From Burkholderiales bacterium (lineage in GTDB: Bacteria; Pseudomonadota; Gammaproteobacteria; Burkholderiales; Burkholderiaceae_C), in NCBI GenBank assembly GCA_028868305.1, contig JAGWUS010000001.1:1-64000 (forward strand): a DNA stretch of 64,000 nt, in the 5' to 3' direction. Positions within the stretch are counted from its first letter, which is position 1. Every line of letters starts with the position of its first letter. Made by a program: the position numbers and the translations under genes. The notes under the pieces are model-generated. The model had not been told where the DNA came from, searched no databases, and saw nothing but the letters and a program-made list of their open reading frames with translations. Positions 1 through 64,000 of the stretch are shown piece by piece.

Positions 1-431
1 GCGGTTTGCGAATTGGTTTCGGGGTCCATGGCCCAGGCCCCCCCGTCCGAACCAATCGGCACACGGCTCATGCTTTCCACGCCACCGGCCACCACCAGGT
101 CTTCCCAGCCCGAGCGCACTTTCTGCGCCGCCATGTTCACAGCCTCCAGGCCGGAGGCGCAGAAGCGGTTGATCTGCACGCCAGAGGCAGTGAAGTCCCA
201 GCCCGCTTTGAGGGCCGCTACTTTTGGAATGACCGAACCCTGGTCACCGACGGGGGACACCACGCCCATCACCACGTCGTCCACGCGCGCGGTGTCGAAC
301 TGGTTGCGCTGCTGCAGGTCGGTCAGCAGATTGGCCAGCAGGGTCACGGGCTTGACTTCGTGCAGGCTGCCGTCTTTCTTGCCTTTGCCTCGCGGGGTGC
401 GGATGGCATCAAATACAAATGCTTCGGTCAT
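1..431 (-). CDS. Acetyl-CoA C-acyltransferase (thiolase), N-terminal part
   Basis: The minus strand reads open from an ATG at 431 to the window edge, so the 3' part of the gene is missing. The 143 visible residues are a thiolase N-terminal half. They begin [20 protein letters not shown], and the nucleophile loop [12 protein letters not shown] places the acyl-accepting cysteine at about residue 91. [10 protein letters not shown] follows, as in degradative (FadA-type) thiolases, which cleave 3-ketoacyl-CoA with CoA in fatty-acid or related beta-oxidation. It is divergent from an acyl-CoA dehydrogenase across a 115-bp gap, which supports a beta-oxidation role. The chain-length preference cannot be told from this part. 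Confidence 0.9.
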
Positions 432-546
432 GGGAGGCTCCAGAGGTTCCAGGGGTGGACAAAGTTAGCGAATTTTCGAGTATATTGCTTTTTACCAAGC
501 ATTTGCTTTGTATAAATATAGAACTTTCCAACCTACAGGTGCCGTG
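432..546. promoter_or_regulatory. Divergent promoter region, thiolase / acyl-CoA dehydrogenase
   Basis: This 115-bp gap between two divergent beta-oxidation genes is A+T-rich compared with its flanks (for example TATATTGC and TATAAATATAG near 481-521). It must hold both promoters. The imperfect palindrome at 494-511 lies between the TATA-like stretches. No single pair of -35/-10 boxes stands out clearly. Confidence 0.5.
494..511. promoter_or_regulatory. Imperfect 18-bp palindrome, candidate repressor operator
   Basis: ACCAAGCATTTGCTTTGT is a near-perfect inverted repeat (AAGCA/TGCTT core, one mismatched pair, two unpaired central bases). It sits midway between divergent thiolase and acyl-CoA dehydrogenase genes. 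Its size and position fit a TetR-family type operator of the kind that controls acyl-CoA catabolism. The identity of the regulator is inference, since no regulator gene is visible next to it. Confidence 0.4.
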
Positions 547-1710
547 ATGATCGAGAGAACCCTATTTACTGCGGACCACGAAGCTTTCCGCGACAGCTTT
601 CGCAAGTTCATCGAGAAGGAAATCACCCCTTTTCATGCCGATTGGGAAGAGCAGGGCTACGTTGCGCGCGAGGTCTGGAACAAGGCTGGCAAGAACGGTT
701 TCCTGTGCATGTCCATGCCGGAGGAATACGGCGGGTCGGAGGCTGACAAGCTGTATTCGGTGATCCAGTTCGAAGAGGTAGCCCGCGCAGGCGTCACCGG
801 CATTGGCTTCAGCCTGCACAGCGAGATCGTTGCACCCTACATCCTGCACTACGGCACCCCAGAGCAGAAAGCCAGGTACCTGCCCAGGCTCGCCAGCGGT
901 GAAATGATTGGTGCCATTGCCATGAGCGAGCCTGCGGCGGGCTCCGACCTGCAAGGCATCAAATCCACGGCCATTGCGCAACCCGATGGCAGCTACCTGC
1001 TTAACGGCAGCAAGACCTTTATTACCAACGGCTGGCACGCCGATCTGGTAGTGGTGGTGGCCAAGACCAACCCAGTGGCGGGCGGCAAGGGCACCAGCCT
1101 GATGTTGGTGGAGCGTGGCATGTCTGGTTTCAGCGTGGGCAAGCGGCTCAAGAAGCTGGGCATGAAGGCGCAGGACACATCGGAGCTGTTTTTTGACAAT
1201 GTGCGCCTGCCCGCAGAAAACCTGCTGGGTGGCAAACCGATGGAGAACAGGGGCTTTATCTGTCTGATGGAGCAACTGCCTTGGGAGCGTTTGCAAATCG
1301 CCATCAGCGCCGTGGCTTCGGCACAGGCCGCCATTGACTGGACGGTGGACTATGTCAAGGAGCGCAAGGTCTTTGGTCAGCCCGTAGCATCCTTCCAGAA
1401 CACCCGATTTACGCTGGCCGAGTTGCAGACCGAAGTGCAGGTGGCCCGTGTGTTTGTGGACAAGTGCTGCGAGTTGATCGTGCAGGACAAGCTCGACACC
1501 GCCACGGCCAGCATGGCCAAGTACTGGTGCTCCGACCTGCAATGCAAGGTCATGGACGAGTGTGTACAGCTCTTTGGCGGCTATGGCTATATGTGGGAAT
1601 ACCCTATTACCCGCGCCTATGCCGATGCCCGGGTGCAGCGCATTTACGGCGGCACCAACGAAATCATGAAGGAAGTGATTACCCGTTCAATGGGGCTGGG
1701 CGGGAAGTGA
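547..1710 (+). CDS. Acyl-CoA dehydrogenase
   Basis: FAD-dependent acyl-CoA dehydrogenase of 387 residues, the usual length for the family. It introduces the trans-2 double bond in acyl-CoA and passes electrons to ETF. The N-terminal helical domain, the middle beta domain (IAMSEPAAGSDLQ; TFITNG) and the C-terminal helical domain (FGGYGYMWEYPITRAYAD) are all present. The loop IYGGTNEI carries Gly where medium-chain enzymes have the catalytic Glu. A Glu in LPWERL at about residue 247 matches the long-chain/isovaleryl-type catalytic position. The start chosen is the ATG at 547, since the in-frame extension from 508 is unlike the family. The last 32 bp overlap the convergent acyltransferase gene. 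It is probably expressed with the divergent thiolase. Confidence 0.93.
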   Translation: MIERTLFTADHEAFRDSFRKFIEKEITPFHADWEEQGYVAREVWNKAGKNGFLCMSMPEEYGGSEADKLYSVIQFEEVARAGVTGIGFSLHSEIVAPYILHYGTPEQKARYLPRLASGEMIGAIAMSEPAAGSDLQGIKSTAIAQPDGSYLLNGSKTFITNGWHADLVVVVAKTNPVAGGKGTSLMLVERGMSGFSVGKRLKKLGMKAQDTSELFFDNVRLPAENLLGGKPMENRGFICLMEQLPWERLQIAISAVASAQAAIDWTVDYVKERKVFGQPVASFQNTRFTLAELQTEVQVARVFVDKCCELIVQDKLDTATASMAKYWCSDLQCKVMDECVQLFGGYGYMWEYPITRAYADARVQRIYGGTNEIMKEVITRSMGLGGK

Positions 1711-2596
1711 GCAGCAGGGTGCTGATTTGCGCATCCTTGTCACGCCACAATTGCTGAACCCAGGCAGAAAATGCCTCGCGGAAAACCGCATCCTGCGCGT
1801 AGTCACCCTTGAGCAAATGGACCGGGACGGGCAGGCGGCGTATACGAACCACCACACGGCGCATCTTGCCACTGAGGAATTCAGCAAAGGTGGGTACCCC
1901 GTCGGGGTACACGATGGTGACATCCAGAATCGCCTGAAACTTGTCACCCATGGCGTCGAGGGCCAATGCCATGCCGCCGGCTTTGGGTTTCAACAGGTGT
2001 TCATAGGGTGACTGCTGCCGGTCGTGCTTGGCCCGGGTGAAGCGTGTTCCCTCCAGGAAATTCATCACGCTGGTGGGAATCAGCGCGAACTTTTCGCAGG
2101 CCTTGCGTGTGGTCGCCTGGTCCTTGCCGCGCATTTCGGGGTGCTTGCGCAGGTATTCCTCGCTGTGTCTGCGCATAAACGGAAAATCCAGCGCCCACCA
2201 GGCCAAGCCCATGACCGGGACCCAGATGAGTTGCTGCTTGATGAAGAATTTGAGCAGTGGAATGCGCCGGTTCAGCAGGTATTGCAGCACCAGGATATCC
2301 ACCCAGGACTGGTGGTTGCTGTTGACCAGGTACCAACTGCGCGGATTCAGGTCTTCAATACCCTGCACATCCCATTGGGTTCGCTGGGTCAGGTCCATCC
2401 AGCCCTTGTTACCCGAAATCCATGTCTCGGCGATGAACAGCAGGATGGGGTCAATCGCCAGGCGCATGGCCTTGAAGGGCAGGAGAAATTTCAGCGACGC
2501 AAACAGCAGCAGGATGGGGACCCAGAACAGGGCGTTGAGCACCATTAGCAAGGTAGCAATGGAGGCGACTACGAAGGCGGGCAAGGAATTGAGCAT
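1679..2596 (-). CDS. 1-acyl-glycerol-3-phosphate acyltransferase family protein (YihG-like)
   Basis: PlsC-superfamily acyltransferase of 305 residues that transfers acyl groups to lysophospholipid-type acceptors at the inner membrane. Two hydrophobic segments occupy about residues 5-60. The catalytic H-x4-D box is seen in NHQSWVD, the acceptor-binding motif in FLEGTRFT, and a KAGG motif follows. The overall pattern resembles the YihG subfamily of larger acyltransferases. It is the last gene of a minus-strand operon, starting 2 bp after the diguanylate cyclase stop. Its 3' end overlaps the convergent acyl-CoA dehydrogenase by 32 bp. The exact substrate is unknown. Confidence 0.87.
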   Translation of the reverse strand: MLNSLPAFVVASIATLLMVLNALFWVPILLLFASLKFLLPFKAMRLAIDPILLFIAETWISGNKGWMDLTQRTQWDVQGIEDLNPRSWYLVNSNHQSWVDILVLQYLLNRRIPLLKFFIKQQLIWVPVMGLAWWALDFPFMRRHSEEYLRKHPEMRGKDQATTRKACEKFALIPTSVMNFLEGTRFTRAKHDRQQSPYEHLLKPKAGGMALALDAMGDKFQAILDVTIVYPDGVPTFAEFLSGKMRRVVVRIRRLPVPVHLLKGDYAQDAVFREAFSAWVQQLWRDKDAQISTLLLTSRPAPLNG

Positions 2597-2598
2597 GG

Positions 2599-4662
2599 TT
2601 ATGGGGGGGCGGAATGGAAGCGAACCGTATTGCGGCCCATGCCCTTGGCCTGGTACATGGCCATATCCGCATTCTTGAGAAGGATGTCCGGAGGTATGTT
2701 TTTACCCAGAAAAACGACAACACCGATGCTGGGCGTCACCCGATGGCTCAGGCCCCTGATAACGTAGGGTTCGTTGAGGCTGTCGATGATTTTGTGCGCA
2801 ATAGTCGAGGCATGCAGGCGGGCAGATTCGTCGCTGGCACTCAGGTCCTGTACAAGCAGCACAAATTCATCGCCACCCATGCGTGCAACAGTGTCAATGG
2901 CCCGGCTGCACAACTGCAGCCGCCGGCCCACTTCCTGCAACAGGAGGTCGCCTACTTCATGGCCATGCTGGTCATTCAGTTCCTTGAACTTGTCAAGGTC
3001 GATGAATAGCAGGGCTGCGTGCTGTTGCATACGGAAGCTGGTGTGCAAGGCGCCCTGCAGCCGGTCATTGAACAGCCGCCGGTTGGGCAGGCCGGTCAGG
3101 CTATCGTGGAATGCCAGGTGCTCGATGGCATTCTCGGCCAGCTTGCGGGCGGTGATGTTGCGTGCGATGGCAATAAAGCGCTCTTCTTCGCCTGGATCGG
3201 TAGGCTTGCGTACCACCGAGAGTTCAAACCATTGCATGCCACCGGGCAGTTCCAGGCTGTACTGCTTGCCGCTTGAGCGGCCATGGGTCTGAGCTTCCTC
3301 CAGCGCAGCAAGGCAGATGCTGGCGGCTTCCTGCGGCAGGACATCCGAAACGCATTTCCCGATCTGATTCTCAACCGGCGTAAGCAGGCCCGCAAGGTTG
3401 TGGCAGTGCAGCGCACGGCAGACACCGGTCGCGCTGTACTCGACCAGCAGGTCGGGCAGGGCTCCGAGAGTAGCCTGCAGTTCGGCCTGTGTGGCGCGCA
3501 GCTGCATCTCGGACTGCTTGCGCACGGATACGTCCATCAGGGTGCCCACCATGCGCTGAGGGCTGCCATCCTGCCGGCTCTGCACGATCTTGCCGCGGCT
3601 GCTCAGCCAGATCCAGCGTCCGTCCGAATGCCGGGCGCGATACTCTGCCTCGTAAGCGGGTGTATGCCCCTGCAGGTGTTCCTGCATGGCGCGCAGGGCG
3701 CCTGGCAAATCATCGGGATGTATCAGATGGCCCCAGGCACGCCGCTTGCCGCTTTCCTCGGCGCCACGCCCCAGCATCAGACAGCTGCGCAGATCCATCC
3801 GGTAGCCCTTTTCCAGGGTCAGGTCGTGGTCCCACTGGCCCAGGTCTGCGCCCATGATGGCGAGCTCCAACTGCTCGGTGGTGTCACGCAGCTTGGCCTC
3901 GGAATTCTTGCGCTGCTGGATATTGTGCGCAATGCAGATCACACCAGCGCAGGCACCGTCATGGTCCAGGAAAGGCGTTTTTACAATCTCGTACAGCATC
4001 GGTCGGCTGCCGTCAGGCCCTGCCATGTACTCCTCAAAGCGAACGGCACGCCCCGCCTTCAGTGCAACAGCGTCGCTTGCGAGAATCGCAGTGGCCAGTT
4101 CGATGCCAAGCCAGTGGGCGTCAGTGGTTCCACACACCAGTTCCGGTGTCGCCTGCAGGCCGGACGCGAATGCCTGGTTGCAGGTCAGGTAGACACCTTC
4201 CAGGTCTTTCATCCAGATGCGGTCCGGAATCGCTTGCAGAATATTTTGGAACATGGATTCGCTATGCTGGAGGGCCTTTAGTGTTGTGCGCTCGGGGGTG
4301 ATGTCTTCGACGGTCCCTTCAAAGTAGAGGGGTGTGCCTCTTTCGTCGCGTACCAGTTGGGCGTGCTCGCGAATCCACATGTGCTCACCAGTCTTGTAGC
4401 GCACAGCCTCGGATTCAAAATTCCGGACGCGGCCTTCTTCGCGAAGTCGCTCGTAGAACAGGGCGCGCCTGGAGGGGTCCAGGCATGGGTTGGGTATGAA
4501 TGCTCCGTGGGCAGCGAGCATTTCGGCTTCGCTGGCGAAGCCGTTGAGGCGCATCAGGGCCGCATTGGCATACAGGATCGTGCCATCCATCCCCAGGCGA
4601 TAGGCACCCAGTGGAAGCAGATCGAACAGGCTTTTAAGCTGGTCTTGCTGCGTTGCGAACAT
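2599..4662 (-). CDS. Diguanylate cyclase with multiple PAS domains
   Basis: Protein of 687 residues with no membrane segment seen. About four PAS/PAC sensor repeats fill roughly residues 5-510, followed by a GGDEF domain to the C-terminus. The active-site signature GGDEF is intact at residues 596-600. An allosteric inhibitory I-site RAID sits at 587-590, exactly five residues upstream, so the enzyme should make cyclic di-GMP from two GTP and be product-inhibited. There is no EAL domain. It begins 11 bp after the stop of the amino-acid transporter ATPase gene and is followed after 2 bp by an acyltransferase, so it is probably co-transcribed with the transporter. The PAS ligand is unknown. Confidence 0.92.
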   Translation of the reverse strand: MFATQQDQLKSLFDLLPLGAYRLGMDGTILYANAALMRLNGFASEAEMLAAHGAFIPNPCLDPSRRALFYERLREEGRVRNFESEAVRYKTGEHMWIREHAQLVRDERGTPLYFEGTVEDITPERTTLKALQHSESMFQNILQAIPDRIWMKDLEGVYLTCNQAFASGLQATPELVCGTTDAHWLGIELATAILASDAVALKAGRAVRFEEYMAGPDGSRPMLYEIVKTPFLDHDGACAGVICIAHNIQQRKNSEAKLRDTTEQLELAIMGADLGQWDHDLTLEKGYRMDLRSCLMLGRGAEESGKRRAWGHLIHPDDLPGALRAMQEHLQGHTPAYEAEYRARHSDGRWIWLSSRGKIVQSRQDGSPQRMVGTLMDVSVRKQSEMQLRATQAELQATLGALPDLLVEYSATGVCRALHCHNLAGLLTPVENQIGKCVSDVLPQEAASICLAALEEAQTHGRSSGKQYSLELPGGMQWFELSVVRKPTDPGEEERFIAIARNITARKLAENAIEHLAFHDSLTGLPNRRLFNDRLQGALHTSFRMQQHAALLFIDLDKFKELNDQHGHEVGDLLLQEVGRRLQLCSRAIDTVARMGGDEFVLLVQDLSASDESARLHASTIAHKIIDSLNEPYVIRGLSHRVTPSIGVVVFLGKNIPPDILLKNADMAMYQAKGMGRNTVRFHSAPP

Positions 4663-4673
4663 GGCCCATACGC

Positions 4674-5450
4674 CTACTTGAGGCTTCCAGACAGAAACTG
4701 GGCCAGGCGCTCACTCTTGGGGTTAGCGAGTACCTGGGCGGGATTGCCCTGTTCTTCCACCAGGCCTTTGTGCAGAAAGATCAGGTGGTTGGCAACTTCC
4801 CGGGCAAAGCCCATTTCGTGCGTGACCACCACCATGGTGCGACCTTCCAGGGCCAGGTTTTTCATGACCTTGAGCACTTCTGTGACCAGTTCGGGGTCAA
4901 GGGCACTGGTCGGTTCGTCAAACAGCATGACTTCGGGCTCCATCGCCAGGGCGCGGGCAATGGCCACGCGCTGCTGCTGGCCGCCACTGAGGTGTGCGGG
5001 ATAGCTGTCTTCCTTGCCCTCCAGTCCGACCTTTGACAGGTACTTGCGCGCGACCTCCACGGCCTGGTCTTTGGGCACGCCCATGACATGCACCGGCGCT
5101 TCAATGATGTTCTGTATCACTGTCATGTGTGCCCAGAGATTGAAGTGCTGGAACACCATGGCCAGCTTGGTGCGCATGCGGGCCAGCTGCTTCGGATCCA
5201 CCGCGTTGAGTTCGCCATTTTTTGCGGGGGCCAGTGTGAGCTCCTCGCCCGCCACAATGATGCGGCCCGCATTAGGCCTTTCCAATAGGTTGATACAGCG
5301 CAGAAAGGTGCTCTTGCCGGAGCCGGAACTGCCAATGATGCTGATCACATCGCCGGCTTGGGCAGACAGGGAAACACCTTTGAGCACTTCGTTGGCGCCA
5401 AAGCGTTTGTGGATGTTCTCGACCTGCAATTTGAGGGTGGGGTTGCTCAT
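4674..5450 (-). CDS. hisP: Polar amino-acid ABC transporter, ATP-binding protein
   Basis: ATPase of 258 residues of the HisP/ArgP type that powers import of a basic amino acid or opine. It has Walker [10 protein letters not shown] at residues 40-48, the signature LSGGQQQR, Walker [13 protein letters not shown] and a switch histidine in VVTHEMG. The region between Walker A and the signature has the polar-amino-acid-specific [14 protein letters not shown] stretch. The start chosen is the ATG at 5450 (MSNPTLKLQ). Upstream in-frame sequence is unlike the family and overlaps the previous gene. It is fifth in the operon after the binding protein, two permeases and the deacylase, and it precedes the diguanylate cyclase. 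Confidence 0.94.
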
Positions 5451-5469
5451 GGACTTGTACTGCCTGGGC

Positions 5470-6600
5470 TTACGCGCCCAACAGTTCTCCGATTCGGAAA
5501 GGGGTGGCACCGGCGATCTTGCCGAGCTCACCGCCACTGGTGATGTAGCGGTCGTGAATGCGGGCGTAGAACACGCCGTCCACACCGGCCTTGACGGCGT
5601 GGCTCTGGCCCGAGATGGGATTGATGATCTCGGCCACCAGATCACCCACGTGCATCTGCTGTCCGACCTGGGCCGCAAATACCACCACACCGGGCGCTGG
5701 CGCGCGCAGTGTCTCGGACCCTGCCAATGGAGTTGGCAGACACTGTGCGGTAGGAATGGCGACCGGTTTTGCAGCTTTCAATCCACCGATATGCTGCAGG
5801 AACGCGTGCACCGCAGCGGCATCCGCCTGGGCAAACGCATGCGAGACATCGGCTTCACCACGCAACTCGATGGTGGTACTGCAACAGGCTTGCGGGAGCG
5901 GAGCGTTCAGGCCAGCGGCCCGGATGGCGTCGGCCAGTTGCCACCAGACGCCGGACAGACACTCATCAATCGGGCCACTGCCAGAGTTTTTGGCCAGCAG
6001 GATGGCCCGGCTGCCCAGCAGGTGGGCCAAGGGCGCCATCTGGGGCCAGCAGGGTTCTTCGGTGTAGAAGTGCACCACCCCTTCGCAGTCGCAATGCAGG
6101 TCCAGCATGTAGTCGGCATCGTGCGACAGCGTCAGCAGGGTGCGGCGCAGACTTTCCAGTTCGGTGGTGGGGGACCAGTTCGCCAGGTACTGGCCCATGG
6201 CTTTGCGCACCCGGGCGACATTGGTTTGCGCATCGCTGCCCAGAGCGTCCTTGACCTGGGGAAATACCGCTTTGGCCAGGTCGGGGTAGTGACGGTTGAA
6301 GTTCTCCGAGGTGTCGAGTTCAAATCGGCCCATAGGCTTGTGGTCCAGTCGCTGGGCCAGGCCGATGGGATTGGCTACGGGTACCAGAATAACTTCGCCC
6401 GCTACGTCGCCAGCCTTGTCGGCGGCCTCCAGTAGCGGGCGCAGGTGGTGCGCCGCCAGCATGCCGGGCAATTCTTCAGCGTGCAGGCTGGCCTGGATGG
6501 TGACCTTGGGCCGCGCGCCGGGCGTCCCAAAGTGAAAGCTGGTCAGCGTCTTCTGGGAACCCAGACTCTGGGACAAAAGGGGATGGTCAATGCGTTGCAT
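5470..6600 (-). CDS. Succinylglutamate desuccinylase/aspartoacylase family zinc hydrolase
   Basis: Protein of 376 residues of the M14-like AstE/AspA family, which hydrolyses N-acyl amino acids or related amides using zinc. Visible ligands are His40 and Glu43 in SLHAEELPG and His169 in DLHCD. The C-terminal 90 residues form a biotinyl/lipoyl-like beta domain ([17 protein letters not shown]). The gene sits inside a polar amino-acid transport operon between the permease and ATPase genes, so it probably processes the imported compound. Candidates are an acylated amino acid, an opine-like compound or an N-acetylated compatible solute. The substrate cannot be chosen from sequence. Confidence 0.82.
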
Positions 6601-6619
6601 GGAATGCTCGGGTTGCGCG

Positions 6620-7333
6620 CTAGTGCTTTCTGGGCGCCAGATAGGCCAGCAGGTGATTCTCGGCCAGGCGGAACATGCCGATCAGGCAGAAGGATGCCAC
6701 CAGGTAAATGGCCGCAGCGGCAATATAAGCTTCAAACGGCAGGTAGTAATCCGAGTAGATACGGCTGGCCGCGGCGGTCACATCCAGCATGCTGGGCACC
6801 GCACTGGCCAGGCTGGTGCTTTGCAGCATCATGACCACTTCGTTGCTGTAGGCGGGCAAGGTGCGGCGCATGGCACTGGGCAGCACGACCCGCAGCATGA
6901 CCTGAAAGCGGTTCATGCCAAAAGCCTGTGCGGCTTCAATCTCGCCGGCATTGGTTTCGCGAATGGCGCCGGCCAGCATCTCGGCGGTGTACCCGGCGGT
7001 GTTCAGGCTGAAGGCCAGCAGGGCACAGAAGAACGGTTCCTTGAAGTGGGTCCAGGGCCAGACGTCGTCCCAGCGGGCCTGAATCCACTCCAACTGGCCC
7101 AGACCGTAATAGATCATGTAGACCTGAATCAGCAAGGGCGTGCCACGAATCACATAGGTGTACGCACCGATGACCCAGCGCAAAGGAGCCCAGGGTCCGG
7201 TCAGGGCCAGTGCAAACAGCAGGGCCAATACGGCGCCAATGCCCAGCGACGAAAACAGCAGCCCCAGCGTCGTGAGAATGCCGGTGGCATACAGCTCCAG
7301 ATTCTGCGGCTCGAAAATGACATGCCACTTCAT
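6620..7333 (-). CDS. hisM: Polar amino-acid ABC transporter permease (HisM type)
   Basis: Integral membrane permease of 237 residues with about five hydrophobic segments. The cytoplasmic coupling loop EIEAAQAFGMNRFQVMLRVVLPSAMRRTLP matches the EAA motif of the HisMQ family in content and position. It starts inside the previous permease gene (4-bp ATGA overlap), so translation is probably coupled. With hisQ it should form the heterodimeric channel energised by the HisP-type ATPase. Confidence 0.93.
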   Translation of the reverse strand: MKWHVIFEPQNLELYATGILTTLGLLFSSLGIGAVLALLFALALTGPWAPLRWVIGAYTYVIRGTPLLIQVYMIYYGLGQLEWIQARWDDVWPWTHFKEPFFCALLAFSLNTAGYTAEMLAGAIRETNAGEIEAAQAFGMNRFQVMLRVVLPSAMRRTLPAYSNEVVMMLQSTSLASAVPSMLDVTAAASRIYSDYYLPFEAYIAAAAIYLVASFCLIGMFRLAENHLLAYLAPRKH

Positions 7334-8022
7334 GACAGTTGCCCCCGCTTGGTGCCCAGGCTGTAGCGTGCGTTGAGCTTTTTCAGTGCAACCAGCGAGA
7401 CGGTGGTGTACACGAGGAACAGGCCGGCGGTAAACAGGAAGAAGGCAAACGGTGAGCGCGTGGCTGCACTGGCCTGCTTGGCCAGGTAGGTCATCTCTTT
7501 CAGGCCAATCAGGCTGACCAGAGCGGTGGACTTGATCAGTACCAGCCAGTTATTGGTAAAGCCGGGCAGGGCGTAGCGCACCATCTGGGGGGCGGTGATG
7601 CGCAGGAAGGTTTGTGTGCGGCCCATGCCGAAGGCCCAGGCGGCTTCCATCTGGCCCTTGGGAATGGACAGAATGGCACCCCGAAACGTCTCGGTCATGT
7701 AAGCGCCGTAGATAAAGCCCAGGGTTAGCACGCCGGCCAGAAACGGGTTGATGTCGATGGTGACTTTGCTGCCGGAGAGCTCCAGCAGGTGGTTGATGCC
7801 AATCGTGCCACCGTAAAACACCAACAGCATGACCACCAGGTCCGGGACGCCCCGGATGATCGTGGTGTAGCCCGATGCAATGGATACCAGTACCGGCTTG
7901 CCCGACAGCTTGGCCGCAGCCCCCAGCAGCCCTAATACGATGGACACCAGCAAGGCACACAGAGAAACGCCCACCGTCAGTACCGAGCCTTGCAAAATGG
8001 CCGTGTAGTAGGAGGAATTCAT
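7330..8022 (-). CDS. hisQ: Polar amino-acid ABC transporter permease (HisQ type)
   Basis: Membrane permease of 230 residues, partner of the overlapping hisM. The EAA-type loop reads QMEAAWAFGMGRTQTF, and IIRGVPDLVVMLLVFYGG is typical of the HisQ side of these transporters. The start ATG at 8022 lies 69 bp after the binding-protein gene. A terminator-like hairpin sits in that gap, so this gene and those below it may be made at a lower level than the binding protein. Confidence 0.93.
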   Translation of the reverse strand: MNSSYYTAILQGSVLTVGVSLCALLVSIVLGLLGAAAKLSGKPVLVSIASGYTTIIRGVPDLVVMLLVFYGGTIGINHLLELSGSKVTIDINPFLAGVLTLGFIYGAYMTETFRGAILSIPKGQMEAAWAFGMGRTQTFLRITAPQMVRYALPGFTNNWLVLIKSTALVSLIGLKEMTYLAKQASAATRSPFAFFLFTAGLFLVYTTVSLVALKKLNARYSLGTKRGQLS

Positions 8023-8032
8023 CGCTGGGCAG

Positions 8033-8079
8033 GTTTTAAAAACAAAAGCGACGGAGCGCTGAACTGGCGCGCCGTCGCT
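8033..8079 (-). terminator. Attenuating hairpin between binding-protein and permease genes
   Basis: On the minus strand AGCGACGG (8079-8072) pairs perfectly with CCGTCGCT (8054-8047). An inner GCGC/GCGC stem adds to it, and the U-rich run TTTTGTTTTTAAAA follows. This has the form of an intrinsic terminator placed just after the periplasmic binding-protein gene. It is commonly the way such operons make more binding protein than permease. Confidence 0.7.
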
Positions 8080-8091
8080 ACGCTACTGCAA

Positions 8092-8937
8092 TTATTCGCC
8101 GTAGACGTCGATGTTGTACTTGGCAAAGTACTTGTCGTTGAGCGTCTTGTAGGTACCGTTACTGCGGATGGTCTTGATGGCAGCGTTCAAGTCACCCTTG
8201 AGCTTGTCTTCACCTTTGCGTAGCGCCACACCCACGCCGTAGCCAAAGTACTTGGGTTCACGCAGGTCAGGGCCCACCAGCTGGTAGTTGGCGCCTTCGG
8301 GTTTGGAGAGGAAACCACCCGTGACTTCTATGTAGTCGGCTACGGTGCCGTCCAGGCGGCCGGACTTGATGTCCAGGTAGACCTGGTCCTGGGCTTCGTA
8401 GGAGTTCACCACCACTCCGGCGGCCTTGAGTTCACCGAGGGCGTATTTTTCCTGGGTCGAACCTTTCAGAACGCCAAGTTTCTTGCCCTTGATGGAAGCT
8501 GGGTCGGTGTACTTGACGCTCTTCTTCAGCACGATACGGCTGGGAGTGTTGTAGTACTTGTCGGTGAAGTCCACTTCCTTCAGCCGCTCATCTGTGATGG
8601 ACATGGAGCTGATGATCACGTCGTACTTCTTGGCGGTCAGGCCGGGGATCATGCTGTCCCACACCTGTTCGACAAACTCGCACTTGCGTTTGATCTGCTC
8701 GCACATGGCCAATGCCATGTCGACGTCAAAGCCTGTGGGCTTGCCATCGGCGGTCTTGAAGGTGAAGGGTTCGTAGGTGGGGTCGATGGCGACCTTCAGC
8801 ACAGCAGCTTCAGGGGCTGGTGCAGCAGCAGCGGGTGTAGATGCAGGGGCTGCGGCGGGTGCCGGTGCTGCTTCTTCTTTCTTGCCGCAGGCGGCCAGCA
8901 CGGATGCCACGGCCAGGGCCACTAACAGTTTGTTCAT
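8092..8937 (-). CDS. Polar amino-acid ABC transporter substrate-binding lipoprotein
   Basis: HisJ/ArgT-like periplasmic binding protein (SBP family 3) of 281 residues. The N-terminus has a signal peptide ending in the lipobox LAAC, so it is probably lipidated at Cys17. An Ala/Pro-rich linker (AAPAPAAAPAS) follows before the ligand domain. Family features include ALKVAIDPTYEPFTFK, GFDVDMALAMCEQIK and GKKLGVLKGSTQEKYA. It is the first gene of the transporter operon, preceded by a good ribosome site (AAAGGA, spaced 7 nt). Basic amino acids or opines are the likely ligands. Confidence 0.93.
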   Translation of the reverse strand: MNKLLVALAVASVLAACGKKEEAAPAPAAAPASTPAAAAPAPEAAVLKVAIDPTYEPFTFKTADGKPTGFDVDMALAMCEQIKRKCEFVEQVWDSMIPGLTAKKYDVIISSMSITDERLKEVDFTDKYYNTPSRIVLKKSVKYTDPASIKGKKLGVLKGSTQEKYALGELKAAGVVVNSYEAQDQVYLDIKSGRLDGTVADYIEVTGGFLSKPEGANYQLVGPDLREPKYFGYGVGVALRKGEDKLKGDLNAAIKTIRSNGTYKTLNDKYFAKYNIDVYGE

Positions 8938-9106
8938 GTCTTTTTCCTTTAAATCCCTGAGTCAGATGCCCGGGTGGGTTGGTAAATGCGAAAAATTGAT
9001 TCTACGGGGTATGCCATGCAATTTCGGTGCCGGTTATGCGCCAATGCTCGGGGTTTGTACCGTGGTCAAGGGGCCATTCATGGAGTTTTTGGGCGATGAT
9101 TGGCCC

Positions 9107-10183
9107 ATGCAATCTCTTCATGTCGCCCTAATTGGTTACGGCAATGCCGGCCGCATCTTCCACGCACCGCTCATCAGCGGTGTGCCCGGCCTGCACCTGG
9201 TCTCCATAAGTTCCAGTAAGCCGGACGCGGTGCTGGCGGATTGGCCGGAGGTGCAAGTGGTCGTCACACCGCAGGCCGCATTTGACGACCCTGCCATTGA
9301 CCTGGTTGTGATTGCCACTGGCAACGAGAGCCATTTCCCGCTGGCACGCCAGGCACTGCTGGCGGGCAAGCATGTGGTGGTGGACAAGCCTTGCACTGTG
9401 ACCCTGGCGCAGACAACTGAGCTGCTCCAGCTGGCGCAATCGGTTGGAAAAGTGCTCACCGTGTTCCAGAATCGCCGCTTTGATGCGGACTTTCTGGCCT
9501 TGCGCCAGGTCATCTCCAGCGGAGAGCTAGGGCGTATCGTGCATTTTGAGTCTCACTTCGATCGCTATCGCCCGGTGGTGCCAGACCGCTGGCGCGAGCA
9601 GGACTTGCCCGGTTCGGGCCTGTGGTTCGACCTGGGTTCGCACCTGGTGGACCAGGCGTTGCAATTGTTTGGCATGCCCCAGGATCTGTCGCTCGATACC
9701 GCTGTGCAGCGCGACGGTGCGCAGGTGAACGACTATTTCCACGCCCAGTTGCGCTACCCGCAAACATATCCGGGCCTGCGTGTGGTGCTGCATGCCAGTG
9801 CACTGGTGCCCGCGGTGGGGCCGCGCTTTGTGGTGCATGGCACGCGGGGCAGCTTCGTCAAATACGGGCTCGACGGGCAGGAAGATGCTTTGAAGGCCGG
9901 TGCCCGGCCACAGCTGGACGCGCTGCAGAACTGGGGTAAGGATGATCAGGTGGGCACCCTGACCATCTACCACCAGGCTTGGACCCAAACCTCCGCCGCC
10001 CCGGACTGTGCCGGCAATTACCTGCAGTACTACGCTGGCCTGCGTGATTTCTTGCGCGGCCAGACCGAGGCGCCACCGGTCACACCGAACCAGGTGGCAC
10101 AGGCCATGCAGCTTTTGACGCTGGGCGAGCAAAGTGCCCGCGAGGGCCGGTTTGTGCCCGTGCCTGTCGCAGTACCCTTGTAG
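9107..10183 (+). CDS. Gfo/Idh/MocA family oxidoreductase
   Basis: NAD(P)-dependent oxidoreductase of 358 residues. The N-terminal Rossmann motif is [24 protein letters not shown] is the EKP-type catalytic strand, and the C-terminal alpha/beta domain contains [17 protein letters not shown] with the conserved Asp/His. The closest familiar group is the YdgJ/IolW-type scyllo-inositol or sugar dehydrogenases, but the substrate is not certain. The start chosen is the ATG at 9107, directly before the Rossmann strand; an ATG at 9080 would add nine residues. It diverges from the ABC transporter operon. Confidence 0.82.
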
Positions 10184-10236
10184 GGAGCGTTGCCAAGCGC
10201 AAAACCTTACACTCAGGGTCCATTTCCCTGAGTCCC

Positions 10237-12663
10237 ATGAACGCCCCTGTTGACGTCTCCTTTTTCGCGCGCGCTGCCAAGCCGCTGACCAGTTACCGCA
10301 AGTACTGGGCGGCCCGCTTTGGTACGGCCCCCTTCCTGCCCATGAGCCGCACCGAGATGGACAAGCTGGGCTGGGACAGCTGCGACGTCATTCTGGTCAC
10401 CGGGGACGCCTATGTGGATCACCCCAGCTTCGGCATGGCGGTGATTGGTCGCATGCTCGAAGCCCAGGGTTTTCGGGTCGGCATCATCGCCCAGCCTGAC
10501 TGGACCAGCGCCGAGGCCTTCAAGGCCCTGGGCAAGCCCAACCTTTTCTGGGGGGTGACCGCGGGCAATATGGACTCCATGATCAACCGCTATACCGCGG
10601 ACCGAAAAATCCGCAGTGACGACGCCTACACCCCGGGCGACGTGGGTGGCAAGCGCCCGGACCGTGCGGCCATCGTCTATAGCCAGCGCTGTCGCGAAGC
10701 CTTCAAGGACGTGCCCATCGTGCTGGGCGGCATTGAAGGCTCCTTGCGCCGCATTGCCCACTACGACTATTGGAGCGACAAGGTCCGCCGCAGCATCGTG
10801 GTGGACGCCAAGTGCGACCTGCTGCTGTACGGCAATGCCGAGCGCGCACTGGTGGAAGTGGCCCACCGCCTGGCCTCCAAGGAGCCGGTGGAACACATTA
10901 CCGATGTGCGCGGCACCGCCTTTGTGCGCCGCACCGATGACGAGACCGCTGTGGGCTGGTTTGAGATTGACTCCACCGAGGTCGACGAGCCGGGGCATGT
11001 CGAGGCGCACATCAACCCCTATATGACGACCTCGGAGCAGGCTACGGCGCAGGGAAGCAGTTGCTCCAAGGACAACGCAGATGCTACTAATTCAGGAGCT
11101 GCTTGTGTAGATTCCACGGGGGCTGCAGGCCAAATTGATACTCAATCGCCTGCAGTGAAGCCGATTGCCTTTGTGGCCAACCCGGCACTGCACGGCAAGC
11201 TGAAAATGCCGCCACGCGACCGCAGCGTAATTCGCCTGCCCAGCTATGAGCAGGTCAAGAGCGACGCCGTGCTCTACGCCCATGCCAACCGTGTGCTGCA
11301 CCTGGAAACCAACCCCGGCAATGCGCGCGCACTGGTACAGGCGCATGGCGGAGGCCTCGATGGCAACGTCGATTCCATGCGTCTGGCGCGCGATGTCTGG
11401 ATTAACCCGCCGCCGATTCCGCTGACCACCGCCGAGATGGACTTCGTGTTTGACCTGCCGTATGCCCGCAGCCCACACCCCAGCTACGCGGATGAGAACG
11501 GCAGCCATGACCATGCCACCAAGATTCCGGCATGGGAGATGATCCGCTTCTCGATCAACATCATGCGCGGCTGTTTTGGCGGATGTACGTTTTGCTCCAT
11601 CACCGAGCACGAAGGCCGCATCATCCAGAGCCGCTCGGAAGACTCGGTCATCAAGGAAATCGAGGACATCCGCGACAAGGTCAAGGGCTTTACCGGCACC
11701 ATTTCCGACTTGGGCGGCCCCACCGCCAATATGTACCGACTGGGTTGCCGCAGCCCCGAAATCGAGGCCGCCTGCCGCAAGCCGAGTTGCGTCTACCCCG
11801 GCATCTGCCAGAACCTGACCACGGACCACGGACCGCTGATCCACATGTACCGCCGCGGTCGCGCGCTCAAGGGCATCAAGAAAATTCTGATCGGCTCGGG
11901 CCTGCGTTACGATCTGGCGGTGAAGAGCCCCGAGTACGTGAAAGAACTGGTCCAGCACCACGTCGGCGGTTACCTGAAGATTGCGCCAGAGCACACCGAG
12001 CAGGGTCCGCTGACCAAGATGATGAAGCCGGGCATCGGCACTTACGACAAGTTCAAGACGCTATTTGAGAAATACTCGCTGGAGGCTGGCAAAAAGCAGT
12101 TCCTGATTCCGTACTTCATTGCCGCCCACCCGGGAACCAGCGACGAAGACATGATGAATCTGGCCGTGTGGCTGAAGAAAAACGGCTTCCGTGCCGACCA
12201 GGTGCAGACCTTCTACCCCAGCCCGATGGCCACCGCCACCGCGATGTACCACACCGGCCTGAACACGCTCAAGGGCGTGCACCGGGATGAACGCGGCGAA
12301 AAGGTGGACGTGGTGCGCGGTGAAAAGCGCCGCCGCCTGCACAAAGCTTTTTTGCGCTACCACGACCCGAACAACTGGCCACTCTTGCGCGAGGCGCTCA
12401 AGGCCATGGGCCGCGCCGACCTGGTCGGCAATGGCAAGCAGCACCTGATTCCGACCTTTCAGCCCTTGGGCGATGGCGGTTACCAGAGCGCGCGCAAGAA
12501 AAATTCCACGCCGGTGGCCGGCAAGCCCAGTGCCAAAGTGGCAGCGGCGCAACCCGTCAAGGGCCGTATGCTGACCCAGCACACCGGCTTGCCACCGCGG
12601 ACCACTGGCGTAGTAAGCCGCCCTGGCAGCCCGGTGGGTGGTGGCAAACGCAAGGGGCGCTAG
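10237..12663 (+). CDS. ygiQ: YgiQ family radical SAM protein
   Basis: Radical-SAM protein of 808 residues. The Cx3Cx2C cluster is CFGGCTFC with cysteines at 446, 450 and 453, preceded by an N-terminal B12-binding-like/UPF0313 region ([20 protein letters not shown]) and followed by the YgiQ C-terminal domain. The length is slightly above usual because of an in-frame stretch around residues 269-308 rich in Ala, Ser and Asp. That stretch is encoded by a copy of the dispersed repeat described separately. The basic C-terminal tail (GGGKRKGR) is typical. The molecular function of the family is not established. Confidence 0.92.
11081..11146 (+). repeat. Dispersed Comamonadaceae-type repeat, copy 1 (inside ygiQ)
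   Basis: This segment contains GCTACTAATTCAGGAGCTGC followed by TTGTGTAGATTCC, GGGGGCTGCAGGCCAAATTG and a short tail. It matches the other copies in order: a GCTA box, an AGCTGC-TTGTG core, a GGGCT-(G)AGGCC box and an AAATTG end. It lies in frame in a non-conserved part of YgiQ and is translated. Confidence 0.75.
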
Positions 12664-12759
12664 CCAGGGCGCGGGCCAATTGCAGCCTGCTTGACCAAGG
12701 ACAAGCCGCCCATTCACAGGCGCCGGTATTCTCGCGGTTCACTTTGTAGAGGGAACCGT

Positions 12760-13962
12760 ATGGAAGCGGATGTCGTGATTGTGGGGGCTGGCCCTGCGGG
12801 TCTGTGCATGGCGCGGGCCTTGAGCGGACGCCAGCTCAAAATTCTTGTCATCGAACAGCAGACTCTGGACAGCATCGAGAAGCCGACCTTTGATGGCCGC
12901 GAGATCGCGCTCACCCAGAAGTCTGCCGAACTGATGAAGGCGCTTGGGCTGTGGGAGCGCATCGACGCTCAGGCGATCGCGCCGCTGCGCGACGCCAAGG
13001 TGCTGGACGGACCTTCCACCTATGCGATGGTGATCGGTCACGAGCTGGGCAAGCGCACCGAGTTGGGCTGGCTGGTGTCCAACCACCTGATCCGCCAGGC
13101 CGCATTCGACTCCATGCAGCAGGCCCAAAAAGACCACGGCGACATCACGCTGCTGGCAGGCGTCAAGGTGACCGATGTGCGCGGTGATGCCGACGGTGGC
13201 ACGGTGACGCTGGAGGACGGCCAGGTGCTGCGCGCCCGGCTGATCGTGGCGGCCGACAGCCGTTTTTCCACCACACGGCGCATGATGGGTATCTCGGCAC
13301 ATATGCATGATTTTGGCAAGAACATGCTGGTGTGCAGCATGGTGCACGACCAACCACACGACTTTGCCGCCTGGGAATGGTTTGACTACGGCCAGACCCT
13401 GGCGCTGCTGCCCATGAACCCGGACCCGGCAACCGGTTTGCACCGCTCATCGGTGGTGATTACGCTGCCCAGCCAGGAAACCGGGCAACTGATGCAGATG
13501 GATGCAGAGGAGTTCGGCCGCAATGTGTCCCGGCGTTTCCAGAACCGTGTGGGCGCGATGCAGCTGGCCAGCACACGGCACGCCTATCCGCTGGTGGCGG
13601 TGTACCCGGACCGCCTGGTGGCTACGCGTTTTGCCACGGTGGGCGATGCGGCGGTGGGCATGCACCCGGTCACGGCGCATGGATTCAACTTCGGCCTGCT
13701 GGGCGTGGATGCGCTGGTGAAGGAAATCGACGTTGCCTTGCAGCACGGGGAAGACATTGGCAATCCAATGTTGCTGCAGCGTTACGAGCGCAAGCAACGG
13801 CGCGCCACCATGCCGCTGTTCTGGATGACCCGCCTGATCGTCGAGCTTTACACGCGCGAATCTGCACCGGCCAAGCTGGTGCGCAATGTGCTGCTCAAAC
13901 TCGGAGATCGGGTGACGCCGTTCAAGCGCTCCATTGCCCGCTCGCTGTCCGGAATGGCGTGA
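12760..13962 (+). CDS. FAD-dependent hydroxylase, UbiH/UbiF/UbiM/COQ6 family
   Basis: Flavoprotein monooxygenase of 400 residues. The ADP-binding motif is VVIVGAGPAGL at residues 5-15, with the second FAD motif GDAAVGMHPVTAHGFNFGL near residue 300 as in ubiquinone-pathway hydroxylases. The overall pattern resembles UbiM-like 5-hydroxylases, which act on the demethoxy-ubiquinol ring, but UbiH or UbiF activity cannot be excluded. The start ATG at 12760 has a clear AGAGGGAA ribosome site; the longer in-frame extension lacks family similarity. It is flanked by unrelated genes. Confidence 0.8.
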   Translation: MEADVVIVGAGPAGLCMARALSGRQLKILVIEQQTLDSIEKPTFDGREIALTQKSAELMKALGLWERIDAQAIAPLRDAKVLDGPSTYAMVIGHELGKRTELGWLVSNHLIRQAAFDSMQQAQKDHGDITLLAGVKVTDVRGDADGGTVTLEDGQVLRARLIVAADSRFSTTRRMMGISAHMHDFGKNMLVCSMVHDQPHDFAAWEWFDYGQTLALLPMNPDPATGLHRSSVVITLPSQETGQLMQMDAEEFGRNVSRRFQNRVGAMQLASTRHAYPLVAVYPDRLVATRFATVGDAAVGMHPVTAHGFNFGLLGVDALVKEIDVALQHGEDIGNPMLLQRYERKQRRATMPLFWMTRLIVELYTRESAPAKLVRNVLLKLGDRVTPFKRSIARSLSGMA

Positions 13963-13963
13963 A

Positions 13964-14887
13964 CTAACAGGCAGGCAATGTGTACAGCGGAATGTCCTTG
14001 GCGACTGCCAGGGCGTCCAACTGCTGGCGTGTCTGGGTCAGCATGAAGGTTGCAACCGCCTGGTGTGTCTCAGAAGCAAACATGGCCATGATGTTGGCGC
14101 TTTTCAGCCCGACGGCGTTGGCCAGCGACGCCGCGAAATGCGGCTCCAGTGCCGCCAGCGCCACACGTCCATCCTTGCATGGGAACACACGGTAGCCCGC
14201 ATGGCCGCCACCGACGGCGGAACCCTTCTTGGTCAGGCCCCAGCTGCGTGGCAAAGCGAGGTAGCCTGCGGCCACGGACAAGGCGATTTCCAGTTGCACG
14301 CCCTTACCTTTTTGCAACTGGTGCAGGCGGGTCTGCAGCACCGCTTCGCTGGCCATCAATGAACCGCCCATGTCGGCGTACAGCGTGGGGGGCAGGTCCA
14401 GTCCGGTGACCAGATCATTTTCGGCCAGGTAGGTGAGGTCGTGGCCGGGCTCTTCGGCACGCGCGCCCGGTGCGCCCACGATGGTCACCAGCGACAGCTT
14501 GGGGTACTGTTTGTGCAGGGCTTTCCATTCCAGCCCCAGTTTCCGCAGCGCGGAAGGGCGGAAGGAGGTGATCAGGACGTCGGTGCGGGCCAGTTCTTTG
14601 TGCAGTGCTGCCTGGCCTTTTTCCGTCTTGAGGTCGGCCATGAGGACTTTGACACCCTTGTGCATCACGTCGTAGGCGGCACGGTTGTACAGACCCATGG
14701 GGTCACCGGAGGTGCCTTGCGGTGCACCGGGGTGCGCGGGTGGTTCCAGCTTGGTGCAGGTAGCGCCCATTTGCTGGCAGCGCATCAGCGCGGCCGGGCC
14801 CGGCAGGTTCAGTGCCAGGCTGAGGATGCGAACGCCCTTGAGCGGACGCAAAGTGGCGGCGACTTGGGTGGGGGGAGTTTGGGTCAT
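13964..14887 (-). CDS. CaiB/BaiF CoA-transferase family protein (AMACR-like)
   Basis: Family III CoA-transferase fold protein of 307 residues, shorter than the usual ~360-400. The N-terminus PLKGVRILSLALNLPGPAA and the motif PGHDLTYLAENDL resemble alpha-methylacyl-CoA racemases, where His and Asp of GHD-x-Y and a later Asp take part in proton exchange. YADMGGSLMASEAVLQ and the glycine-rich HAGYRVFPCKDGRVALAAL segment follow. It probably acts on an acyl-CoA ester, either as racemase or as CoA-transferase. Its convergent neighbour ends 2 bp away. Confidence 0.78.
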   Translation of the reverse strand: MTQTPPTQVAATLRPLKGVRILSLALNLPGPAALMRCQQMGATCTKLEPPAHPGAPQGTSGDPMGLYNRAAYDVMHKGVKVLMADLKTEKGQAALHKELARTDVLITSFRPSALRKLGLEWKALHKQYPKLSLVTIVGAPGARAEEPGHDLTYLAENDLVTGLDLPPTLYADMGGSLMASEAVLQTRLHQLQKGKGVQLEIALSVAAGYLALPRSWGLTKKGSAVGGGHAGYRVFPCKDGRVALAALEPHFAASLANAVGLKSANIMAMFASETHQAVATFMLTQTRQQLDALAVAKDIPLYTLPAC

Positions 14888-14896
14888 GCTTGAAAT

Positions 14897-14962
14897 TGCT
14901 ATAAAAACAGGAGCTGCTTGTGCACGTTCTATAAGGGCCAGAGGCTGATTTGACTACAAATC
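14897..14962 (+). repeat. Dispersed Comamonadaceae-type repeat, copy 2 (intergenic)
   Basis: GCTATAAAAACAGGAGCTGC, TTGTGCACGTTCTATAAGGG and CCAGAGGCTGATTTG follow one another here. This is the best-looking full copy in the window and may be close to the consensus. It occupies the gap between the CaiB-like gene and the flavodoxin gene. The last few bases overlap the flavodoxin stop codon (minus strand), so the final residues of flavodoxin are repeat-encoded. Confidence 0.8.
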
Positions 14963-15412
14963 AGCAGGCACCTGTGTCACCCAGTGGGTCAACCAGGCCA
15001 GGGCTTCGTCGTCGGGTTCCATTGTGCTGCTGGCATCCAGAAAACAGATGTCACCCACGCGCCTGGCGCCCAGGTCCTGCAGGCGTTCGTCAAAGCGCTT
15101 GCCGCCACCACAAAAGCTGTCGCCATAGCTGCTGTCGCCCAGCGCAATGACACCGTAGCGCACATGGCCCAGGTATCTGGCCTGAGCATCCAGCGCATGG
15201 TAGAGCGCCTGCGCGTTGTCGGGCACATCGCCGGTGCCGGTGGTAGAAGTGCAGATGACAAATGCGCCGGGGCGGTCAAAGACCGCGATGTCCAAGCCGT
15301 CCATGGGCAACAGGTCGATGGTGGTGCCAAGGTCCGCTGCGGACAGTTGCAGCGTTTGGGCCAGGGCGGTGGCGTTGCCGTGTACGGAGCCTACGAGAAA
15401 GGTGAGATGCAT
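14954..15412 (-). CDS. Flavodoxin (MioC-like)
   Basis: Small flavodoxin-fold protein of 152 residues. The FMN phosphate loop is GSVHGNA (T/S-x-T/H-G-N-A type) near residue 8, followed by STTGTGDVPDNA and GDSSYGDSFCGGGKRFDE, the canonical flavin-binding loops. It is an electron carrier, similar to MioC and the flavodoxin domain of sulfite reductase alpha subunits. The start at 15412 (MHLTFLVGS) directly precedes the first strand. The divergent exonuclease gene starts 44 bp away. The stop codon falls inside a dispersed repeat copy. Confidence 0.85.
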   Translation of the reverse strand: MHLTFLVGSVHGNATALAQTLQLSAADLGTTIDLLPMDGLDIAVFDRPGAFVICTSTTGTGDVPDNAQALYHALDAQARYLGHVRYGVIALGDSSYGDSFCGGGKRFDERLQDLGARRVGDICFLDASSTMEPDDEALAWLTHWVTQVPADL

Positions 15413-15456
15413 GTCAGGGTGAAAAGGCGGCGTTGCGCCTGATGATAGAGGCAATA

Positions 15457-16515
15457 ATGGACACCATGAACAATGACCAGCTGGGCTTTGAATTCCTGCC
15501 CGATCTGCCTACCGCACCAGTGGTTCCCAAGAAACGCGCAGCGGCCAAGGCTGCCGCTCCGGTGGCCGCGGTAGCTCCCGCACCTGCTTCGCAGGTGGTG
15601 TCCATGGAGCCTGAGGCCATGGCCCGGGTGCTGGAGGCGCATCCTGACTTTATGGTGCTGCGCCGCCTCAAGCCCTGCCTGAACTGGCCCGGTTCCGCCA
15701 CGGGCGGGGTGACCCGTGTGGCACTGCTGGACACAGAAACCACCGGGCTGGACCCGACCAAAGACCAGATCATTGAGCTGGCGATTGTGTTGGTCGATGT
15801 CGATAACGCCACCGGCCTGCCGGTGGGGGCGGTGCAGGTGTACGACGGGCTGGAAGATCCGGGCCGACCCATTCCCAAAGAAGTGGTTGCCATCACCGGC
15901 ATTACCGACGCCGATGTGCAGGGCCAGCGGCTGGACGAAGCCAGCGTGGCCGAACTCACGCAAGGTGTGGACCTGGTGATTGCCCATAACGCCGGCTTTG
16001 ACCGGCCGTTTGTAGAAAGCCGCCTGCCGTATTTTTCGCAGTTTGCCTGGGCCTGCTCGTTTGCCGACATCGACTGGAAGGCGCAGGGCAGGGGATCGGC
16101 CAAGCTGGAAAGCCTGGCGCAGGCACTGGGCCTGTTTTATGACGCCCACCGTGCCGAGATGGATTGCCATGCACTGCTGGCCGTGCTGGCTGCACCACTT
16201 CCATTCCCTGCAGGCAATGTGGAAACCGGCCTGGCCCAGCTGCTTTTGGCGGCACGCCAGCCCAGCTTCAAGCTCAGTGCCACCAATGCGCCGTTTGAAT
16301 CCAAGGACAAGCTCAAGGCACGCGGCTACCGCTGGAATGCAGACCAGCGGGTCTGGCAAACCCGCCTGGCGGACCCGGGAGCCTTGCAGGACGAATGTGC
16401 CTGGCTCAAGGAGAACGCCTACAACCAGCGTTCAGCGGTCGTCCAACTTGAAAAACTCGATGCGCTGGCCCGCTACTCTGCCCGTGGTGGGGTGGTGACG
16501 CACCAGCAGCTGTGA
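15457..16515 (+). CDS. DEDDh 3'-5' exonuclease (DNA polymerase III epsilon-like)
   Basis: Protein of 352 residues. It has an Ala/Pro/Lys-rich N-terminus (about residues 18-50) and then an exonuclease domain with ExoI LLDTETTGLD, ExoII AHNAGFDRPFVE and ExoIII HRAEMDCHALL, so all five DEDDh residues are visible. The extra C-terminal part (GYRWNADQRVWQTRL) resembles a small domain found in stand-alone epsilon-like exonucleases. It is not the polymerase subunit itself, which is shorter and lacks the tail. The start ATG at 15457 has AGAGG 6 nt upstream. It overlaps the next gene by 4 bp. Confidence 0.88.
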   Translation: MDTMNNDQLGFEFLPDLPTAPVVPKKRAAAKAAAPVAAVAPAPASQVVSMEPEAMARVLEAHPDFMVLRRLKPCLNWPGSATGGVTRVALLDTETTGLDPTKDQIIELAIVLVDVDNATGLPVGAVQVYDGLEDPGRPIPKEVVAITGITDADVQGQRLDEASVAELTQGVDLVIAHNAGFDRPFVESRLPYFSQFAWACSFADIDWKAQGRGSAKLESLAQALGLFYDAHRAEMDCHALLAVLAAPLPFPAGNVETGLAQLLLAARQPSFKLSATNAPFESKDKLKARGYRWNADQRVWQTRLADPGALQDECAWLKENAYNQRSAVVQLEKLDALARYSARGGVVTHQQL

Positions 16516-17111
16516 GCCAGACCATGAAGTCTTCCATGCGCTGTGTCGGCGTGCAGGTGGCGCAGGCCCGCAAGGTGCTGATCTCCGGCCGATCCATCCT
16601 GACCGCCATTCACAAAACGGCCATCAGCGGCCCGGTGGCCGTAGGGGTGCTGGGACTGGCGGGCGACGAGCAGGCGGATCTCTCGGTGCACGGCGGGCTG
16701 GAAAAGGCCGTCTATGCGTACCCGCAGGAACACTACGATTTCTGGCGCACCCAGCGCGCCCAGGCTGGTGTGACGGGTATTGACGACCGTCTTGAGCCCG
16801 GCGCCATGGGGGAGAACCTGACCCTGCAAGGCCTGCTAGAGACCGATGTGTGGGTAGGTGATGTTTTGCGCTTTGCCCATTGCAGCCTGCGGGTGACGCA
16901 GCCGCGTGAGCCCTGCTACAAGTTCAATGCAGCCATGGGTTTCAACACCGCTGTCAAAGCCATGGCCCAGAGTGGGTTCAATGGCTTTTATCTGTCGGTG
17001 GACACGCCTGGAACGCTGGAAGCCGGCGAGGCCTTTGAACTGGTTCCCGGGCCCCGCCATGTGGGTATTCCCGAGCGGATCGATGCCCGCCGGCTTAAAC
17101 ATTTGCGCTAG
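16512..17111 (+). CDS. MOSC domain protein (YiiM-like)
   Basis: MOSC protein of 199 residues, the domain of molybdenum-cofactor sulfurases and of YiiM-type proteins that help reduce N-hydroxylated compounds. The family features are HGG in ADLSVHGGLEKAVYAYP, GENL in GAMGENLTL, and the conserved cysteine in PREPCYKF. It begins with a GTG that overlaps the exonuclease stop (GTGA), so translation is probably coupled; an ATG at 16524 is an alternative. Confidence 0.87.
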   Translation: MSQTMKSSMRCVGVQVAQARKVLISGRSILTAIHKTAISGPVAVGVLGLAGDEQADLSVHGGLEKAVYAYPQEHYDFWRTQRAQAGVTGIDDRLEPGAMGENLTLQGLLETDVWVGDVLRFAHCSLRVTQPREPCYKFNAAMGFNTAVKAMAQSGFNGFYLSVDTPGTLEAGEAFELVPGPRHVGIPERIDARRLKHLR

Positions 17112-17290
17112 ATTGTCTTTTGGTACCCCACGCCGACCCAGAGCACGGTGGAGTCCATGTTGGTGGTCAGTGCTCCCGAGGTGCTTTCCCAGAAGGTGGG
17201 GTACTTGTTTACGTCATAGGCCACTTGCAGCGTGTTCTCGGCATTCAACGTAATGCTGAAGCCCGCAAAGTTCCTGACCTGCGCAAACGC
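17108..17290 (-). pseudogene. Remnant: C-terminal end of an outer-membrane beta-barrel protein
   Basis: The minus strand encodes, without a start codon and between two stops, about 60 residues. They read as alternating beta-barrel strands, for example ITLNAENTLQVAYDVNKYP and MDSTVLWVGVGYQKTI. The pattern is that of the last strands of an outer-membrane barrel. An in-frame TAG at 17291-17293 cuts it off upstream. The stop codon overlaps the MOSC gene stop on the other strand. I take it as a decayed fragment; the family is not recognised. Confidence 0.5.
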
Positions 17291-17355
17291 CTAGGGTCCA
17301 GTGAAAAGAGCGGCTGTCAACGCCAGCAGGTCGATATCTTTCAGGGTGAGGGTGT

Positions 17356-17490
17356 TCAGAACTTGTAACCGAAACCCAGAGAGAAGACATTGGCATCCAC
17401 ACCAATGTCCCACAGCGCTGAACCGAGCACCCGGTTGTATTTGACAGTGTCGTATTCGGCTTGCATAAACAGGCCCTTGGATAACCATAC
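17356..17490 (-). pseudogene. Remnant: second outer-membrane beta-barrel C-terminus
   Basis: The minus-strand frame ending at 17356 encodes GLFMQAEYDTVKYNR, then SALWDIGVDANVFS and the terminal LGFGYKF followed by TGA. A final strand ending in aromatic Phe is the hallmark of outer-membrane barrels recognised by BAM. Only about 45 residues remain and no start or signal peptide is present. It lies 66 bp upstream of a second barrel fragment, so this stretch looks like a graveyard of one or two lost porin-like genes. Confidence 0.55.
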
Positions 17491-17518
17491 GACAACCAGA
17501 AGTTTCAAAATCCGGAAT

Positions 17519-17554
17519 TGAAAAACCCCTGCTACCTATTTGATAGCAGGGGTT
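17519..17554 (-). terminator. Intrinsic terminator downstream of tRNA-Asn
   Basis: AACCCCTGCTA (17524-17534) pairs perfectly with TAGCAGGGGTT (17544-17554) around a 9-nt loop. On the minus strand the stem is followed by TTTTT. It sits about 20 bp after the 3' end of the tRNA-Asn gene and should end its transcript. Confidence 0.85.
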
Positions 17555-17575
17555 CCAGTAGCCATGAGGCTTTTT

Positions 17576-17651
17576 TGGCTCCTCGACCTGGGCTCGAACC
17601 AGGGACCTACGGATTAACAGTCCGGCGCTCTACCGACTGAGCTATCGAGGA
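17576..17651 (-). tRNA. tRNA-Asn (anticodon GTT)
   Basis: The 76-nt minus-strand sequence folds as a tRNA. The acceptor TCCTCGA pairs with TCGAGGA. The D-arm AGCTCAGTCGGTAGAGC, the anticodon loop with GTT in CTGTTAA and the T-loop GGTTCGAGCC are present, with a genome-encoded CCA end. The GTT anticodon reads Asn codons AAC/AAU. Confidence 0.97.
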
Positions 17652-17663
17652 ATGAAGCCTCAA

Positions 17664-17669
17664 ATTATA
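17664..17669 (-). promoter_or_regulatory. -10 box of the tRNA-Asn promoter
   Basis: TATAAT on the minus strand lies 12 bp upstream of the tRNA 5' end, the right distance for a -10 hexamer. No good -35 hexamer is visible at 16-18 bp, so a weak or discriminator-driven promoter is possible. Confidence 0.5.
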
Positions 17670-17707
17670 GCCTAATTTTTTGGGGTTTTCCCACTCAAAG
17701 CGCCAAC

Positions 17708-18766
17708 TTACGCATGTCCCAGCACTTTGTGCAGGCGTGAACTGGTGGTGGTGTATTCAAGCAGTACTTTGCGTTCGGGGTAAAGGTAGGCAGTTGCGCC
17801 AAAAGCGGCCAGAACACACTCGTGAAAAGCGCAGAGAATGAGCTTTTTCTTGCCGGGGTAGGTGTTGATGTCACCTACTGCAAAGATGCCGGGTTCACTG
17901 GTAGCGTAGGCCTCAGTGTTGACCACCAGTTGGCGGCGTTCCATGGCCAGGCCCCAGTTTGCAATAGGCCCCAGCTTGGGGGACAGGCCCTGCAACACCA
18001 GCAACTGGTCAAGCGCCAATGATTGCAGTGAAGCATCGGGATGCGTGAGCTGAACGGCAGCCAACCGCCCTGCGGAGGCTTCCACTCCGGTGACTTGTCC
18101 GGCCACGAAAGCCAGCTGGCCTGCGGCCACCAGTGCGCGAAACCGGGTGACAGTGTCGGGTGCGGCGGTGAATACATCGCGTCGGTGCACCACGGTCACG
18201 CTGGCCGCCTTGTGGGGGAAACCGTCCGGGTTACTGGCACACAGACGCATCGCCCAGTCCAGCGCGGTGTCGTTATCGCCAACAATTACCACGCGCTGAT
18301 TGGCGTACAGGGAAGCATCCAGCACCTGGTGGTCGAGTTGGCTGCCCTCAAAGGCATCGAGTCCGTCCACCTTCAGGGTCTTGGGTTGAAAGGCCCCTAC
18401 TCCGCCGGCAATAAAAATGGTTTTGGCCAGGAATTCGGTGGCCTTGCTGGTCTTGACCAGAAAACGACCATCGGCCCGGCGAGAGATTTCATTGACGACT
18501 TGTCCGTAATGAAACTGCGCACCCATGGGCGCAATTTGCTGGAGCAGCTTGTGGATAAGCTCGCGTCCGGTGCACACTGGCACCGACGGAATGTCATAAA
18601 TGGGTTTGTCGGCGTAGAGTTCTACGCATTGGCCGCCCGCGTGAGGCAGGGCATCAACGACATGGGCCTGAATTTCCAGCAGGCCCAACTGGAACACCTG
18701 AAACAGCCCCGCAGGACCCGCCCCCACGATGAGCGCATCGGTTTCCAGAGGGGTGTTGTGTGTCAC
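17708..18766 (-). CDS. Ferredoxin-NADP reductase (thioredoxin reductase-like type)
   Basis: Flavoprotein of 352 residues of the TrxR-like FNR group, which lack the redox-active CxxC of thioredoxin reductases. FAD site: ALIVGAGPAGLFQVFQLG. The sequence continues AGGQCVELYADKPIYDIP and ends IFAVGDINTYPGKKKLILCAFHE, both typical of this group. The NAD(P)-binding glycine loop reads VGDNDTALDW where family members I know have GGGDSALDW, so the middle glycine is replaced. The gene starts 12 bp after fdxA, so ferredoxin and its reductase are probably one transcript. Confidence 0.9.
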   Translation of the reverse strand: MTHNTPLETDALIVGAGPAGLFQVFQLGLLEIQAHVVDALPHAGGQCVELYADKPIYDIPSVPVCTGRELIHKLLQQIAPMGAQFHYGQVVNEISRRADGRFLVKTSKATEFLAKTIFIAGGVGAFQPKTLKVDGLDAFEGSQLDHQVLDASLYANQRVVIVGDNDTALDWAMRLCASNPDGFPHKAASVTVVHRRDVFTAAPDTVTRFRALVAAGQLAFVAGQVTGVEASAGRLAAVQLTHPDASLQSLALDQLLVLQGLSPKLGPIANWGLAMERRQLVVNTEAYATSEPGIFAVGDINTYPGKKKLILCAFHECVLAAFGATAYLYPERKVLLEYTTTSSRLHKVLGHA

Positions 18767-18778
18767 ACGAATCGTGGA

Positions 18779-19108
18779 TTAGCGGATCAGTTGCGACAGC
18801 TTGCCGGTCTTGTCTTTCCACTCTTCCGCTTCGGGCAGAGGCGCCTTGCGCTTGGTGATGCTCTTCCAGGTGGGCAGCTTGGCCAGCTCGGCGTTGAGCT
18901 TGGTCATGTGGCGCTGGTCTTTGGGCACATCTTCTTCAGCGTAAATGGCGTTCACCGGGCACTCGGGGATGCATACAGCGCAGTCGATGCATTCATCAGG
19001 GTCGATGGTCAGGAAGTTAGGGCCTTCGCGGAAGCAGTCCACGGGGCAGACGTCGACGCAATCGGTGTATTTGCACTTGATGCAGGCTTCGGTGACGGTA
19101 TGTGTCAT
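18779..19108 (-). CDS. fdxA: Ferredoxin FdxA (7Fe-8S type)
   Basis: Ferredoxin of 109 residues. The N-terminal cluster motif is [17 protein letters not shown], where the spacing supports a [3Fe-4S] site together with the last Cys of the second motif. The second motif is [12 protein letters not shown] for a [4Fe-4S] cluster. The C-terminal extension (about residues 60-109) is typical of the FdxA family. The start chosen is [12 protein letters not shown] at 19108; upstream in-frame sequence contains a terminator hairpin. It forms an operon with the ferredoxin reductase gene and may supply electrons to CysI or other Fe-S enzymes. Confidence 0.94.
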
Positions 19109-19131
19109 GGCGTGTGGTGGAGAAGTAAAAC

Positions 19132-19151
19132 GAAAAAGGCGCTTTTGCGCC
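19132..19151 (-). terminator. Terminator after cysN
   Basis: On the minus strand GGCGC-AAAA-GCGCC is followed directly by TTTTT. It lies between cysN and fdxA, 24 bp before the fdxA start. It should end the sulfate operon transcript or attenuate read-through into fdxA. Two weaker hairpins (AACCC/GGGTT, and a CCCCG/CGGGG dyad) lie just upstream in the same 118-bp gap. Confidence 0.75.
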
Positions 19152-19226
19152 AACCCGTTGATTTTATTGGGTTTTGACACCCCGTCCGCGGGCGGGGGCA
19201 AAAGGCGCTATAAATTTTGCGCTAGG

Positions 19227-20573
19227 TCAATTCAAAAGCAGCGCGCCCGAGGTCTTATGGCTGGCGGTATCCACCAGGATCAGGGCGCCCAGGATTCGGC
19301 TACGGTCATAGGGCAGAGCGGCGATGGGCTCCTGCAGCGCGACTTCAATGTGGCCGATAGCGTTCGGCTGAATCTGCGTGGCGTCGTGCTCCTCCAGGGT
19401 GTTGATGTCCAGGCTGTGCACGATGCGCTTGACCTTGGCCTTGATCCATCGGTGGCCATGCAGCGCCAGGTACACGCGGCCCGCCACTAGCGGTTCGTCA
19501 TCCATCCAGGCCACTGTGGCCTTGATCTCACGCGTGGTCTCGAAGTGGCTGGGGGCGTCGTTGGAGGCCAAAATCCAGTCGCCGCGCGACACGTCGACCT
19601 CACGGTCCAGCACCAGGCCGGCGCCGTGGCCTGCGCCCACGTTCTTGGGTACGCGGGCGTGGTTCAGCACCTGGGCCACCACGGCCGTCTTGCCGCTGGG
19701 CAGGATGGAGACGGTGTCGCCGGGCTGCACGGTACCGGTCGCCACACGGCCCCAGAACACGCGGCGGCCCTTGCTGGTGTCGGCCGAGTCGTGGAACTTC
19801 TCGACCCACTGCACCGGGAAGGCGAAGGGCACATCGGTCTCGGTAGCGGTTACCGGCAGGGTTTCTAGCAGCGCCAGCAGGCTGGGGCCGGTGTAGCCGC
19901 ACCAGCCTGCGTTGGCCGTCACCACGTTGTGGCCCTTGAGCGCGGACATGGGGATGGTGGCGGTGATGGCAATGCCGGCTTGGGTGGCAAAGGCCTGCAG
20001 CGCCTCGGTGATCTTGGCGAAGGCCTTGGCCGCGTCGTCACCCAGGGCGTCGAGCTTGTTGACCGCAAAGATGATGCTGGGCACGCGCAGCAAGTTGACC
20101 AGCAGGCTGTGGCGGCGGGTCTGGGGCAGCAACTCGACCAGGCCGTCGACATTCCATTTCAGCTTGGTGGCGTCCACCAGCACCACGGCGGCGTGGGCGC
20201 TGCTGGCGGCGGTGACCATGTTGCGGGTGTACTGTTCGTGGCCGGGCGCGTCACCAATGATGAACTTGCGCGCGGGCGTGGCGAAGTAGCGGTAGGCCAC
20301 GTCAATGGTGATGCCCTGCTCGCGTTCGGCAGACAGGCCGTCGGTGAACAGCGCCAGATCAGCCTCGCCGCTCTTGGATACGTTGGCCAGCTGGTCCTGC
20401 AGCACCGACCGGCTGTCCACCAGCAGGCGACCAATCAACGTACTTTTGCCGTCATCCACACTTCCGCAGGTGATGAAGCGCAGGGCGCTGGAGGTGTCAT
20501 TCATAGAGCCATTCAGGCCATAAGCCCTCGTGGAATATGCACGGGTAGCTATTGAAGTTGTAGCGCTTGTCAT
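19227..20573 (-). CDS. cysN: Sulfate adenylyltransferase subunit 1 (GTPase)
   Basis: EF-Tu-like GTPase subunit of ATP sulfurylase that drives APS formation by CysD. G1 GSVDDGKSTLIGRLL, G3 DAPGHEQYTRNM and G4 NKLD motifs are intact. It is 448 residues from an ATG that overlaps the end of cysD by proximity (TGATATG). The first ~23 residues (TSIATRAYSTRAYGLNGS) are encoded by a copy of the dispersed repeat and are not part of the family. Translation could instead start at the internal Met at about 20504 (MNDTSSALRFITCG). No CysC kinase is fused to it. It is the last gene of the cys operon. Confidence 0.94.
   Translation of the reverse strand: MTSATTSIATRAYSTRAYGLNGSMNDTSSALRFITCGSVDDGKSTLIGRLLVDSRSVLQDQLANVSKSGEADLALFTDGLSAEREQGITIDVAYRYFATPARKFIIGDAPGHEQYTRNMVTAASSAHAAVVLVDATKLKWNVDGLVELLPQTRRHSLLVNLLRVPSIIFAVNKLDALGDDAAKAFAKITEALQAFATQAGIAITATIPMSALKGHNVVTANAGWCGYTGPSLLALLETLPVTATETDVPFAFPVQWVEKFHDSADTSKGRRVFWGRVATGTVQPGDTVSILPSGKTAVVAQVLNHARVPKNVGAGHGAGLVLDREVDVSRGDWILASNDAPSHFETTREIKATVAWMDDEPLVAGRVYLALHGHRWIKAKVKRIVHSLDINTLEEHDATQIQPNAIGHIEVALQEPIAALPYDRSRILGALILVDTASHKTSGALLLN
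20508..20569 (-). repeat. Dispersed repeat, copy 3 (encodes the N-terminus of CysN)
   Basis: On the minus strand GCTACAACTTCAATAGCTAC, CCGTGCATATTCCACGAGGG and CTTATGGCCTGAATGG follow in the same order as in the other copies. It lies immediately downstream of the cysN ATG and in frame, and so supplies about 20 residues that are absent from the conserved GTPase. Confidence 0.75.
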
Positions 20574-20574
20574 A

Positions 20575-21507
20575 TCAGAAATACCCGTCTTTCTTGCGTT
20601 TTTCCATTGAGGCTTCGGACGTCTTGTCGTCCATGCGGGTGGCGCCGCGCTCGCTCACGTCAGCCTGCAGCGTTTCGATCACGATGTCGGCGGCGGTGGC
20701 GGCCAGGCTTTCTACAGGGCAGGTGCAGGTGATGTCGCCCACGGTGCGGAAGCGCACGTCCCGGCTCTCCACCGTTTCGCCATCTTTGGGTGGTGTCAGG
20801 TCAGTCACCGGCACCAGCAGGCCCTTGCGCTCCACCACCTCACGTTTGTGGGTGTAGTAGAGCGAAGGCAGGGCGATTTTTTCTCGCTCGATGTACTGCC
20901 ACACGTCCAGCTCGGTCCAGTTGCTGATGGGGAATACGCGGAAGTGTTCTCCGGGTTGCAGGCGGGTGTTGAACAGCGTCCACAGTTCCGGGCGCTGGGC
21001 CTTGGGCTGCCATTGGCCGAAGCTGTCGCGGTGGGAGAAGATACGCTCTTTGGCGCGGGCTTTTTCCTCGTCGCGGCGGGCGCCACCGATCAGGGCGTCA
21101 AAGCGGAATTCGTCAATCGCTTCGAGCAGCGTCACCGACTGGTGCACATTGCGGCTCTCGCCGGGGTGGGCCAGGCGCACGGTACCGCGGGCCATCGAAT
21201 CTTCGACACTGCGCACGATCAGCTCAGCACCCAGTTCTTTGGCGCGCAAATCGCGGAAGTCGGTCACTTCGTGAAAGTTGTGGCCGGTGTCGATCATCAG
21301 TAGCGGATAGGGGATGCGGCCGATGCCGAATGCCTTCTCAGCGCACTTGAGCATGACCAGCGAGTCTTTGCCGCCCGAAAACAGCAGGGCGGGGCGCTCG
21401 AAAGCAGCTGCGACTTCACGCAGGATGAAGATGGTTTCCTCTTCCAGTGCATCGAGGTGCTGGTTGGAGAGGCGCTCAAAGTGGGTGGGTTCAGTCATCG
21501 CGTTCAT
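20575..21507 (-). CDS. cysD: Sulfate adenylyltransferase subunit 2
   Basis: Catalytic subunit of ATP sulfurylase, 310 residues, making APS from ATP and sulfate with CysN. The PP-loop is FSGGKDSLVML, followed by IDTGHNFHEV and GGARRDEEKARAKERIFSHR. The C-terminus MEKRKKDGYF is characteristic of CysD. The start chosen is the ATG at 21507, which overlaps the cysH stop (ATGA). Confidence 0.96.
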   Translation of the reverse strand: MNAMTEPTHFERLSNQHLDALEEETIFILREVAAAFERPALLFSGGKDSLVMLKCAEKAFGIGRIPYPLLMIDTGHNFHEVTDFRDLRAKELGAELIVRSVEDSMARGTVRLAHPGESRNVHQSVTLLEAIDEFRFDALIGGARRDEEKARAKERIFSHRDSFGQWQPKAQRPELWTLFNTRLQPGEHFRVFPISNWTELDVWQYIEREKIALPSLYYTHKREVVERKGLLVPVTDLTPPKDGETVESRDVRFRTVGDITCTCPVESLAATAADIVIETLQADVSERGATRMDDKTSEASMEKRKKDGYF

Positions 21508-22274
21508 GGTTTGGCTTTCTCGGGCAGGGCGGTGGCTTTGACGTGCAGGCCACATTCCTTGGCAGCTTCGTCTTCCCACCACCAGCGGCCGGCGCGGAAG
21601 TCTTCACCCAGGCTGATGGCCCGGGTGCAGGGCTCGCAGCCGATGCTTGGGAAAAATTGGTCGTGCAGCGGGTTGTAGGCAGCGTCGTTTTCACGGATGT
21701 AGTGCCACACATCGCCCCAGGTCCAGTTGGCCAGCGGGTTGATCTTGGTGCGCCGCTCAGAGGTATCGACCAGTGGCACCTCGGCGCGTGCGCCGCTTTG
21801 CTCGCGGCGCAGTCCGGTGATCCACGCATCCTTGCCCTGCAGCGCGCGGCCCAGCGGCTCCATCTTGCGCACGTTGCAGCAGGACTTGCGCAGGCCAATG
21901 CTCTTGTACATGGCATCCATGCCTTCGCGGGTCACGAAGTCGATAACTGCCTCATTGGACGGGGTGTACACGGTGACCGGGGCGCGTGACTCGGCCTGGA
22001 AGCTGCTGAGCAGGTCCAGCGTTTCCTTGTGCAGGCGGCCGGTGTCGAGCACAAAAATGTCAATGTTCAGGTGCAGCCGGTTGATCATGTGGCTGATCAC
22101 CATGTCTTCGGCGCCCAGGCTGTTGGCCTGGGTTACACGGGTGGGTCCACGCGGCGTGTCGCCGGCGTACTGTGCCGCGGCCTGCGACAACACGGCCTGT
22201 GCTTCCGCCAGTTTGATGACGTAGTCGGTAGATGGGCGGGCGTTGAGGCTGACGGCGTTTCCTGGGGTGCTCAT
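21504..22274 (-). CDS. cysH: Adenylyl-sulfate reductase (APS reductase type CysH)
   Basis: Reductase of 256 residues converting activated sulfate to sulfite with thioredoxin. The CC and CxxC pairs in KSCCNVRK and GCEPCTR bind a [4Fe-4S] cluster. This marks the APS-using rather than PAPS-using type, and it fits the absence of an APS kinase gene here. The catalytic cysteine is in ECGLH at the C-terminus. It overlaps DUF934 upstream and cysD downstream by 4 bp each, so translation is coupled. Confidence 0.95.
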   Translation of the reverse strand: MSTPGNAVSLNARPSTDYVIKLAEAQAVLSQAAAQYAGDTPRGPTRVTQANSLGAEDMVISHMINRLHLNIDIFVLDTGRLHKETLDLLSSFQAESRAPVTVYTPSNEAVIDFVTREGMDAMYKSIGLRKSCCNVRKMEPLGRALQGKDAWITGLRREQSGARAEVPLVDTSERRTKINPLANWTWGDVWHYIRENDAAYNPLHDQFFPSIGCEPCTRAISLGEDFRAGRWWWEDEAAKECGLHVKATALPEKAKP

Positions 22275-22678
22275 GCCGTCACCTCATGGGTTTGGGTTCG
22301 GGAAAAGACAGGCTGCACGGTGACCGCATCGCCCTGGTAGAAGCCGCGGTAGCGGTCGAACTGGGCTTGCGCAAAGTCCAGGTTCTGGTCTTCGCGCAGC
22401 ACGGCAGTGTCAAAGCCGGTGCGCTCCATCTGCACCAGCTGGTCAATCAGTACGTCACCGGTAGCGCGAATCTCGCCCTTGAAACCCAGGCGGCGGCGCA
22501 GCAGAAAGGCCTGGCTGAAGGCGCGGCCGTCGGTGAACTTGGGGAAGTTCAGGTCAATGCGCCCGACGCCGGTCAATGCAAGCGCGCGCGGATCCTCGGT
22601 GTTGGCCAGTTGCACGACTTTGGTTTCATTCAGGCCTTCGGCCCCCGTGGAATGTGCATGAGCAGCTATTAATTTCAT
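22271..22678 (-). CDS. DUF934 family protein, sulfate assimilation
   Basis: DUF934 protein of 135 residues, regularly found between cysI and cysH in proteobacteria and thought to assist sulfite reduction; its biochemical role is unproven. The conserved core reads RIDLNFPKFTDGRAFSQAFLLRRR followed by GEIRATGDVLIDQL. The first ~19 residues (MKLIAAHAHSTGAEGLNE) come from a copy of the dispersed repeat that begins right at the start codon. It overlaps cysH by 4 bp. Confidence 0.9.
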   Translation of the reverse strand: MKLIAAHAHSTGAEGLNETKVVQLANTEDPRALALTGVGRIDLNFPKFTDGRAFSQAFLLRRRLGFKGEIRATGDVLIDQLVQMERTGFDTAVLREDQNLDFAQAQFDRYRGFYQGDAVTVQPVFSRTQTHEVTA

Positions 22679-22685
22679 AGTGTTT
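22628..22685 (-). repeat. Dispersed repeat, copy 4 (encodes the N-terminus of DUF934)
   Basis: The minus strand has AAATTAATAGCTGC, TCATGCACATTCCACGGGGG and CCGAAGGCCTGAATG, matching the repeat seen at the cysN start almost box for box. It begins at the DUF934 ATG and is translated in a different reading frame relation from the copy in cysI but the same one as in cysN (compare AAHAHSTGAEGLN with ATRAYSTRAYGLN). Confidence 0.75.
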
Positions 22686-22698
22686 TTTCTTTCTGACT

Positions 22699-24543
22699 TC
22701 AGGCTTCCTGGGTGTCTTTGGCGAAATCGGTCACCTTGGGCAAGGTGTGCAGCTCTTCGTGCTTGTCGGTCAGGCGTGCGGCATTGGCCGCAGTTTTGAA
22801 GGTATCAAAGCCCACGCGGCGCACGCAGTCGATAAAAGTTTCACGGCCATTGCGGTACACACGGAAAGTGTCGAGCAGCGCCTCAATCACGCCTGGCACT
22901 TCCAGTGCACCAAACGAAGGGCCGACCACCTTGCCAGCTACGGCGTCGCCACTCAGGGTAGAACCGTCCGAGCCGCCCAGGGAAACCTGGTACCACTCCT
23001 TGCCGTCCTTGTCCACGCCCAGCACGCCAATATGGCCGCTGTGGTGGTGGCCGCAGGAGTTGATGCAGCCGCTGATGTGCAGATCGATCTCGCCCAGATC
23101 GTGCAGCTCGTCCATGTCCTGGTAGCGCTCGGTAATCGCTGCGGCAATGGGGATGGAGCGTGCGTTGGCCAGCGCGCAGAAGTCGCCGCCGGGGCAGGCA
23201 ATCATGTCGGTCAGCAGGCGCACATTGCTGCGGGCCAGGCCGGCGTGTGTGGCGGCCACCCACAGGGCGGGCAGGTCTTGCGCCCGCACCCAGGGCAGCA
23301 ACAGGTTCTGGTCGTGCGTTACGCGTACTTCGCCTGCACTGAATTCGTCAGCCAGATCAGCGGCCGTGTCCAGTTGGTCGGCATCGGCATCGCCCGGTGC
23401 CTGGCCCAGACGCTTGTAGGACAGAGTCACGGCGCGCAAGGCGGGGTTCTTGTGCGATGCGACGTTTTGCTTGAGCCAGCGCTCGTAGTCCTTTTGGCGC
23501 TCGGGTGGAATTGCTACAGTTTTAGTAGCTGCCTGTGCACGTTCTACAAGGGCTGGAGGCACAAAGGATGCGGTAACCCTGTCCAGCTCGGCTTGCGGGA
23601 TGGTGTGTGGCGCACCGTCTACGGTCAGGATCTGCTGGTACTCGGCTTCCACTTCGTCGATATAGCGCTGGCCTTCAGCCTTCACCAGAATCTTGATGCG
23701 GGCCTTGTAGGCGTTGTCGCGGCGGCCCCAGCGGTTATAGACGCGCACCACAGCTTCCAGGTAATTCATGATCTGGTTCCAGGGCAGGAACTCGCGCACC
23801 ACAGTGCCGGTGATGGGGGTACGGCCCATGCCACCACCTACCAGCACGCGAAAGCCCAAATCGCCAACGGCAATTCCTTGTGATGCATCGCCAGCGGCGC
23901 TGCGGATCAGGTGCAGGCCCACGTCGTGCCAGGCCGTGGCGGCACGGTCTTCTGTGGCGCCGGTGATGGCAATCTTGAACTTGCGCGGCAGAAAGGCGAA
24001 CTCAGGGTGCAGCGTGCTCCACTGGCGCAGGATTTCGGCAAAGGGGCGCGGGTCGGCAATTTCGTCGGCGGCCACGCCAGCCAACTCGTCGCTGGTGATG
24101 TTGCGGATGCAGTTGCCACTGGTCTGAATGCCGTGCAGGTTCACGCTGGCCAGCAGGTCCATCACGTCAGCACTTTTGGCCAGAGGAATCCAGTTGAACT
24201 GCACGTTCTGGCGGGTGCTGAAGTGTCCATAGCCCACAGGCAGGTGGGTTGTGCCCCAGGTGGCCTGGGTGCCAATGGCCTTTTCAAACACCTCTTTGCT
24301 GGGGTGGTCAAACTCGCGGGCGACGCGGGCCAGCACGCGCAGCTGGGTGCTGGAGAGTTCGCCATAGGGCACGGCCACGCGCAGCATGGGGGCGTAGCGC
24401 TGGATGTACCAGCCGTTTTGCAGGCGCAGAGGGCGGAAGTCGTCGTCGCTGAGTGTGCCGGCCAGGTTGCGTTCGAGCTGATCGCGGTGTTGCGCGGCGC
24501 GGGCACGGATGAACTGGCGGTCAAATTCGGTGTATTGGTACAT
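22699..24543 (-). CDS. cysI: Sulfite reductase hemoprotein (CysI type)
   Basis: Siroheme/[4Fe-4S] nitrite/sulfite reductase of 614 residues that reduces sulfite to sulfide. Two ferrodoxin-like half domains are visible (GQ... GYGHFSTRQNVQFNW; TSGNCIRNITSDELAG). The cluster cysteines lie in ACPGGDFC and GCINSCGHHHSGHIG. The start MYQYTEFDRQF at 24543 is 10 bp after the upstream transporter gene. An insertion near the middle (PALVERAQAATKTVAIPP) is encoded by a dispersed repeat copy. Electron supply is not the CysJ type, as no flavoprotein subunit is nearby; ferredoxin is plausible. Confidence 0.93.
   Translation of the reverse strand: MYQYTEFDRQFIRARAAQHRDQLERNLAGTLSDDDFRPLRLQNGWYIQRYAPMLRVAVPYGELSSTQLRVLARVAREFDHPSKEVFEKAIGTQATWGTTHLPVGYGHFSTRQNVQFNWIPLAKSADVMDLLASVNLHGIQTSGNCIRNITSDELAGVAADEIADPRPFAEILRQWSTLHPEFAFLPRKFKIAITGATEDRAATAWHDVGLHLIRSAAGDASQGIAVGDLGFRVLVGGGMGRTPITGTVVREFLPWNQIMNYLEAVVRVYNRWGRRDNAYKARIKILVKAEGQRYIDEVEAEYQQILTVDGAPHTIPQAELDRVTASFVPPALVERAQAATKTVAIPPERQKDYERWLKQNVASHKNPALRAVTLSYKRLGQAPGDADADQLDTAADLADEFSAGEVRVTHDQNLLLPWVRAQDLPALWVAATHAGLARSNVRLLTDMIACPGGDFCALANARSIPIAAAITERYQDMDELHDLGEIDLHISGCINSCGHHHSGHIGVLGVDKDGKEWYQVSLGGSDGSTLSGDAVAGKVVGPSFGALEVPGVIEALLDTFRVYRNGRETFIDCVRRVGFDTFKTAANAARLTDKHEELHTLPKVTDFAKDTQEA
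23510..23568 (+). repeat. Dispersed repeat, copy 5 (inside cysI)
   Basis: GCTACAGTTTTAGTAGCTGC, CTGTGCACGTTCTACAAGGG and CTGGAGGCACAAAGG follow in repeat order. It is oriented plus while cysI is minus, so the opposite strand of the repeat is translated here, giving a 20-residue linker. Confidence 0.8.
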
Positions 24544-24553
24544 GGTGTTCGGA

Positions 24554-25345
24554 TCAGAGGGCGATGAGCTTGACGCCGGCATAGGCCAGCAACAGGGAGA
24601 GCAGGGAACGGATGACACGCTCGGGGGTCTTGAACATCAGGTGCGAGCCGACCCAGATGCCGGGAATCGAGCCTGCCAGCAGCTTGGCCAGCAGGGGCCA
24701 GTCCACCGAGCCGAGCGAGGCGTGGCCCATACCAGCCACCAGAGTCAGCGGCACGGCGTAGGCAATGTCCGCGGCGACAATGCGCGGCAGCGGCAACAGG
24801 GGGTACAGCAACATCAGCACCGTCACACCAATGGCGCCAGCGCCCACCGAGGTGAGGGTGACCAGCGTACCGATCAGTGCGCCAAACAACAGGGGCAGGC
24901 TCCAGTGGCGTGGGCGGGCGGCTTGTGCCTCCTGGCCCCTGGCCACCGAAATGGGGGCCGTCTTGCCGCGCAGGGCTTTGTAGAGTGTGGCCGCAGCGGT
25001 CATCAGCAGGGCAAAGCCCAGGGTGCTGGTCATCAGGCGCTGCACTTCGGCGCTGGTGGCACCCAGCTTGTGCAGGATGTAGAGGGTAAGCAGTGCGGCA
25101 GGGATACTGCCAGCAGAGAGATTCAGCACCACGGGCCAGTCCACATGGCCAGAGCGAGCCAGTTTGAGCGTGCCGCCCAACTTGGTAAAAGCCGCAAACA
25201 GCAGGTCGGTGCCCACCGCCAAGTAAGGCTTGACGCCAAAGAAGAAGATCAGGATGGGCGTCATCAGTGAGCCGCCACCCACGCCCGTCAGACCGACCAC
25301 CAGCCCGACAAAGAAACCCGCAAAGACAAACGCAAAATCATGCAT
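24554..25345 (-). CDS. TauE/SafE family sulfite/sulfur-anion transporter
   Basis: Membrane protein of 263 residues with about eight hydrophobic segments arranged as two repeats. The family glycine motif is GLTGVGGGSLMTPIL near residue 20, and the second repeat has GALIGTLVTLTSVGAGAIG. TauE/SafE proteins move sulfite, sulfoacetate and related anions. As first gene of the cys operon, 10 bp before cysI, it probably imports sulfate or exports sulfite. Direction and substrate are inferred from context. Confidence 0.88.
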   Translation of the reverse strand: MHDFAFVFAGFFVGLVVGLTGVGGGSLMTPILIFFFGVKPYLAVGTDLLFAAFTKLGGTLKLARSGHVDWPVVLNLSAGSIPAALLTLYILHKLGATSAEVQRLMTSTLGFALLMTAAATLYKALRGKTAPISVARGQEAQAARPRHWSLPLLFGALIGTLVTLTSVGAGAIGVTVLMLLYPLLPLPRIVAADIAYAVPLTLVAGMGHASLGSVDWPLLAKLLAGSIPGIWVGSHLMFKTPERVIRSLLSLLLAYAGVKLIAL

Positions 25346-25392
25346 GTCCGCGACTTTAGGCGCGGCTGCATATATTGAAAACTACATTTTTG

Positions 25393-25420
25393 CTATGTTG
25401 ATATATCTATGTGAATATAT
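25393..25420. promoter_or_regulatory. Tandem 14-bp repeat upstream of the cys operon, candidate CysB site
   Basis: CTATGTTGATATAT is followed directly by CTATGTGAATATAT (12 of 14 bases equal) about 50-75 bp upstream of the operon's first start codon, in a very A+T-rich 130-bp stretch. LysR-type regulators such as CysB bind A+T-rich tandem half-sites of this kind. A cysB gene is present at 48067-49020. The assignment is inference. Confidence 0.4.
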
Positions 25421-25499
25421 ATCTGTCGGGCACCTCCCAATGCAAGGCGCCACGTTAGCCGTCAACCGCAATGTCGGCTGATTCAATGGCATGAGATAA

Positions 25500-25515
25500 A
25501 TACCCCAATAGGTAT
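25500..25515. promoter_or_regulatory. ATACC-N6-GGTAT dyad before the hydrolase gene
   Basis: ATACCCCAATAGGTAT is an inverted repeat lying 12 bp upstream of the hydrolase start codon. It is nearly the same as the site at 27949-27964 (ATACCCCATAGAGTAT), which precedes the rhodanese-OsmC pair at the other end of the cluster. ATACCCC half-sites are known for CsoR/CstR-type repressors, so persulfide-responsive control is a reasonable guess. Confidence 0.45.
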
Positions 25516-25526
25516 ACTTTCCGACG

Positions 25527-26414
25527 ATGAACATAGTTGCAGCTTTCCTGTTGGTGGTCACTGTGCTGATGTTGCGCAAAGGCGCGCACCGCGCGATCCT
25601 GAGCGGTTTGCGTGCACCCCGTGTTCAACATGAGAACACCCCCGCCGATTTGGGTCTTGATGCACAAGCAGTCAGGATAAAGGGCCCCACCGGCAAAACC
25701 CTGTTTGCCTGGTTTGTCCCGGCAATCGGCGGTGTCAATGCGCCTGCCGTACTGGTGATGCATGGCTGGGGATCGAATGCCAGCATGATGCTTCCCGCAG
25801 CCAAGCCCATGCATGCGGCGGGTTACGCAGTTCTACTCATGGACGCGCGCTGCCACGGAGAAAGCGATGACGAGGAATTCACCTCATTACCGCGTTTTGC
25901 GGAAGATATTGAAGCAGGCCTGGGATGGTTGAAACAGCAGTCTGGGGTGAATCCAGGCCAACTGGCGGTGATCGGGCATTCCGTTGGTGCTGGCGCTGCC
26001 TTGCTGTGTGCCAGCCGCCGTGAGGACCTGTGCGCCGTGGTGAGTCTCAGTGCCTTTGCACATCCGCGCGAGGTGATGCGCGGCTATCTGGCCGCCTACC
26101 GCATACCCTACGCGATCGTGGGGTGGTACGTGTTGCAGCATGTGCAAAACGTCATTGGCAAGCGGTTTGAAGACATTGCCCCGATCAACACCGTGTCCCG
26201 CACACGCTGCCCGGTGCTGCTGGTGCATGGGACCGAAGACGAAACGGTGCCATTCAATGACGTGCGCCGCATTCACACCGCAGCACCTGCCGGGATGGCG
26301 CAATGCCTCGCCATCCCTGGAGGGCATGACCTCAGTCATTCCTTGCCCGACCACATAGCGCAAGTGCTGTTTTTTTTGAACCAGGCATTCTTTCCGGAGA
26401 AACCTTGCATATGA
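25527..26414 (+). CDS. Alpha/beta hydrolase, membrane-anchored
   Basis: Serine hydrolase of 295 residues with an N-terminal hydrophobic anchor (residues 2-16). The catalytic triad is visible as Ser in GHSVGAGAALL, Asp in HGTEDETVPF and His in PGGHDLSHS. HGWGSNASMM gives the oxyanion side. The substrate is unknown. It starts a small two-gene unit with the methyltransferase, which it overlaps or abuts, and lies opposite the cys operon promoter. Confidence 0.83.
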   Translation: MNIVAAFLLVVTVLMLRKGAHRAILSGLRAPRVQHENTPADLGLDAQAVRIKGPTGKTLFAWFVPAIGGVNAPAVLVMHGWGSNASMMLPAAKPMHAAGYAVLLMDARCHGESDDEEFTSLPRFAEDIEAGLGWLKQQSGVNPGQLAVIGHSVGAGAALLCASRREDLCAVVSLSAFAHPREVMRGYLAAYRIPYAIVGWYVLQHVQNVIGKRFEDIAPINTVSRTRCPVLLVHGTEDETVPFNDVRRIHTAAPAGMAQCLAIPGGHDLSHSLPDHIAQVLFFLNQAFFPEKPCI

Positions 26415-27121
26415 ACCCCACCCCACCCGACCTGGTGACCGACGAGTTGTCGGTGCTGTCTGAGCTTGTGACCTTATCGGATCAAAAGATCATCGAACTG
26501 GGGTGTGGCTCGGCAAGACTGGCCCGTGCCTTGGTGGAGCGATACCCCGGTACGCATGTGACGGGCCTGGAAACCGACCAGTGTCAGCACGCCAAGAACC
26601 TGGCTGCCCCTCAGGAGCAGTTGAAATTTTTGTTGGCTGGTGCTCAGGCCATTCCTTTTCCTGAAGCAAGTTTTGATTTGGTCCTGATGCTGAAGTCCCT
26701 GCACCACGTGCCCATCCCTTGGATGGCGCAAGCGATTGGCGAAGTTGGCCGGGTACTGCGTCAGGGAGGGCATTTTTATGTCTCCGAACCTGTGTATCAC
26801 GGGCCGTTGAACGAGATCATCCGGCTTTTCAATGATGAGGGCGAGGTGCGTCGGGCGGCTCAGGCTGCGGTGGACGAAGCGATGGGCTCCAAATACTGGG
26901 TCCAAGTGGCCCAGCGGTGGTTTGACATGCCGGTGCGTTTCAGGGACTTCGAGGACTTTGAGCAGCGCATGATGCGTTCCACCTTTGCGAATCACCGGGC
27001 GGACGATGAAATGCTGTCGGCAGTGCGTGAGCGCTTTGCGCCACATTGCGGCGCTGACGGAGCCTATTTCACCCGACCTATGCATGTGCGCCTGCTACGC
27101 AGGCAGGCGCACAGCACGTAG
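26411..27121 (+). CDS. Class I SAM-dependent methyltransferase
   Basis: Methyltransferase of 236 residues. Motif I is IIELGCGSARLARAL, motif II LKFLLAGAQAIPFPEASFDLV, with LKSLHHVP and EVGRVLRQGGHFYVSEP as motifs III-IV, of the UbiE/type 11 group. The substrate is unknown. The ATG at 26411 is chosen; a TTG at 26405 is closer to the GGAG at 26396 and is an alternative. It overlaps the hydrolase stop by 4 bp. Its 3' end is 2 bp from the convergent OsmC gene. Confidence 0.83.
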   Translation: MNPTPPDLVTDELSVLSELVTLSDQKIIELGCGSARLARALVERYPGTHVTGLETDQCQHAKNLAAPQEQLKFLLAGAQAIPFPEASFDLVLMLKSLHHVPIPWMAQAIGEVGRVLRQGGHFYVSEPVYHGPLNEIIRLFNDEGEVRRAAQAAVDEAMGSKYWVQVAQRWFDMPVRFRDFEDFEQRMMRSTFANHRADDEMLSAVRERFAPHCGADGAYFTRPMHVRLLRRQAHST

Positions 27122-27123
27122 GG

Positions 27124-27573
27124 TCAGGACTTCAGGCAGACGCCATCGGCATCGAAAACCCGGATGGTGATCGGAATACCCTGTCCCACGCTCTGGGTTA
27201 CGGTGCAAAACGTCTCAAACTGTCCCAGTACGCGGTCCAGGTGTTCCAGCCGTGCGGCAGGGACTCCCAGATGCATGGTCGCCACCATTTTGAGTACCCG
27301 CATGCGGCCTTCGGCATTGCGTCCCACTTCGGCCTCCACGTTGCAGCTCAGCGGCTCGGGCGCCTGTTTGAATTTGCGCAACGCAAACAGCAGGGAGTCA
27401 CTCAGGCAGTTACCGACCGCAGCGCATAGCAGCTGAACCGGGGACGGCCCCTGACCCGTGCCAAGCGGAGCCGGTTCATCGGTAGTGACCACCGGCATGG
27501 CTTCATCGAAGTGGATGTCAAATCGGTAGTCATGCTGCTGGCGCAGGGTGACGGTGATGTTCTTTTCACTCAT
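27124..27573 (-). CDS. OsmC family protein
   Basis: OsmC-like protein of 149 residues. The two conserved cysteines of the thiol-peroxidase site are in AVGNCLSDSLLF and ETFCTVTQSV. Relatives reduce organic hydroperoxides or bind persulfides. It starts 12 bp after the rhodanese gene and is probably co-transcribed with it, which favours a sulfur-species role over general peroxide defence. Confidence 0.87.
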   Translation of the reverse strand: MSEKNITVTLRQQHDYRFDIHFDEAMPVVTTDEPAPLGTGQGPSPVQLLCAAVGNCLSDSLLFALRKFKQAPEPLSCNVEAEVGRNAEGRMRVLKMVATMHLGVPAARLEHLDRVLGQFETFCTVTQSVGQGIPITIRVFDADGVCLKS

Positions 27574-27585
27574 GGGCGGTTCCGT

Positions 27586-27912
27586 TCACAGCCGCTGGAT
27601 GGGCAGATTCAGTTCCTGGGACACGATCCCGGCGTTGCAGCCATTGCGCACGTCCTTGTAGCCCATTTGCTGCAGGATGTTGCAGGCCATGCCTGAACGT
27701 GCACCCGAGGCGCAGTACAGCAACAGTGGGGCCTTTTTGTCGGGAATCATCTGTTCGATGGCTTGCGCTAGTCGGTCCAGTGGCACATTCAGTGCGCCGC
27801 GCACATGGCCCATCGCAAACTCGCCTGGCGAGCGCACATCAAGCATCGTGATCTCAATGCCCGACGGTGTTGGGCTGGTGGCATTTTCGAGCGTACGGGA
27901 AATGGAGTGCAT
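27586..27912 (-). CDS. Rhodanese-like sulfurtransferase, single domain
   Basis: Single rhodanese domain of 108 residues. LDVRSPGEFAMGHVRGALNVPL and the active-site loop YCASGARSGMAC show an intact catalytic cysteine that carries persulfide. A second cysteine (MACNI) follows as in many small bacterial rhodaneses. No signal peptide is seen. It is first gene of the pair with OsmC, behind the ATACC dyad at 27949-27964. Confidence 0.9.
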   Translation of the reverse strand: MHSISRTLENATSPTPSGIEITMLDVRSPGEFAMGHVRGALNVPLDRLAQAIEQMIPDKKAPLLLYCASGARSGMACNILQQMGYKDVRNGCNAGIVSQELNLPIQRL

Positions 27913-27948
27913 GGCTGACCTTTCTCACAGGGGAGCATTAGTATAAAT

Positions 27949-27964
27949 ATACCCCATAGAGTAT
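27949..27964. promoter_or_regulatory. ATACCCC dyad before the rhodanese gene
   Basis: ATACCCCATAGAGTAT sits 37 bp upstream of the rhodanese start. With the flanking bases it extends to the dyad ATATAC/GTATAT. It resembles the site before the hydrolase gene at 25500-25515 in length, half-site and position, suggesting shared control of the cluster. Confidence 0.45.
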
Positions 27965-28015
27965 ATGTAAAATTGGTCTTCTGTCAATGGACACGGTATG
28001 TTGGCGTGGGGCAAA

Positions 28016-29014
28016 TCAGCGTTTGAGCCAGCCCGACAGCATGGTGTCCTCGAACAGGCGCAGGCAACCATGGCTGTCCACCGCCATACAGACCCGGGTG
28101 TCCGGCACGTCCTGGCCCCAACCGGGGTGTGGGTAGCGAATGTAGGGACGGCGGTTGAGAATGGTCTGCCCCAGCGCCAGACCTTCGGTCGCTACGCGTA
28201 TGGCACCCGTTTCCAAAGCAAATAGTCCGGGCGCCACCAGATACACAAAAGCCAGCAGATCGTGCGCATAACAGCCAGGCGTCTGCTCCATATGCTTGTG
28301 CAGGCCGGTGTAAAAAGTGGAGTAGAACTTCACCGCGTGGTGCAGGGTGTCCGTTGCCGGATGGGCGTGATGACGGGCGATCCTGTCGAAGAGGGTGAGC
28401 TCGGTGACGACTCTGTGGGTGACGTCCAACCCCACCATGGTGAGCTTGCAGCCTGCTGTGAAAACCTTGTCGGCGGCGTGCGGGTCATTCCAGATATTGG
28501 CTTCGGCCACCGGTGATACGTTGCCTGGCTCCAGCACAGTGCCGCCCATCACAATGACTTCGCGCAGCAGAACTGGCAAGGCAGGCTCCAGTTTCAGGGC
28601 CAGTGCCAGGTTGCCCAGTGGTCCGACAGCCACCAGGGTGATTTCACCAGGATGGGCCCGGGCCATATCCACGATGAACTGGGCCGACGACCGCGGGTCC
28701 GGCGCGGCCGTGGTGATGGTGCGTGAAGGCAGATTGCCCAATCCATCGGCACCATGGATATGGGCCGGCGGTGCTTCGCCGTCCCTGACCCAGGGCTTTT
28801 GCACACCTTTGGTCACAGGCACATGCCTGCCGGCCAGCGCGGTCAGGTACAGCGCGTTGGCGGCTGCCTGCTCTACCGTCACATTGCCGAAGGTGGTGGT
28901 GATTCCCATCAGGTCAATGGCCGGGTGCGCCAGGGCAAAGTACAGCGCAATAGCATCATCCACGCCAGGGTCGGTGTCATAGATGACTTTGAAAGGGGCC
29001 GGGATTTGTTTCAT
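28016..29014 (-). CDS. Nucleoside hydrolase (inosine/uridine-preferring type)
   Basis: Hydrolase of 332 residues that cleaves N-ribosyl bonds to give base plus ribose. The calcium-binding N-terminal signature DTDPGVDD lies at residues 13-20, and further family blocks are seen (LVAVGPLGNLALAL, VIVMGGTV, EANIWNDPHAA, CYAHDLLAF with the catalytic His region). The start ATG at 29014 directly precedes the first strand; an ATG at 29032 is possible. It follows ribokinase by about 7 bp in one operon, which fits use of the released ribose. No ribosome site is clear. Confidence 0.93.
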   Translation of the reverse strand: MKQIPAPFKVIYDTDPGVDDAIALYFALAHPAIDLMGITTTFGNVTVEQAAANALYLTALAGRHVPVTKGVQKPWVRDGEAPPAHIHGADGLGNLPSRTITTAAPDPRSSAQFIVDMARAHPGEITLVAVGPLGNLALALKLEPALPVLLREVIVMGGTVLEPGNVSPVAEANIWNDPHAADKVFTAGCKLTMVGLDVTHRVVTELTLFDRIARHHAHPATDTLHHAVKFYSTFYTGLHKHMEQTPGCYAHDLLAFVYLVAPGLFALETGAIRVATEGLALGQTILNRRPYIRYPHPGWGQDVPDTRVCMAVDSHGCLRLFEDTMLSGWLKR

Positions 29015-29021
29015 TGGGGGC

Positions 29022-29909
29022 TCAGGGCGCATGCTGGTGGAGAAAATCGGTCACTTCGGCCGCAAGCGGGATGCTGCCTTGTGCGCCGGGGCGGGTGCAC
29101 GCCAGTGCTGACGCAGCGCTGGCGTAACGCATGGCCTCAGCCATGAACTTGCCCTGACTCAGCGCAGCCACCATCGTGCCGCAAAACGTATCGCCTGCTG
29201 CCGTGGTGTCCACGGGGCTCACCGGAAAAGCCGCCTGAAACTGCATGCCCTGGGGCGTGCGGGCACAGCTGCCGCGATGCCCCAGGGTTACCACTACATA
29301 AGGCACCGCAAGCCGCCCCAGTGCTTCAGCAATGCTGCCCTTGCATTGGGTGATGGAGGCCAACTCCCCTTCATTGACGACCAGGATGTCCACCTGGGAC
29401 AGTAGGTCTTCAGTCAGTGGCTGTGCCGGCGACGCATTGAGTACCACCGTTACATGCATGGCACGCGCCGCGCGAGCAAAGGCTGTGACAGTGGGCAGGG
29501 GTGTTTCCAACTGCAACAGCAGATGGGTTACGCCCTCCAGGGACGGCAGGTGGTGTGGCAACAGGCAGTGGTTGGCTCCGGGGGCTACGGTAATGGCGTT
29601 TTCGGCATCGTCCGACACGCAGATAAAGGCGGTACCTGTCGGAGTGCCCGCAACACGCACGGCCAGTAACTCAACGCCAGCATCTCTCAGGCTGGCTTCG
29701 ATCGGGGCGGCAAAGGCATCGTCGCCTATGGCGCAGAGCATGCGGGTAGCTGCCGCTCCAGCGCGCGCACAGGCAACGGCCTGGTTAGCTCCTTTGCCAC
29801 CGGGAAATGTCCTGAATTCATGGCCCAGGACGGTTTCGCCAGGGGCGGGTATGTGATGCGCCCGGACGACAAAGTCCAAGTTGGCAGAGCCTGCAACCAG
29901 AATCATCAT
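29022..29909 (-). CDS. rbsK: Ribokinase (PfkB family)
   Basis: Sugar kinase of 295 residues phosphorylating ribose at O5. Signature 1 is FPGGKGANQAVACARAG, and signature 2 is DTTAAGDTFCGTMVAAL with the catalytic Asp. NLDFVV and PAPGETVLG are typical of ribokinases. The start is set at 29909 (MMILVAGSANLDF) because AAGGTG lies about 6 nt upstream. The pair with nucleoside hydrolase and the divergent nucleoside-type ABC transporter points to nucleoside salvage. Confidence 0.9.
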   Translation of the reverse strand: MMILVAGSANLDFVVRAHHIPAPGETVLGHEFRTFPGGKGANQAVACARAGAAATRMLCAIGDDAFAAPIEASLRDAGVELLAVRVAGTPTGTAFICVSDDAENAITVAPGANHCLLPHHLPSLEGVTHLLLQLETPLPTVTAFARAARAMHVTVVLNASPAQPLTEDLLSQVDILVVNEGELASITQCKGSIAEALGRLAVPYVVVTLGHRGSCARTPQGMQFQAAFPVSPVDTTAAGDTFCGTMVAALSQGKFMAEAMRYASAASALACTRPGAQGSIPLAAEVTDFLHQHAP

Positions 29910-30078
29910 GTCACCTTGCCATGTGGAAACGTTGACCATTGTGCCGCCAAACTAGGGTTAGCCCCACGTGGCTTGAAGTTTGCATGTCGTACCCTTGGAC
30001 AAAGCCATGAACACTTTGCTAAGCTTCCACTAACTGTCACGGCTTTCCAACAATCAACGCACTGAAAAGAGAGTACCT

Positions 30079-31074
30079 ATGAAATCCAAGTCCTTCGTCC
30101 CCAAGACCTTCGTCCGTTTGGGCCTTTTGGCTGCTGCCCTGGCAACATCCTTTCAGGCGATGGCTGAGCCCGCCATCGTGTATGACATGGGCGGAAAGTT
30201 CGATAAATCCTTCAACGAAGCTGCTTTCCATGGCATGGAAAAGTGGAAGAAGGAGTCGGGCAAGCAGTACCTGGAATTTGAAATCGCCAACGAATCGCAA
30301 CGCGAACAGGCCATCCGACGCATGGCAGAAAAAGGCGCCAGCCCGATTATCGGCGTCGGTTTCAGCCAGGCGTCCAGCATTGAAAAAGTGGCCAAGGAAT
30401 TTCCCAAGCTGAATTTCGCCATCGTCGATATGGTGGTGGGTTTGCCCAATGTTCAGTCGGTGGTGTTCAAGGAGCAGGAGGGCAGCTTTCTGGTGGGCGC
30501 CATGGCGGCCATGGCCAGCAAGTCCGGCAAGGTGGGCTTTGTGGGCGGCATGGACATTCCGCTGATTCGCAAGTTCGAGTGCGGCTATGAGCAGGGTGCC
30601 AAATATGTCAACAACAAGGTGGAGGTGTTGCAGAACATGACTGGTACCACCGGTGCAGCCTGGAGCGATCCGGCGCGTGGCGGTGAGCTCGCCAAGGCCC
30701 AGTTTGCCAAGGGCGTGGATGTGGTGTTTGCTGCTGCCGGCGGCACCGGCACGGGTGTGTACCAGGCGGCCAAAGACAGCGGCAAACTGGCGATCGGCGT
30801 CGACAGCAACCAGAACCACCTGCAGCCTGGCACCATGCTCACGTCCATGCTCAAGCGTGTGGATGTGGCGGTTTACAACGTAGCCAAAGCCCACAAGGGC
30901 GGCATTATGGTGCTGGGCCTGAAAGAGGGAGGGGTGGACTACGCGATGGATGAATACAACGCCAAACTGGTAACTGCCGACATGAAGAAGAAGGTGGAAG
31001 CTGTCAAGGCCGACATCATCAGCGGCAAGATCAAGGTGGCCGACTACATGGCCGACAACGCCTGCAAATACTGA
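30079..31074 (+). CDS. BMP family ABC transporter substrate-binding protein
   Basis: PnrA/Med-type periplasmic binding protein of 331 residues with a cleavable signal peptide (cleavage likely after ATSFQAMA, about residue 29). Family blocks: VYDMGGKFDKSFNEAAF, NESQREQAIRRMAE, GFVGGMDIPLIRKFECGYEQG and GVDSNQNHL. Related proteins bind purine nucleosides, matching the adjacent nucleoside hydrolase and ribokinase. It heads the operon with one ATPase and two permeases. Confidence 0.92.
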   Translation: MKSKSFVPKTFVRLGLLAAALATSFQAMAEPAIVYDMGGKFDKSFNEAAFHGMEKWKKESGKQYLEFEIANESQREQAIRRMAEKGASPIIGVGFSQASSIEKVAKEFPKLNFAIVDMVVGLPNVQSVVFKEQEGSFLVGAMAAMASKSGKVGFVGGMDIPLIRKFECGYEQGAKYVNNKVEVLQNMTGTTGAAWSDPARGGELAKAQFAKGVDVVFAAAGGTGTGVYQAAKDSGKLAIGVDSNQNHLQPGTMLTSMLKRVDVAVYNVAKAHKGGIMVLGLKEGGVDYAMDEYNAKLVTADMKKKVEAVKADIISGKIKVADYMADNACKY

Positions 31075-31078
31075 TGCA

Positions 31079-32608
31079 GTGACCTCCAGTGTGCTGGCCG
31101 TGCAGATGCGCGGCATCAACAAGCGCTTTGGCGCCGTGGCTGCCAATGTCGATGTGGAGTTGCAGGTCCGGGCAGGCACGGTGCACGGCCTGGTGGGAGA
31201 AAACGGTGCCGGCAAGAGCACGCTGATGTCTGTTCTTTACGGCTTTTACCAGGCCGACAGTGGGGACATTTCCGTTTCAGGCACACCAGTGACCATCCGG
31301 AACGCCGATGATGCGATTCGCCACGGTATTGGCATGGTGCATCAGCACTTCATGCTGGTGGACACCCTGACCGCGCTGGAAAACGTCATGCTGGGTGCCG
31401 AACCCCACTGGCTGCTGCAAAAGGCCGATGCGGCTGTCCGCACCCGCCTAAACGAACTGATGCAGACCACCGGACTGAAGGTCGCACTGGATGCCTTGGT
31501 GGCCGATTTGCCGGTGGGCGACCGCCAGCGGCTCGAAATTCTGAAAGCACTGTACCGTGGTGCCAGCATCCTGATTCTGGATGAGCCCACGGCGGTGCTG
31601 ACGCCGCAGGAAACGCAGCATCTGTTTGGCGTGTTGCGGACATTGCGCGAGCAGGGCACCACCATCCTTTTGATTACGCACAAGCTCAAGGAGGTGATGG
31701 CTCTGTGTGACGAGGTCACGGTCATGCGGGCGGGACGCGTCGTGCAGCATCTGGCCATCAGGGAGGCCTCGATTGAAGGTCTGGCCGAATCCATGGTCGG
31801 GCGCAAGGTGCATACGGGGCGCATCGAGGGCAGCACTCCGGTGGCAGGGAGTGTTGTGCTCGAGGCCAAAGACATCGCTGTTCACGACGCATTGCAGGTT
31901 CAGCGCCTCAAAGGGGTGTCTCTGAAGCTGCGGGCAGGTGAAATCGTCGGTGTTGCCGGCGTCTCCGGCAATGGCCAGAGTGAGCTGCTCGATGTGCTGT
32001 CGGGTTTGTTGCATCCCGAATCGGGGGTGTTGACGGTTTGCGGCCAGTCTTTTACGACGCAGGCATGGATCGACCCGCGGACCGCGCGTGCGCTGGGTGT
32101 GGCCCATGTGCCGGAGGATCGCCATGCGCGCGCGCTGGTGATGGACTTTGCTGCGTGGGAATCGGCCGTGCTGGGCTATGACGGTTTGGCCCAGTATGGA
32201 TCGCGCGGCTGGATGGCACATGACCGCATGCGCAGTGCAACTGCGGCCATGATGGAGCGCTTTGACGTGCGTCCGCGGGACCCGGAATTGCTGAGCGGCA
32301 AGTTCTCGGGTGGAAATCAGCAGAAATTTGTACTTGCGCGCGAGTTGGGTCAGTCGCCCAAGGTGTTGCTGGTGGGCCAGCCTACGCGGGGTGTGGACAT
32401 TGGAGCTATCGAGTTCATATATTCCCAGTTGCGGGCCATGCGTAATGCAGGCTGTGCTGTGCTGGTCGTGTCCAGCGAACTGGACGAAATCCTGGCACTG
32501 TCAGACAGAGTGATCGTGATGAGCCAGGGCCGTATCGCCGGGGAGTTGGCCATTGACGACTGCACCGAAGCGGGCTTGGGACTGCTGATGACGGGGGGAG
32601 GTGAATGA
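31079..32608 (+). CDS. Nucleoside-type ABC transporter, ATP-binding protein
   Basis: Double ATPase-domain protein of 509 residues (YufO/NupA/RnsB type). Domain 1 has Walker A GENGAGKST and Walker B LILDEPTAVLTP with a degenerate signature (VGDRQRLEI). Domain 2 has a degenerate Walker A (VSGNGQSE) but the full signature FSGGNQQKFVLAREL, the usual asymmetry of sugar/nucleoside importers. It starts at a GTG 4 bp after the binding-protein stop and overlaps the permease by 4 bp. Confidence 0.93.
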   Translation: MTSSVLAVQMRGINKRFGAVAANVDVELQVRAGTVHGLVGENGAGKSTLMSVLYGFYQADSGDISVSGTPVTIRNADDAIRHGIGMVHQHFMLVDTLTALENVMLGAEPHWLLQKADAAVRTRLNELMQTTGLKVALDALVADLPVGDRQRLEILKALYRGASILILDEPTAVLTPQETQHLFGVLRTLREQGTTILLITHKLKEVMALCDEVTVMRAGRVVQHLAIREASIEGLAESMVGRKVHTGRIEGSTPVAGSVVLEAKDIAVHDALQVQRLKGVSLKLRAGEIVGVAGVSGNGQSELLDVLSGLLHPESGVLTVCGQSFTTQAWIDPRTARALGVAHVPEDRHARALVMDFAAWESAVLGYDGLAQYGSRGWMAHDRMRSATAAMMERFDVRPRDPELLSGKFSGGNQQKFVLARELGQSPKVLLVGQPTRGVDIGAIEFIYSQLRAMRNAGCAVLVVSSELDEILALSDRVIVMSQGRIAGELAIDDCTEAGLGLLMTGGGE

Positions 32609-33735
32609 AGTTGTCGCATCCCCTGCCGCGCTGGGCCGATCTGGTGCTGTTGCCGGCCGTATGTCTACTGGTGGCGCTACTGGCCGCGGGCGCCGTAGTG
32701 GCGCTGGTCGGGCAGCACCCGGCGGAGGTAATTGCTGTCCTGGTCAAGGGGGCCTTTGGTTCCGCGCGGGGCATTAGCTACACCCTGTACTACGCCACCA
32801 CTTTTATTTTTACCGGCCTGGCGGTGGCGGTGGCCTACCAGGGCGGGCTTTTCAACATTGGCGGTGAGGGCCAGGCCATTCTGGGTGGTCTGGGTGTTGG
32901 GCTGGTTGCCCTGTGGTGGTCGAGCATACTGCCTGCCTGGGTGATGCTGCCCGTCATGCTGCTGGCCGGTGCTTTGTTTGGCCTGGCCTGGGCGGCAGTA
33001 CCGGCCTACCTGCAGGCGTATCGGGGTAGCCACGTCGTTATCACCACCATCATGTTCAACTTTATTGCCAGCAGCGTGCTGGTGTACCTACTGGTCAACC
33101 ACCTGCGTCCCCCAGGCACGATGTCGGTGGAGAGCTTGCCGTTTGCGGATTCTGCCAGGTTGCCTGGCATGCACCAGGCGCTAGGCTGGTTGGGCGTGCA
33201 GTGGCCGGCCTCACCGCTGAATGTCAGCTTCTTTCTTGCGCTGCTGGCGTCACTTGCGGTGTACCTTTTCCTGTGGCGCACCCGATACGGTTACCACCTG
33301 CGGGCGGTGGGTTCCAGTCCGGGCGCGGCGGAATATGCCGGTATCAACGCACGCCACCAGATCATGGTGTCCATGTGCATTTCCGGGGCTCTGGCTGGCA
33401 TGGTGGGTATGAACGAGATCGCCGGTGTGAATGGGCGCCTGCTGCTGGAGTACGTCAGCGGCGCCGGTTTTACCGGCATTGCCGTGTCACTGATGGGGCG
33501 CAACCATCCAGTGGGCATCATTTTGTCAAGCATCCTGTTTGGTGCCTTGTTTCAGGGAGGTGCCGAGGTGGCGTTTGAAGTGCGCGGATTCAGCCGCGAC
33601 ATGGTGGTCATGCTGCAGGGCTTCATCGTGCTGTTCTCGGGAGCCATGGCCTATGTCATTGCCCCGGTGGTGGGATGGTTGCTAGCGCTTGTCACGCCCA
33701 GGGCAGCCGACGTCAAGGAGGGGCATCATGGATGA
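32605..33735 (+). CDS. Nucleoside-type ABC transporter permease 1
   Basis: Membrane permease of 376 residues (YufP/RnsC type, BPD_transp_2 family) with about ten hydrophobic segments. Motifs include FNIGGEGQAILGGLG and the central GINARHQIMVSMCISGALAGMVG. ATG overlaps the ATPase stop (ATGA). It forms the channel with the next permease. Confidence 0.92.
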   Translation: MKLSHPLPRWADLVLLPAVCLLVALLAAGAVVALVGQHPAEVIAVLVKGAFGSARGISYTLYYATTFIFTGLAVAVAYQGGLFNIGGEGQAILGGLGVGLVALWWSSILPAWVMLPVMLLAGALFGLAWAAVPAYLQAYRGSHVVITTIMFNFIASSVLVYLLVNHLRPPGTMSVESLPFADSARLPGMHQALGWLGVQWPASPLNVSFFLALLASLAVYLFLWRTRYGYHLRAVGSSPGAAEYAGINARHQIMVSMCISGALAGMVGMNEIAGVNGRLLLEYVSGAGFTGIAVSLMGRNHPVGIILSSILFGALFQGGAEVAFEVRGFSRDMVVMLQGFIVLFSGAMAYVIAPVVGWLLALVTPRAADVKEGHHG

Positions 33736-34696
33736 GGCATGGCTGGCGGGCATGATCGCCTCGACACTGCGTATGTCCACGCCCCTCATCTTTTGTGCGT
33801 TGGCCGGGTTGCTGTCCGAACGCTCTGGTGTGGTGGATATCGGGCTGGAAGGTAAGATGCTTTTTGCCGCTTTTGCGGCTGGCGCAGCCGGTGCCTCCTG
33901 GGGCTCATTGCCGCTGGCGCTGCTGATGGCCATGCTGGTGGCCATGGCCCTTTCATGGATGCACGGTCTGGCGTGTGTCAGTCACCAGGGGGACCAGGTG
34001 GTTTCCGGTGTCGCCATCAACATCATTGCGGCCGGACTGACTGCCGTTCTGGGTATTGCCTGGTATGCCCAGGGTGGGCAGACGCCTCCCGTGGGGGAAG
34101 GGGTGCGCATTACGCCGCTGGCGCCACACTTGGAGAACGCACTGAGCGCCATGCCCTGGGGCGGCAAGATCATTGGCGTGGGCTTGCTGGGGCATGACGG
34201 ACTGGTTTATCTGGCGCTGGTGCTGGTGCCCTGTATCTGGTGGTTGCTTTTCCGTACCCGATTTGGACTGCGGCTGCGCGCCGTGGGTGAAAATCCGCAG
34301 ATGGTGGACGCCGCTGGCGTGTCTGTCATACGACTTCGCTATAACGCCCTGACGCTCAATGGCATGCTCTGCGGGCTGGCCGGAAGCTATCTGGTGCTGG
34401 CCCAGAGCGCCAATTTCTCCCAGAACATGACTGCCGGACGCGGCTTCATGGCCCTGGCGGCATTGATTTTCGGACGCTGGCATCCGGTCAGCGCGCTTTG
34501 GGCCTGTCTGCTGTTCGGGTTTCTGGACGCGGTGGCCATTCGATTGCAGGGTGTCAAATTTCCGGGCATTGGTGAAGTGCCGGTGCAGGTGATTCAGGCC
34601 TTACCCTATGTGCTTACAGTGGTTCTGCTGGCCGGCTTCATTGGCAGGGCGGTGGCACCGCAGGCTTTGGGCAAACCGTATCTGAAGGAACGCTAG
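33728..34696 (+). CDS. Nucleoside-type ABC transporter permease 2
   Basis: Membrane permease of 322 residues (YufQ/RnsD type). It has family blocks SGVVDIGLEGKMLFAAFAA, GDQVVSGVAINIIAAGLT and GVSVIRLRYNALTLNGMLCG. The start is MDEAWLAG at 33728, 8 bp inside the previous gene, with a strong AAGGAGG ribosome site 6 nt upstream. The longer in-frame start at 33689 lacks similarity. Confidence 0.92.
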   Translation: MDEAWLAGMIASTLRMSTPLIFCALAGLLSERSGVVDIGLEGKMLFAAFAAGAAGASWGSLPLALLMAMLVAMALSWMHGLACVSHQGDQVVSGVAINIIAAGLTAVLGIAWYAQGGQTPPVGEGVRITPLAPHLENALSAMPWGGKIIGVGLLGHDGLVYLALVLVPCIWWLLFRTRFGLRLRAVGENPQMVDAAGVSVIRLRYNALTLNGMLCGLAGSYLVLAQSANFSQNMTAGRGFMALAALIFGRWHPVSALWACLLFGFLDAVAIRLQGVKFPGIGEVPVQVIQALPYVLTVVLLAGFIGRAVAPQALGKPYLKER

Positions 34697-34746
34697 TCAG
34701 GGTATTGCAGCAAAACGCTGCTAGAGTTCGGGGCCTTGGGGAAATC

Positions 34747-35943
34747 ATGAAAAAACTATTTGTTGCGTTGGCAGTTGCGGGTTCGGTCGGTGCGTTTGCA
34801 CAGGGCAAACCCATCAGGATCGGGGAGATCAACAGCTACTCCACCATTGCACAGTTCACCACGCCGTACCGTCAAGGTTGGCAACTTGCAGTGGAAGAAA
34901 TCAATGTCAGCGGCGGCTTGCTGGGCCGCAAGGTCGAGGTTATTGCCCGCGACGATGGCGGCAAGCCCGAAGAGGCCCTGCGCCACGCCATTGAACTCAC
35001 ATCCAGCGAAAAGGTGGATGTGCTGGCCGGCGGTTTCCTCTCCAATGTAGGCTTGGCATTGGCCGACTACGCGCAGAAGAACAAGCGCCTGTTTGTGGCA
35101 AGCGAGCCTTTGACCGACGCCATCGTCTGGGACAAGGGCAACCGCTACACATTCCGTCTGCGCCCCAGCACCTACATGCAGGCGGCCATGCTGGTGGAAG
35201 AAGCCGCCAAGCTGCCGGCCAGGCGATGGGCCACGATTGCTCCGAACTATGAGTATGGCCAGAGTGCCGTGGCCAGCTTCAAGGAATTGCTGAAGGCACG
35301 CCGCCCCGATGTGGAATTTGTTGCCGAGCAGTGGCCCGTTTTGGGAAAGCTGGACGCTGGCAGTACGCTGCAGTCCGTGATGCAGGCCAGGCCAGACGCC
35401 ATTTTCAACGTCACTTTTGGTGCCGATCTGGCCAAACTGGTGCGTGAAGGTAATCAGCGCAATGTGTTCCCCAAAATACCGGTGGTATCCATGCTCTCGG
35501 GTGAACCCGAGTACCTGGACGTGCTCAAGGACGAAACCCCAAGGGGATGGATCGTGACTGGCTACCCCTGGGACCAGATTGACAGCCGTGAGCATGCGTC
35601 CTTTGCCGCCAGTTACTACAAGAAATTCAACGAAAACCCCAAGGTCGGCTCGGTAGTGGGATATGCGACCATGCAGGCCATCTTTGCGGCCATCAGCAAG
35701 GCCGGGAGTACCGACAACGAAAAGCTCGTGGTGGCCATGCGCGGCCTCAAATTCCGCACGCCGTTCGGCCCTGCAGAGTTTCGGGCACTGGACCAGCAAT
35801 CCACCATGGGTGCCTATGTGGGCAAGCTTGATGTGCGCGGTGGCAAGGGCACCATGGTGCAGTGGCGTTATGCGGACGGCAAGAACTATCAACCTGCGGA
35901 CGAGTATGTCCGAAGCCGTCGCCCGGCGGCAGCAATGAAATAG
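34747..35943 (+). CDS. ABC transporter substrate-binding protein, LivK-like (periplasmic BP 6)
   Basis: Periplasmic binding protein of 398 residues with a short signal peptide (MKKLFVALAVAGSVGAFA). The type I fold is recognised from IRIGEINSYSTIAQFTTPYRQGWQLA, VEEINVSGGLLGRKVEVIARDDGG and SVVGYATMQAIFAAI, of the branched-chain/urea/amide group. It lies 50 bp after the nucleoside permease in the same direction but is a different family from the BMP protein. It may serve another transporter or give the system a second ligand. The ligand is not known. Confidence 0.85.
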   Translation: MKKLFVALAVAGSVGAFAQGKPIRIGEINSYSTIAQFTTPYRQGWQLAVEEINVSGGLLGRKVEVIARDDGGKPEEALRHAIELTSSEKVDVLAGGFLSNVGLALADYAQKNKRLFVASEPLTDAIVWDKGNRYTFRLRPSTYMQAAMLVEEAAKLPARRWATIAPNYEYGQSAVASFKELLKARRPDVEFVAEQWPVLGKLDAGSTLQSVMQARPDAIFNVTFGADLAKLVREGNQRNVFPKIPVVSMLSGEPEYLDVLKDETPRGWIVTGYPWDQIDSREHASFAASYYKKFNENPKVGSVVGYATMQAIFAAISKAGSTDNEKLVVAMRGLKFRTPFGPAEFRALDQQSTMGAYVGKLDVRGGKGTMVQWRYADGKNYQPADEYVRSRRPAAAMK

Positions 35944-35955
35944 CAAGGCAGAACA

Positions 35956-36687
35956 ATGGCAAGCCCAACGTGGGTCAAGGTGGTGGGATTCAGTGATTCG
36001 GAGCGGCATTCGCTCAATACGATGTTTCGCCTGTCGGAACACATGAACCCTACCTATATGCTGTGGACGCCAGAAACCCCGTCACAGCCCCATGTGGCAC
36101 TGATTGACGTGGACAGTTACGAGGGGGGCCTGGAGCTGGGTTCGCCGCGCTTCAACCAGAATCTGAAGGTGATTTGCGTCGGTGCGCGGGCGCCCGCTAA
36201 CGCATGGCGCACTTTCGAGCGACCGGTAGACTGGAGCGCCTTGCTGGATGTCCTGGACGACCTGTTTGCACCGCGGCCTTTTGAAGAGTCCGAGCCTGGT
36301 CAGCTGGTTGAAAAGCAGGTGCCGCCTGGCGTAAAAGTCACCTTGCTGGTCGGCCTGGCGCGTCCGGACCGGCTCTACCTGCGCGCGCGTCTGGCGCTAG
36401 CCGGTTTGACCGAAGTTGAAGATGTGGACACGGCTGCTGACGCAGCAGTCAAGGTGTCGCAACGCCAGTACGATCTGGTGGTGGTCAGTCTGGAACTGAT
36501 TGATGCGGACCCCTGGGTGCTGGTGCAGACCCTCAAGGACATGCCGACACCGGTTCGCTCCACCATTGTGGCCACCGATGCGCCCACCTGGCGTGCTATG
36601 GAAATGGCAGAAGACCTGGGATGCATTGGCCTGCTGGAGATCCCCTTTGAGCCCCAGCAGGTGATGGACTTGCTTCAGAAAGTCTGA
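35956..36687 (+). CDS. Tandem pseudo-receiver protein of unknown function
   Basis: Soluble protein of 243 residues that looks like two CheY-like folds in a row (about residues 5-105 and 120-243). The second has the helix-strand rhythm of a receiver, for example QYDLVVVSLELIDADPW and GCIGLLEIPFEPQQVMDLL. The phosphoacceptor Asp is replaced by Ser in VVVSLEL, and the lysine before the last helix is Ile/Arg in both halves. The first keeps IDVDSY where a receiver has its Asp. There is no output domain. It starts 12 bp after the binding protein and overlaps the convergent mnmC by 13 bp. Role unknown. Confidence 0.6.
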   Translation: MASPTWVKVVGFSDSERHSLNTMFRLSEHMNPTYMLWTPETPSQPHVALIDVDSYEGGLELGSPRFNQNLKVICVGARAPANAWRTFERPVDWSALLDVLDDLFAPRPFEESEPGQLVEKQVPPGVKVTLLVGLARPDRLYLRARLALAGLTEVEDVDTAADAAVKVSQRQYDLVVVSLELIDADPWVLVQTLKDMPTPVRSTIVATDAPTWRAMEMAEDLGCIGLLEIPFEPQQVMDLLQKV

Positions 36688-38303
36688 TTTACCGGGCGCT
36701 TGCGCCTGGGGCGACGCGCGGACAAGCCGCGTGCCAGACTGGCCTCAACCGGAAGCGGTTCGCCATGCAGCTGCGCTACTGCAAGCTCTGCACAGAGTGC
36801 GGAGAAACTCAACCCCCGCGCGCCCATTCCGGCACATATCCACAAGCTGTTGTCTGCAGTGTTCTGCAGCGCGCCGACCAGCGGCAGTCTGTCATGGGTT
36901 ACGCAACGCGTGCCCTGCCAAGACGTCACGGTGCCCGCCATAAATGCGGACGCCAGTTCCATTCCCACCTTCGGCAGCAATGCGTGGAGCTTTTGCAGGT
37001 TGGCCTGATGCTGCGCCGGCACATCCGCAGTTGCAGCATCCTGGAGTTCGAAGGTGGACCCGGCGTACCACCGTAGGCCGGACGCCGACGGAATGCAGGG
37101 AATGAAGCTTCCATTGCCGTTCACCGGAAATTCTGGCCAATGCGGTGGGGTGGCTGCTCCAGATGGCGTGGCAGGGCAGAGGCCATGGCTCAAGGTGCCA
37201 TGCACCTGTTGCAGAGCCGCAGCCTTGGCCAGCACATCGCTCTGAAGATCGGCAACGCCTGCAATGGAATTCAATAGCGATTGAGAGCCAAACGCATTGG
37301 CCAGCACCACGTGCTCGGCTACCGCCAACTCCTGCCCATTTTCGTTGAACAGGTGCCAGACGCCGTCCTGGCGCCGAAGTCCTGTGACCTGCGCTCCTGC
37401 AACGAAGCGAATCCGGGGATGGTCCAGCCACGCCTGTACCAGAAGCGCAGGCTTGATCCAGCCAGCCATGGGGTGCCAAAGCTTGCCTGCCTCCGCATCC
37501 AGGTGTTCCAGCACGCCGCTGGGGGCCCAGTCCGGACCCTCAGCCAGCAGATGCCGGGCGTGCCCGAGCATCAACCGGGTACCACTGCGCGACATGCGCG
37601 AGCGCGGGCTGTCATCTGCTGACACATGGGGCACTACCAGTCCCACCGGAAGTCCGGAGGCGCCAAGCGCCGGGCGGGCGTGCCGGTCGAGCACCGTGAG
37701 CTGCCAGCCACGCAGGGCCAGCGCATGCGCCACACTGGCGCCGGCCAGGCCCGCGCCGATCACCGCGCAGCGTGCCGGTGACTGTATGGCGGTGGGCGCT
37801 TCTCCTTTGCGGGTGCCAATGGGATCCCAGCGGGGATCAAAAATGTAGTCCGGTGGCGCAGGGCGGAAGCCGGCTTCTTCTAGCGCGTTTTGCAGTACTT
37901 GTGCACCGTCCTGTGTCACGACCCGGGTGCCGCGGCGGCATAACCGGGCGAGAGCCTTGAGTGTCCATTTGTCCCAGTCGCCAGTTCCGTGACCCAGAAG
38001 AACAGTGTCGGCCTGCATGGACTGCTCTGCCAGCATGGTTTGCAGCGGGCCAATGCAAAGCGTCACCGAAACCCGGCCTCCGTCCAGCAAAATTCTGGAG
38101 AAACCCTTTCCCAGGCTCTGGCATGCCGTTTGCAACGCAGGAGGCCAGTCACGTTGCGACGGAACCTCGGCAAGCATGCCAACATAGTGCAGCAGGGTGG
38201 GGCGCTGTGGGGTGTCCTTCCACTGTTGCCAGCACGCCAGAAGCTTGCTGCCATCGCCAAAGGCGGTGTCCAGCACAGTCCAGGCGGTGCGCCCTGCGTT
38301 CAC
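36675..38303 (-). CDS. mnmC: MnmC-like tRNA modification protein, oxidoreductase half intact, methyltransferase half degenerate
   Basis: Protein of 542 residues, shorter than the usual ~620-670. The C-terminal FAD oxidoreductase domain (from about residue 177, CAVIGAGLAGASVAHAL) looks complete and would remove the carboxymethyl group of cmnm5U34 in tRNA. The N-terminal methyltransferase domain lacks about 60 residues. Its SAM loop reads DTAFGDGSKLL instead of GFGTGLNFL, and the catalytic LDGFAP block is LLGHGTGDW, so the methylation step is probably lost. The start is a GTG at 38303 with an in-frame TAA 9 nt upstream. Only 9 bp separate it from the yggX stop. Confidence 0.82.
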   Translation of the reverse strand: MNAGRTAWTVLDTAFGDGSKLLACWQQWKDTPQRPTLLHYVGMLAEVPSQRDWPPALQTACQSLGKGFSRILLDGGRVSVTLCIGPLQTMLAEQSMQADTVLLGHGTGDWDKWTLKALARLCRRGTRVVTQDGAQVLQNALEEAGFRPAPPDYIFDPRWDPIGTRKGEAPTAIQSPARCAVIGAGLAGASVAHALALRGWQLTVLDRHARPALGASGLPVGLVVPHVSADDSPRSRMSRSGTRLMLGHARHLLAEGPDWAPSGVLEHLDAEAGKLWHPMAGWIKPALLVQAWLDHPRIRFVAGAQVTGLRRQDGVWHLFNENGQELAVAEHVVLANAFGSQSLLNSIAGVADLQSDVLAKAAALQQVHGTLSHGLCPATPSGAATPPHWPEFPVNGNGSFIPCIPSASGLRWYAGSTFELQDAATADVPAQHQANLQKLHALLPKVGMELASAFMAGTVTSWQGTRCVTHDRLPLVGALQNTADNSLWICAGMGARGLSFSALCAELAVAQLHGEPLPVEASLARGLSARRPRRKRPVNQTF

Positions 38304-38312
38304 GGGGTGAGG

Positions 38313-38585
38313 TTATGCCGCCGGGGGAACGTAGCCCTGCGCAGCATCGGCTCCAGCGCCAAAGAAATGGTTCTCCATCTGGCGGGCCAGGTACTGGCGG
38401 GCGCGTGCATCGGCCAGGTTCAGGCGGTTTTCATTGACCAGCATGGTCTGGTGCTTGAGCCAGGCGGCCCAGGCTTCCTTGCTTACGCTCTCCCAGATGC
38501 GCTTGCCCAGTTCGCCGGGGTAGGGCGGAAAATCCAGGCCCTCAGCCTCTTTGCCCAGCTTGATACAGTTGACGGTGCGTGCCAT
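38313..38585 (-). CDS. yggX: Fe(2+)-trafficking / oxidative damage protection protein YggX
   Basis: Small protein of 90 residues, the usual length. [21 protein letters not shown] and [20 protein letters not shown] match the YggX family, with the conserved Cys near the N-terminus. LNENRLNL-type helix and MENHFFG at the C-terminus are typical. It protects Fe-S enzymes under oxidative stress. It lies directly upstream of mnmC on the same strand and is divergent from dsbB. Confidence 0.95.
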
Positions 38586-38726
38586 GCGAAACCCTTGATG
38601 GTGTGTGCCACAAATACAGAATGCCCAATCTTATTCGGTTTGGGTATCCGTAACGCGTGCTCCGGGAACTTACGCGGCACAATTGGCACCAACCACGCAC
38701 AGGCAGGGCGTGGGCCCGAAAAAAGG

Positions 38727-39248
38727 ATGCAAATTTTGAAGCTGGTAGTGGATTGGCTGGACAACAGCCCTCGGCGTGTAATGTTCGCGGTCTGTCTGAC
38801 CAGCCTGGCACTTCTGGCCTATGGCTTGTACTTGCAGGAGGTCGTGGGTCTGGTGCCGTGCCCCATGTGTATCGTACAGCGGTACGCTCTCATTTTGATA
38901 GCTGCTTGTGCAGGACTGACGGGGGCTACAGGCAAAAAAGGCTTGCAAATCACCGGAGCGATCGTTGTTGTCGTTCTTGCCCTGCTAGGTGCCTATGTGG
39001 CGGCCCGTCAGAGCTGGCTGCAGTGGTATCCGCCCGAGGTGGTGTCCTGCGGACGCGACCTCTACGGCATGATTGAAGCGTTTCCACTCCAACGCGTGAT
39101 CCCCATGATCTTCAAGGGCAGTGGCGATTGCACCAAGGTCGACTGGACCTTTCTGGGCGGGTCGATTGCCAACTGGTCCTTTCTCTGGTTCAGTGGCGTA
39201 GCCATGCTGGGCACAGCGCTGGCATGGCGCCAGCTGCGCCAAGCGTAA
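38727..39248 (+). CDS. dsbB: Disulfide bond formation protein DsbB
   Basis: Inner-membrane protein of 173 residues with four hydrophobic segments. The first periplasmic cysteine pair is CPMC (Cys45, Cys48), followed by QRY at the quinone-binding position. The second pair is Cys108 and Cys135 (VSCGRD; SGDCTK). It reoxidises DsbA using ubiquinone. A copy of the dispersed repeat encodes part of the cytoplasmic loop/second membrane segment (LIAACAGLTGATGKKGLQ). The start chosen is MQILKLVVDW. Confidence 0.93.
   Translation: MQILKLVVDWLDNSPRRVMFAVCLTSLALLAYGLYLQEVVGLVPCPMCIVQRYALILIAACAGLTGATGKKGLQITGAIVVVVLALLGAYVAARQSWLQWYPPEVVSCGRDLYGMIEAFPLQRVIPMIFKGSGDCTKVDWTFLGGSIANWSFLWFSGVAMLGTALAWRQLRQA
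38886..38950 (+). repeat. Dispersed repeat, copy 6 (inside dsbB)
   Basis: TTTTGATAGCTGCTTGTGC, AGGACTGACGGGGGCTACAG and GCAAAAAAGGCTTGC follow. The AGCTGCTTGTGC core and GGGGGCT box match the other copies; the end is diverged. It is in frame and forms the loop between membrane segments 2 and 3 of DsbB. Confidence 0.65.
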
Positions 39249-39249
39249 G

Positions 39250-40419
39250 TTACAGAATCGCGCCGCCGGGGCGCTCACCCCGCTCGTACACCACATGGGC
39301 ACGGCCCACCAGCAGGTTGTCCAGCGCACCGATGTTCTTCAGGTCCTTGTTGGTATAGGGCAGCTTGTGCAGTACATAGCGCATGGCGTTCAGCCGCGCG
39401 CGTTTCTTGCAGTCGCTTTTGATCACCGTCCAGGGAGCATCAGCGGTGTCGGTTTCGAAAAACATGGCTTCCTTGGCTTTGGTGTAGTCGTCCCATTTAT
39501 CCAAAGAGGCGAGGTCGATGGGGCTGAGCTTCCATTGCTTGAGTGGATGCAACTCGCGCTCCTTGAACCGGCGACGCTGTTCCTGGCGGCTGACCGAGAA
39601 CCAGAACTTGATCAGGTGCACGCCGCTGTTGACCAATTGGCGTTCGAACATGGGCGTCTGGCGCATGAACTCCTGGTATTCCGCATCGCTGCAAAACCCC
39701 ATAACCCGCTCGACACCCGCACGGTTGTACCAGGAACGGTCCAGCAGCACGATCTCGCCTGCCGTGGGCAGGTGCTGTACATAGCGCTGGAAATACCACT
39801 GGCCGCGCTCGACTTCGCTGGGTTTTTCCAGCGCCACCACGCGCGCACCGCGGGGATTCAGGTGTTCCATGAAGCGTTTGATGGCGCCGCCCTTACCGGC
39901 CGCATCGCGGCCCTCGAAAAGCAGCACAATTTTCTGGCCGCTTTCTTTCGCCCACGCTTGCAGCTTGAGCAGTTCGACCTGTAGCGCATATTTTTGCGCC
40001 TCGTAGGTCTTGCGGGACATCAGGTTTTTATACGGGTAACCGCCAGTGCGCCAGTCCCGCGACAGGGTTTCGTCCGGATTGAGCTTGTTCTGACCTTTGA
40101 GACTGATAAGGCCATCGGCCAGCAGCATCTGTTCAATAGCTACCACATCATCCGCAGAACTCCCTTTCAGGATGGCCTGTAGCGCTGCTGTCTTGTCCGT
40201 CCGACGCGACAAGATGTCCTTGACGGCCACTTCTTTGGATGTCTGCGCCGCGTCCACCGCCTGGTCCGTCGTGAATTTGGCCACAGCCTTCCGGGTTGCG
40301 CCATGGGACACATCCCCTCCCGAGACGGCGCGCAAGGGCACGTTGGCGGGCGTTTGCGGTCTGGTACTCTTTTTGCCGGATGCGGAAGGTGTTGATTCGG
40401 GGTTTTTCGGGTTTGCCAT
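39250..40419 (-). CDS. ppk2: Polyphosphate kinase 2
   Basis: PPK2 of 389 residues, transferring phosphate between polyphosphate and nucleotides. It has Walker A EGRDAAGKGG at residues 169-178, Walker B VLLDRSWYNRAGVERVMGFC and the lid region SRQEQRRRFKERELHPLKQWKLSP. The N-terminal ~110 residues are a low-complexity, Ser/Thr/Ala-rich extension typical of some long PPK2 proteins. It is convergent with dsbB, with 1 bp between the two stops. Confidence 0.94.
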   Translation of the reverse strand: MANPKNPESTPSASGKKSTRPQTPANVPLRAVSGGDVSHGATRKAVAKFTTDQAVDAAQTSKEVAVKDILSRRTDKTAALQAILKGSSADDVVAIEQMLLADGLISLKGQNKLNPDETLSRDWRTGGYPYKNLMSRKTYEAQKYALQVELLKLQAWAKESGQKIVLLFEGRDAAGKGGAIKRFMEHLNPRGARVVALEKPSEVERGQWYFQRYVQHLPTAGEIVLLDRSWYNRAGVERVMGFCSDAEYQEFMRQTPMFERQLVNSGVHLIKFWFSVSRQEQRRRFKERELHPLKQWKLSPIDLASLDKWDDYTKAKEAMFFETDTADAPWTVIKSDCKKRARLNAMRYVLHKLPYTNKDLKNIGALDNLLVGRAHVVYERGERPGGAIL

Positions 40420-40508
40420 GGGTCACGGATAGTAATGGTTTGTGACCATTGTGTGACTGTACGGCCCCCAATCGTTTGACAAACATCAAGGGTGTGGCGC
40501 GCTGTACC

Positions 40509-41858
40509 TTATGGCAGTTTTTTCACCAACACCTGGCTCTTGCGGTCCCAGTTGTATTTGCGTTTGCGTGCCTCGGGCAGCCAGTCGGGGTCTACCTGGG
40601 CAAAGCCGCGTTTGATGAACCAGTGCATGGTGCGCGTGGTGAGTACAAAGATGCTTTGCAGGCCAGCGGCGCGGGCGCGTTGCTCGATGCGCTTGAGCAC
40701 CCGTTCACCGTCGCCCTGGCCTTGCGCATCGGGGGATACGGTGAGTGCTGCCATCTCCGCGGTGCGTGCCTCGGGGTAGGGGTAGAGCGCGGCACAGGCA
40801 AAGATCACGCCGTCGTGCTCGATGATGGTGTAATTGCCCACGTCGCGCTCAATTTCGGTGCGGCTGCGCTTGACCAGGGTGCCGTCTTTCTCGAATGGCT
40901 CGATCAGTTGCAGGATGCCGCCCACGTCTTCTTCCGTAGCTTCGCGCAGTTCTTCGAGCTTCTCGTCAACCACCATGGTGCCAATGCCGTCGTGCACATA
41001 GACTTCCAGCAGGATGGCGCCGTCCACCGAGAATGGAATGATGTGGCTGCGCTCCACGCCGCCCTTGCAGGCCTTCACACAGTGCTGCAGGTAGAAGGCT
41101 ACGTCGGTAGGCTGGTTGGCGGCGGGCAAAGCCTGGAGCAGCTTTTCCGCAGCCGCCAACGGCAGCTCGGTGTCGATCGGGTTATCGTCGCTGGCGGGCT
41201 GCGTCGGGTCCATGCGGATGCCGGGCACCTCGGTCAGAAAAATCAACTTGTCGGCCTGCAGGGCGGTGGCCACGCTGGTGGCCACTTCTTCCATGGCCAG
41301 GTTGAACGCCTCGCCGGTGGGGGAGAAGCCAAAAGGCGAGAGCAGCACCATGGCGCCCATGTCCAGTGTTTTGGTAATGGCGGCAATGTCCACCTTGCGC
41401 ACCAGCCCGCTGTGCTGGAAGTCCACGCCGTCAACGATGCCGACCGGCCGCGCGGTAATGAAGTTGCCCGAGATCACCCGCACGGTCGAGTCGGCCATGG
41501 GCGTGTTGGGCAGGCCCTGGCTGAAGGCGGCTTCGATCTCGTAGCGCAGCTGTCCCGCAGCCTCCTGTGCGCAGTCCAGCGCCATCTCATCAGTGATGCG
41601 GACGCCGTGCGAATACTTGCCGGCATGGCCCTTGGCCTTGAGCTGCTCGTTCACCTGCGGGCGAAAGCCATGCACCAGCACGATCTTCACCCCCATGCTC
41701 TGGATCATGGCCAGGTCCTGTGCCAGGTGCGGCAGCTTGCCTGCTGCAATGGCCTCACCCGCGATGCCCACCACAAAGGTTTGGTTGCGGAATTTATGGA
41801 TGTAGGGCGCTACCGACCGGAACCAGGGCACGAAGGTGAAATTGAAGACGGAGGTCAT
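40509..41858 (-). CDS. argA: Amino-acid N-acetyltransferase (N-acetylglutamate synthase)
   Basis: Bifunctional-shape ArgA of 449 residues. The amino-acid-kinase-like domain covers about residues 1-290 (VLVHGFRPQVNEQLKAKG, VRVISGNFITARPVGIVDGVD) and a GNAT domain the rest (TVSPDAQGQGDGERVLKRIEQ is the acetyl-CoA loop). It makes N-acetylglutamate, the first step of arginine synthesis, and is normally inhibited by arginine. It is divergent from hrpA across 61 bp. Confidence 0.95.
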   Translation of the reverse strand: MTSVFNFTFVPWFRSVAPYIHKFRNQTFVVGIAGEAIAAGKLPHLAQDLAMIQSMGVKIVLVHGFRPQVNEQLKAKGHAGKYSHGVRITDEMALDCAQEAAGQLRYEIEAAFSQGLPNTPMADSTVRVISGNFITARPVGIVDGVDFQHSGLVRKVDIAAITKTLDMGAMVLLSPFGFSPTGEAFNLAMEEVATSVATALQADKLIFLTEVPGIRMDPTQPASDDNPIDTELPLAAAEKLLQALPAANQPTDVAFYLQHCVKACKGGVERSHIIPFSVDGAILLEVYVHDGIGTMVVDEKLEELREATEEDVGGILQLIEPFEKDGTLVKRSRTEIERDVGNYTIIEHDGVIFACAALYPYPEARTAEMAALTVSPDAQGQGDGERVLKRIEQRARAAGLQSIFVLTTRTMHWFIKRGFAQVDPDWLPEARKRKYNWDRKSQVLVKKLP

Positions 41859-41919
41859 GGTGGGCGCAGGTGGTCTCGCAAGGTTGGCAGGACTGGGATA
41901 ATCCGCAATTCTCTACGAA

Positions 41920-44900
41920 GTGCGTGCCTTGACCTCCAGCTCCCTGAAAATAGAATTCCCTGAGTCCCTTCCCGTATCGGGCAAACGCGACGAGATCATG
42001 GCCGCCATGCAGGCGCACCAGGTCATCATCGTCTGCGGCGAGACCGGCTCGGGCAAGACCACGCAGCTGCCCAAGATCGCGCTGGCCTTGGGGCGCGGTC
42101 AGCGCCCCAATCCAAATTCTGACGGTGCAAGCGCAACTGCCAGGGGGCAGCGTGGCCGGCTCATTGGCCACACCCAGCCCCGCCGCATCGCCGCCAGCAG
42201 CGTGGCCAAGCGCATTGCCGAAGAGCTGAAGACACCGCTGGGCGATGTGGTGGGCTACAAGGTGCGGTTCCAGGATCGGCTGAGTAAAGACGCTTCGGTC
42301 AAGCTGATGACCGACGGCATCCTGCTGGCCGAGACGCAGACCGACCCGCTGCTGAACGCCTACGACACCATCATCATTGACGAGGCGCACGAACGCAGCC
42401 TGAACATCGACTTTCTGCTGGGCTACCTGCGCCAGATCCTGCCGCGCCGGCCGGACCTGAAGATCGTGGTGACCTCGGCCACCATTGATGCGCAACGCTT
42501 TGCCGACCATTTCAAATCCAGCAAGGGCCCGGCACCGGTCATCATGGTGTCGGGACGCATGTTCCCGGTGGAAACGCGCTACCGGCCGTTTGAGGAAAGC
42601 CGCGAATACGACCTGAACAACGCGATTGCCGATGGCGTGGACGAGCTCTGGCGCGACCCGCACCACAGCGGCGACATTCTCGTCTTCCTGACTGGCGAAC
42701 GCGAGATCCGCGAGGCCGCCGACCATCTGCGCAAGCACCTGAGCCACCACCACATCCTACGCAGCGCCGAGGTGCTGCCGCTGTTTGCCCGCCTGAGTCC
42801 GGCCGAGCAGGACCGCATTTTTGACGGCCACACCGGCCGGCGCGTGGTGCTGGCCACCAACGTGGCTGAAACCTCGCTGACGGTGCCGGGCATCCGCTAT
42901 GTGATTGATGCAGGTACCGCGCGCATCAAGCGTTACAGCTTTCGCAGCAAGGTGGAGCAGTTGCTGGTGGAGCCCATCAGCCAAAGCTCGGCCAACCAGC
43001 GCGCCGGGCGCTGCGGACGCGTGGCCAACGGGATTTGCATCCGCCTGTACGACCAGAAGGACTTTGACGGGCGGCCGCGCTTTACCGACCCCGAGATATT
43101 GCGGTCGTCCCTGGCTGGCGTAATTCTGCGGATGAAGTCGCTGCACCTGGGCATCGTGGAGGACTTTCCTTTTCTGGAGCGACCATCCGGCCGTGCGATT
43201 GCCGATGGTTACCAGTTGCTCAACGAGTTGGGTGCGGTGGATGACTTCAATGAGCTCACCGCTCTGGGTGGCGAGTTGTCGAAATTGCCGCTGGACCCGC
43301 GCGTGGGGCGCATGCTGATCGAGGCCCGCAGCCGCGAGGCGCTGGACGAAGCGCTGGTGATTGCCTCGGCCCTGAGTGTGCAGGATGTGCGCGACCGGCC
43401 GATGGAGGCGCAGCAGCAGGCCGATGCGGCGCACCAGAAGTTTGACGACGAGAAGAGCGAGTTCACCGGCTACCTGAAGCTGTGGAAGTGGATCCACGAT
43501 GCGCGTGGTGGTTCGCACGAAGGCGCTGCGGACGCTGCGTCCCGGGGTACGCCGGGTTCCTCGTCGCGTAGCTCAATTTCGTCACCCGGCGCGCCCCGTG
43601 CCACAGCGCCCTCCGCTGGCGGTGCTTCACACAAACTGAGTAACCGCCAGTATGAACAACTGCTACGCCAGAACTTCGTCAACATTCGCCGTGTGCGAGA
43701 GTGGAAAGACATTTACTCGCAGCTCCACACGGTGGTGGCGGAACACAAATGGCGCATCAACACCAAGCCTGCGAGCTATGAGCAGTTGCATCTGTCCATG
43801 CTGTCGGGCCTGCTGGGCAATGTCGGCTGCAAGCTCGAAGAAGGGCAGAACGGCGAGTACCTGGGCGCGCGCAGCATCAAGTTTTTTGCCCACCCCGGTG
43901 CGCACCTGACCAAGAAACCGGGCAAATGGATCGTGGCGTCCGAGCTGGTGGAGACCACGCGCCTGTTTGGCCGTGGAATTGCCAACATCGACCCACAATG
44001 GCTGGAGCAGGTGGGCGGCCATTTGCTAAAAAAGCAGCTGCTGGACCCGCACTGGGAAAAGAAGGCCGCCGAGGTGATGGCACTGGAGCGCGCTACGCTG
44101 TATGGCATCGTGGTGTACAGCGGGCGCCGGGTGAACTACAGCCGGGTGGACCTGCCCGGAGCGCGCGAAATCTTTATCCGCGAAGCGCTGGTGGGCCATG
44201 CGCTCGACGGGCGGCCCCAAGAGCGCATGCACCCCCCTGGGGGGCCTGGCGCAGCCAGGACTGGGGGCAATAGTTCGTGGGAAACCACGCTGCCGTTTCT
44301 GGCCGCCAACCACAAGCTCATCAAGCAGGTGCAGGAGCTGGAACACAAGGCGCGCCGGCAGGACGTGCTGGTGGACGATGAACTCATCTACGCGTTTTAC
44401 GACCAGCAACTCCCCGCCGATGTGTGCAGCGGCTACAGCCTGGAGCGCTGGTACCGCGAAGAATCCAAAAAGCCACAGTACAACGAGGGAGGCTGGGCGG
44501 CCGAGCGTTCTGCGAAGGTAAAGGAGGAGCCCGCGCAGCGGGCGGGGGACACGGAGCAGAGCGCTCGGCCGCCCAGCCGCCGCGAGAGCTCGCTCCTGCG
44601 CCTGACCCGCGAAGAGCTGATGCGCCACGAGGCGGCGGGCATCACCACCGAGTCCTTCCCCAAGACCATCCGCCTGGGCGGCGTGGACTGTGCCGCCACC
44701 TACCTACACGAACCCGGCGATGCGCGCGACGGCCTGACGGTGACGGTGCCGCTGTTTGTGCTCAATCAGGTCAACGAAGAGCGCTGCGAATGGCTGGTGC
44801 CCGGCATGCTCAAGGACAAGGTGCAGGCGTTGCTCAAGACCCTGCACCAGCGCCCGCGCAGCCGGCTGGTGCCGCTGCCGGACACGGCCAACAGGTTTGC

Positions 44901-46206
44901 CGAAGTCCTGAACGCTCCCGAGAAGTTTGGCTCCGGCAGCCTGGTGGACGCCGTGCTCAAACTGGTGCGCGAGGCGACCAGCCTGGACATCGTCCGCGCC
45001 GACATCAAGGTCGACATGCTCACGCCGCACTACTTCATGAACTTCCGCGTGGTGGACGAGCACGGCCGCCAGCTGGGGCAGGGACGCAATCTGGCGGCGC
45101 TCAAAGCGGAGTGGGGCAAGCAGGCGCGCGGGGCGTTTCAGGCCCTGGCCAACCTCAAGCTGGGGCAGGGCGCCGCAGGAGCTGCCGCGCAGGGTGATTC
45201 CAAGCCAAATCAGCCTCCAGCCCCCGTCAATATTGCGCAAGCAGCTATTGAAAAAGTAGCAAAATCCCAACCCGCCAGCAAACAACCCCCTGCGCTGGTG
45301 GAGCAGCGCCACACCGCCTGGACCTTTGGCGAACTGCCCGAGCTGCTGGAAATCCAGAAGCCGGGCTCTGGCGGCCAGACGCTGATTGGCTTTCCCGCGC
45401 TGATCGACGCGGGCGACGCGGTCGCGGTGGAAGTGTTTGACGAGCCCGAGGTGGCGTCAGCCAAGCACCGTGCTGGCCTACGCCGCCTGTTTGCGCTGCA
45501 GATCAAGGACGCGCTCAAGTACCTGGAAAAGAACATTCCCGACCTGCAGAAGATGGCCGTGTCCTATATGAACGTGGGCAAGGCCGACAACGGCAAGGAA
45601 TCAGCAGGTTCCTCCGGAACGGGCGGAACGATTGAGGAGCTGCGCGAGCAGATTATTGCCGTGGCGCTGGATCGCGCCTTTCTGCAGGACCCGCTGCCCA
45701 CCGATGAATTTGCTTTCAAGCGCCGCATCGAGGAAGGCCGCGGGCGTCTGACCTTGATTGCCAACGAGGTGGCGCGCATGGCTGGCTTCATCCTGCTGGA
45801 ATACGCCGCCGCCTCGCGCAAGATCAAGGACACCAAGAACGCCCACGATGCAACTGCGGACGCCCAACAGCAGCTCAACCGCCTGATTCCCAAGAAATTT
45901 TTGCAGGCCACGCAGTGGGACCGGTTACAGCATCTGGTTCGCTACCTCAAAGCCATCACCCTGCGCCTGGACAAGTACCGCGCCGATCCTGCCCGCGACG
46001 CCGCCCGGCTGGCCGAGTTGCGCCCGCAGGAGCAGCGCTACTGGCGCCTGGTGGCCGAACGCAAAGGCGTGGTGGATGAGCGCATGCAGGAATTCCGCTG
46101 GCTGCTCGAAGAACTGCGCGTGAGCTTCTTCGCCCAGGAACTGCGCACGCCGCAGCCCGTCAGCGTCAAACGACTCGACAAAGCTTGGTCTCAACTGCAA
46201 AGTTGA
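41920..46206 (+). CDS. hrpA: ATP-dependent RNA helicase HrpA
   Basis: DEAH-box helicase of 1428 residues, above the ~1300 of E. coli HrpA. Walker A is GETGSGKTT (residues 40-48) and the DEAH box lies at 154-157, followed by SATI, the helicase C domain (NVAETSLTVPG, QRAGRCGR), OB-fold and DUF3418 C-terminal regions. Extra in-frame low-complexity stretches are seen near residues 58-80, 530-570, 765-790, 855-890 and 1090-1125. Four of the five coincide with palindromic or dispersed repeats in the DNA (43522-43610, 44229-44268, 44491-44578, 45198-45262). The start is a GTG; a strong hairpin covers the stop. Confidence 0.94.
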   Translation: MRALTSSSLKIEFPESLPVSGKRDEIMAAMQAHQVIIVCGETGSGKTTQLPKIALALGRGQRPNPNSDGASATARGQRGRLIGHTQPRRIAASSVAKRIAEELKTPLGDVVGYKVRFQDRLSKDASVKLMTDGILLAETQTDPLLNAYDTIIIDEAHERSLNIDFLLGYLRQILPRRPDLKIVVTSATIDAQRFADHFKSSKGPAPVIMVSGRMFPVETRYRPFEESREYDLNNAIADGVDELWRDPHHSGDILVFLTGEREIREAADHLRKHLSHHHILRSAEVLPLFARLSPAEQDRIFDGHTGRRVVLATNVAETSLTVPGIRYVIDAGTARIKRYSFRSKVEQLLVEPISQSSANQRAGRCGRVANGICIRLYDQKDFDGRPRFTDPEILRSSLAGVILRMKSLHLGIVEDFPFLERPSGRAIADGYQLLNELGAVDDFNELTALGGELSKLPLDPRVGRMLIEARSREALDEALVIASALSVQDVRDRPMEAQQQADAAHQKFDDEKSEFTGYLKLWKWIHDARGGSHEGAADAASRGTPGSSSRSSISSPGAPRATAPSAGGASHKLSNRQYEQLLRQNFVNIRRVREWKDIYSQLHTVVAEHKWRINTKPASYEQLHLSMLSGLLGNVGCKLEEGQNGEYLGARSIKFFAHPGAHLTKKPGKWIVASELVETTRLFGRGIANIDPQWLEQVGGHLLKKQLLDPHWEKKAAEVMALERATLYGIVVYSGRRVNYSRVDLPGAREIFIREALVGHALDGRPQERMHPPGGPGAARTGGNSSWETTLPFLAANHKLIKQVQELEHKARRQDVLVDDELIYAFYDQQLPADVCSGYSLERWYREESKKPQYNEGGWAAERSAKVKEEPAQRAGDTEQSARPPSRRESSLLRLTREELMRHEAAGITTESFPKTIRLGGVDCAATYLHEPGDARDGLTVTVPLFVLNQVNEERCEWLVPGMLKDKVQALLKTLHQRPRSRLVPLPDTANRFAEVLNAPEKFGSGSLVDAVLKLVREATSLDIVRADIKVDMLTPHYFMNFRVVDEHGRQLGQGRNLAALKAEWGKQARGAFQALANLKLGQGAAGAAAQGDSKPNQPPAPVNIAQAAIEKVAKSQPASKQPPALVEQRHTAWTFGELPELLEIQKPGSGGQTLIGFPALIDAGDAVAVEVFDEPEVASAKHRAGLRRLFALQIKDALKYLEKNIPDLQKMAVSYMNVGKADNGKESAGSSGTGGTIEELREQIIAVALDRAFLQDPLPTDEFAFKRRIEEGRGRLTLIANEVARMAGFILLEYAAASRKIKDTKNAHDATADAQQQLNRLIPKKFLQATQWDRLQHLVRYLKAITLRLDKYRADPARDAARLAELRPQEQRYWRLVAERKGVVDERMQEFRWLLEELRVSFFAQELRTPQPVSVKRLDKAWSQLQS
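43522..43610. repeat. Palindromic in-frame insertion A in hrpA
   Basis: GGGGTACGCCGGGT (43544-43557) is complementary to ACCCGGCGCGCCCC (43584-43597) at 12 of 14 positions. The outer pair GGCGCTGCGG (43522-43531) and CCACAGCGCC (43601-43610) match at 9 of 10. The region is translated as a Ser/Gly/Ala/Pro-rich linker not expected in HrpA. Confidence 0.55.
44229..44268. repeat. Palindromic in-frame insertion B in hrpA
   Basis: CCCCCC-T-GGGGGG at 44232-44244 is followed immediately by CCTGG-CGCAG-CCAGG at 44245-44259 and a CTGGGGGC end. Two stacked hairpins make up the insert, translated as HPPGGPGAARTGG. G/C-rich hairpins with CCCCC..GGGGG are, from memory, frequent between genes in this family. 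Confidence 0.55.
44491..44578. repeat. Palindromic in-frame insertion C in hrpA (23-bp arms)
   Basis: Arms at 44491-44513 and 44556-44578 are complementary at 22 of 23 positions (left arm begins GGCTGGGCGGCCGAGCG). Between them a nested GCCCGC-GCA-GCGGGC hairpin sits at 44529-44543. The 88-bp element is translated as part of HrpA (EGGWAAERSAKVKEEPAQRA and on), between the conserved WYREESKK and LLRLTREELMRHE blocks. Confidence 0.65.
45198..45262 (-). repeat. Dispersed repeat, copy 7 (inside hrpA)
   Basis: On the minus strand GCTACTTTTTCAATAGCTGC, TTGCGCAATATTGACGGGGG and CTGGAGGCTGATTTGG follow in repeat order. It is opposite in direction to hrpA and is read through as QPPAPVNIAQAAIEKVAKSQ, a linker before the C-terminal domain. 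Confidence 0.8.
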
Positions 46207-46218
46207 GACCAAGCTTTG
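46179..46218. terminator. Strong hairpin over the hrpA stop codon
   Basis: CAAAGCTTGGTCTCAACT (46179-46196) pairs perfectly with its complement at 46201-46218 around a GCAA tetraloop. The arms are 18 bp long and include the hrpA TGA. There is no U-run after it, so it may act by protecting the mRNA 3' end or with Rho rather than as a classic intrinsic terminator. Confidence 0.55.
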
Positions 46219-46402
46219 CGGTGCAGGCTCACATTTGAAGCCTCGGGGATGTTGTCTTGCTGGGCAACCCGGGTACTACACCGCGCTTCACTGCGGCTGG
46301 TACGTCAATCCCGAAATCGGAAAGGAAAGTTCGATTCAAAAAAACCGTGGGACAATCGTTCACACATCCAACTTGTTCGAACGCCGAGATCTGGACCCCC
46401 GT

Positions 46403-46870
46403 ATGAATGCTGATGAAGCCATGTCATTGGAAGAGAGTAGCTCGCTCGAAGTCACCCTACCCACAGCCCTGGAGTTGTGTCGCCTGGGACTGGCGACGAT
46501 GATCGACATACGGCAATCCTTCGAAATCGAGATGAAGGGTGCCATCCCCGACACCGTGCACATACCCATGTTTGAAGTGAAGGTCATGCTCGGCCATGCA
46601 CTGACGGAGGACGAGCAAGACATCCTGGACGCTGGTCAACCGAAGGACATGGATGCAAAGACTTTCTTCACGATGATCAATCAGCTGCACCACGGTCGTG
46701 ACCACCTGTTGCTTTGTATCTGCAATAGCGGTCGTCGCAGCTTGGCCGCTGCATCACTCCTGCGATCACTGGGCTATCCGAAGGCGCTTTCGGTAGCAGG
46801 GGGATTCCAGGCCTGGAAGAAGCTGCAGCTTCCGGCAATTCCTCCAGCCACCCCGTCAGCCACTCCTTGA
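46403..46870 (+). CDS. Rhodanese-like domain protein
   Basis: Protein of 155 residues with one rhodanese fold: MIDIRQSFEIEMKGAIPDTVHIP (with the Asp-Arg motif) and the loop CICNSGRRSLAAASLL holding the probable catalytic Cys. GGFQAWKKLQ ends the domain, and a Pro/Ala-rich tail follows. The spacing between the two halves is longer than usual, with an inserted MLGHALTEDEQDILDA stretch. The start is set at 46403 (MNADEAMSLEE) because the in-frame sequence above is not protein-like. The 196-bp gap before it holds no clear gene. Sulfur transfer or regulation is possible. Confidence 0.75.
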   Translation: MNADEAMSLEESSSLEVTLPTALELCRLGLATMIDIRQSFEIEMKGAIPDTVHIPMFEVKVMLGHALTEDEQDILDAGQPKDMDAKTFFTMINQLHHGRDHLLLCICNSGRRSLAAASLLRSLGYPKALSVAGGFQAWKKLQLPAIPPATPSATP

Positions 46871-46890
46871 GTTTGACGGCAGCAGGCTGG

Positions 46891-48054
46891 TTAAAGCTTG
46901 CCCAGCCGTTCCAGCGCCGCCTTTAGCGTCTCGTCGTTCTTGGCAAAGCAGAAGCGCACCACGCGCTGGTCAAATCCATTGCCATAAAACGCGCTTAGCG
47001 GAATGGCAGCTACGCCGATTTCGCGGGTGAGCCACTGGCAGAAGTCTGCCTCGCCCAGGTCGCTGACGGCCGAAATGTCCACGCACTGGAAGTAGGTGCC
47101 CTGGCTTGGCAGGAGCTTGAATCTGGTTTGGGCCAGTCCTGCGCGGAACAGGTCGCGCTTGCGCTGGTAAAACGCGGGCAAATCCAGGTAAGGTGCCGGG
47201 TCGGCCATGTAGGCAGCCAAGGCGTATTGCATGGGCGTGTTCACGGTAAACACGTTGAACTGGTGCACCTTGCGGAACTCGGCACTGAGAGGCGCGGGGG
47301 CGGCTACGGTGCCGACCTTCCAGCCAGTCACATGGTAGGTCTTGCCAAAGCTCGACACAATGAACGCGCGCTCGGCCAGGGCAGGGTAACGGGCTACGCT
47401 CTCATGCTGCTCGCCGTCGAACACCATGTGCTCGTACACCTCGTCGCTGATCAGCAGAATGTTGGTGGGTTCCAGCAATTCCTGTAACGCCAGCATGTCC
47501 AGCGCACTCCACACCGTGCCGCTGGGGTTATGGGGCGAGTTGATGACGATAGCGCGGGTTTTGGGCGTGATGGCCGCGGCAATCTTGCCAAAGTCCGGGC
47601 GGAAGGTGCCGGGCGCTGAACTCTGGCCAAGTGGCACGCGCACCGGTATTCCGCCGGCCAGCACGATGTTGGGCACGTAGCTGTCATAGCAGGGCTCCAG
47701 CACGATGACTTCGTCACCGGGGTGCACCACGGCCAGGATCGCGGTGATGATGGCTTGCGTCGCACCCGCGGTGATGGTGATCTCGTCCGCCGCACTGTAT
47801 TTGCGGCCGTGCAGCGCCACGATCTTGGCCACCACAGCTTCGCGTAGCACTGGGACACCGGGCATGGGCGGGTACTGGTTGTGCCCGGCCAGCATGGCCT
47901 GTGTGACATGGTTCACCAGGACCGGATCGCAGGCAAAGTCTGGAAAACCCTGGCCCAGGTTCACCGCTTTGTGCTGTGCGGCCAGTGCGGACATGACGGT
48001 GAAAATGGTGGTGCCTACCTCGGGAAGGCGGCTGTGCATTCGGGGTGTTGTCAT
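46891..48054 (-). CDS. Class I PLP-dependent aminotransferase (YbdL/methionine aminotransferase-like)
   Basis: Aminotransferase of 387 residues. The PLP lysine is in SSFGKTYHVTGWKVG, with NSPHNPSGTVW and ISDEVYEHMVFDG as the other active-site blocks. VNLGQGFPDFACDP is typical of the YbdL/kynurenine aminotransferase group, which prefers methionine and aromatic amino acids. It starts 12 bp after cysB on the same strand, so a role in sulfur amino-acid metabolism fits. Confidence 0.87.
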   Translation of the reverse strand: MTTPRMHSRLPEVGTTIFTVMSALAAQHKAVNLGQGFPDFACDPVLVNHVTQAMLAGHNQYPPMPGVPVLREAVVAKIVALHGRKYSAADEITITAGATQAIITAILAVVHPGDEVIVLEPCYDSYVPNIVLAGGIPVRVPLGQSSAPGTFRPDFGKIAAAITPKTRAIVINSPHNPSGTVWSALDMLALQELLEPTNILLISDEVYEHMVFDGEQHESVARYPALAERAFIVSSFGKTYHVTGWKVGTVAAPAPLSAEFRKVHQFNVFTVNTPMQYALAAYMADPAPYLDLPAFYQRKRDLFRAGLAQTRFKLLPSQGTYFQCVDISAVSDLGEADFCQWLTREIGVAAIPLSAFYGNGFDQRVVRFCFAKNDETLKAALERLGKL

Positions 48055-48066
48055 AGCGTCAGGGCA

Positions 48067-49020
48067 TCACATTTCGTAGTCTTCGACATGGCCGTCCATC
48101 GCGCGGGCGATAAGCTGGCGGTTCAGTCGGTTGCTCAACAGTTCGGCAAACGTATAGACAAAGTTGCGCAAGTAGGCGCTGCGCTTGAAGGCCACGCGGG
48201 CAACGTTGATGCCAAACAGTTGCCCTGCCGGGCGAACCACCAGTCCGCTCTTTCCGCCATCTTCCTGCACATCCTTGACGGCCATTTCGGCGGCAATGCC
48301 CACACCCAGGCCCAGGCGCACATAGGTCTTGATCACGTCCGAGTCGATGGCTTCCAGAGCAATGCGAGGTTCGAGCTTGCGGGCGGCAAAGGCCTGGTCG
48401 ATCTTGGTGCGGCCGGTGAAAGAGGGGTGGTAGGTAATGAGCGGCTCTTTGGCCACGTCCTCAAGGGTAATGCGGTCCTTTTCCGCAAGTGGGTGATCCA
48501 CGGGCAGCACCAGCATGTGCTGCCACTCATAGCAAGGCAGGGTGACCAGTTCGGAGTAGGTGGCCAGGGATTCGGTGGCGATGCCGATCTCGGCCACTTC
48601 GTCAATCAGCATACGGGCCACCTGGTCGGGCGCGCCCTGATGCAGGCTGACGTTAACTTTGGGGAAGGCTGTGCGCAATGCGGCCACCATTTCCGGCAGC
48701 ACATAGCGCGCCTGGGTATGGGTGGTGGCGATTGAGAGTGTGCCGCTGTCCTGCGCGCTGTACTGCTCGCCAATGCGCTTGAGGTTGCTGACCTCGCGCA
48801 GAATCACTTCAATACTCTTGAGTACGTGTTGGCCAGGTTCGGTAATGCGCTTGAGGCGTTTGCCGTGCCGGGCAAAAATGTCAACACCCAACTCTTCTTC
48901 GAGCTCAATGATGGCCTTGGAAACGCCGGGCTGCGAGGTGTGCAGTGCCTTGGCAGCTTCGGTCAGGTTGAGGTTGCGCCGGGCTGCCTCCTGAACGAAT
49001 CGGAATTGATGTAGATTCAT
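48067..49020 (-). CDS. cysB: CysB family LysR-type transcriptional regulator
   Basis: LysR-type regulator of 317 residues with an N-terminal winged helix (FVQEAARRNLNLTEAAKALH, TSQPGVSKAIIELEEELG). The effector domain has features of the CysB group: TTHTQARYVLPEMVAALRTAFP, HQGAPDQVARMLIDEVAEIGIATE and PLITYHPSFTGRTKID. CysB activates sulfate assimilation genes in response to N-acetylserine. ATG at 49020 is preferred, with an AGGTG about 9 nt upstream; a GTG at 49032 is an alternative. It is on the same strand as the aminotransferase. Confidence 0.92.
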   Translation of the reverse strand: MNLHQFRFVQEAARRNLNLTEAAKALHTSQPGVSKAIIELEEELGVDIFARHGKRLKRITEPGQHVLKSIEVILREVSNLKRIGEQYSAQDSGTLSIATTHTQARYVLPEMVAALRTAFPKVNVSLHQGAPDQVARMLIDEVAEIGIATESLATYSELVTLPCYEWQHMLVLPVDHPLAEKDRITLEDVAKEPLITYHPSFTGRTKIDQAFAARKLEPRIALEAIDSDVIKTYVRLGLGVGIAAEMAVKDVQEDGGKSGLVVRPAGQLFGINVARVAFKRSAYLRNFVYTFAELLSNRLNRQLIARAMDGHVEDYEM

Positions 49021-49081
49021 ATCGAAATTCACCTAAAGATGAAATTCATTATGCCTCAATCATCTATAAAACCTTGCGTTG

Positions 49082-49462
49082 TCAGACCCCATCCAGAGCA
49101 ATGTCGGCCAGCAGCGCAATCAGTCGAAGATTTTCTCCAACTGCAGGTTGCAGGGTGATGGGCAGGTCAGGGTATTGCTGCTGCAGATCCCGGGCGAGCA
49201 CGGGCAGGTCTTCTCGGGCGTGCTTTCCCACTCCCAGAAACATAGGCACGATGGTGATGCAGTTGACGCCTTGATGCACGAGCGTGGCCACGGCCGTGGG
49301 CAAATCGGGCGTGCTGAGCTCAAGATAGGCACAGGCCACCGCCGCACCCGGCTGCGCAAACGCAATCTGCCGGGCCACGGCTTCCATGGGCTTGTGCCAC
49401 AGCGGGTCACGCGAGCCATGTGCAAACAGGACGATACCTTTTTGAGGGTTGTACGTTGTCAT
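49082..49462 (-). CDS. cbiX: CbiX/SirB-type chelatase
   Basis: Short chelatase of 126 residues, the size of single-domain CbiX(S)/SirB-like proteins that insert Co or Fe into sirohydrochlorin. The active-site histidine is in VLFAHGSRDPLW, and VPMFLGVGKHAREDLP has the second histidine. Siroheme is needed by the CysI of this window. It overlaps the lptG stop by 4 bp (ATGA), so it may be expressed with lptFG. Confidence 0.88.
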   Translation of the reverse strand: MTTYNPQKGIVLFAHGSRDPLWHKPMEAVARQIAFAQPGAAVACAYLELSTPDLPTAVATLVHQGVNCITIVPMFLGVGKHAREDLPVLARDLQQQYPDLPITLQPAVGENLRLIALLADIALDGV

Positions 49463-50565
49463 CTTCGGATCACCAGCCAGGCAAACGCCGTGAGGGACAG
49501 CATGGAGTAAATAAGCCCTGGCAAAGCCGCCGTAAACCAGGGTTGCCAGCCCTGTAGTGTTCCCAGGTCGCCCAGCACATTGTTCAGCAGCACAAAGCTG
49601 ATACCCGCCATGACACCGCCAAAAACATAGCTTGCTATGCCGCCGGAGCGGAAGTGCAGGTAGGCAAAAGGCAGCGCCAGCACGACCATCACCAGGCAAC
49701 TCATGGGGTAGAACACTTTTTTCCAAAACTGGATTTCGTATTTCTGCGCCGACTGCCCGTTGGCGGTGAGATGGCGCATGAACTGAAAAAGATCGATTGT
49801 CCCCATGCGCTCTGGGCGCAGCACGGCTGCGGCCACCATTTCCGCGCTGATTTGAGTGGGCCAGCGGAAACTGTCGGAGGTCAGGCGCTGCGCATGGCCA
49901 CCGTCGGCTTCAGCGGAGGTGAATTCGGTGCGGTCAACCTGCTCCATCATCCAGTCGTCATGATCGCCAAAGTGCGCCGATTTCGCCAGAGTCATGGACA
50001 CCAGGTATCCTCTGTTATCGAATTCGAAGATGCGAACATCGCGCATGCTGGCATCCGGTGCAAGGGCCCCCACGTTGACCGCATAGTGACCGTAGGCCTG
50101 CTTCTCTTTGAGCCAGGCGCCCGTTTTGCCAACGGTGACCTTGCCCTGGAACCGGGCCTTGAGCAATTGCGCTGTCTTGTCAGCCATGGGTGCCACATAG
50201 TCGCCCACCGCAAATGTGAATAGGACAAAGCCCAGGCCAAGTGCCAGCAGGGTGCGAAGCGCCCGCCAGGGGCCCAGTCCGCTAGTGCGCAGAATGGTGA
50301 ATTCCGAGCTTTGTGCAAAACGCGCCATCACAAAGATGGTACCGATCAAGACGGTGATCGGCAGCAGCTCATACAGGTGGTTGGGCGCCAGCAGCGCCAC
50401 GTAGATCAAGGCCTGGGGAATGCGGTAGCCCAGCACACTGTTACGCCCCACGGTTTGGAGTTCTTCCACGAAATCAAAGAAGAAGAACAGTGCGAGAAAC
50501 CCCAGTGTCACCATCGTCACCGCCAGGACGACCTCGCCATAAAACAGTTTGCGGATGGTTTTCAT
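49459..50565 (-). CDS. lptG: LPS export ABC transporter permease LptG
   Basis: YjgP/YjgQ-family permease of 368 residues with six expected membrane segments, three at each end, and a large periplasmic domain between (about residues 125-265). MKTIRKLFYGEVVLAVTMVTLGFLALFFFFD and the C-terminal AGISFVLLNNVLGDLG block are typical of LptG. With LptF and the LptB ATPase it extracts LPS from the inner membrane. It overlaps lptF by 4 bp. Confidence 0.94.
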   Translation of the reverse strand: MKTIRKLFYGEVVLAVTMVTLGFLALFFFFDFVEELQTVGRNSVLGYRIPQALIYVALLAPNHLYELLPITVLIGTIFVMARFAQSSEFTILRTSGLGPWRALRTLLALGLGFVLFTFAVGDYVAPMADKTAQLLKARFQGKVTVGKTGAWLKEKQAYGHYAVNVGALAPDASMRDVRIFEFDNRGYLVSMTLAKSAHFGDHDDWMMEQVDRTEFTSAEADGGHAQRLTSDSFRWPTQISAEMVAAAVLRPERMGTIDLFQFMRHLTANGQSAQKYEIQFWKKVFYPMSCLVMVVLALPFAYLHFRSGGIASYVFGGVMAGISFVLLNNVLGDLGTLQGWQPWFTAALPGLIYSMLSLTAFAWLVIRR

Positions 50566-51677
50566 GGAGTGCCAACCTTGTCATCGACGGCTTGGCGGTT
50601 GCGCTGCGGCTTGCGCAGGGTCCAGTTGTTGTGGCGTATGCCCAGCCATAGCAGGGCTGCTGCCAGCGCACCACCATGCAAAGCCAGCAAAAAGTGGACA
50701 AATTCGACCTGGCGGTTTTCCACCCAGTTTTTTCCCAGCAAGAGCAAGTTGAAATACACCACAAAAGCCATAAATGCGAAGCCGATGTTGGCCGTCCGAC
50801 CCACGCGCGGATTGACCCCTGCAGAGGCCAGACCAATGACCACAAAGTTCAAGGCGGCCAGACCCAGACCAATGCGCCATGACAGCTCGGCCAGGTTGCG
50901 CGCGTTGGGTTCCTGCACCAGTTGCAACGTCGTCAGGGAGCTGGTGGGTACGTAGGTGCGCGCAGACTGGTCATCGGCGCCAACCCGCGCGCCATAGCGC
51001 TGAAACATGCTGATGGTCAGGTCCGGTTTGCCGGAAGTCTTTTCAAGACGCTGGCCGTTTTCCAGCACCAGAAATTTGTCACGGCCGATGATCTCGATCC
51101 GGCCGCGTTGCGCAGAGGCGACGGTTTCCTTACCCTGTTCACTGGTAGCAATGAATACATTGCTACCAGACTCCTTGCTCTGGCTGTCCTTCTCGATAAA
51201 GAATACCCGGTCGCCATTGGCTGATTCCTGAAACTGGCCGGGCTCGATACGCGCGATGTCGCCACGTTTCTCGTACTTGTCGCGCAGGTCTTCAATGCGA
51301 CCAAATGCCCATGGCAGGATGAACAGCGCCAGAGCAAAAATAACGACCAGAATAGGCCAGGCAAAGCGAAACAGCGGTTTGATCAGGGAGCTCAAGCCCC
51401 GGCCACTGCCAAACCAGATCACCATTTCGCTGTCGGCGTACATGCGCGTCAGCACACTGAGAATTGCGATGAACAGACTCATGGACAGAATCGTTGGCAT
51501 GTCGGACAGCACGGTGTAGCCCATGATGATGAGCACATCGGTCGGATTGAAGGTCCCCCGCGAGGCTTCGCCCACTGTGCGGATCAGTGTCATGGTCATC
51601 ACCACAGTCGCCAGCACCACCAAGGTGGCGCCGAAACTGCGGGCAAGTTCTTTGCGGACGGAGGAATGGAATAACAT
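50562..51677 (-). CDS. lptF: LPS export ABC transporter permease LptF
   Basis: Permease of 371 residues, partner of LptG. The opening MLFHSSVRKELARSFGATLVV, the periplasmic beta-jellyroll (ARIEPGQFQESANGDRVFFIE) and the terminal membrane helices are typical. It is divergent from pepA with only 23 bp between start codons, an arrangement common for lptFG-pepA in proteobacteria. A 12-bp-arm hairpin lies in the coding region at 51142-51169. Confidence 0.94.
   Translation of the reverse strand: MLFHSSVRKELARSFGATLVVLATVVMTMTLIRTVGEASRGTFNPTDVLIIMGYTVLSDMPTILSMSLFIAILSVLTRMYADSEMVIWFGSGRGLSSLIKPLFRFAWPILVVIFALALFILPWAFGRIEDLRDKYEKRGDIARIEPGQFQESANGDRVFFIEKDSQSKESGSNVFIATSEQGKETVASAQRGRIEIIGRDKFLVLENGQRLEKTSGKPDLTISMFQRYGARVGADDQSARTYVPTSSLTTLQLVQEPNARNLAELSWRIGLGLAALNFVVIGLASAGVNPRVGRTANIGFAFMAFVVYFNLLLLGKNWVENRQVEFVHFLLALHGGALAAALLWLGIRHNNWTLRKPQRNRQAVDDKVGTP
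51142..51169. repeat. Perfect hairpin inside lptF
   Basis: CTGGTAGCAATG (51142-51153) pairs fully with CATTGCTACCAG (51158-51169) around AATA. It is within conserved-length coding sequence (FIATSEQG). Its GCTACC end resembles the terminator arms at 17524-17554 and the GCTAC box of the dispersed repeats, but a relation is not established. Confidence 0.45.
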
Positions 51678-51700
51678 CGGTGCGAAGGAAAACCCGAATT

Positions 51701-53158
51701 ATGAACTTTGAACTCAAGTCAATGGGTCTGGTGGCGGTTGCCAGTGAAAAATGTGACGCACTGGTGCTGCTGGTGCCTGAAGCTTACAAGACCGGCAAGG
51801 ACGATTTGTCGCAGCTAGTTGCGCAGGCCATCAAGGACAAGGATCTGGAGACCAGGCCCGGAAAATTGCTTGCACTGTACCGACCGGTGCAGGCCAATGC
51901 GCTGCGTGTGGTGCTGGCGGGTGTGGGAGAGGGCAATGCCAAGCAGGTGCGAACAGCGCTGACGGCCGTCTTGGCCGGATTGAAAGGTACAGCGATCAAG
52001 AAGCTGGTGGTGTGCTTTGCAGCCCCAGCGCGGGAAGACGGTGTGCGGGCAGCGGTGCACGCGGTGGCAGATGCAAGCTATACCTACACAACCACCAAGT
52101 CCAAACCTGAGGGACGGACTTTGCAGAAGCTTCTGCTTGTAGTCTCCAACGCGTCCGAAGTGCAGGGTACATTTGAGCGCGCGGTAGGGATTGTGAGCGG
52201 CGTGGAACTGGCCAAGGAGTGGGCCAATCGGCCCGCCAACCATGCAACCCCCAGCCTGCTCGCCAGGGCGGCACACGAGTTGGCCAAGTTGCCAAAAATC
52301 AGTTGTACGGTGCTGGGCCCCAAAGAAGTTGCCAAATTGGGCATGGGTTCCTTCATGGCGGTGGCGCAAGGTTCTGATGAGCCCTTGCGTTTCATCGTCC
52401 TACGGTACGACGGTGCTACAAAGTCGCATGCTCCTACGGTGCTGATCGGGAAGGGTATTACCTTTGACAGTGGCGGCATTTCGATCAAGCCCGCGCCTGA
52501 AATGGATGAAATGAAATTCGACATGTCCGGGGCGGCCAGTGTGCTGGGCGTGTTCAAGTCCCTTTCCATTTTGAAGCCTGCCATGAATGTGGTGGGCTTG
52601 ATTCCATCCTGCGAAAACCTGTTGAGTGGCCGGGCGGTCAAACCTGGCGACGTGATCACCAGCATGAGTGGACAGACCATTGAGGTTCTCAATACCGATG
52701 CAGAAGGTCGTCTCGTGCTGTGCGATGCGCTGACCTACGCCGAACGCTTCAAGCCCCGTGCAGTGGTAGACATTGCCACCCTGACTGGCGCCTGCATGGT
52801 TGCGCTGGGGGGGGTGCGCAGCGGTCTGTTTGCCTCACAGGAGGATCTGGGCGCTGCCCTGTTTGCCGCGGGCGAAGCTGCGCAGGATCTGTGCTGGCGG
52901 CTGCCGCTGGATGATGACTATGCGGAAGGACTCAAAACCGGTTTTGCTGACGTGGCCAATGTGGCCGGGCGGGCGGGCGGTGCAATCACTGCGGCGAAGT
53001 TCCTACAGCGTTTTACCGAGAAGTTTCCCTGGGCCCATCTGGATATTGCAGGCACAGCCTGGAAGAGCGGCGCGGCCAAGGGCGCGACCGGTCGCCCCGT
53101 CGGCCTGCTGGTGGAATATCTCATGACGCAGTCCGCCCATCCCAATGCTAGCCCATGA
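51701..53158 (+). CDS. pepA: Leucyl aminopeptidase
   Basis: M17 metallo-aminopeptidase of 485 residues. Metal and catalytic residues are seen in GKGITFDSGGISIKPA, MDEMKFDMSGAASV and NTDAEGRLVLCDAL (with the catalytic Arg), followed by ATLTGACMVALG. It removes N-terminal amino acids from peptides, and in E. coli it also binds DNA. The start MNFELKSMG at 51701 is chosen. It overlaps holC by 4 bp, as in many proteobacteria. Confidence 0.96.
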   Translation: MNFELKSMGLVAVASEKCDALVLLVPEAYKTGKDDLSQLVAQAIKDKDLETRPGKLLALYRPVQANALRVVLAGVGEGNAKQVRTALTAVLAGLKGTAIKKLVVCFAAPAREDGVRAAVHAVADASYTYTTTKSKPEGRTLQKLLLVVSNASEVQGTFERAVGIVSGVELAKEWANRPANHATPSLLARAAHELAKLPKISCTVLGPKEVAKLGMGSFMAVAQGSDEPLRFIVLRYDGATKSHAPTVLIGKGITFDSGGISIKPAPEMDEMKFDMSGAASVLGVFKSLSILKPAMNVVGLIPSCENLLSGRAVKPGDVITSMSGQTIEVLNTDAEGRLVLCDALTYAERFKPRAVVDIATLTGACMVALGGVRSGLFASQEDLGAALFAAGEAAQDLCWRLPLDDDYAEGLKTGFADVANVAGRAGGAITAAKFLQRFTEKFPWAHLDIAGTAWKSGAAKGATGRPVGLLVEYLMTQSAHPNASP

Positions 53159-53589
53159 CTACGGACGTTGCCTTTCATTTCGGGGCCCCTGATAAACTGG
53201 CCTATGTCTGTCGCCTGCTACGCAAGGCTACAGCCAGCGGTGTGCGTGTGATGGTGGTCGGTGCAGGAGAGACTCTGCAGCAGCTGGATACTGCGTTATG
53301 GGCATTAGCAGCTACAGATTTTGTGACCCATACTTATGCCGAAGCACCCGGTACGTTGGCTGCACGCTCATCAGTGGTGTTGTCTGGCGATGCATCGCTG
53401 GATTGTTCACGTTTGCCGGTGCTGGTCAACCTGCTGGAGCAGGCTCCATTGGGCTTTGAGCGGTTTGCCCGTGTCATTGAAGTCGTCAGCACGGATGAGG
53501 CAGACCGTAACTTAGCCCGTGAGCGCTGGAAACACTACATGCGTCAGGGTATTGCCATTACGCGGCACGACTTGGCCCTGAAGGCTTGA
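53155..53589 (+). CDS. holC: DNA polymerase III subunit chi
   Basis: HolC of 144 residues, the clamp-loader accessory that links the holoenzyme to SSB. DVAFHFGAPDKLAYVCRLLRKA, then LWALAATDFVTH and SSVVLSGD, and the C-terminal RWKHYMRQGIAITRHDL match the family. ATG overlaps the pepA stop. Confidence 0.92.
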   Translation: MTTDVAFHFGAPDKLAYVCRLLRKATASGVRVMVVGAGETLQQLDTALWALAATDFVTHTYAEAPGTLAARSSVVLSGDASLDCSRLPVLVNLLEQAPLGFERFARVIEVVSTDEADRNLARERWKHYMRQGIAITRHDLALKA

Positions 53590-53593
53590 GCCC

Positions 53594-53896
53594 ATGACGT
53601 CTCCCAAACCCAGGTCCCGCTTTCTTCCGACACTGACGGAGGTGGTTCATCCCGGAAGCATCGTACCGGGTGTGGTGCAGACGCAGGTGGCGAATCCACC
53701 GCCGGCCGCTGTCTACGATTCAAGGGCCCTCTTTGCCTTGCAGCAGGAACTCGCACATGCACTGCAGATTCAACTGCGTGTCATGCTGGATGCGCAGCTC
53801 CAGCAACTACTTCCGCAGTTGCATGCAGGCATTGATACCGCAGTTCATGAAGCCGTCGCCAAGGCGATTGTTGCCCGGATTGCGGCCACGGATTGA
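53594..53896 (+). CDS. Small conserved hypothetical protein downstream of holC (DUF2486-like)
   Basis: Protein of 100 residues beginning MTSPKPRSRFLPTLTEVVHPG. It has a Pro-rich stretch (QTQVANPPPAAVYDS) and an amphipathic C-terminal helix (FALQQELAHALQIQLRVMLDAQLQQLLP). The N-terminal FLPTLTEVV matches what I remember of DUF2486 proteins that follow holC in Burkholderiales; the assignment is from memory. Function unknown. It starts 4 bp after holC. Confidence 0.7.
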   Translation: MTSPKPRSRFLPTLTEVVHPGSIVPGVVQTQVANPPPAAVYDSRALFALQQELAHALQIQLRVMLDAQLQQLLPQLHAGIDTAVHEAVAKAIVARIAATD

Positions 53897-54030
53897 CCCG
53901 AACAGAATAAAAAAAATCCGCATTCAGGGGCTTCCCTATAGTTGCAGAGAAGAAACTCGGTTATCGTGCCGCGTGTGTGGAATAATTTTATTCACGCCGT
54001 TTTTCTTCATTTTTTATTTTTGGAGTTTTT

Positions 54031-55218
54031 ATGCAATTCAAAGTGAAAAGTACTTTGACAGTTTTGGCTGCGGCAGTGCTGTTGGTGGCTTGCGGCAAGA
54101 AAGAAGAAGCGGCTGCTCCCGCTGTGGCTCCTGCTACCCCAGCAGCAGCTGTGGTGAAGATTGGTCACGTTGGTCCTACCAGCGGCGCGATCGCTCACTT
54201 GGGTAAAGACAATGAAAACGGTGCACGCATGGCCATCGAGGAGTTGAACGCTGCTGGCGTGACAATCGACGGCAAGAAGGTCACACTGGAACTGATGGCA
54301 GAAGACGATGCTGCAGATCCCAAGCAAGGTACTGCCGTTGCCCAGAAGCTGGTCGATGCAAAGGTCTCAGGTGTGATTGGTCACTTGAATTCCGGAACCA
54401 CTATTCCCGCATCCAAGATTTACAGCGATGCAGGCATTCCCCAGATTTCTCCCTCTGCGACCAACCCCAAGTACACACGCCAGGGCTTCAAGACGGCTTT
54501 CCGCGTGGTGGCTGACGACACACAGCTGGGTAGTGCACTGGGCAAGTACGCGGTCGGCACTCTCAAGGGCAAGTCCATTGCCGTGATCGATGACCGTACC
54601 GCCTATGGTCAGGGTGTGGCTGAAGAGTTCACCAAGGCCGTTGAAGGCGCTGGTGGCAAAGTTGTGGCAAAAGAGTTCACTACCGACAAGGCAACCGATT
54701 TCAACTCCATCCTGACCACTATCAAGGGCAAGAAGCCTGACGTAGTTTTCTTCGGTGGTATGGACGCGGTTGCCGGTCCCATGCTCAAGCAGATGAAGTC
54801 TCTGGGCATCAAGGCGAAGTTCATGGGCGGAGATGGCATCTGCTCCACCGAGTTGGTGAAGCTTGGCGGTGACGCCATTGCGGACGACCAGGTTTTCTGC
54901 GCTGAAGCGGGTGGCGTGGAAGGCGAAGCCAAGGTTGGTATGGATGAGTTCAAGGCCAAGTTCAAGGCCAAGTTCAATACAGATGTGCAGGTGTACGCTC
55001 CCTACGTATATGACTCGGTCAAGATCATGGTGGCTGCCATGGTCAAGGCTAACTCCTCTGACCCAGCGAAGTACCTGCCCGTGCTGGCCGCTACTACGGA
55101 CTACAAGGGCGTAACTGGTCCAATCTCCTTCGATGAAAAGGGCGATATCAAGAACGGCGCTTTGACCTTGAAAACCGTGCGCGCTGGCAAGCTTGAAACC
55201 ATTGCTGTGATCCGCTGA
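54031..55218 (+). CDS. Branched-chain amino-acid ABC transporter substrate-binding lipoprotein (LivK-like)
   Basis: Binding protein of 395 residues. The N-terminus has a lipobox LVAC with Cys at about 21 followed by an Ala/Pro linker (KKEEAAAPAVAPATPAAA), an organisation shared with the ArgT-like protein of this window. Type I fold blocks are present: HVGPTSGAIAHLGKDNENGARMAIEELN, GVIGHLNSGTTIPASKIYSD and DDRTAYGQGVAEEF. The ATG has a GGAG ribosome site. No permease genes are next to it; it stands alone before a strong terminator, so it is probably abundant and used by a transporter encoded elsewhere. Confidence 0.9.
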   Translation: MQFKVKSTLTVLAAAVLLVACGKKEEAAAPAVAPATPAAAVVKIGHVGPTSGAIAHLGKDNENGARMAIEELNAAGVTIDGKKVTLELMAEDDAADPKQGTAVAQKLVDAKVSGVIGHLNSGTTIPASKIYSDAGIPQISPSATNPKYTRQGFKTAFRVVADDTQLGSALGKYAVGTLKGKSIAVIDDRTAYGQGVAEEFTKAVEGAGGKVVAKEFTTDKATDFNSILTTIKGKKPDVVFFGGMDAVAGPMLKQMKSLGIKAKFMGGDGICSTELVKLGGDAIADDQVFCAEAGGVEGEAKVGMDEFKAKFKAKFNTDVQVYAPYVYDSVKIMVAAMVKANSSDPAKYLPVLAATTDYKGVTGPISFDEKGDIKNGALTLKTVRAGKLETIAVIR

Positions 55219-55252
55219 TTCAGCGCGCTCACTTCAAACGGCTTCTGGCCAT

Positions 55253-55287
55253 AGAAAGGACTCTCGAAAGGGCGTCCTTTTTTTCGT
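55253..55287 (+). terminator. Intrinsic terminator after the LivK-like gene
   Basis: AAAGGAC (55255-55261) and GTCCTTT (55274-55280) form the stem and TTTTT follows. It lies 36 bp after the stop codon. Confidence 0.8.
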
Positions 55288-55342
55288 TCAATTGCAGCCG
55301 TTGTTTAAAACTGCGGCCCAACGATGTAGAATGGCAGGCTTT

Positions 55343-55432
55343 GGAGCGGTGGATGAGCGGTTTAAGTCACACGCCTGGAAAGCGTGCGTGGGGTAAAACC
55401 CACCGCGGGTTCGAATCCCGCCTGCTCCGCCA
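55343..55432 (+). tRNA. tRNA-Ser (anticodon GGA), integration target
   Basis: The 90-nt sequence has the long variable arm of a Ser tRNA. Acceptor GGAGCGG pairs with CTGCTCC, the anticodon loop is CTGGAAA with GGA, the T-arm contains GGTTCGAATCC and CCA is encoded. Anticodon GGA reads Ser codons UCC/UCU. A tyrosine integrase gene starts 197 bp downstream in the same direction, the usual arrangement for an element integrated at a tRNA 3' end. The matching attR is not in the window. Confidence 0.97.
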
Positions 55433-55479
55433 GAAATAGGTTCTCAACGGTCTCCAACCGTGTAAGCAGACCCCCTAAG

Positions 55480-55518
55480 AGCCCTTGTTTCCCAGTGAAG
55501 CAGGGGCTTTTTTTTTCT
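55480..55518 (+). terminator. Terminator after tRNA-Ser
   Basis: AGCCCTTGTTTC pairs (two G-U wobbles) with GAAGCAGGGGCT and a run of nine or more T follows. It separates the tRNA transcript from the integrase gene. The stem begins about 47 bp after the tRNA. Confidence 0.75.
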
Positions 55519-55551
55519 TGCGTCTTTTCCGGTATTCTTGAAGCCACGGTT

Positions 55552-55617
55552 TTTTGTGGGTAACGATGAGGGTAATAAAGCCGTTACCCACACCAGTCCC
55601 CGCCGTTACCCACAAAA
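55552..55617. repeat. Three CGTTACCCAC sites before the integrase gene
   Basis: TTTTGTGGGTAACG (55552-55565) is the exact complement of CGTTACCCACAAAA (55604-55617), and a third CGTTACCCAC lies between (55582-55591). The last site ends 11 bp before the integrase start codon. They could be integrase arm-type sites or operators for integrase autoregulation. Confidence 0.6.
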
Positions 55618-55628
55618 CGGGAGGTTTC

Positions 55629-56855
55629 ATGGCTTTAACTGATACCGCCATCAAGAAGGCGCAGCCAGCCGAAAAGCAATACCGAATGCCTGACGACCGG
55701 GGATTGGTGCTGCTGGTGCGTCCCAACGGTTCCAAGCTGTGGCAATTACGGTACAGGCACGAAGGCAAGGAAAAAACGGCATCCCTAGGGCAATACCCGG
55801 ACGTGAGCCTAGCCGCAGCGCGGGCACTTCGGGACGAGCAGCGTAAGCTGGTTGCCAGTGGCAGCGATCCGGTGGCCGTGAAGCATGCGCAGCGCAAAGC
55901 CAAGGCCGTTTCCAACGCCAATAACTTTGAGGCTGTAGCCCGTGAATGGTGGGACCATTGGAGACACGCCCGGACCAGTGACCACCACGTGACCCAAACT
56001 CTGCGGCGGCTGGAGGCGGACGTTTTTCCAAAAATCGGCACCCGCCCCGTGTCAGAGATTGAAGCCCCCGAACTGGTGGAACTTGCCAAGGACATCGAGA
56101 AGCGCGGCGCCAGTGATTTGGCGAAACGCTCTCTGCAAACATGCAGTCAGATATTCCGCTATGCCATCGCCCACGGTAAGGCGCGGCGTAATCCGGCGTC
56201 GGACGTCAAACCCTCCGAGATACTGAAAGGGCGTAAGGTCGAAAACTTTGCGCGGGTGAGTGCAGCGGAATTGCCTCAGCTACTGCGCAAGATCGAAGCC
56301 TATAAAGGCAAGCCCACAACCCGGCTGGCAATGAAGCTGATGGCCCTGACATTCGTACGTACCAGCGAACTGATTGAGGCGAAGTGGGCAGAGTTTGATT
56401 TAGATGCCGCACGCTGGGATATTCCGGGTGAACGGATGAAAATGAAAACCCCGCACATCGTGCCACTGTCATCACAAGCACTGGATGTGCTGCGCACCCT
56501 GCAGACCATCACAGGTGGGCGGGAGCTTCTATTCCCCGGTGAGCGCGACCACGCCAAGCCAATGAGCAACAACACCATCTTGAAGGCGTTGGAAATCATG
56601 GGGTATGGCCCGCACAGTGCAACACCGCACACAGGCCACGGTTTTCGGGGCATAGCGTCCACAGTTCTGCACGAACACCAGTTCGAACACGCCCACATTG
56701 AGGCGCAGCTAGCCCATGCAGAACGCAGTTCGGTTTCAGCGGCATACAACAAGGCCCAGTACTTGCCCCAGCGGGCGGCAATGATGGCTTGGTGGGGAAA
56801 CTTCGTGGAAGCTGCAGCGAAGGGGAACGTGTTGCCGCTGCGCAAATTGGCGTGA
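55629..56855 (+). CDS. int: Tyrosine-type integrase (P4-like)
   Basis: Site-specific recombinase of 408 residues with an N-terminal arm-binding domain (DUF4102; residues 1-90, LTDTAIKKAQPAEKQYRMPDD), a core-binding SAM-like domain and the catalytic domain. Active-site residues are visible: Arg in LTFVRTSEL, Lys in MKMKTPHIVPLS, HGFR box in TGHGFRGIAST, His in LAHAERSSVS and Tyr in AAYNKAQYLP. It has a strong GGGAGG ribosome site before ATG 55629. It should integrate and excise the element at tRNA-Ser. The element's remaining genes lie downstream in the same direction. Confidence 0.95.
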   Translation: MALTDTAIKKAQPAEKQYRMPDDRGLVLLVRPNGSKLWQLRYRHEGKEKTASLGQYPDVSLAAARALRDEQRKLVASGSDPVAVKHAQRKAKAVSNANNFEAVAREWWDHWRHARTSDHHVTQTLRRLEADVFPKIGTRPVSEIEAPELVELAKDIEKRGASDLAKRSLQTCSQIFRYAIAHGKARRNPASDVKPSEILKGRKVENFARVSAAELPQLLRKIEAYKGKPTTRLAMKLMALTFVRTSELIEAKWAEFDLDAARWDIPGERMKMKTPHIVPLSSQALDVLRTLQTITGGRELLFPGERDHAKPMSNNTILKALEIMGYGPHSATPHTGHGFRGIASTVLHEHQFEHAHIEAQLAHAERSSVSAAYNKAQYLPQRAAMMAWWGNFVEAAAKGNVLPLRKLA

Positions 56856-57075
56856 TTTGTTGCAAATTTGAGTCGCAAACCAAATTTATTTTCTTCCTTA
56901 TCTTGTGGATGCCTGTAGACGCTTAAATACGTACGAATAATTGATTGCTACATAAATGATAGCATAAACGCTATTGATTTAGCCAATTTTGAGATGGTTA
57001 ACCGTTTACGTAAACGCACAGTCATCGTACATTGGAACCCTAAATGCAGCCGTATGGACTGCGGAAAGGGTAACA
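56856..57075. promoter_or_regulatory. A+T-rich regulatory gap before the AlpA-like genes
   Basis: This 220-bp gap contains no gene that I can support. It holds several dyads: GATAGC/GCTATT (56958-56963 and 56970-56975) and the perfect palindrome CGTTTACGTAAACG (57003-57016). These are likely operators for the element's own regulators and the promoter of the plus-strand operon. No -35/-10 pair is clearly best. Confidence 0.45.
57003..57016. promoter_or_regulatory. Perfect 14-bp palindrome, candidate operator
   Basis: CGTTTACGTAAACG is fully symmetrical and lies 60 bp before the first AlpA-like start codon. It is a candidate binding site for a dimeric repressor or for an AlpA-type regulator of the element. 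Confidence 0.45.
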
Positions 57076-57345
57076 ATGCAAGAAGGCGATGCGGAAGCGA
57101 AAAGGACCAGAACTAAAGAGAAAATCGTTGTAGTCCATCCCGATGGACTGTTGCGCGTAGACGAGGTGCAAGTGCTTGCGAAGAAAAGTCGCTCCAGCAT
57201 TTTCAAAGACGTAAAACTCAACCGTTTTCCAGCACCCGTGCGATCTGGGCCCCGTTGGACCCGATGGCACGCAAAGGCCGTCCTTGCTTTTGTGGCTGAT
57301 CCAGCCGCGTGGATTGCCGCCCAAACACAAGAGGTGTCAGCATGA
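57076..57345 (+). CDS. AlpA-like small DNA-binding protein 1
   Basis: Protein of 89 residues. LLRVDEVQVLAKKSRSSIFKDVKLNRFPAPVRSGPRWTRWHAKAV is the AlpA/excisionase-type winged-helix pattern: helix-turn-helix, then a hairpin with a basic turn. AlpA proteins activate excision and early genes in P4-like prophages and phage satellites. It starts with ATG after GGAAAGGG and ends in an ATGA overlap with the next gene. Confidence 0.75.
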   Translation: MQEGDAEAKRTRTKEKIVVVHPDGLLRVDEVQVLAKKSRSSIFKDVKLNRFPAPVRSGPRWTRWHAKAVLAFVADPAAWIAAQTQEVSA

Positions 57346-57578
57346 CATCTTCTAGCAATTTGGTTCCGGTTCGCCGTTGGGTACGGGTCAAACAAGTCGC
57401 GTATCACTATGACGAATTCGGAAACAAAGTCCCCGGCATCCTTCCATTTTCGGTAGCAACGATCTGGCGGCTGACTGCAAAAAAGAAACTACCTCAGCCC
57501 CACCGGTTTGATGGCGGCACATTCTGGGATGCTGCAGAACTAGAGGCGTTTGTGCAAGCCAGAAAGGCTGCGGAATGA
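57342..57578 (+). CDS. AlpA-like small DNA-binding protein 2
   Basis: Protein of 78 residues with a second MerR/AlpA-type helix-turn-helix (ILPFSVATIWRLTAKKKLPQPHRFDGGTFWDAAELEAFV). It overlaps both neighbours by 4 bp. Two such proteins in tandem suggest either a regulator plus an excisionase, or a heterodimer. Confidence 0.7.
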   Translation: MTSSSNLVPVRRWVRVKQVAYHYDEFGNKVPGILPFSVATIWRLTAKKKLPQPHRFDGGTFWDAAELEAFVQARKAAE

Positions 57579-58036
57579 ACCTACCAGTAATTCAACCCCA
57601 TACCGATGACTTCATTGACGATGCAGCCCAATACGCATGCGAAAACTTGGGACTTGATGCGCTGGCAGCAAAGCACCGCATTTCTGCAAGTGCTGCGCTG
57701 GCGCGAATCAGTGACCCGGAAACACTGAAAGCGGTAGAGGCACGGGCAGTGACTTTAGGGCAATCGGGAGCAGCGGCCCGTGCACAGAGTCATGGGCTGC
57801 TTCGTAAGTGCCTCAAGCAGTTGGATAGTCAATTGGAAACCGGGCAACTAGGTGCTGTAACGCTCGTACGGATCGCCGAATTTGTCCACAAGGTTACTGG
57901 CATGGCTCCAATGGAGCGTGCGCCCGTTGCGGAAAACAAGGAAAAATTCTCAGTCCATATCATTCTGTCGAATTCCCCCGGCGGCACACCAGTCGATGTC
58001 ATGGACGTAGTTTCGCGCGAGGTGCGCGATGAGTGA
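57575..58036 (+). CDS. Hypothetical protein of the element
   Basis: Unrecognised protein of 153 residues. It has a helical, Ala-rich N-terminal half (about residues 10-75, including a possible helix-turn-helix, LDALAAKHRISASAALARI) and a second helical stretch RKCLKQLDSQLETGQLGAVTLVRIAEFV. The end is a short beta/loop part. It lies between the AlpA-like genes and the primase, with 4-bp and 8-bp overlaps, so it belongs to the same transcript. Confidence 0.6.
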   Translation: MNLPVIQPHTDDFIDDAAQYACENLGLDALAAKHRISASAALARISDPETLKAVEARAVTLGQSGAAARAQSHGLLRKCLKQLDSQLETGQLGAVTLVRIAEFVHKVTGMAPMERAPVAENKEKFSVHIILSNSPGGTPVDVMDVVSREVRDE

Positions 58037-59186
58037 GTACCTGAGCACTATGCCACTGGCTGACTGGACCAGCGCGACATCTATCTACCCTAGCGCAATG
58101 CAAACAGTTCCGATGGCGGAACACCAACGGTGCACACTGCCTCAGCTCGCAGAAATACTCGCACCTGCAAGTGGGCCACAGGTCATTGCTAACAAATACT
58201 CCGGTAAATACTTCACACCCGGATTGTTGAGAGTCGCCCCGCTAGTAGGAAAAACACTGGAGAGAGCGAAATCATCAGGCTCGCCCCAAACTGGCAAGCA
58301 GCGCAGCACCAGGCATATGACCGATAGCGGCGGGCTTTTGGTCTTTGATTTTGATAAGTCCGACCGCACGCAGGTAGACCGTATCGCAGCACGTTTGGAG
58401 AGCGAATGCATCAGCTATTTCCTCTTTACCTCTTGGAGTATCGGTCTGCCGGAAAAGCCCGGTTACCGTGTGCGCATACTCATCCCAGTGGACGCGGACC
58501 TTGACGGCGCGGCCTACAAACAAACATGGCACGCTTGCAATAAAACCCTGTTTGAGTCTGCCGGGGACCCTAGCGGTGACAAACTCTGTCAGCAGCAAGG
58601 GTGCTGGGCTATCGGGCCGGGACGTGAGAAATTTGCCGAACGGCGCATTTTCATAGGTGGTGTTGCTTCAGTTAAGGCGTTGACACCGACAGTCCCGCAA
58701 ATCGGTCACAGGGTTGCTACCCCCATACGTCAGGCAATAGGCAAAACGTTGCACTGGGACGGACCGCACCCGAGCCTTAAGCAGATAGCTATGGCCGTGG
58801 CAGTAATGGACCCCGACAATTACAGCCATTGGGACCGCACCATATGCCTGCTGATCGCCATTTCAAAGGGCCACGGCATGGACACGGCGCAATTGCTGCG
58901 GATCGCATTGGATTTTGAAAATCGCAGTGCCCAGATAAGCCGTTCAAAGAACGACAGTCCGCAGTATTCAACACCTGCCCGTTTTGCCAACTGGACACCG
59001 GCAATCACTCCTTCTATCGCAGCGGCCAGTCTGTTTGCCATGGCTCGGGACACCGCAGAACAGACCTACCGTAAAGCAGTGCAGACGCATGTTTGGGCCG
59101 GTGCAAAGCCCGCCTGGACATACCTCGCCGGATACCACCCAAAGCGCTGGAGTGAAATCCGTGCCGAATCTGAGGTGCAAGTATGA
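58029..59186 (+). CDS. Primase-polymerase-like protein with PriCT-type domain
   Basis: Protein of 385 residues. The block GLLVFDFDKSDRTQVDRI (DFD at 107-109) followed by YFLFTSWS and GYRVRILIPVDADL has the order of archaeo-eukaryotic-type primase catalytic strands seen in plasmid, phage and satellite RepB/prim-pol proteins. The second half (LKQIAMAVAVMDPDNYSHWDRTICLLIAISKGHG) resembles PriCT-2 domains. It would start DNA synthesis of the excised element. It overlaps the ATPase gene by 4 bp. The assignment is by motif and context only. Confidence 0.6.
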   Translation: MSEYLSTMPLADWTSATSIYPSAMQTVPMAEHQRCTLPQLAEILAPASGPQVIANKYSGKYFTPGLLRVAPLVGKTLERAKSSGSPQTGKQRSTRHMTDSGGLLVFDFDKSDRTQVDRIAARLESECISYFLFTSWSIGLPEKPGYRVRILIPVDADLDGAAYKQTWHACNKTLFESAGDPSGDKLCQQQGCWAIGPGREKFAERRIFIGGVASVKALTPTVPQIGHRVATPIRQAIGKTLHWDGPHPSLKQIAMAVAVMDPDNYSHWDRTICLLIAISKGHGMDTAQLLRIALDFENRSAQISRSKNDSPQYSTPARFANWTPAITPSIAAASLFAMARDTAEQTYRKAVQTHVWAGAKPAWTYLAGYHPKRWSEIRAESEVQV

Positions 59187-60901
59187 AGGCGTTCAAGGAC
59201 CGGCTGCAAGCCGACATGGAACGTCTTGGACTCAAGGAGCCAACACCCATGGCACGCACTACTGCAAACCCAGTGCCACCCAAGTTGACAGTCGTAGCTG
59301 CAGAAGACGACGATGGGCCACCAACGGATGCCGATATCAAGGCGGTGAAGGATGATGTAGGCGCGGACAAGAAAGGCGGGGCAGCAGCAGCTACCAGAGC
59401 CCTGCAGGATAGTCTGGTGTTCTTCATCGATCAGTATGGCGCATTGCGACTGGAAGTGCATCGTTCGAGCGGTCGGACGGATTGCCCACACGCTGACAGC
59501 GAAGACGCTGCTGACTACATCCGGTCCAAACTGCAAAGTGCGTTGGGCGCTGGCAAGACCGTAACTCAAGGCGCGGTAGACGCAGTCATTCAAGGCGGGC
59601 GGGCAAATGCCAGAGCGGAGCAGCTTCGCAGGCAAGTGCACATGCGCGCTGCTAATGACGGCGGCGAAGTAGTAATCGATACGGCTAACAATTCAGGCGA
59701 GCGCATCCGCGTTAGCGCCAGTGGCTACCGCGTGGAAGCTCAAGGAACTACCCTATTTCATCGGGGAAGCGGCATCGGGGTACTTCCGCAGCCAACTCAA
59801 GTGACAGCCCAACAAGGCTACGAAATCCTGAGTAAGTTTGCATCGGCGCATGGTGTTCGTTGTGGAGATATACCAGTCTATGCAATTGTCCTTACCGAAT
59901 ACCTGCGCCCTGGCACACCGCACCCGATACTGGAATTGGTTGGTCCCGCTGGTGCGAGGAAGTCCACGATGGCGAGGGCTACCGTCAGCATTTTTGACCC
60001 CACCCAAAACGGCGAAATTCCAAGCACCGGGATTAATGAGCCGGATGTGATGGCTGCAGCCAGCAACCGATATGCGCTTCACGCTGACAACGTGAGCAAA
60101 CTTTCTGCGGACAACCAAGACTTAACTTGTAGGATATCAACAGGCGGGGAACTTTCGGCACGGCGGTTGTATTCCCAGCGGGAAACTGAGTCCATCCATG
60201 TACAGCGCCCGCAGGTCTACACCTCCATAACGTCAATCTTTACCCGAAGCGATGCGCGGTCCCGAACGCAAACAATTGCGCTGACACCACCCCGTACCGG
60301 GTACAAGTCGGAGTCGGATGTACGGCGAGAATTCAAAGATGGGCACCCGGACTTGCTGGGGGCCGTTTGTGCGTTGCTATCGGTCGGACTTGGGAATCTG
60401 GCAGCGGTAAAGGCTCAGCGGCACTATTCCCACCGAATGGCGGACTTTGAGCAACTGGGTGAAGCCGTGCATCAAGCCCTCGGACAGAAGGCGGGCTGGT
60501 TCGGCGAAATACTGGCAGCACGGCGGCAGGCCGATGCCACCGTAATTGCGGAAGGTGACCTTGTCCTTGTGGGCGTTCTGAAGGTCTTGGACAAATGGGA
60601 GGCGGACACAAAACTGCGGCATGCTTCAAAACCCACGGGACGCGCGATTGCTAGGGACGGCGTGTGCGTATGGGAGGATTCTGGTACGCGGTTCACAGTC
60701 GCCACAACCACGCGCTGGTTACAGGCGGTTTGTCAGGCCATGCCTTTTGATCAGCGAGAGCAGCCTCCAACAAGTGAACGTGCCCTCAAACATGCCATTG
60801 ATCACCGAACCCCAACGCTGGAAGCACTTGGCTTGCGCGTGCAGGCTGCAAAGGCAAATGACAGAAATGCGATTGTTTTCTCCAGAAAGGTTGCCCAATG
60901 A
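59183..60901 (+). CDS. P-loop ATPase/helicase-like replication protein
   Basis: Protein of 572 residues. A low-complexity N-terminal region (PTPMARTTANPVPPK, AAATRALQDS) is followed by an ATPase core with Walker A GPAGARKST at residues 254-262. ADNVSKLSADNQDLTCRIST and SARRLYSQRETESIHVQRP follow, a pattern I know from ATPases next to mobile-element primases (DNvS.LS..sD.lcR..tGG). A winged-helix-like C-terminus (KPTGRAIARDGVCVWEDS) follows. It probably unwinds the origin. It is coupled by ATGA overlaps on both sides. Confidence 0.65.
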   Translation: MKAFKDRLQADMERLGLKEPTPMARTTANPVPPKLTVVAAEDDDGPPTDADIKAVKDDVGADKKGGAAAATRALQDSLVFFIDQYGALRLEVHRSSGRTDCPHADSEDAADYIRSKLQSALGAGKTVTQGAVDAVIQGGRANARAEQLRRQVHMRAANDGGEVVIDTANNSGERIRVSASGYRVEAQGTTLFHRGSGIGVLPQPTQVTAQQGYEILSKFASAHGVRCGDIPVYAIVLTEYLRPGTPHPILELVGPAGARKSTMARATVSIFDPTQNGEIPSTGINEPDVMAAASNRYALHADNVSKLSADNQDLTCRISTGGELSARRLYSQRETESIHVQRPQVYTSITSIFTRSDARSRTQTIALTPPRTGYKSESDVRREFKDGHPDLLGAVCALLSVGLGNLAAVKAQRHYSHRMADFEQLGEAVHQALGQKAGWFGEILAARRQADATVIAEGDLVLVGVLKVLDKWEADTKLRHASKPTGRAIARDGVCVWEDSGTRFTVATTTRWLQAVCQAMPFDQREQPPTSERALKHAIDHRTPTLEALGLRVQAAKANDRNAIVFSRKVAQ

Positions 60902-61260
60902 AGGCGGAGGGTGCAGGCGCTGCAGGCGCAGTGCAGGCGCATATTTTCCTAGCGCCTGCACCCCAGAAACCTAGTATCCATGCGGGTTGCGGGCCGATTT
61001 TGAGCACAAGTGCAGGCGCTGCAGGTGAATTTTTCTACTTCTTCAGAAAAAAAAGAAAAGGAATAGAAGAAGGAAGGAAAGAAGAATATAGAAAGTTTTC
61101 GAAAAATGCACCTGCAGCGCCTGCATCCCATGCTAAAAACGTACGTAAGTCATTGATTTGCATAGGTTTATTGGGTGCAGGCGCAAGCCTTTTTTCCGCC
61201 TGCAATGCGCCTGCAGCGCCTGCACTTGTCTCACCTCGTCGCATCGGTAGAAAGCCGTGA
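60898..61260 (+). CDS. Short open frame spanning the symmetrical repeat block
   Basis: Frame of 120 codons starting in an ATGA overlap with the ATPase gene and ending in a GTGA overlap with the next gene. It is dominated by the repeat: GAGAAGAVQAH, LAPAPQKP, AGAAGEFFYFF, then a lysine-rich stretch (FRKKRKGIEEGRKEEYRKF) and APAAPAS/APAAPALV. The opposite strand of the same block encodes a peptide of similar sequence (AGAAGALQAEK, LAPAPNKP, AGAAGAFFENF). Either the frame is translated as a passenger of an origin or it is coding and structural together. No family recognised. Confidence 0.35.
   Translation: MKAEGAGAAGAVQAHIFLAPAPQKPSIHAGCGPILSTSAGAAGEFFYFFRKKRKGIEEGRKEEYRKFSKNAPAAPASHAKNVRKSLICIGLLGAGASLFSACNAPAAPALVSPRRIGRKP
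60912..61224. repeat. Mirror-symmetric iteron array, candidate replication origin
   Basis: Ten copies of TGCAGGCGC or its complement GCGCCTGCA. Plus copies: 60912, 60921, 60932, 61011, 61176. Minus copies: 60952, 61117, a one-mismatch copy (ccgcctgca) at 61196, 61207, 61216. Every copy has a partner equally far from 61068, so order +++-+|-+--- is an exact mirror. Between the arms (61029-61105) is a pyrimidine then polypurine, A-rich stretch with few G/C pairs. Extra mirrored words are AAACCTA (60968 on plus, 61164-61170 on minus) and GGTG-ATTTTTC near 61024 and 61110. It lies right after the primase and ATPase genes. Confidence 0.7.
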
Positions 61261-61589
61261 ACAAGGACTTAGCGCCCTTCATTCGCAATGCACAACGCAT
61301 TGCAAAACTGCCGCACGTGCCGACGCCACTGCCCCAACTCAAGTCCGTGACCGGACTGACTGCCTACGCATTGCGCCACCAATTTGAACTCGTTGGATGG
61401 ACTGCTGAGTGGGTGTGGGCCCGGCTCCCATCGGGCAAGCGCTTGTTAACCAAGTGGTGGTGCCCACCGGGTACCAACGCACCCAGACCTCCGCGCGGTA
61501 GGCCCAAGACGCGCATCACAGGCCTCGACATCTATACCAATTGGCGTGCGGGCCCGATGGAATTGGCAGACAAAGAAAGGCAACTATGA
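61257..61589 (+). CDS. Hypothetical protein of the element
   Basis: Unrecognised protein of 110 residues from a GTG overlapping the previous stop. It has a basic, Pro-rich C-terminal part (TNAPRPPRGRPKTRITG) and a W/R-rich middle (WTAEWVWARLPSGKRLLTKWW). The C-terminus ends in an ATGA overlap with the next gene. The basic character suggests nucleic-acid binding, but no domain is recognised. Confidence 0.55.
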   Translation: MNKDLAPFIRNAQRIAKLPHVPTPLPQLKSVTGLTAYALRHQFELVGWTAEWVWARLPSGKRLLTKWWCPPGTNAPRPPRGRPKTRITGLDIYTNWRAGPMELADKERQL

Positions 61590-62206
61590 GATACACAGAC
61601 GAGGACTTTCGAATAGACCTCCCATTACCTAAAGCGGAAATAAACGTCCGCGATGGCAGTGCCGTTACTACCTACAACCTCCCCGTGCTACCCGGAGTGG
61701 GACAGCATGTATACGCATACTTCTGCGAGCAGGTTAGTACTATGGCTTCTGTCGATATCGACCAACTTGGACCTGAAGACCCGGACATGGAGGCTCGCAT
61801 CGTGACCTCCTTCGTAGTCGCCAGAATGACCAGTGGCGAAGGTTCCCGTGGAACAGGTGCTCCAGACCCTACACGCGCATGGGCAGAACGTGCGGCAGTG
61901 GCAACGTGGGAATTCGCCCGAACACTTGTAAATACCTCGGAGCGCACTGGCCGACATGCGTGGCAACAAAGTGCCCCAGACCATCTGCGTGAAGCCCACA
62001 AGGGGTACGTGATGGACTCTTGGATGGATGTCTTGCCGAAACTCGTTGGGCAGGCCGAGGCTGCGAAAAAAGCATTCAATGCGCTGCGGATTGGCAATCC
62101 TCCCATGACCCCTGCAGAAATCGTGGGGGTGGTACTCAGTGCCATGCCGGGTATGATGGAACGTGCACACCCGGAGGTGGTGCCCAGTTTGAAGCCGATG
62201 TATTGA
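61586..62206 (+). CDS. Hypothetical protein, last gene of the element's plus-strand operon
   Basis: Unrecognised acidic-start protein of 206 residues (MRYTDEDFRIDLPLPKAEIN). The central part is alpha-helical with ARMTSGEGSRGTGAPDPTRAWAERAAVATWEFARTL; MTPAEIVGVVLSAMPGM ends it. It has an AAAGG ribosome site and overlaps the preceding stop. Its stop is 20 bp from the convergent GIY-YIG-type gene. Confidence 0.6.
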   Translation: MRYTDEDFRIDLPLPKAEINVRDGSAVTTYNLPVLPGVGQHVYAYFCEQVSTMASVDIDQLGPEDPDMEARIVTSFVVARMTSGEGSRGTGAPDPTRAWAERAAVATWEFARTLVNTSERTGRHAWQQSAPDHLREAHKGYVMDSWMDVLPKLVGQAEAAKKAFNALRIGNPPMTPAEIVGVVLSAMPGMMERAHPEVVPSLKPMY

Positions 62207-62225
62207 ATGGACAAACTATATCGAC

Positions 62226-63992
62226 TCACCCCCACTTAACACTGACAAGATATGAATCACCTCCGGTGCAGCCCTGCAGATCGCCGATAGCTATTTGGTA
62301 GTTATCGGTATTTGCAATTTGTTCATCGGACATGTCCAGATCAAAATGTTTTAGGCTTGCTGAAACTTGATAGCCCTTGATTTCTAGAATCTCCGCCAAT
62401 GGCAGAGGGTGTACATGCATTAAATACCCCTCATCAGCAACGAAAACTGGAGAAGAATATTCGCGTTCTTGAATTTCTTGCCAGTATTCAAAGCGCTGGC
62501 GTTCTTCATAACTCATATCCTCCTTGTCTGGTACGTCAATGCCTTCAAGATTAACCGAATATGGAAATTTTTGATCTGCGTCGTCTGCCACCCAAAATTC
62601 AAACTGCCTGCTAGTTGCGCCAGATCGCGCGGCGTATTCGAGATCATCGTTGAAATATTTTTCCCATCGCGGCCATACTGCAGATACCCACTTTAGTTTT
62701 CCAGCGGAGGCAACTCTATAGGGGCCATATTCTGCGACTGCATCAGCCCAAGTTAACTTAACGGCTCGATGGCAGTCAGTCGGAATTTCACGATTGCACT
62801 CCATCACTTTCAGTAACTTCAAATTCAATTCTTCTAAGGCAAACATTGCCCGCGCCACTGTTTCTATACTTCCCCGGCTTTGGTGGAAAGCTTCCACAGG
62901 TAAAAAAGAAAACTTAGACAGAATTTGAATTACTTTATCAACCGTGAGTTCGACTGATTCACCATGGAAGCACTTGGCAACCAGCGCATCAAAGTCTTTT
63001 GCATAAGCATTGGGATATATGCGAGTGGCACTTGGTGGAAGGCTTTCCTTTGCGGCCAACATTGCTTGCGTGAAATTTAGCTCGTACCTGTCTTTTTCAC
63101 TTTTTAGAAAGCGTTCACGTGCTTCATCTCTCCTAGATTCCTCTACCGTGAATTCATTGAGGTCCAATAGCGAAACTATTTTCTGATCAAAGTACACCCA
63201 GCTTTTGCGGTTCAATGCCGCTGCCATGGTCGCTTGGTAAAAGGCGTCAACAAGTTTTTGATCTTCAATTAGTCTTTGCTTTTCAACTTGCGCTATTTGT
63301 TTCTGGTGTTTAAGTGCTTCCTCCGACATTCGCTGTAATGTTTGTGGGGAAAGCACGCTGGTGATGGTGGTCTTACCAGTTGTTTGATCAAACGCTATTC
63401 TTTTTTTGATTGCTGGCTTATTTGCGTTGGGTGTGTTTGCACCGGATTCTTTTTCCAACGAATTAGTGGCGCGTTCTCTTACGTCCAATTTTCCAGCAAC
63501 CGCCTGCATGTTGGAGTCGCTATTTTCAGACCCCGATGCAATTGTTACTTCGCCGACTCTTGTACCTGCATTGACTATCTCCGTCATAGCGTCCATCGGG
63601 TCGACATGCTCAGTACTAAATAACTCGCGGCACTCTCGCTCTGCGCCATCTTTGAAGTAGGTGGCTTGTGCTTGCCATCGCGACAACGCCTTGTGGACCT
63701 CAAACTCCACTTTCCCAGCATGCGCAAACTCGGCGCTGCCAAAGTATTTCCAATCGTCGGCACCCCCATAGCGGTACACATTCAGCTGCGCTGTGCGCGC
63801 TGCGGGGTCTGATGCCATTCCAACTTTGATTAATTTCTTGCTATCCGATTCGGCCACATAGACTTTTCCCTGTTGTGTATATCGTTTGAGATAACCCAGC
63901 GCAGCCGGTCGACATTGAACACAGTCACTGTTTCGCGTCCGAAGTTGATGGCCAGCAATACCGCACGGTGAGCCGCCATACGCGACCCACAT
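62226..63992 (-). CDS. GIY-YIG (T5orf172/MUG113-like) domain protein with long C-terminal extension
   Basis: Protein of 588 residues from the ATG at 63992; an upstream start outside the window is possible as only 8 bp of sequence remain. CGIAGHQLRTRNSDCVQC is a Cys/His cluster, then GKVYVAESDSKKLIKVGMASD is the GIY-YIG-like strand pair. A conserved Arg (PAARTAQLNVYRYGG) and an acidic/His block (VEFEVHKALSRW; ELFSTEHVDPMDAM) follow. The remaining ~430 residues are helical and acidic, with no domain recognised. The gene is opposite to the element operon, and visibly richer in A+T. This is typical of a cargo gene, and nuclease or defence activity is possible. Confidence 0.65.
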   Translation of the reverse strand: MWVAYGGSPCGIAGHQLRTRNSDCVQCRPAALGYLKRYTQQGKVYVAESDSKKLIKVGMASDPAARTAQLNVYRYGGADDWKYFGSAEFAHAGKVEFEVHKALSRWQAQATYFKDGAERECRELFSTEHVDPMDAMTEIVNAGTRVGEVTIASGSENSDSNMQAVAGKLDVRERATNSLEKESGANTPNANKPAIKKRIAFDQTTGKTTITSVLSPQTLQRMSEEALKHQKQIAQVEKQRLIEDQKLVDAFYQATMAAALNRKSWVYFDQKIVSLLDLNEFTVEESRRDEARERFLKSEKDRYELNFTQAMLAAKESLPPSATRIYPNAYAKDFDALVAKCFHGESVELTVDKVIQILSKFSFLPVEAFHQSRGSIETVARAMFALEELNLKLLKVMECNREIPTDCHRAVKLTWADAVAEYGPYRVASAGKLKWVSAVWPRWEKYFNDDLEYAARSGATSRQFEFWVADDADQKFPYSVNLEGIDVPDKEDMSYEERQRFEYWQEIQEREYSSPVFVADEGYLMHVHPLPLAEILEIKGYQVSASLKHFDLDMSDEQIANTDNYQIAIGDLQGCTGGDSYLVSVKWG

Positions 63993-64000
63993 ATCCAAGT

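Follow-up and report, generated by a model that had tools for sequence, protein, structure and literature searches.

The window (the whole stretch of 64,000 nucleotides that was analysed) contains the left part of an element of about 11.9 kb, which is bounded by 87-bp direct repeats at a tRNA-Ser gene. The left boundary and the genes of this element are given below, where L040 is a locus of the same genus (genome G447) and the nearest relative that we found.

55343..55432, + strand: tRNA-Ser (GGA), the integration target (ARAGORN); a tRNA-Ser(GGA) also adjoins the L040 integrase
55427..55513: attL-like direct repeat of 87 bp, overlapping the tRNA-Ser(GGA)
55554..56855 (start approximate), + strand: tyrosine integrase (Pfam PF13356, PF22022, PF00589)
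56989..57345, + strand: AlpA-like regulator (Pfam PF05930, E = 5.6e-5)
57309..57578, + strand: helix-turn-helix / excisionase-like protein (PHROG 66, E = 1.8e-5)
57575..58036, + strand: small operon ORF, no Pfam or NCBIfam match, weak match to an unnamed PHROG
58029..59186, + strand: putative primase of the operon, weak match to PHROG 3228 (helicase-primase, E = 0.015), L040 homologue at the same position
59183..60901, + strand: Rep-like P-loop ATPase, proposed initiator/helicase, with a Walker A-like GPAGARKST seen by eye
61257..61589, + strand: small gene after the array, 45% identical to its L040 counterpart
61586..62206, + strand: element ORF, no PHROG, NCBIfam or Pfam match (Pfam with an earlier start)

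The partner of the attL-like repeat lies outside the window, at contig positions 67286-67372 (L022:3286-3372), and is 96.6% identical to it. In addition, 11 loci of the same genus were compared, each at most about 3.5 kb. Three of them (L114, L115, and L118) are free of the element: the left flank with the tRNA joins right-side sequence after about 60-110 bp, and the right-side match starts at about contig position 67,820, some 450 bp past the right repeat. The original prediction had spoken of an integrative element, and both the att-like repeats and these three congener loci agree with it. Furthermore, the integrase and AlpA-like genes run rightward, ORF 62226-63998 runs leftward, and no packaging or interference genes were recognised among the element ORFs scanned. 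The ATPase (59183-60901) had no Pfam match, and the putative primase (58029-59186) matched nothing in Pfam, NCBIfam, or the solved structures. It had been claimed that the array follows a primase-like and an ATPase-like gene. The second is indeed a P-loop ATPase with homologues, while the name of the first rests on the PHROG match at E = 0.015.

Just after the ATPase gene, we found twelve 9-mer sites of TGCAGGCGC, two of them degenerate, which form six mirrored pairs with the sign string +++-++|--+---. These twelve short repeats are probably protein-binding sites. The array and the ORF across it are arranged as follows.

60898..61260, + strand: 120-aa ORF across the array; its start overlaps the stop of the ATPase gene (ATGA) and its end the start of the following gene (GTGA)
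60912..60960: left outer iteron cluster, sites 60912+, 60921+, 60932+, and 60952-
61011..61028, + strand: left inner tandem pair, 61011+ and 61020+ (two mismatches)
61029..61107: central region flanked by the two inner pairs, with the polypurine tract 61046-61095 (+ strand), proposed melting site
61108..61125, - strand: right inner tandem pair, 61108- (one mismatch) and 61117-
61176..61224: right outer iteron cluster, sites 61176+, 61196- (one mismatch), 61207-, and 61216-

All ten copies listed in the original prediction were present at their positions and strands, and the five pairs in its full mirror layout each sum to 122136, so the centre is at 61068. However, the count of ten was too low, as a sixth pair with the same sum had been overlooked, namely 61020-61028, which reads TGCAGGTGA and has two mismatches, together with 61108-61116, which has one. 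The one-mismatch copy among the ten lies in the right arm (61196-61204). There are 9 copies of the exact 9-mer inside 320 bp, and elsewhere in the window any 9-mer has at most 3 copies per 320 bp. Matches with one mismatch numbered 82 in the whole window against 55 expected (sd 8). Thus, single copies are common, and the cluster alone is remarkable.

The two arms (60911-61035 and 61101-61225) can be aligned over 125 nt with no gap, and 85/125 positions are identical by direct count (a separate alignment of that stretch prints 74%). The site columns match at 52/54 and all remaining columns at 33/71 (Fisher P = 4e-10), as expected from the earlier suggestion that the sites are kept and the spacer bases have diverged. 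The motifs AAACCTA and ATTTTTC, which had been described as shared by the arms, are both prominent among the non-site columns (ATTTTTC at 7/7), and the long spacer 60961-61010 keeps 20/50 positions between the arms (shuffle P = 0.0085), with AAACCTA prominent. The gapless alignment of the 125-nt arms could be explained by a recent inverted duplication without function. However, the difference between site columns and other columns makes this extremely improbable, and so do two observations described below, namely that L040 has a mirrored array built on a different 9-mer and that a locus from another phylum shares the sign string.

The centre had been called polypurine, and among the 50-mers of the window 61046-61095 has the highest purine content (47/50). 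In addition, 61036-61100 has A/T at 47/65 positions. Meanwhile, the array DNA folds strongly (z-score -11.9), and a scan gave three terminator-like matches against 1.4 expected and no promoter-like match. The fold and the terminator-like matches are what a transcriptional or RNA element might show, that is, a long hairpin which terminates or regulates the operon. Nevertheless, we think such an element very unlikely. A frame is kept open through the array, a hairpin has no need of a mixture of same-strand and opposite-strand sites with recurrent spacing, and the Rfam matches (five microRNA models and Enterococcus-1 RNA only) are far below the gathering score.

The open frame 60898-61260 spans the whole array and was absent from the original prediction. 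With the sites fixed and the spacers shuffled in blocks, it is open by chance at P = 0.0044, and the ORF across the array of L040 (10361-10672) at P = 0.035. Each ORF starts at the stop codon of the ATPase gene and runs into the following gene. These values and overlaps, a lipobox-like LFSAC in the 120-aa ORF (by eye), and the 12 of 22 strict array midpoints which fall inside the ATPase frame could suggest that 60898-61260 encodes a real protein, with repeated codons, and that the symmetry arises only as a by-product of coding. However, inverted nucleotide symmetry about a single centre is not a consequence of coding, the 120-aa query had no tblastn match in L040, and the arrays of Streptomyces melanogenes, S. 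alfalfae, and pFP11 lie in no listed gene (the gene table is incomplete). We consider a real protein gene quite unlikely here. The frame is probably a spacer whose translation keeps the operon coupled, because the arrays of many relatives lie inside coding sequence. The idea of a conserved 120-aa protein was therefore dropped, even though chance would rarely leave such a frame open.

L040 shares 82% identity with the window in the integrase, about 31-32% in the primase, 38% in the ATPase, and 45% in the gene after the array, and its integrase likewise follows tRNA-Ser(GGA). It carries a mirrored array in the same slot with a different 9-mer (CGCCAGCGT and variants). This array has six sites per side by eye and eleven sites at up to two mismatches, a 29-nt perfect inner inverted repeat, and a purine-rich centre (34/40). 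A pattern-based scan of genome contigs with a two-row alignment returned one locus, apparently the contig of L040.

Homologues of the window ATPase (E up to 0.001) were found in 5 of 102 other genomes of the genus, 12 of 398 of the family (six weak), 10 of 398 of the order, and 10 of 368 of the class. There were also 28 among 72,556 plasmid records (E up to 1e-5) and 2 among 50,697 phage records, both being one phage. The window ATPase is only 24-31% identical to the plasmid homologues. A search with alignment A1 gave 9 viral contigs, and the pattern search of viral contigs with the window ATPase gave six pattern matches and zero relatives. Against solved structures, A1 had nothing convincing among the best 60 matches listed, alignment A4 had short P-loop matches with ABC transporters on top among its best 60 listed, and alignment A5 (primase) had nothing. 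Ten members of the ATPase family had no match in the PHROGs.

Elements with the same replication genes were checked for the array, as the original prediction had proposed, and mirrored arrays were found in L040, beside other ATPase homologues, and on plasmids. The survey set had 61 loci, 60 of them with a local ATPase match; L032 had none and was dropped, and the rows L056 (apparently the L040 contig), L060 (same match as L059), and L155 (with the size and sequence end of L067, and hence taken as that plasmid) were dropped as well. In the strict detector, 9-mers with at most 1 mismatch had to stand in tandem at 8-12 bp on both strands, with at least 5 sites. It gave 25 arrays in the 60 loci, and 22 of them had their midpoint between -350 and +1000 bp from the ATPase 3′ end (12 inside the ATPase frame), an interval that was set post hoc and makes up 9.5% of the 828,052 bases scanned. 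The other three lie away from this end (L025, L027, and L070). Arrays with exactly 4 sites numbered 4 near the gene and 13 elsewhere and are thus mostly noise. No array was seen for 15 of the 54 rows of the ATPase tree, which omits L112 and five weak-match loci (L029, L030, L031, L033, and L034), and one clade (L023-L025 and L027) has its arrays upstream of the ATPase end or gene. Furthermore, the iteron classes, assigned by eye for 39 of the 54 rows, require 16 changes on the tree, and shuffling gave a mean of 27 and a minimum of 23 changes (200 shuffles).

A fresh set of 10 loci supports the recurrence more weakly. It came from a phylum search, which reported matches in 229 of 398 genomes, many of those listed being short P-loop matches; we picked the 11 non-window matches with E < 1e-70, one of which was a duplicate of L067. 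The strict threshold gave arrays in 0/10, and looser detectors gave arrays in 4/10 (L156, L158, L159, and L162), all near the gene and none elsewhere. The array of L162 encloses a purine-rich stretch (31/40) which equals the maximum of that locus. By eye, L160 has an array and L163 has direct repeats only, and no array was seen in L157, L161, L164, and L165.

The geometry of the sites also recurs. At up to two mismatches, the Chloroflexota locus L108, part of a 375-kb plasmid, has 12 sites and the same string as the window (+++-++|--+---), and the window shows one extra outlying site. The start spacings are 9,11,20,59,9|88|9,59,20,11,9 in the window and 8,10,22,44,8|65|8,56,22,10,8 in L108. 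Eleven further arrays were laid out, and their strings all differ from this one. In addition, we defined, after seeing the data, a 9-11-20 module of three tandem sites and then one inverted site, with spacings of 8-10, 10-12, and 18-23. It occurs 9 times near the gene (twice in the window, twice in L108, and in L062, L063, L069, L070, and L072) and 0 times in 735,323 bases elsewhere. The cores CAGGCGCTG (window), TGGACGCTG (L062), and GTGACGCTG (L108) can be aligned by eye.

With regard to the centres, the ATPase-sense strand between -450 and +1150 of the 3′ end has a 40-mer with 33 or more purines in 8 of 60 loci, and one with 33 or more pyrimidines in 0 of 60. L066 has 40/40 purines at -514. 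The purine-rich 40-mers lie inside arrays in the window, L040, L066, L068, L071, L108, and L111 (examples picked post hoc) and outside any array in L044 and L080. L111 has flanking inverted iterons by eye, and no near-gene array of it passes the detector. Most strict-set arrays have no polypurine tract.

Mirrored arrays stand beside ATPase homologues on Streptomyces (pFP11), Methylobacterium, and Chloroflexota plasmids and, in weaker form, on an archaeal plasmid. Among 7 whole plasmids, the array that is richest in copies by the looser detector stands at the ATPase gene or beyond it in 6 (L066 and L068-L072). These include S. melanogenes (L069), S. alfalfae (L070), pFP11 (L071), and pFP12 (L072). 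The top array of pM44602 (L068) lies past the ATPase gene with one listed gene between them, and that of the Methanothrix plasmid pH6Ac (L066) lies inside the 3′ part of the ATPase gene. The looser detector gave no array for the plasmid of Methylobacterium bullatum (L067). Under the strict detector, the count for pH6Ac stops at 4 sites, and near-gene arrays are absent from L070 and L072. The GC skew of six plasmids and the element gave no consistent signal, as an extremum lay near the array in 3 of 7 with differing sign.

In the Streptomyces loci L069 and L070, the array sits between the ATPase gene and a ParA gene, and plasmid iterons often double as copy-control sites. The mirrored repeats might for these reasons be a partition site (a parS-like centromere) or copy-control/incompatibility iterons instead of a start site. 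We regard this as unlikely. No match to the Pfam ParA model was found among the element ORFs scanned (some small ORFs lie outside the scan) or among the four L040 ORFs scanned, and the strict-set arrays stay beside the ATPase gene. Furthermore, the available text of PMC3583192 places the comparable site of pWTY27, bound by RepA, within the minimal replication locus.

The partner genes are more variable. Of 49 upstream ORFs listed, 10 that looked primase-like by eye were scanned. TOPRIM models matched 7 of the 10, one had a DnaG-type zinc ribbon just under the cut-off, and two (L079 and L108) had no match. pFP11 and S. melanogenes have a Prim-Pol partner, that of pFP11 matching PF09250, and pH6Ac has a Prim-Pol-like fusion just under the Pfam cut-off. 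The ATPase and the array are constant while the primase partners vary, and thus the ATPase is the likeliest binder of the iterons.

The original prediction of an origin is supported at the level of sequence, as mirrored arrays recur 3′ of ATPase homologues, plasmids included. We propose, with a probability of roughly 0.87, that 60911-61225 is an iteron-type replication origin of the 11.9-kb tRNA-Ser element, bidirectional and bound by the ATPase; the figure is slightly tempered because the Rep homology to a characterised plasmid is in part presumptive. In the mechanism that we infer, the ATPase encoded just upstream would bind the twelve 9-mers. On each side of the centre, the outer cluster and the inner tandem pair would form one complex, the cluster having three sites in tandem and a fourth that is inverted, at spacings of 9, 11, and 20. 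The 79-bp centre, with its 50-bp core of nearly pure purine on the ATPase-sense strand, would then melt. One ATPase ring might be loaded per strand, each facing outward from the centre, and two forks would depart in opposite directions, because the two halves are mirror images. The neighbouring primase-like protein may prime both forks.

A wider reading, taken as a whole, has in our opinion an even chance. An unnamed initiator family (no Pfam model) may use a conserved origin code, namely 9-mers in the order +++-++|--+---, 9-11-20 spacing, and a polypurine centre on the rep-sense strand. Its geometry would be kept across phyla, more loosely in the archaeal plasmid, and the 9-mer would change with the initiator. 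The primase partner would swap between TOPRIM and Prim-Pol types, and the code could sit inside a translated frame. The same code would serve plasmids, virus-like contigs, and integrative elements alike, and thus the PICI-like layout would not be peculiar to PICIs.

The nearest known systems are the repAB-iteron theta plasmids of Streptomyces, which, like the window, have a Rep gene, a primase partner, and adjacent direct and inverted iterons (PMC3583192). According to the available text, the minimal replication locus of pWTY27 consists of repA, repB (primase/polymerase), and an iteron next to them; the RepA of this plasmid (522 aa) protects 405-447 and 462-509 (intact long inverted repeat, about 105 bp), and its replication was judged bidirectional from telomere attachment (PMC3583192). 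The Rep of pFP11 binds its iterons, per work cited there (PMC3583192). pFP11 has a homologue of the window ATPase (27.3% identity over residues 152-434, E = 2e-15) and, beyond that gene, a mirrored array whose centre is polypurine. Since this gene stands next to the densest array of the plasmid, it would be the published RepA. However, the window array differs from those of pWTY27 and pFP11, since it is integrated at tRNA-Ser, has another iteron sequence, mirrors all of its 12 sites, and is crossed by an ORF. In addition, the window primase partner has no Prim-Pol Pfam match, unlike that of pFP11, and may still be a diverged primase.

The window also resembles the PICIs (phage-inducible chromosomal islands) of Gram-negative bacteria, as its origin would lie directly 3′ to rep, two iteron sets flank an AT-rich region, and genes for an integrase and an AlpA-like protein are present (PMC6092414). 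It differs from the PICIs described there in the packaging and interference genes, none of which was recognised among the ORFs scanned. In the available text of PMC6092414, the PICI origin layout is stated to be common to no other known bacterial replicon, whereas the present ATPase family carries a PICI-like layout on plasmids. PLE uses an initiator from another family, as its available description has it (PMC7145576). The pRN1 family also has its origin just 3′ of a primase-helicase gene, with a long inverted repeat whose structure is kept while its sequence diverges (PMC4234260). However, pRN1 requires a 100-nt stem-loop located 3′ of the replication gene, without iterons, and has one primase-helicase polypeptide as far as that text goes, whereas the window has separate genes and iterons (PMC4234260). 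In the literature searched, whose coverage leaves out most subscription papers, there was no recognisable description of the ATPase family.

A replication origin of this kind is already known, and the novelty lies in its occurrence on an integrated element, in a site geometry that recurs across phyla, and in the variety of primase partners. A single replicon type could join an integrated element with plasmids of Streptomyces, Methylobacterium, Chloroflexota, and an archaeon, which runs against the published claim, as far as its available text states it, that a two-sided iteron layout belongs to PICIs only (PMC6092414). This approach would give a route from sequence alone to origins and initiators in a family whose members are for the most part labelled hypothetical or ATP-binding protein. 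It also predicts that the initiator reads the site spacing as an assembly.

A further comparable system is that of phage P4, whose alpha protein is a primase-helicase that binds repeats through a winged helix. Alpha is one polypeptide with a TOPRIM-type primase, and the P4 origin is not known to have a mirrored layout. The GTGAAC core of some relatives presumably resembles the P4 iteron. Alpha and the P4 origin are also mentioned in PMC4234260.

The Streptomyces linear plasmid pFRL5 (L111) carries a homologue of the window ATPase. In addition, its polypurine tract (37/40 purines) is flanked by inverted GCGTCAT-like repeats. pFRL5 perhaps bears the same origin type as the window, here on a linear replicon.

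In one clade (L023, L024, L025, and L027) mirrored repeats have an ATCAC-like core and lie upstream of the ATPase gene, not at its 3′ end. Furthermore, the iteron core is GTTCAC/GTGAAC in four loci (L042, L078, L079, and L101), which we take to be similar to the alpha iteron of phage P4.

Stanieria plasmids (L107, L109, and L110) also include an ATPase homologue, close to which the mirrored-array detector found no array, and a NADAR-family gene follows it downstream in L107 and L109. The homologue in these plasmids perhaps has a role other than replication.

At the integrase end of the element, four exact or near copies of TGTGGGTAA (signs +, +, -, -) were found at 55555-55614, in the stretch separating the att repeat from the integrase gene start. 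They are possibly arm-type integrase binding sites.

The element includes two possible homing or defence nucleases, predicted from domain matches:

62226-63998, minus strand, T5orf172-domain protein (Pfam domain match)
L022:1953-2555 (same contig beyond the window), second ORF, sub-threshold GIY-YIG match
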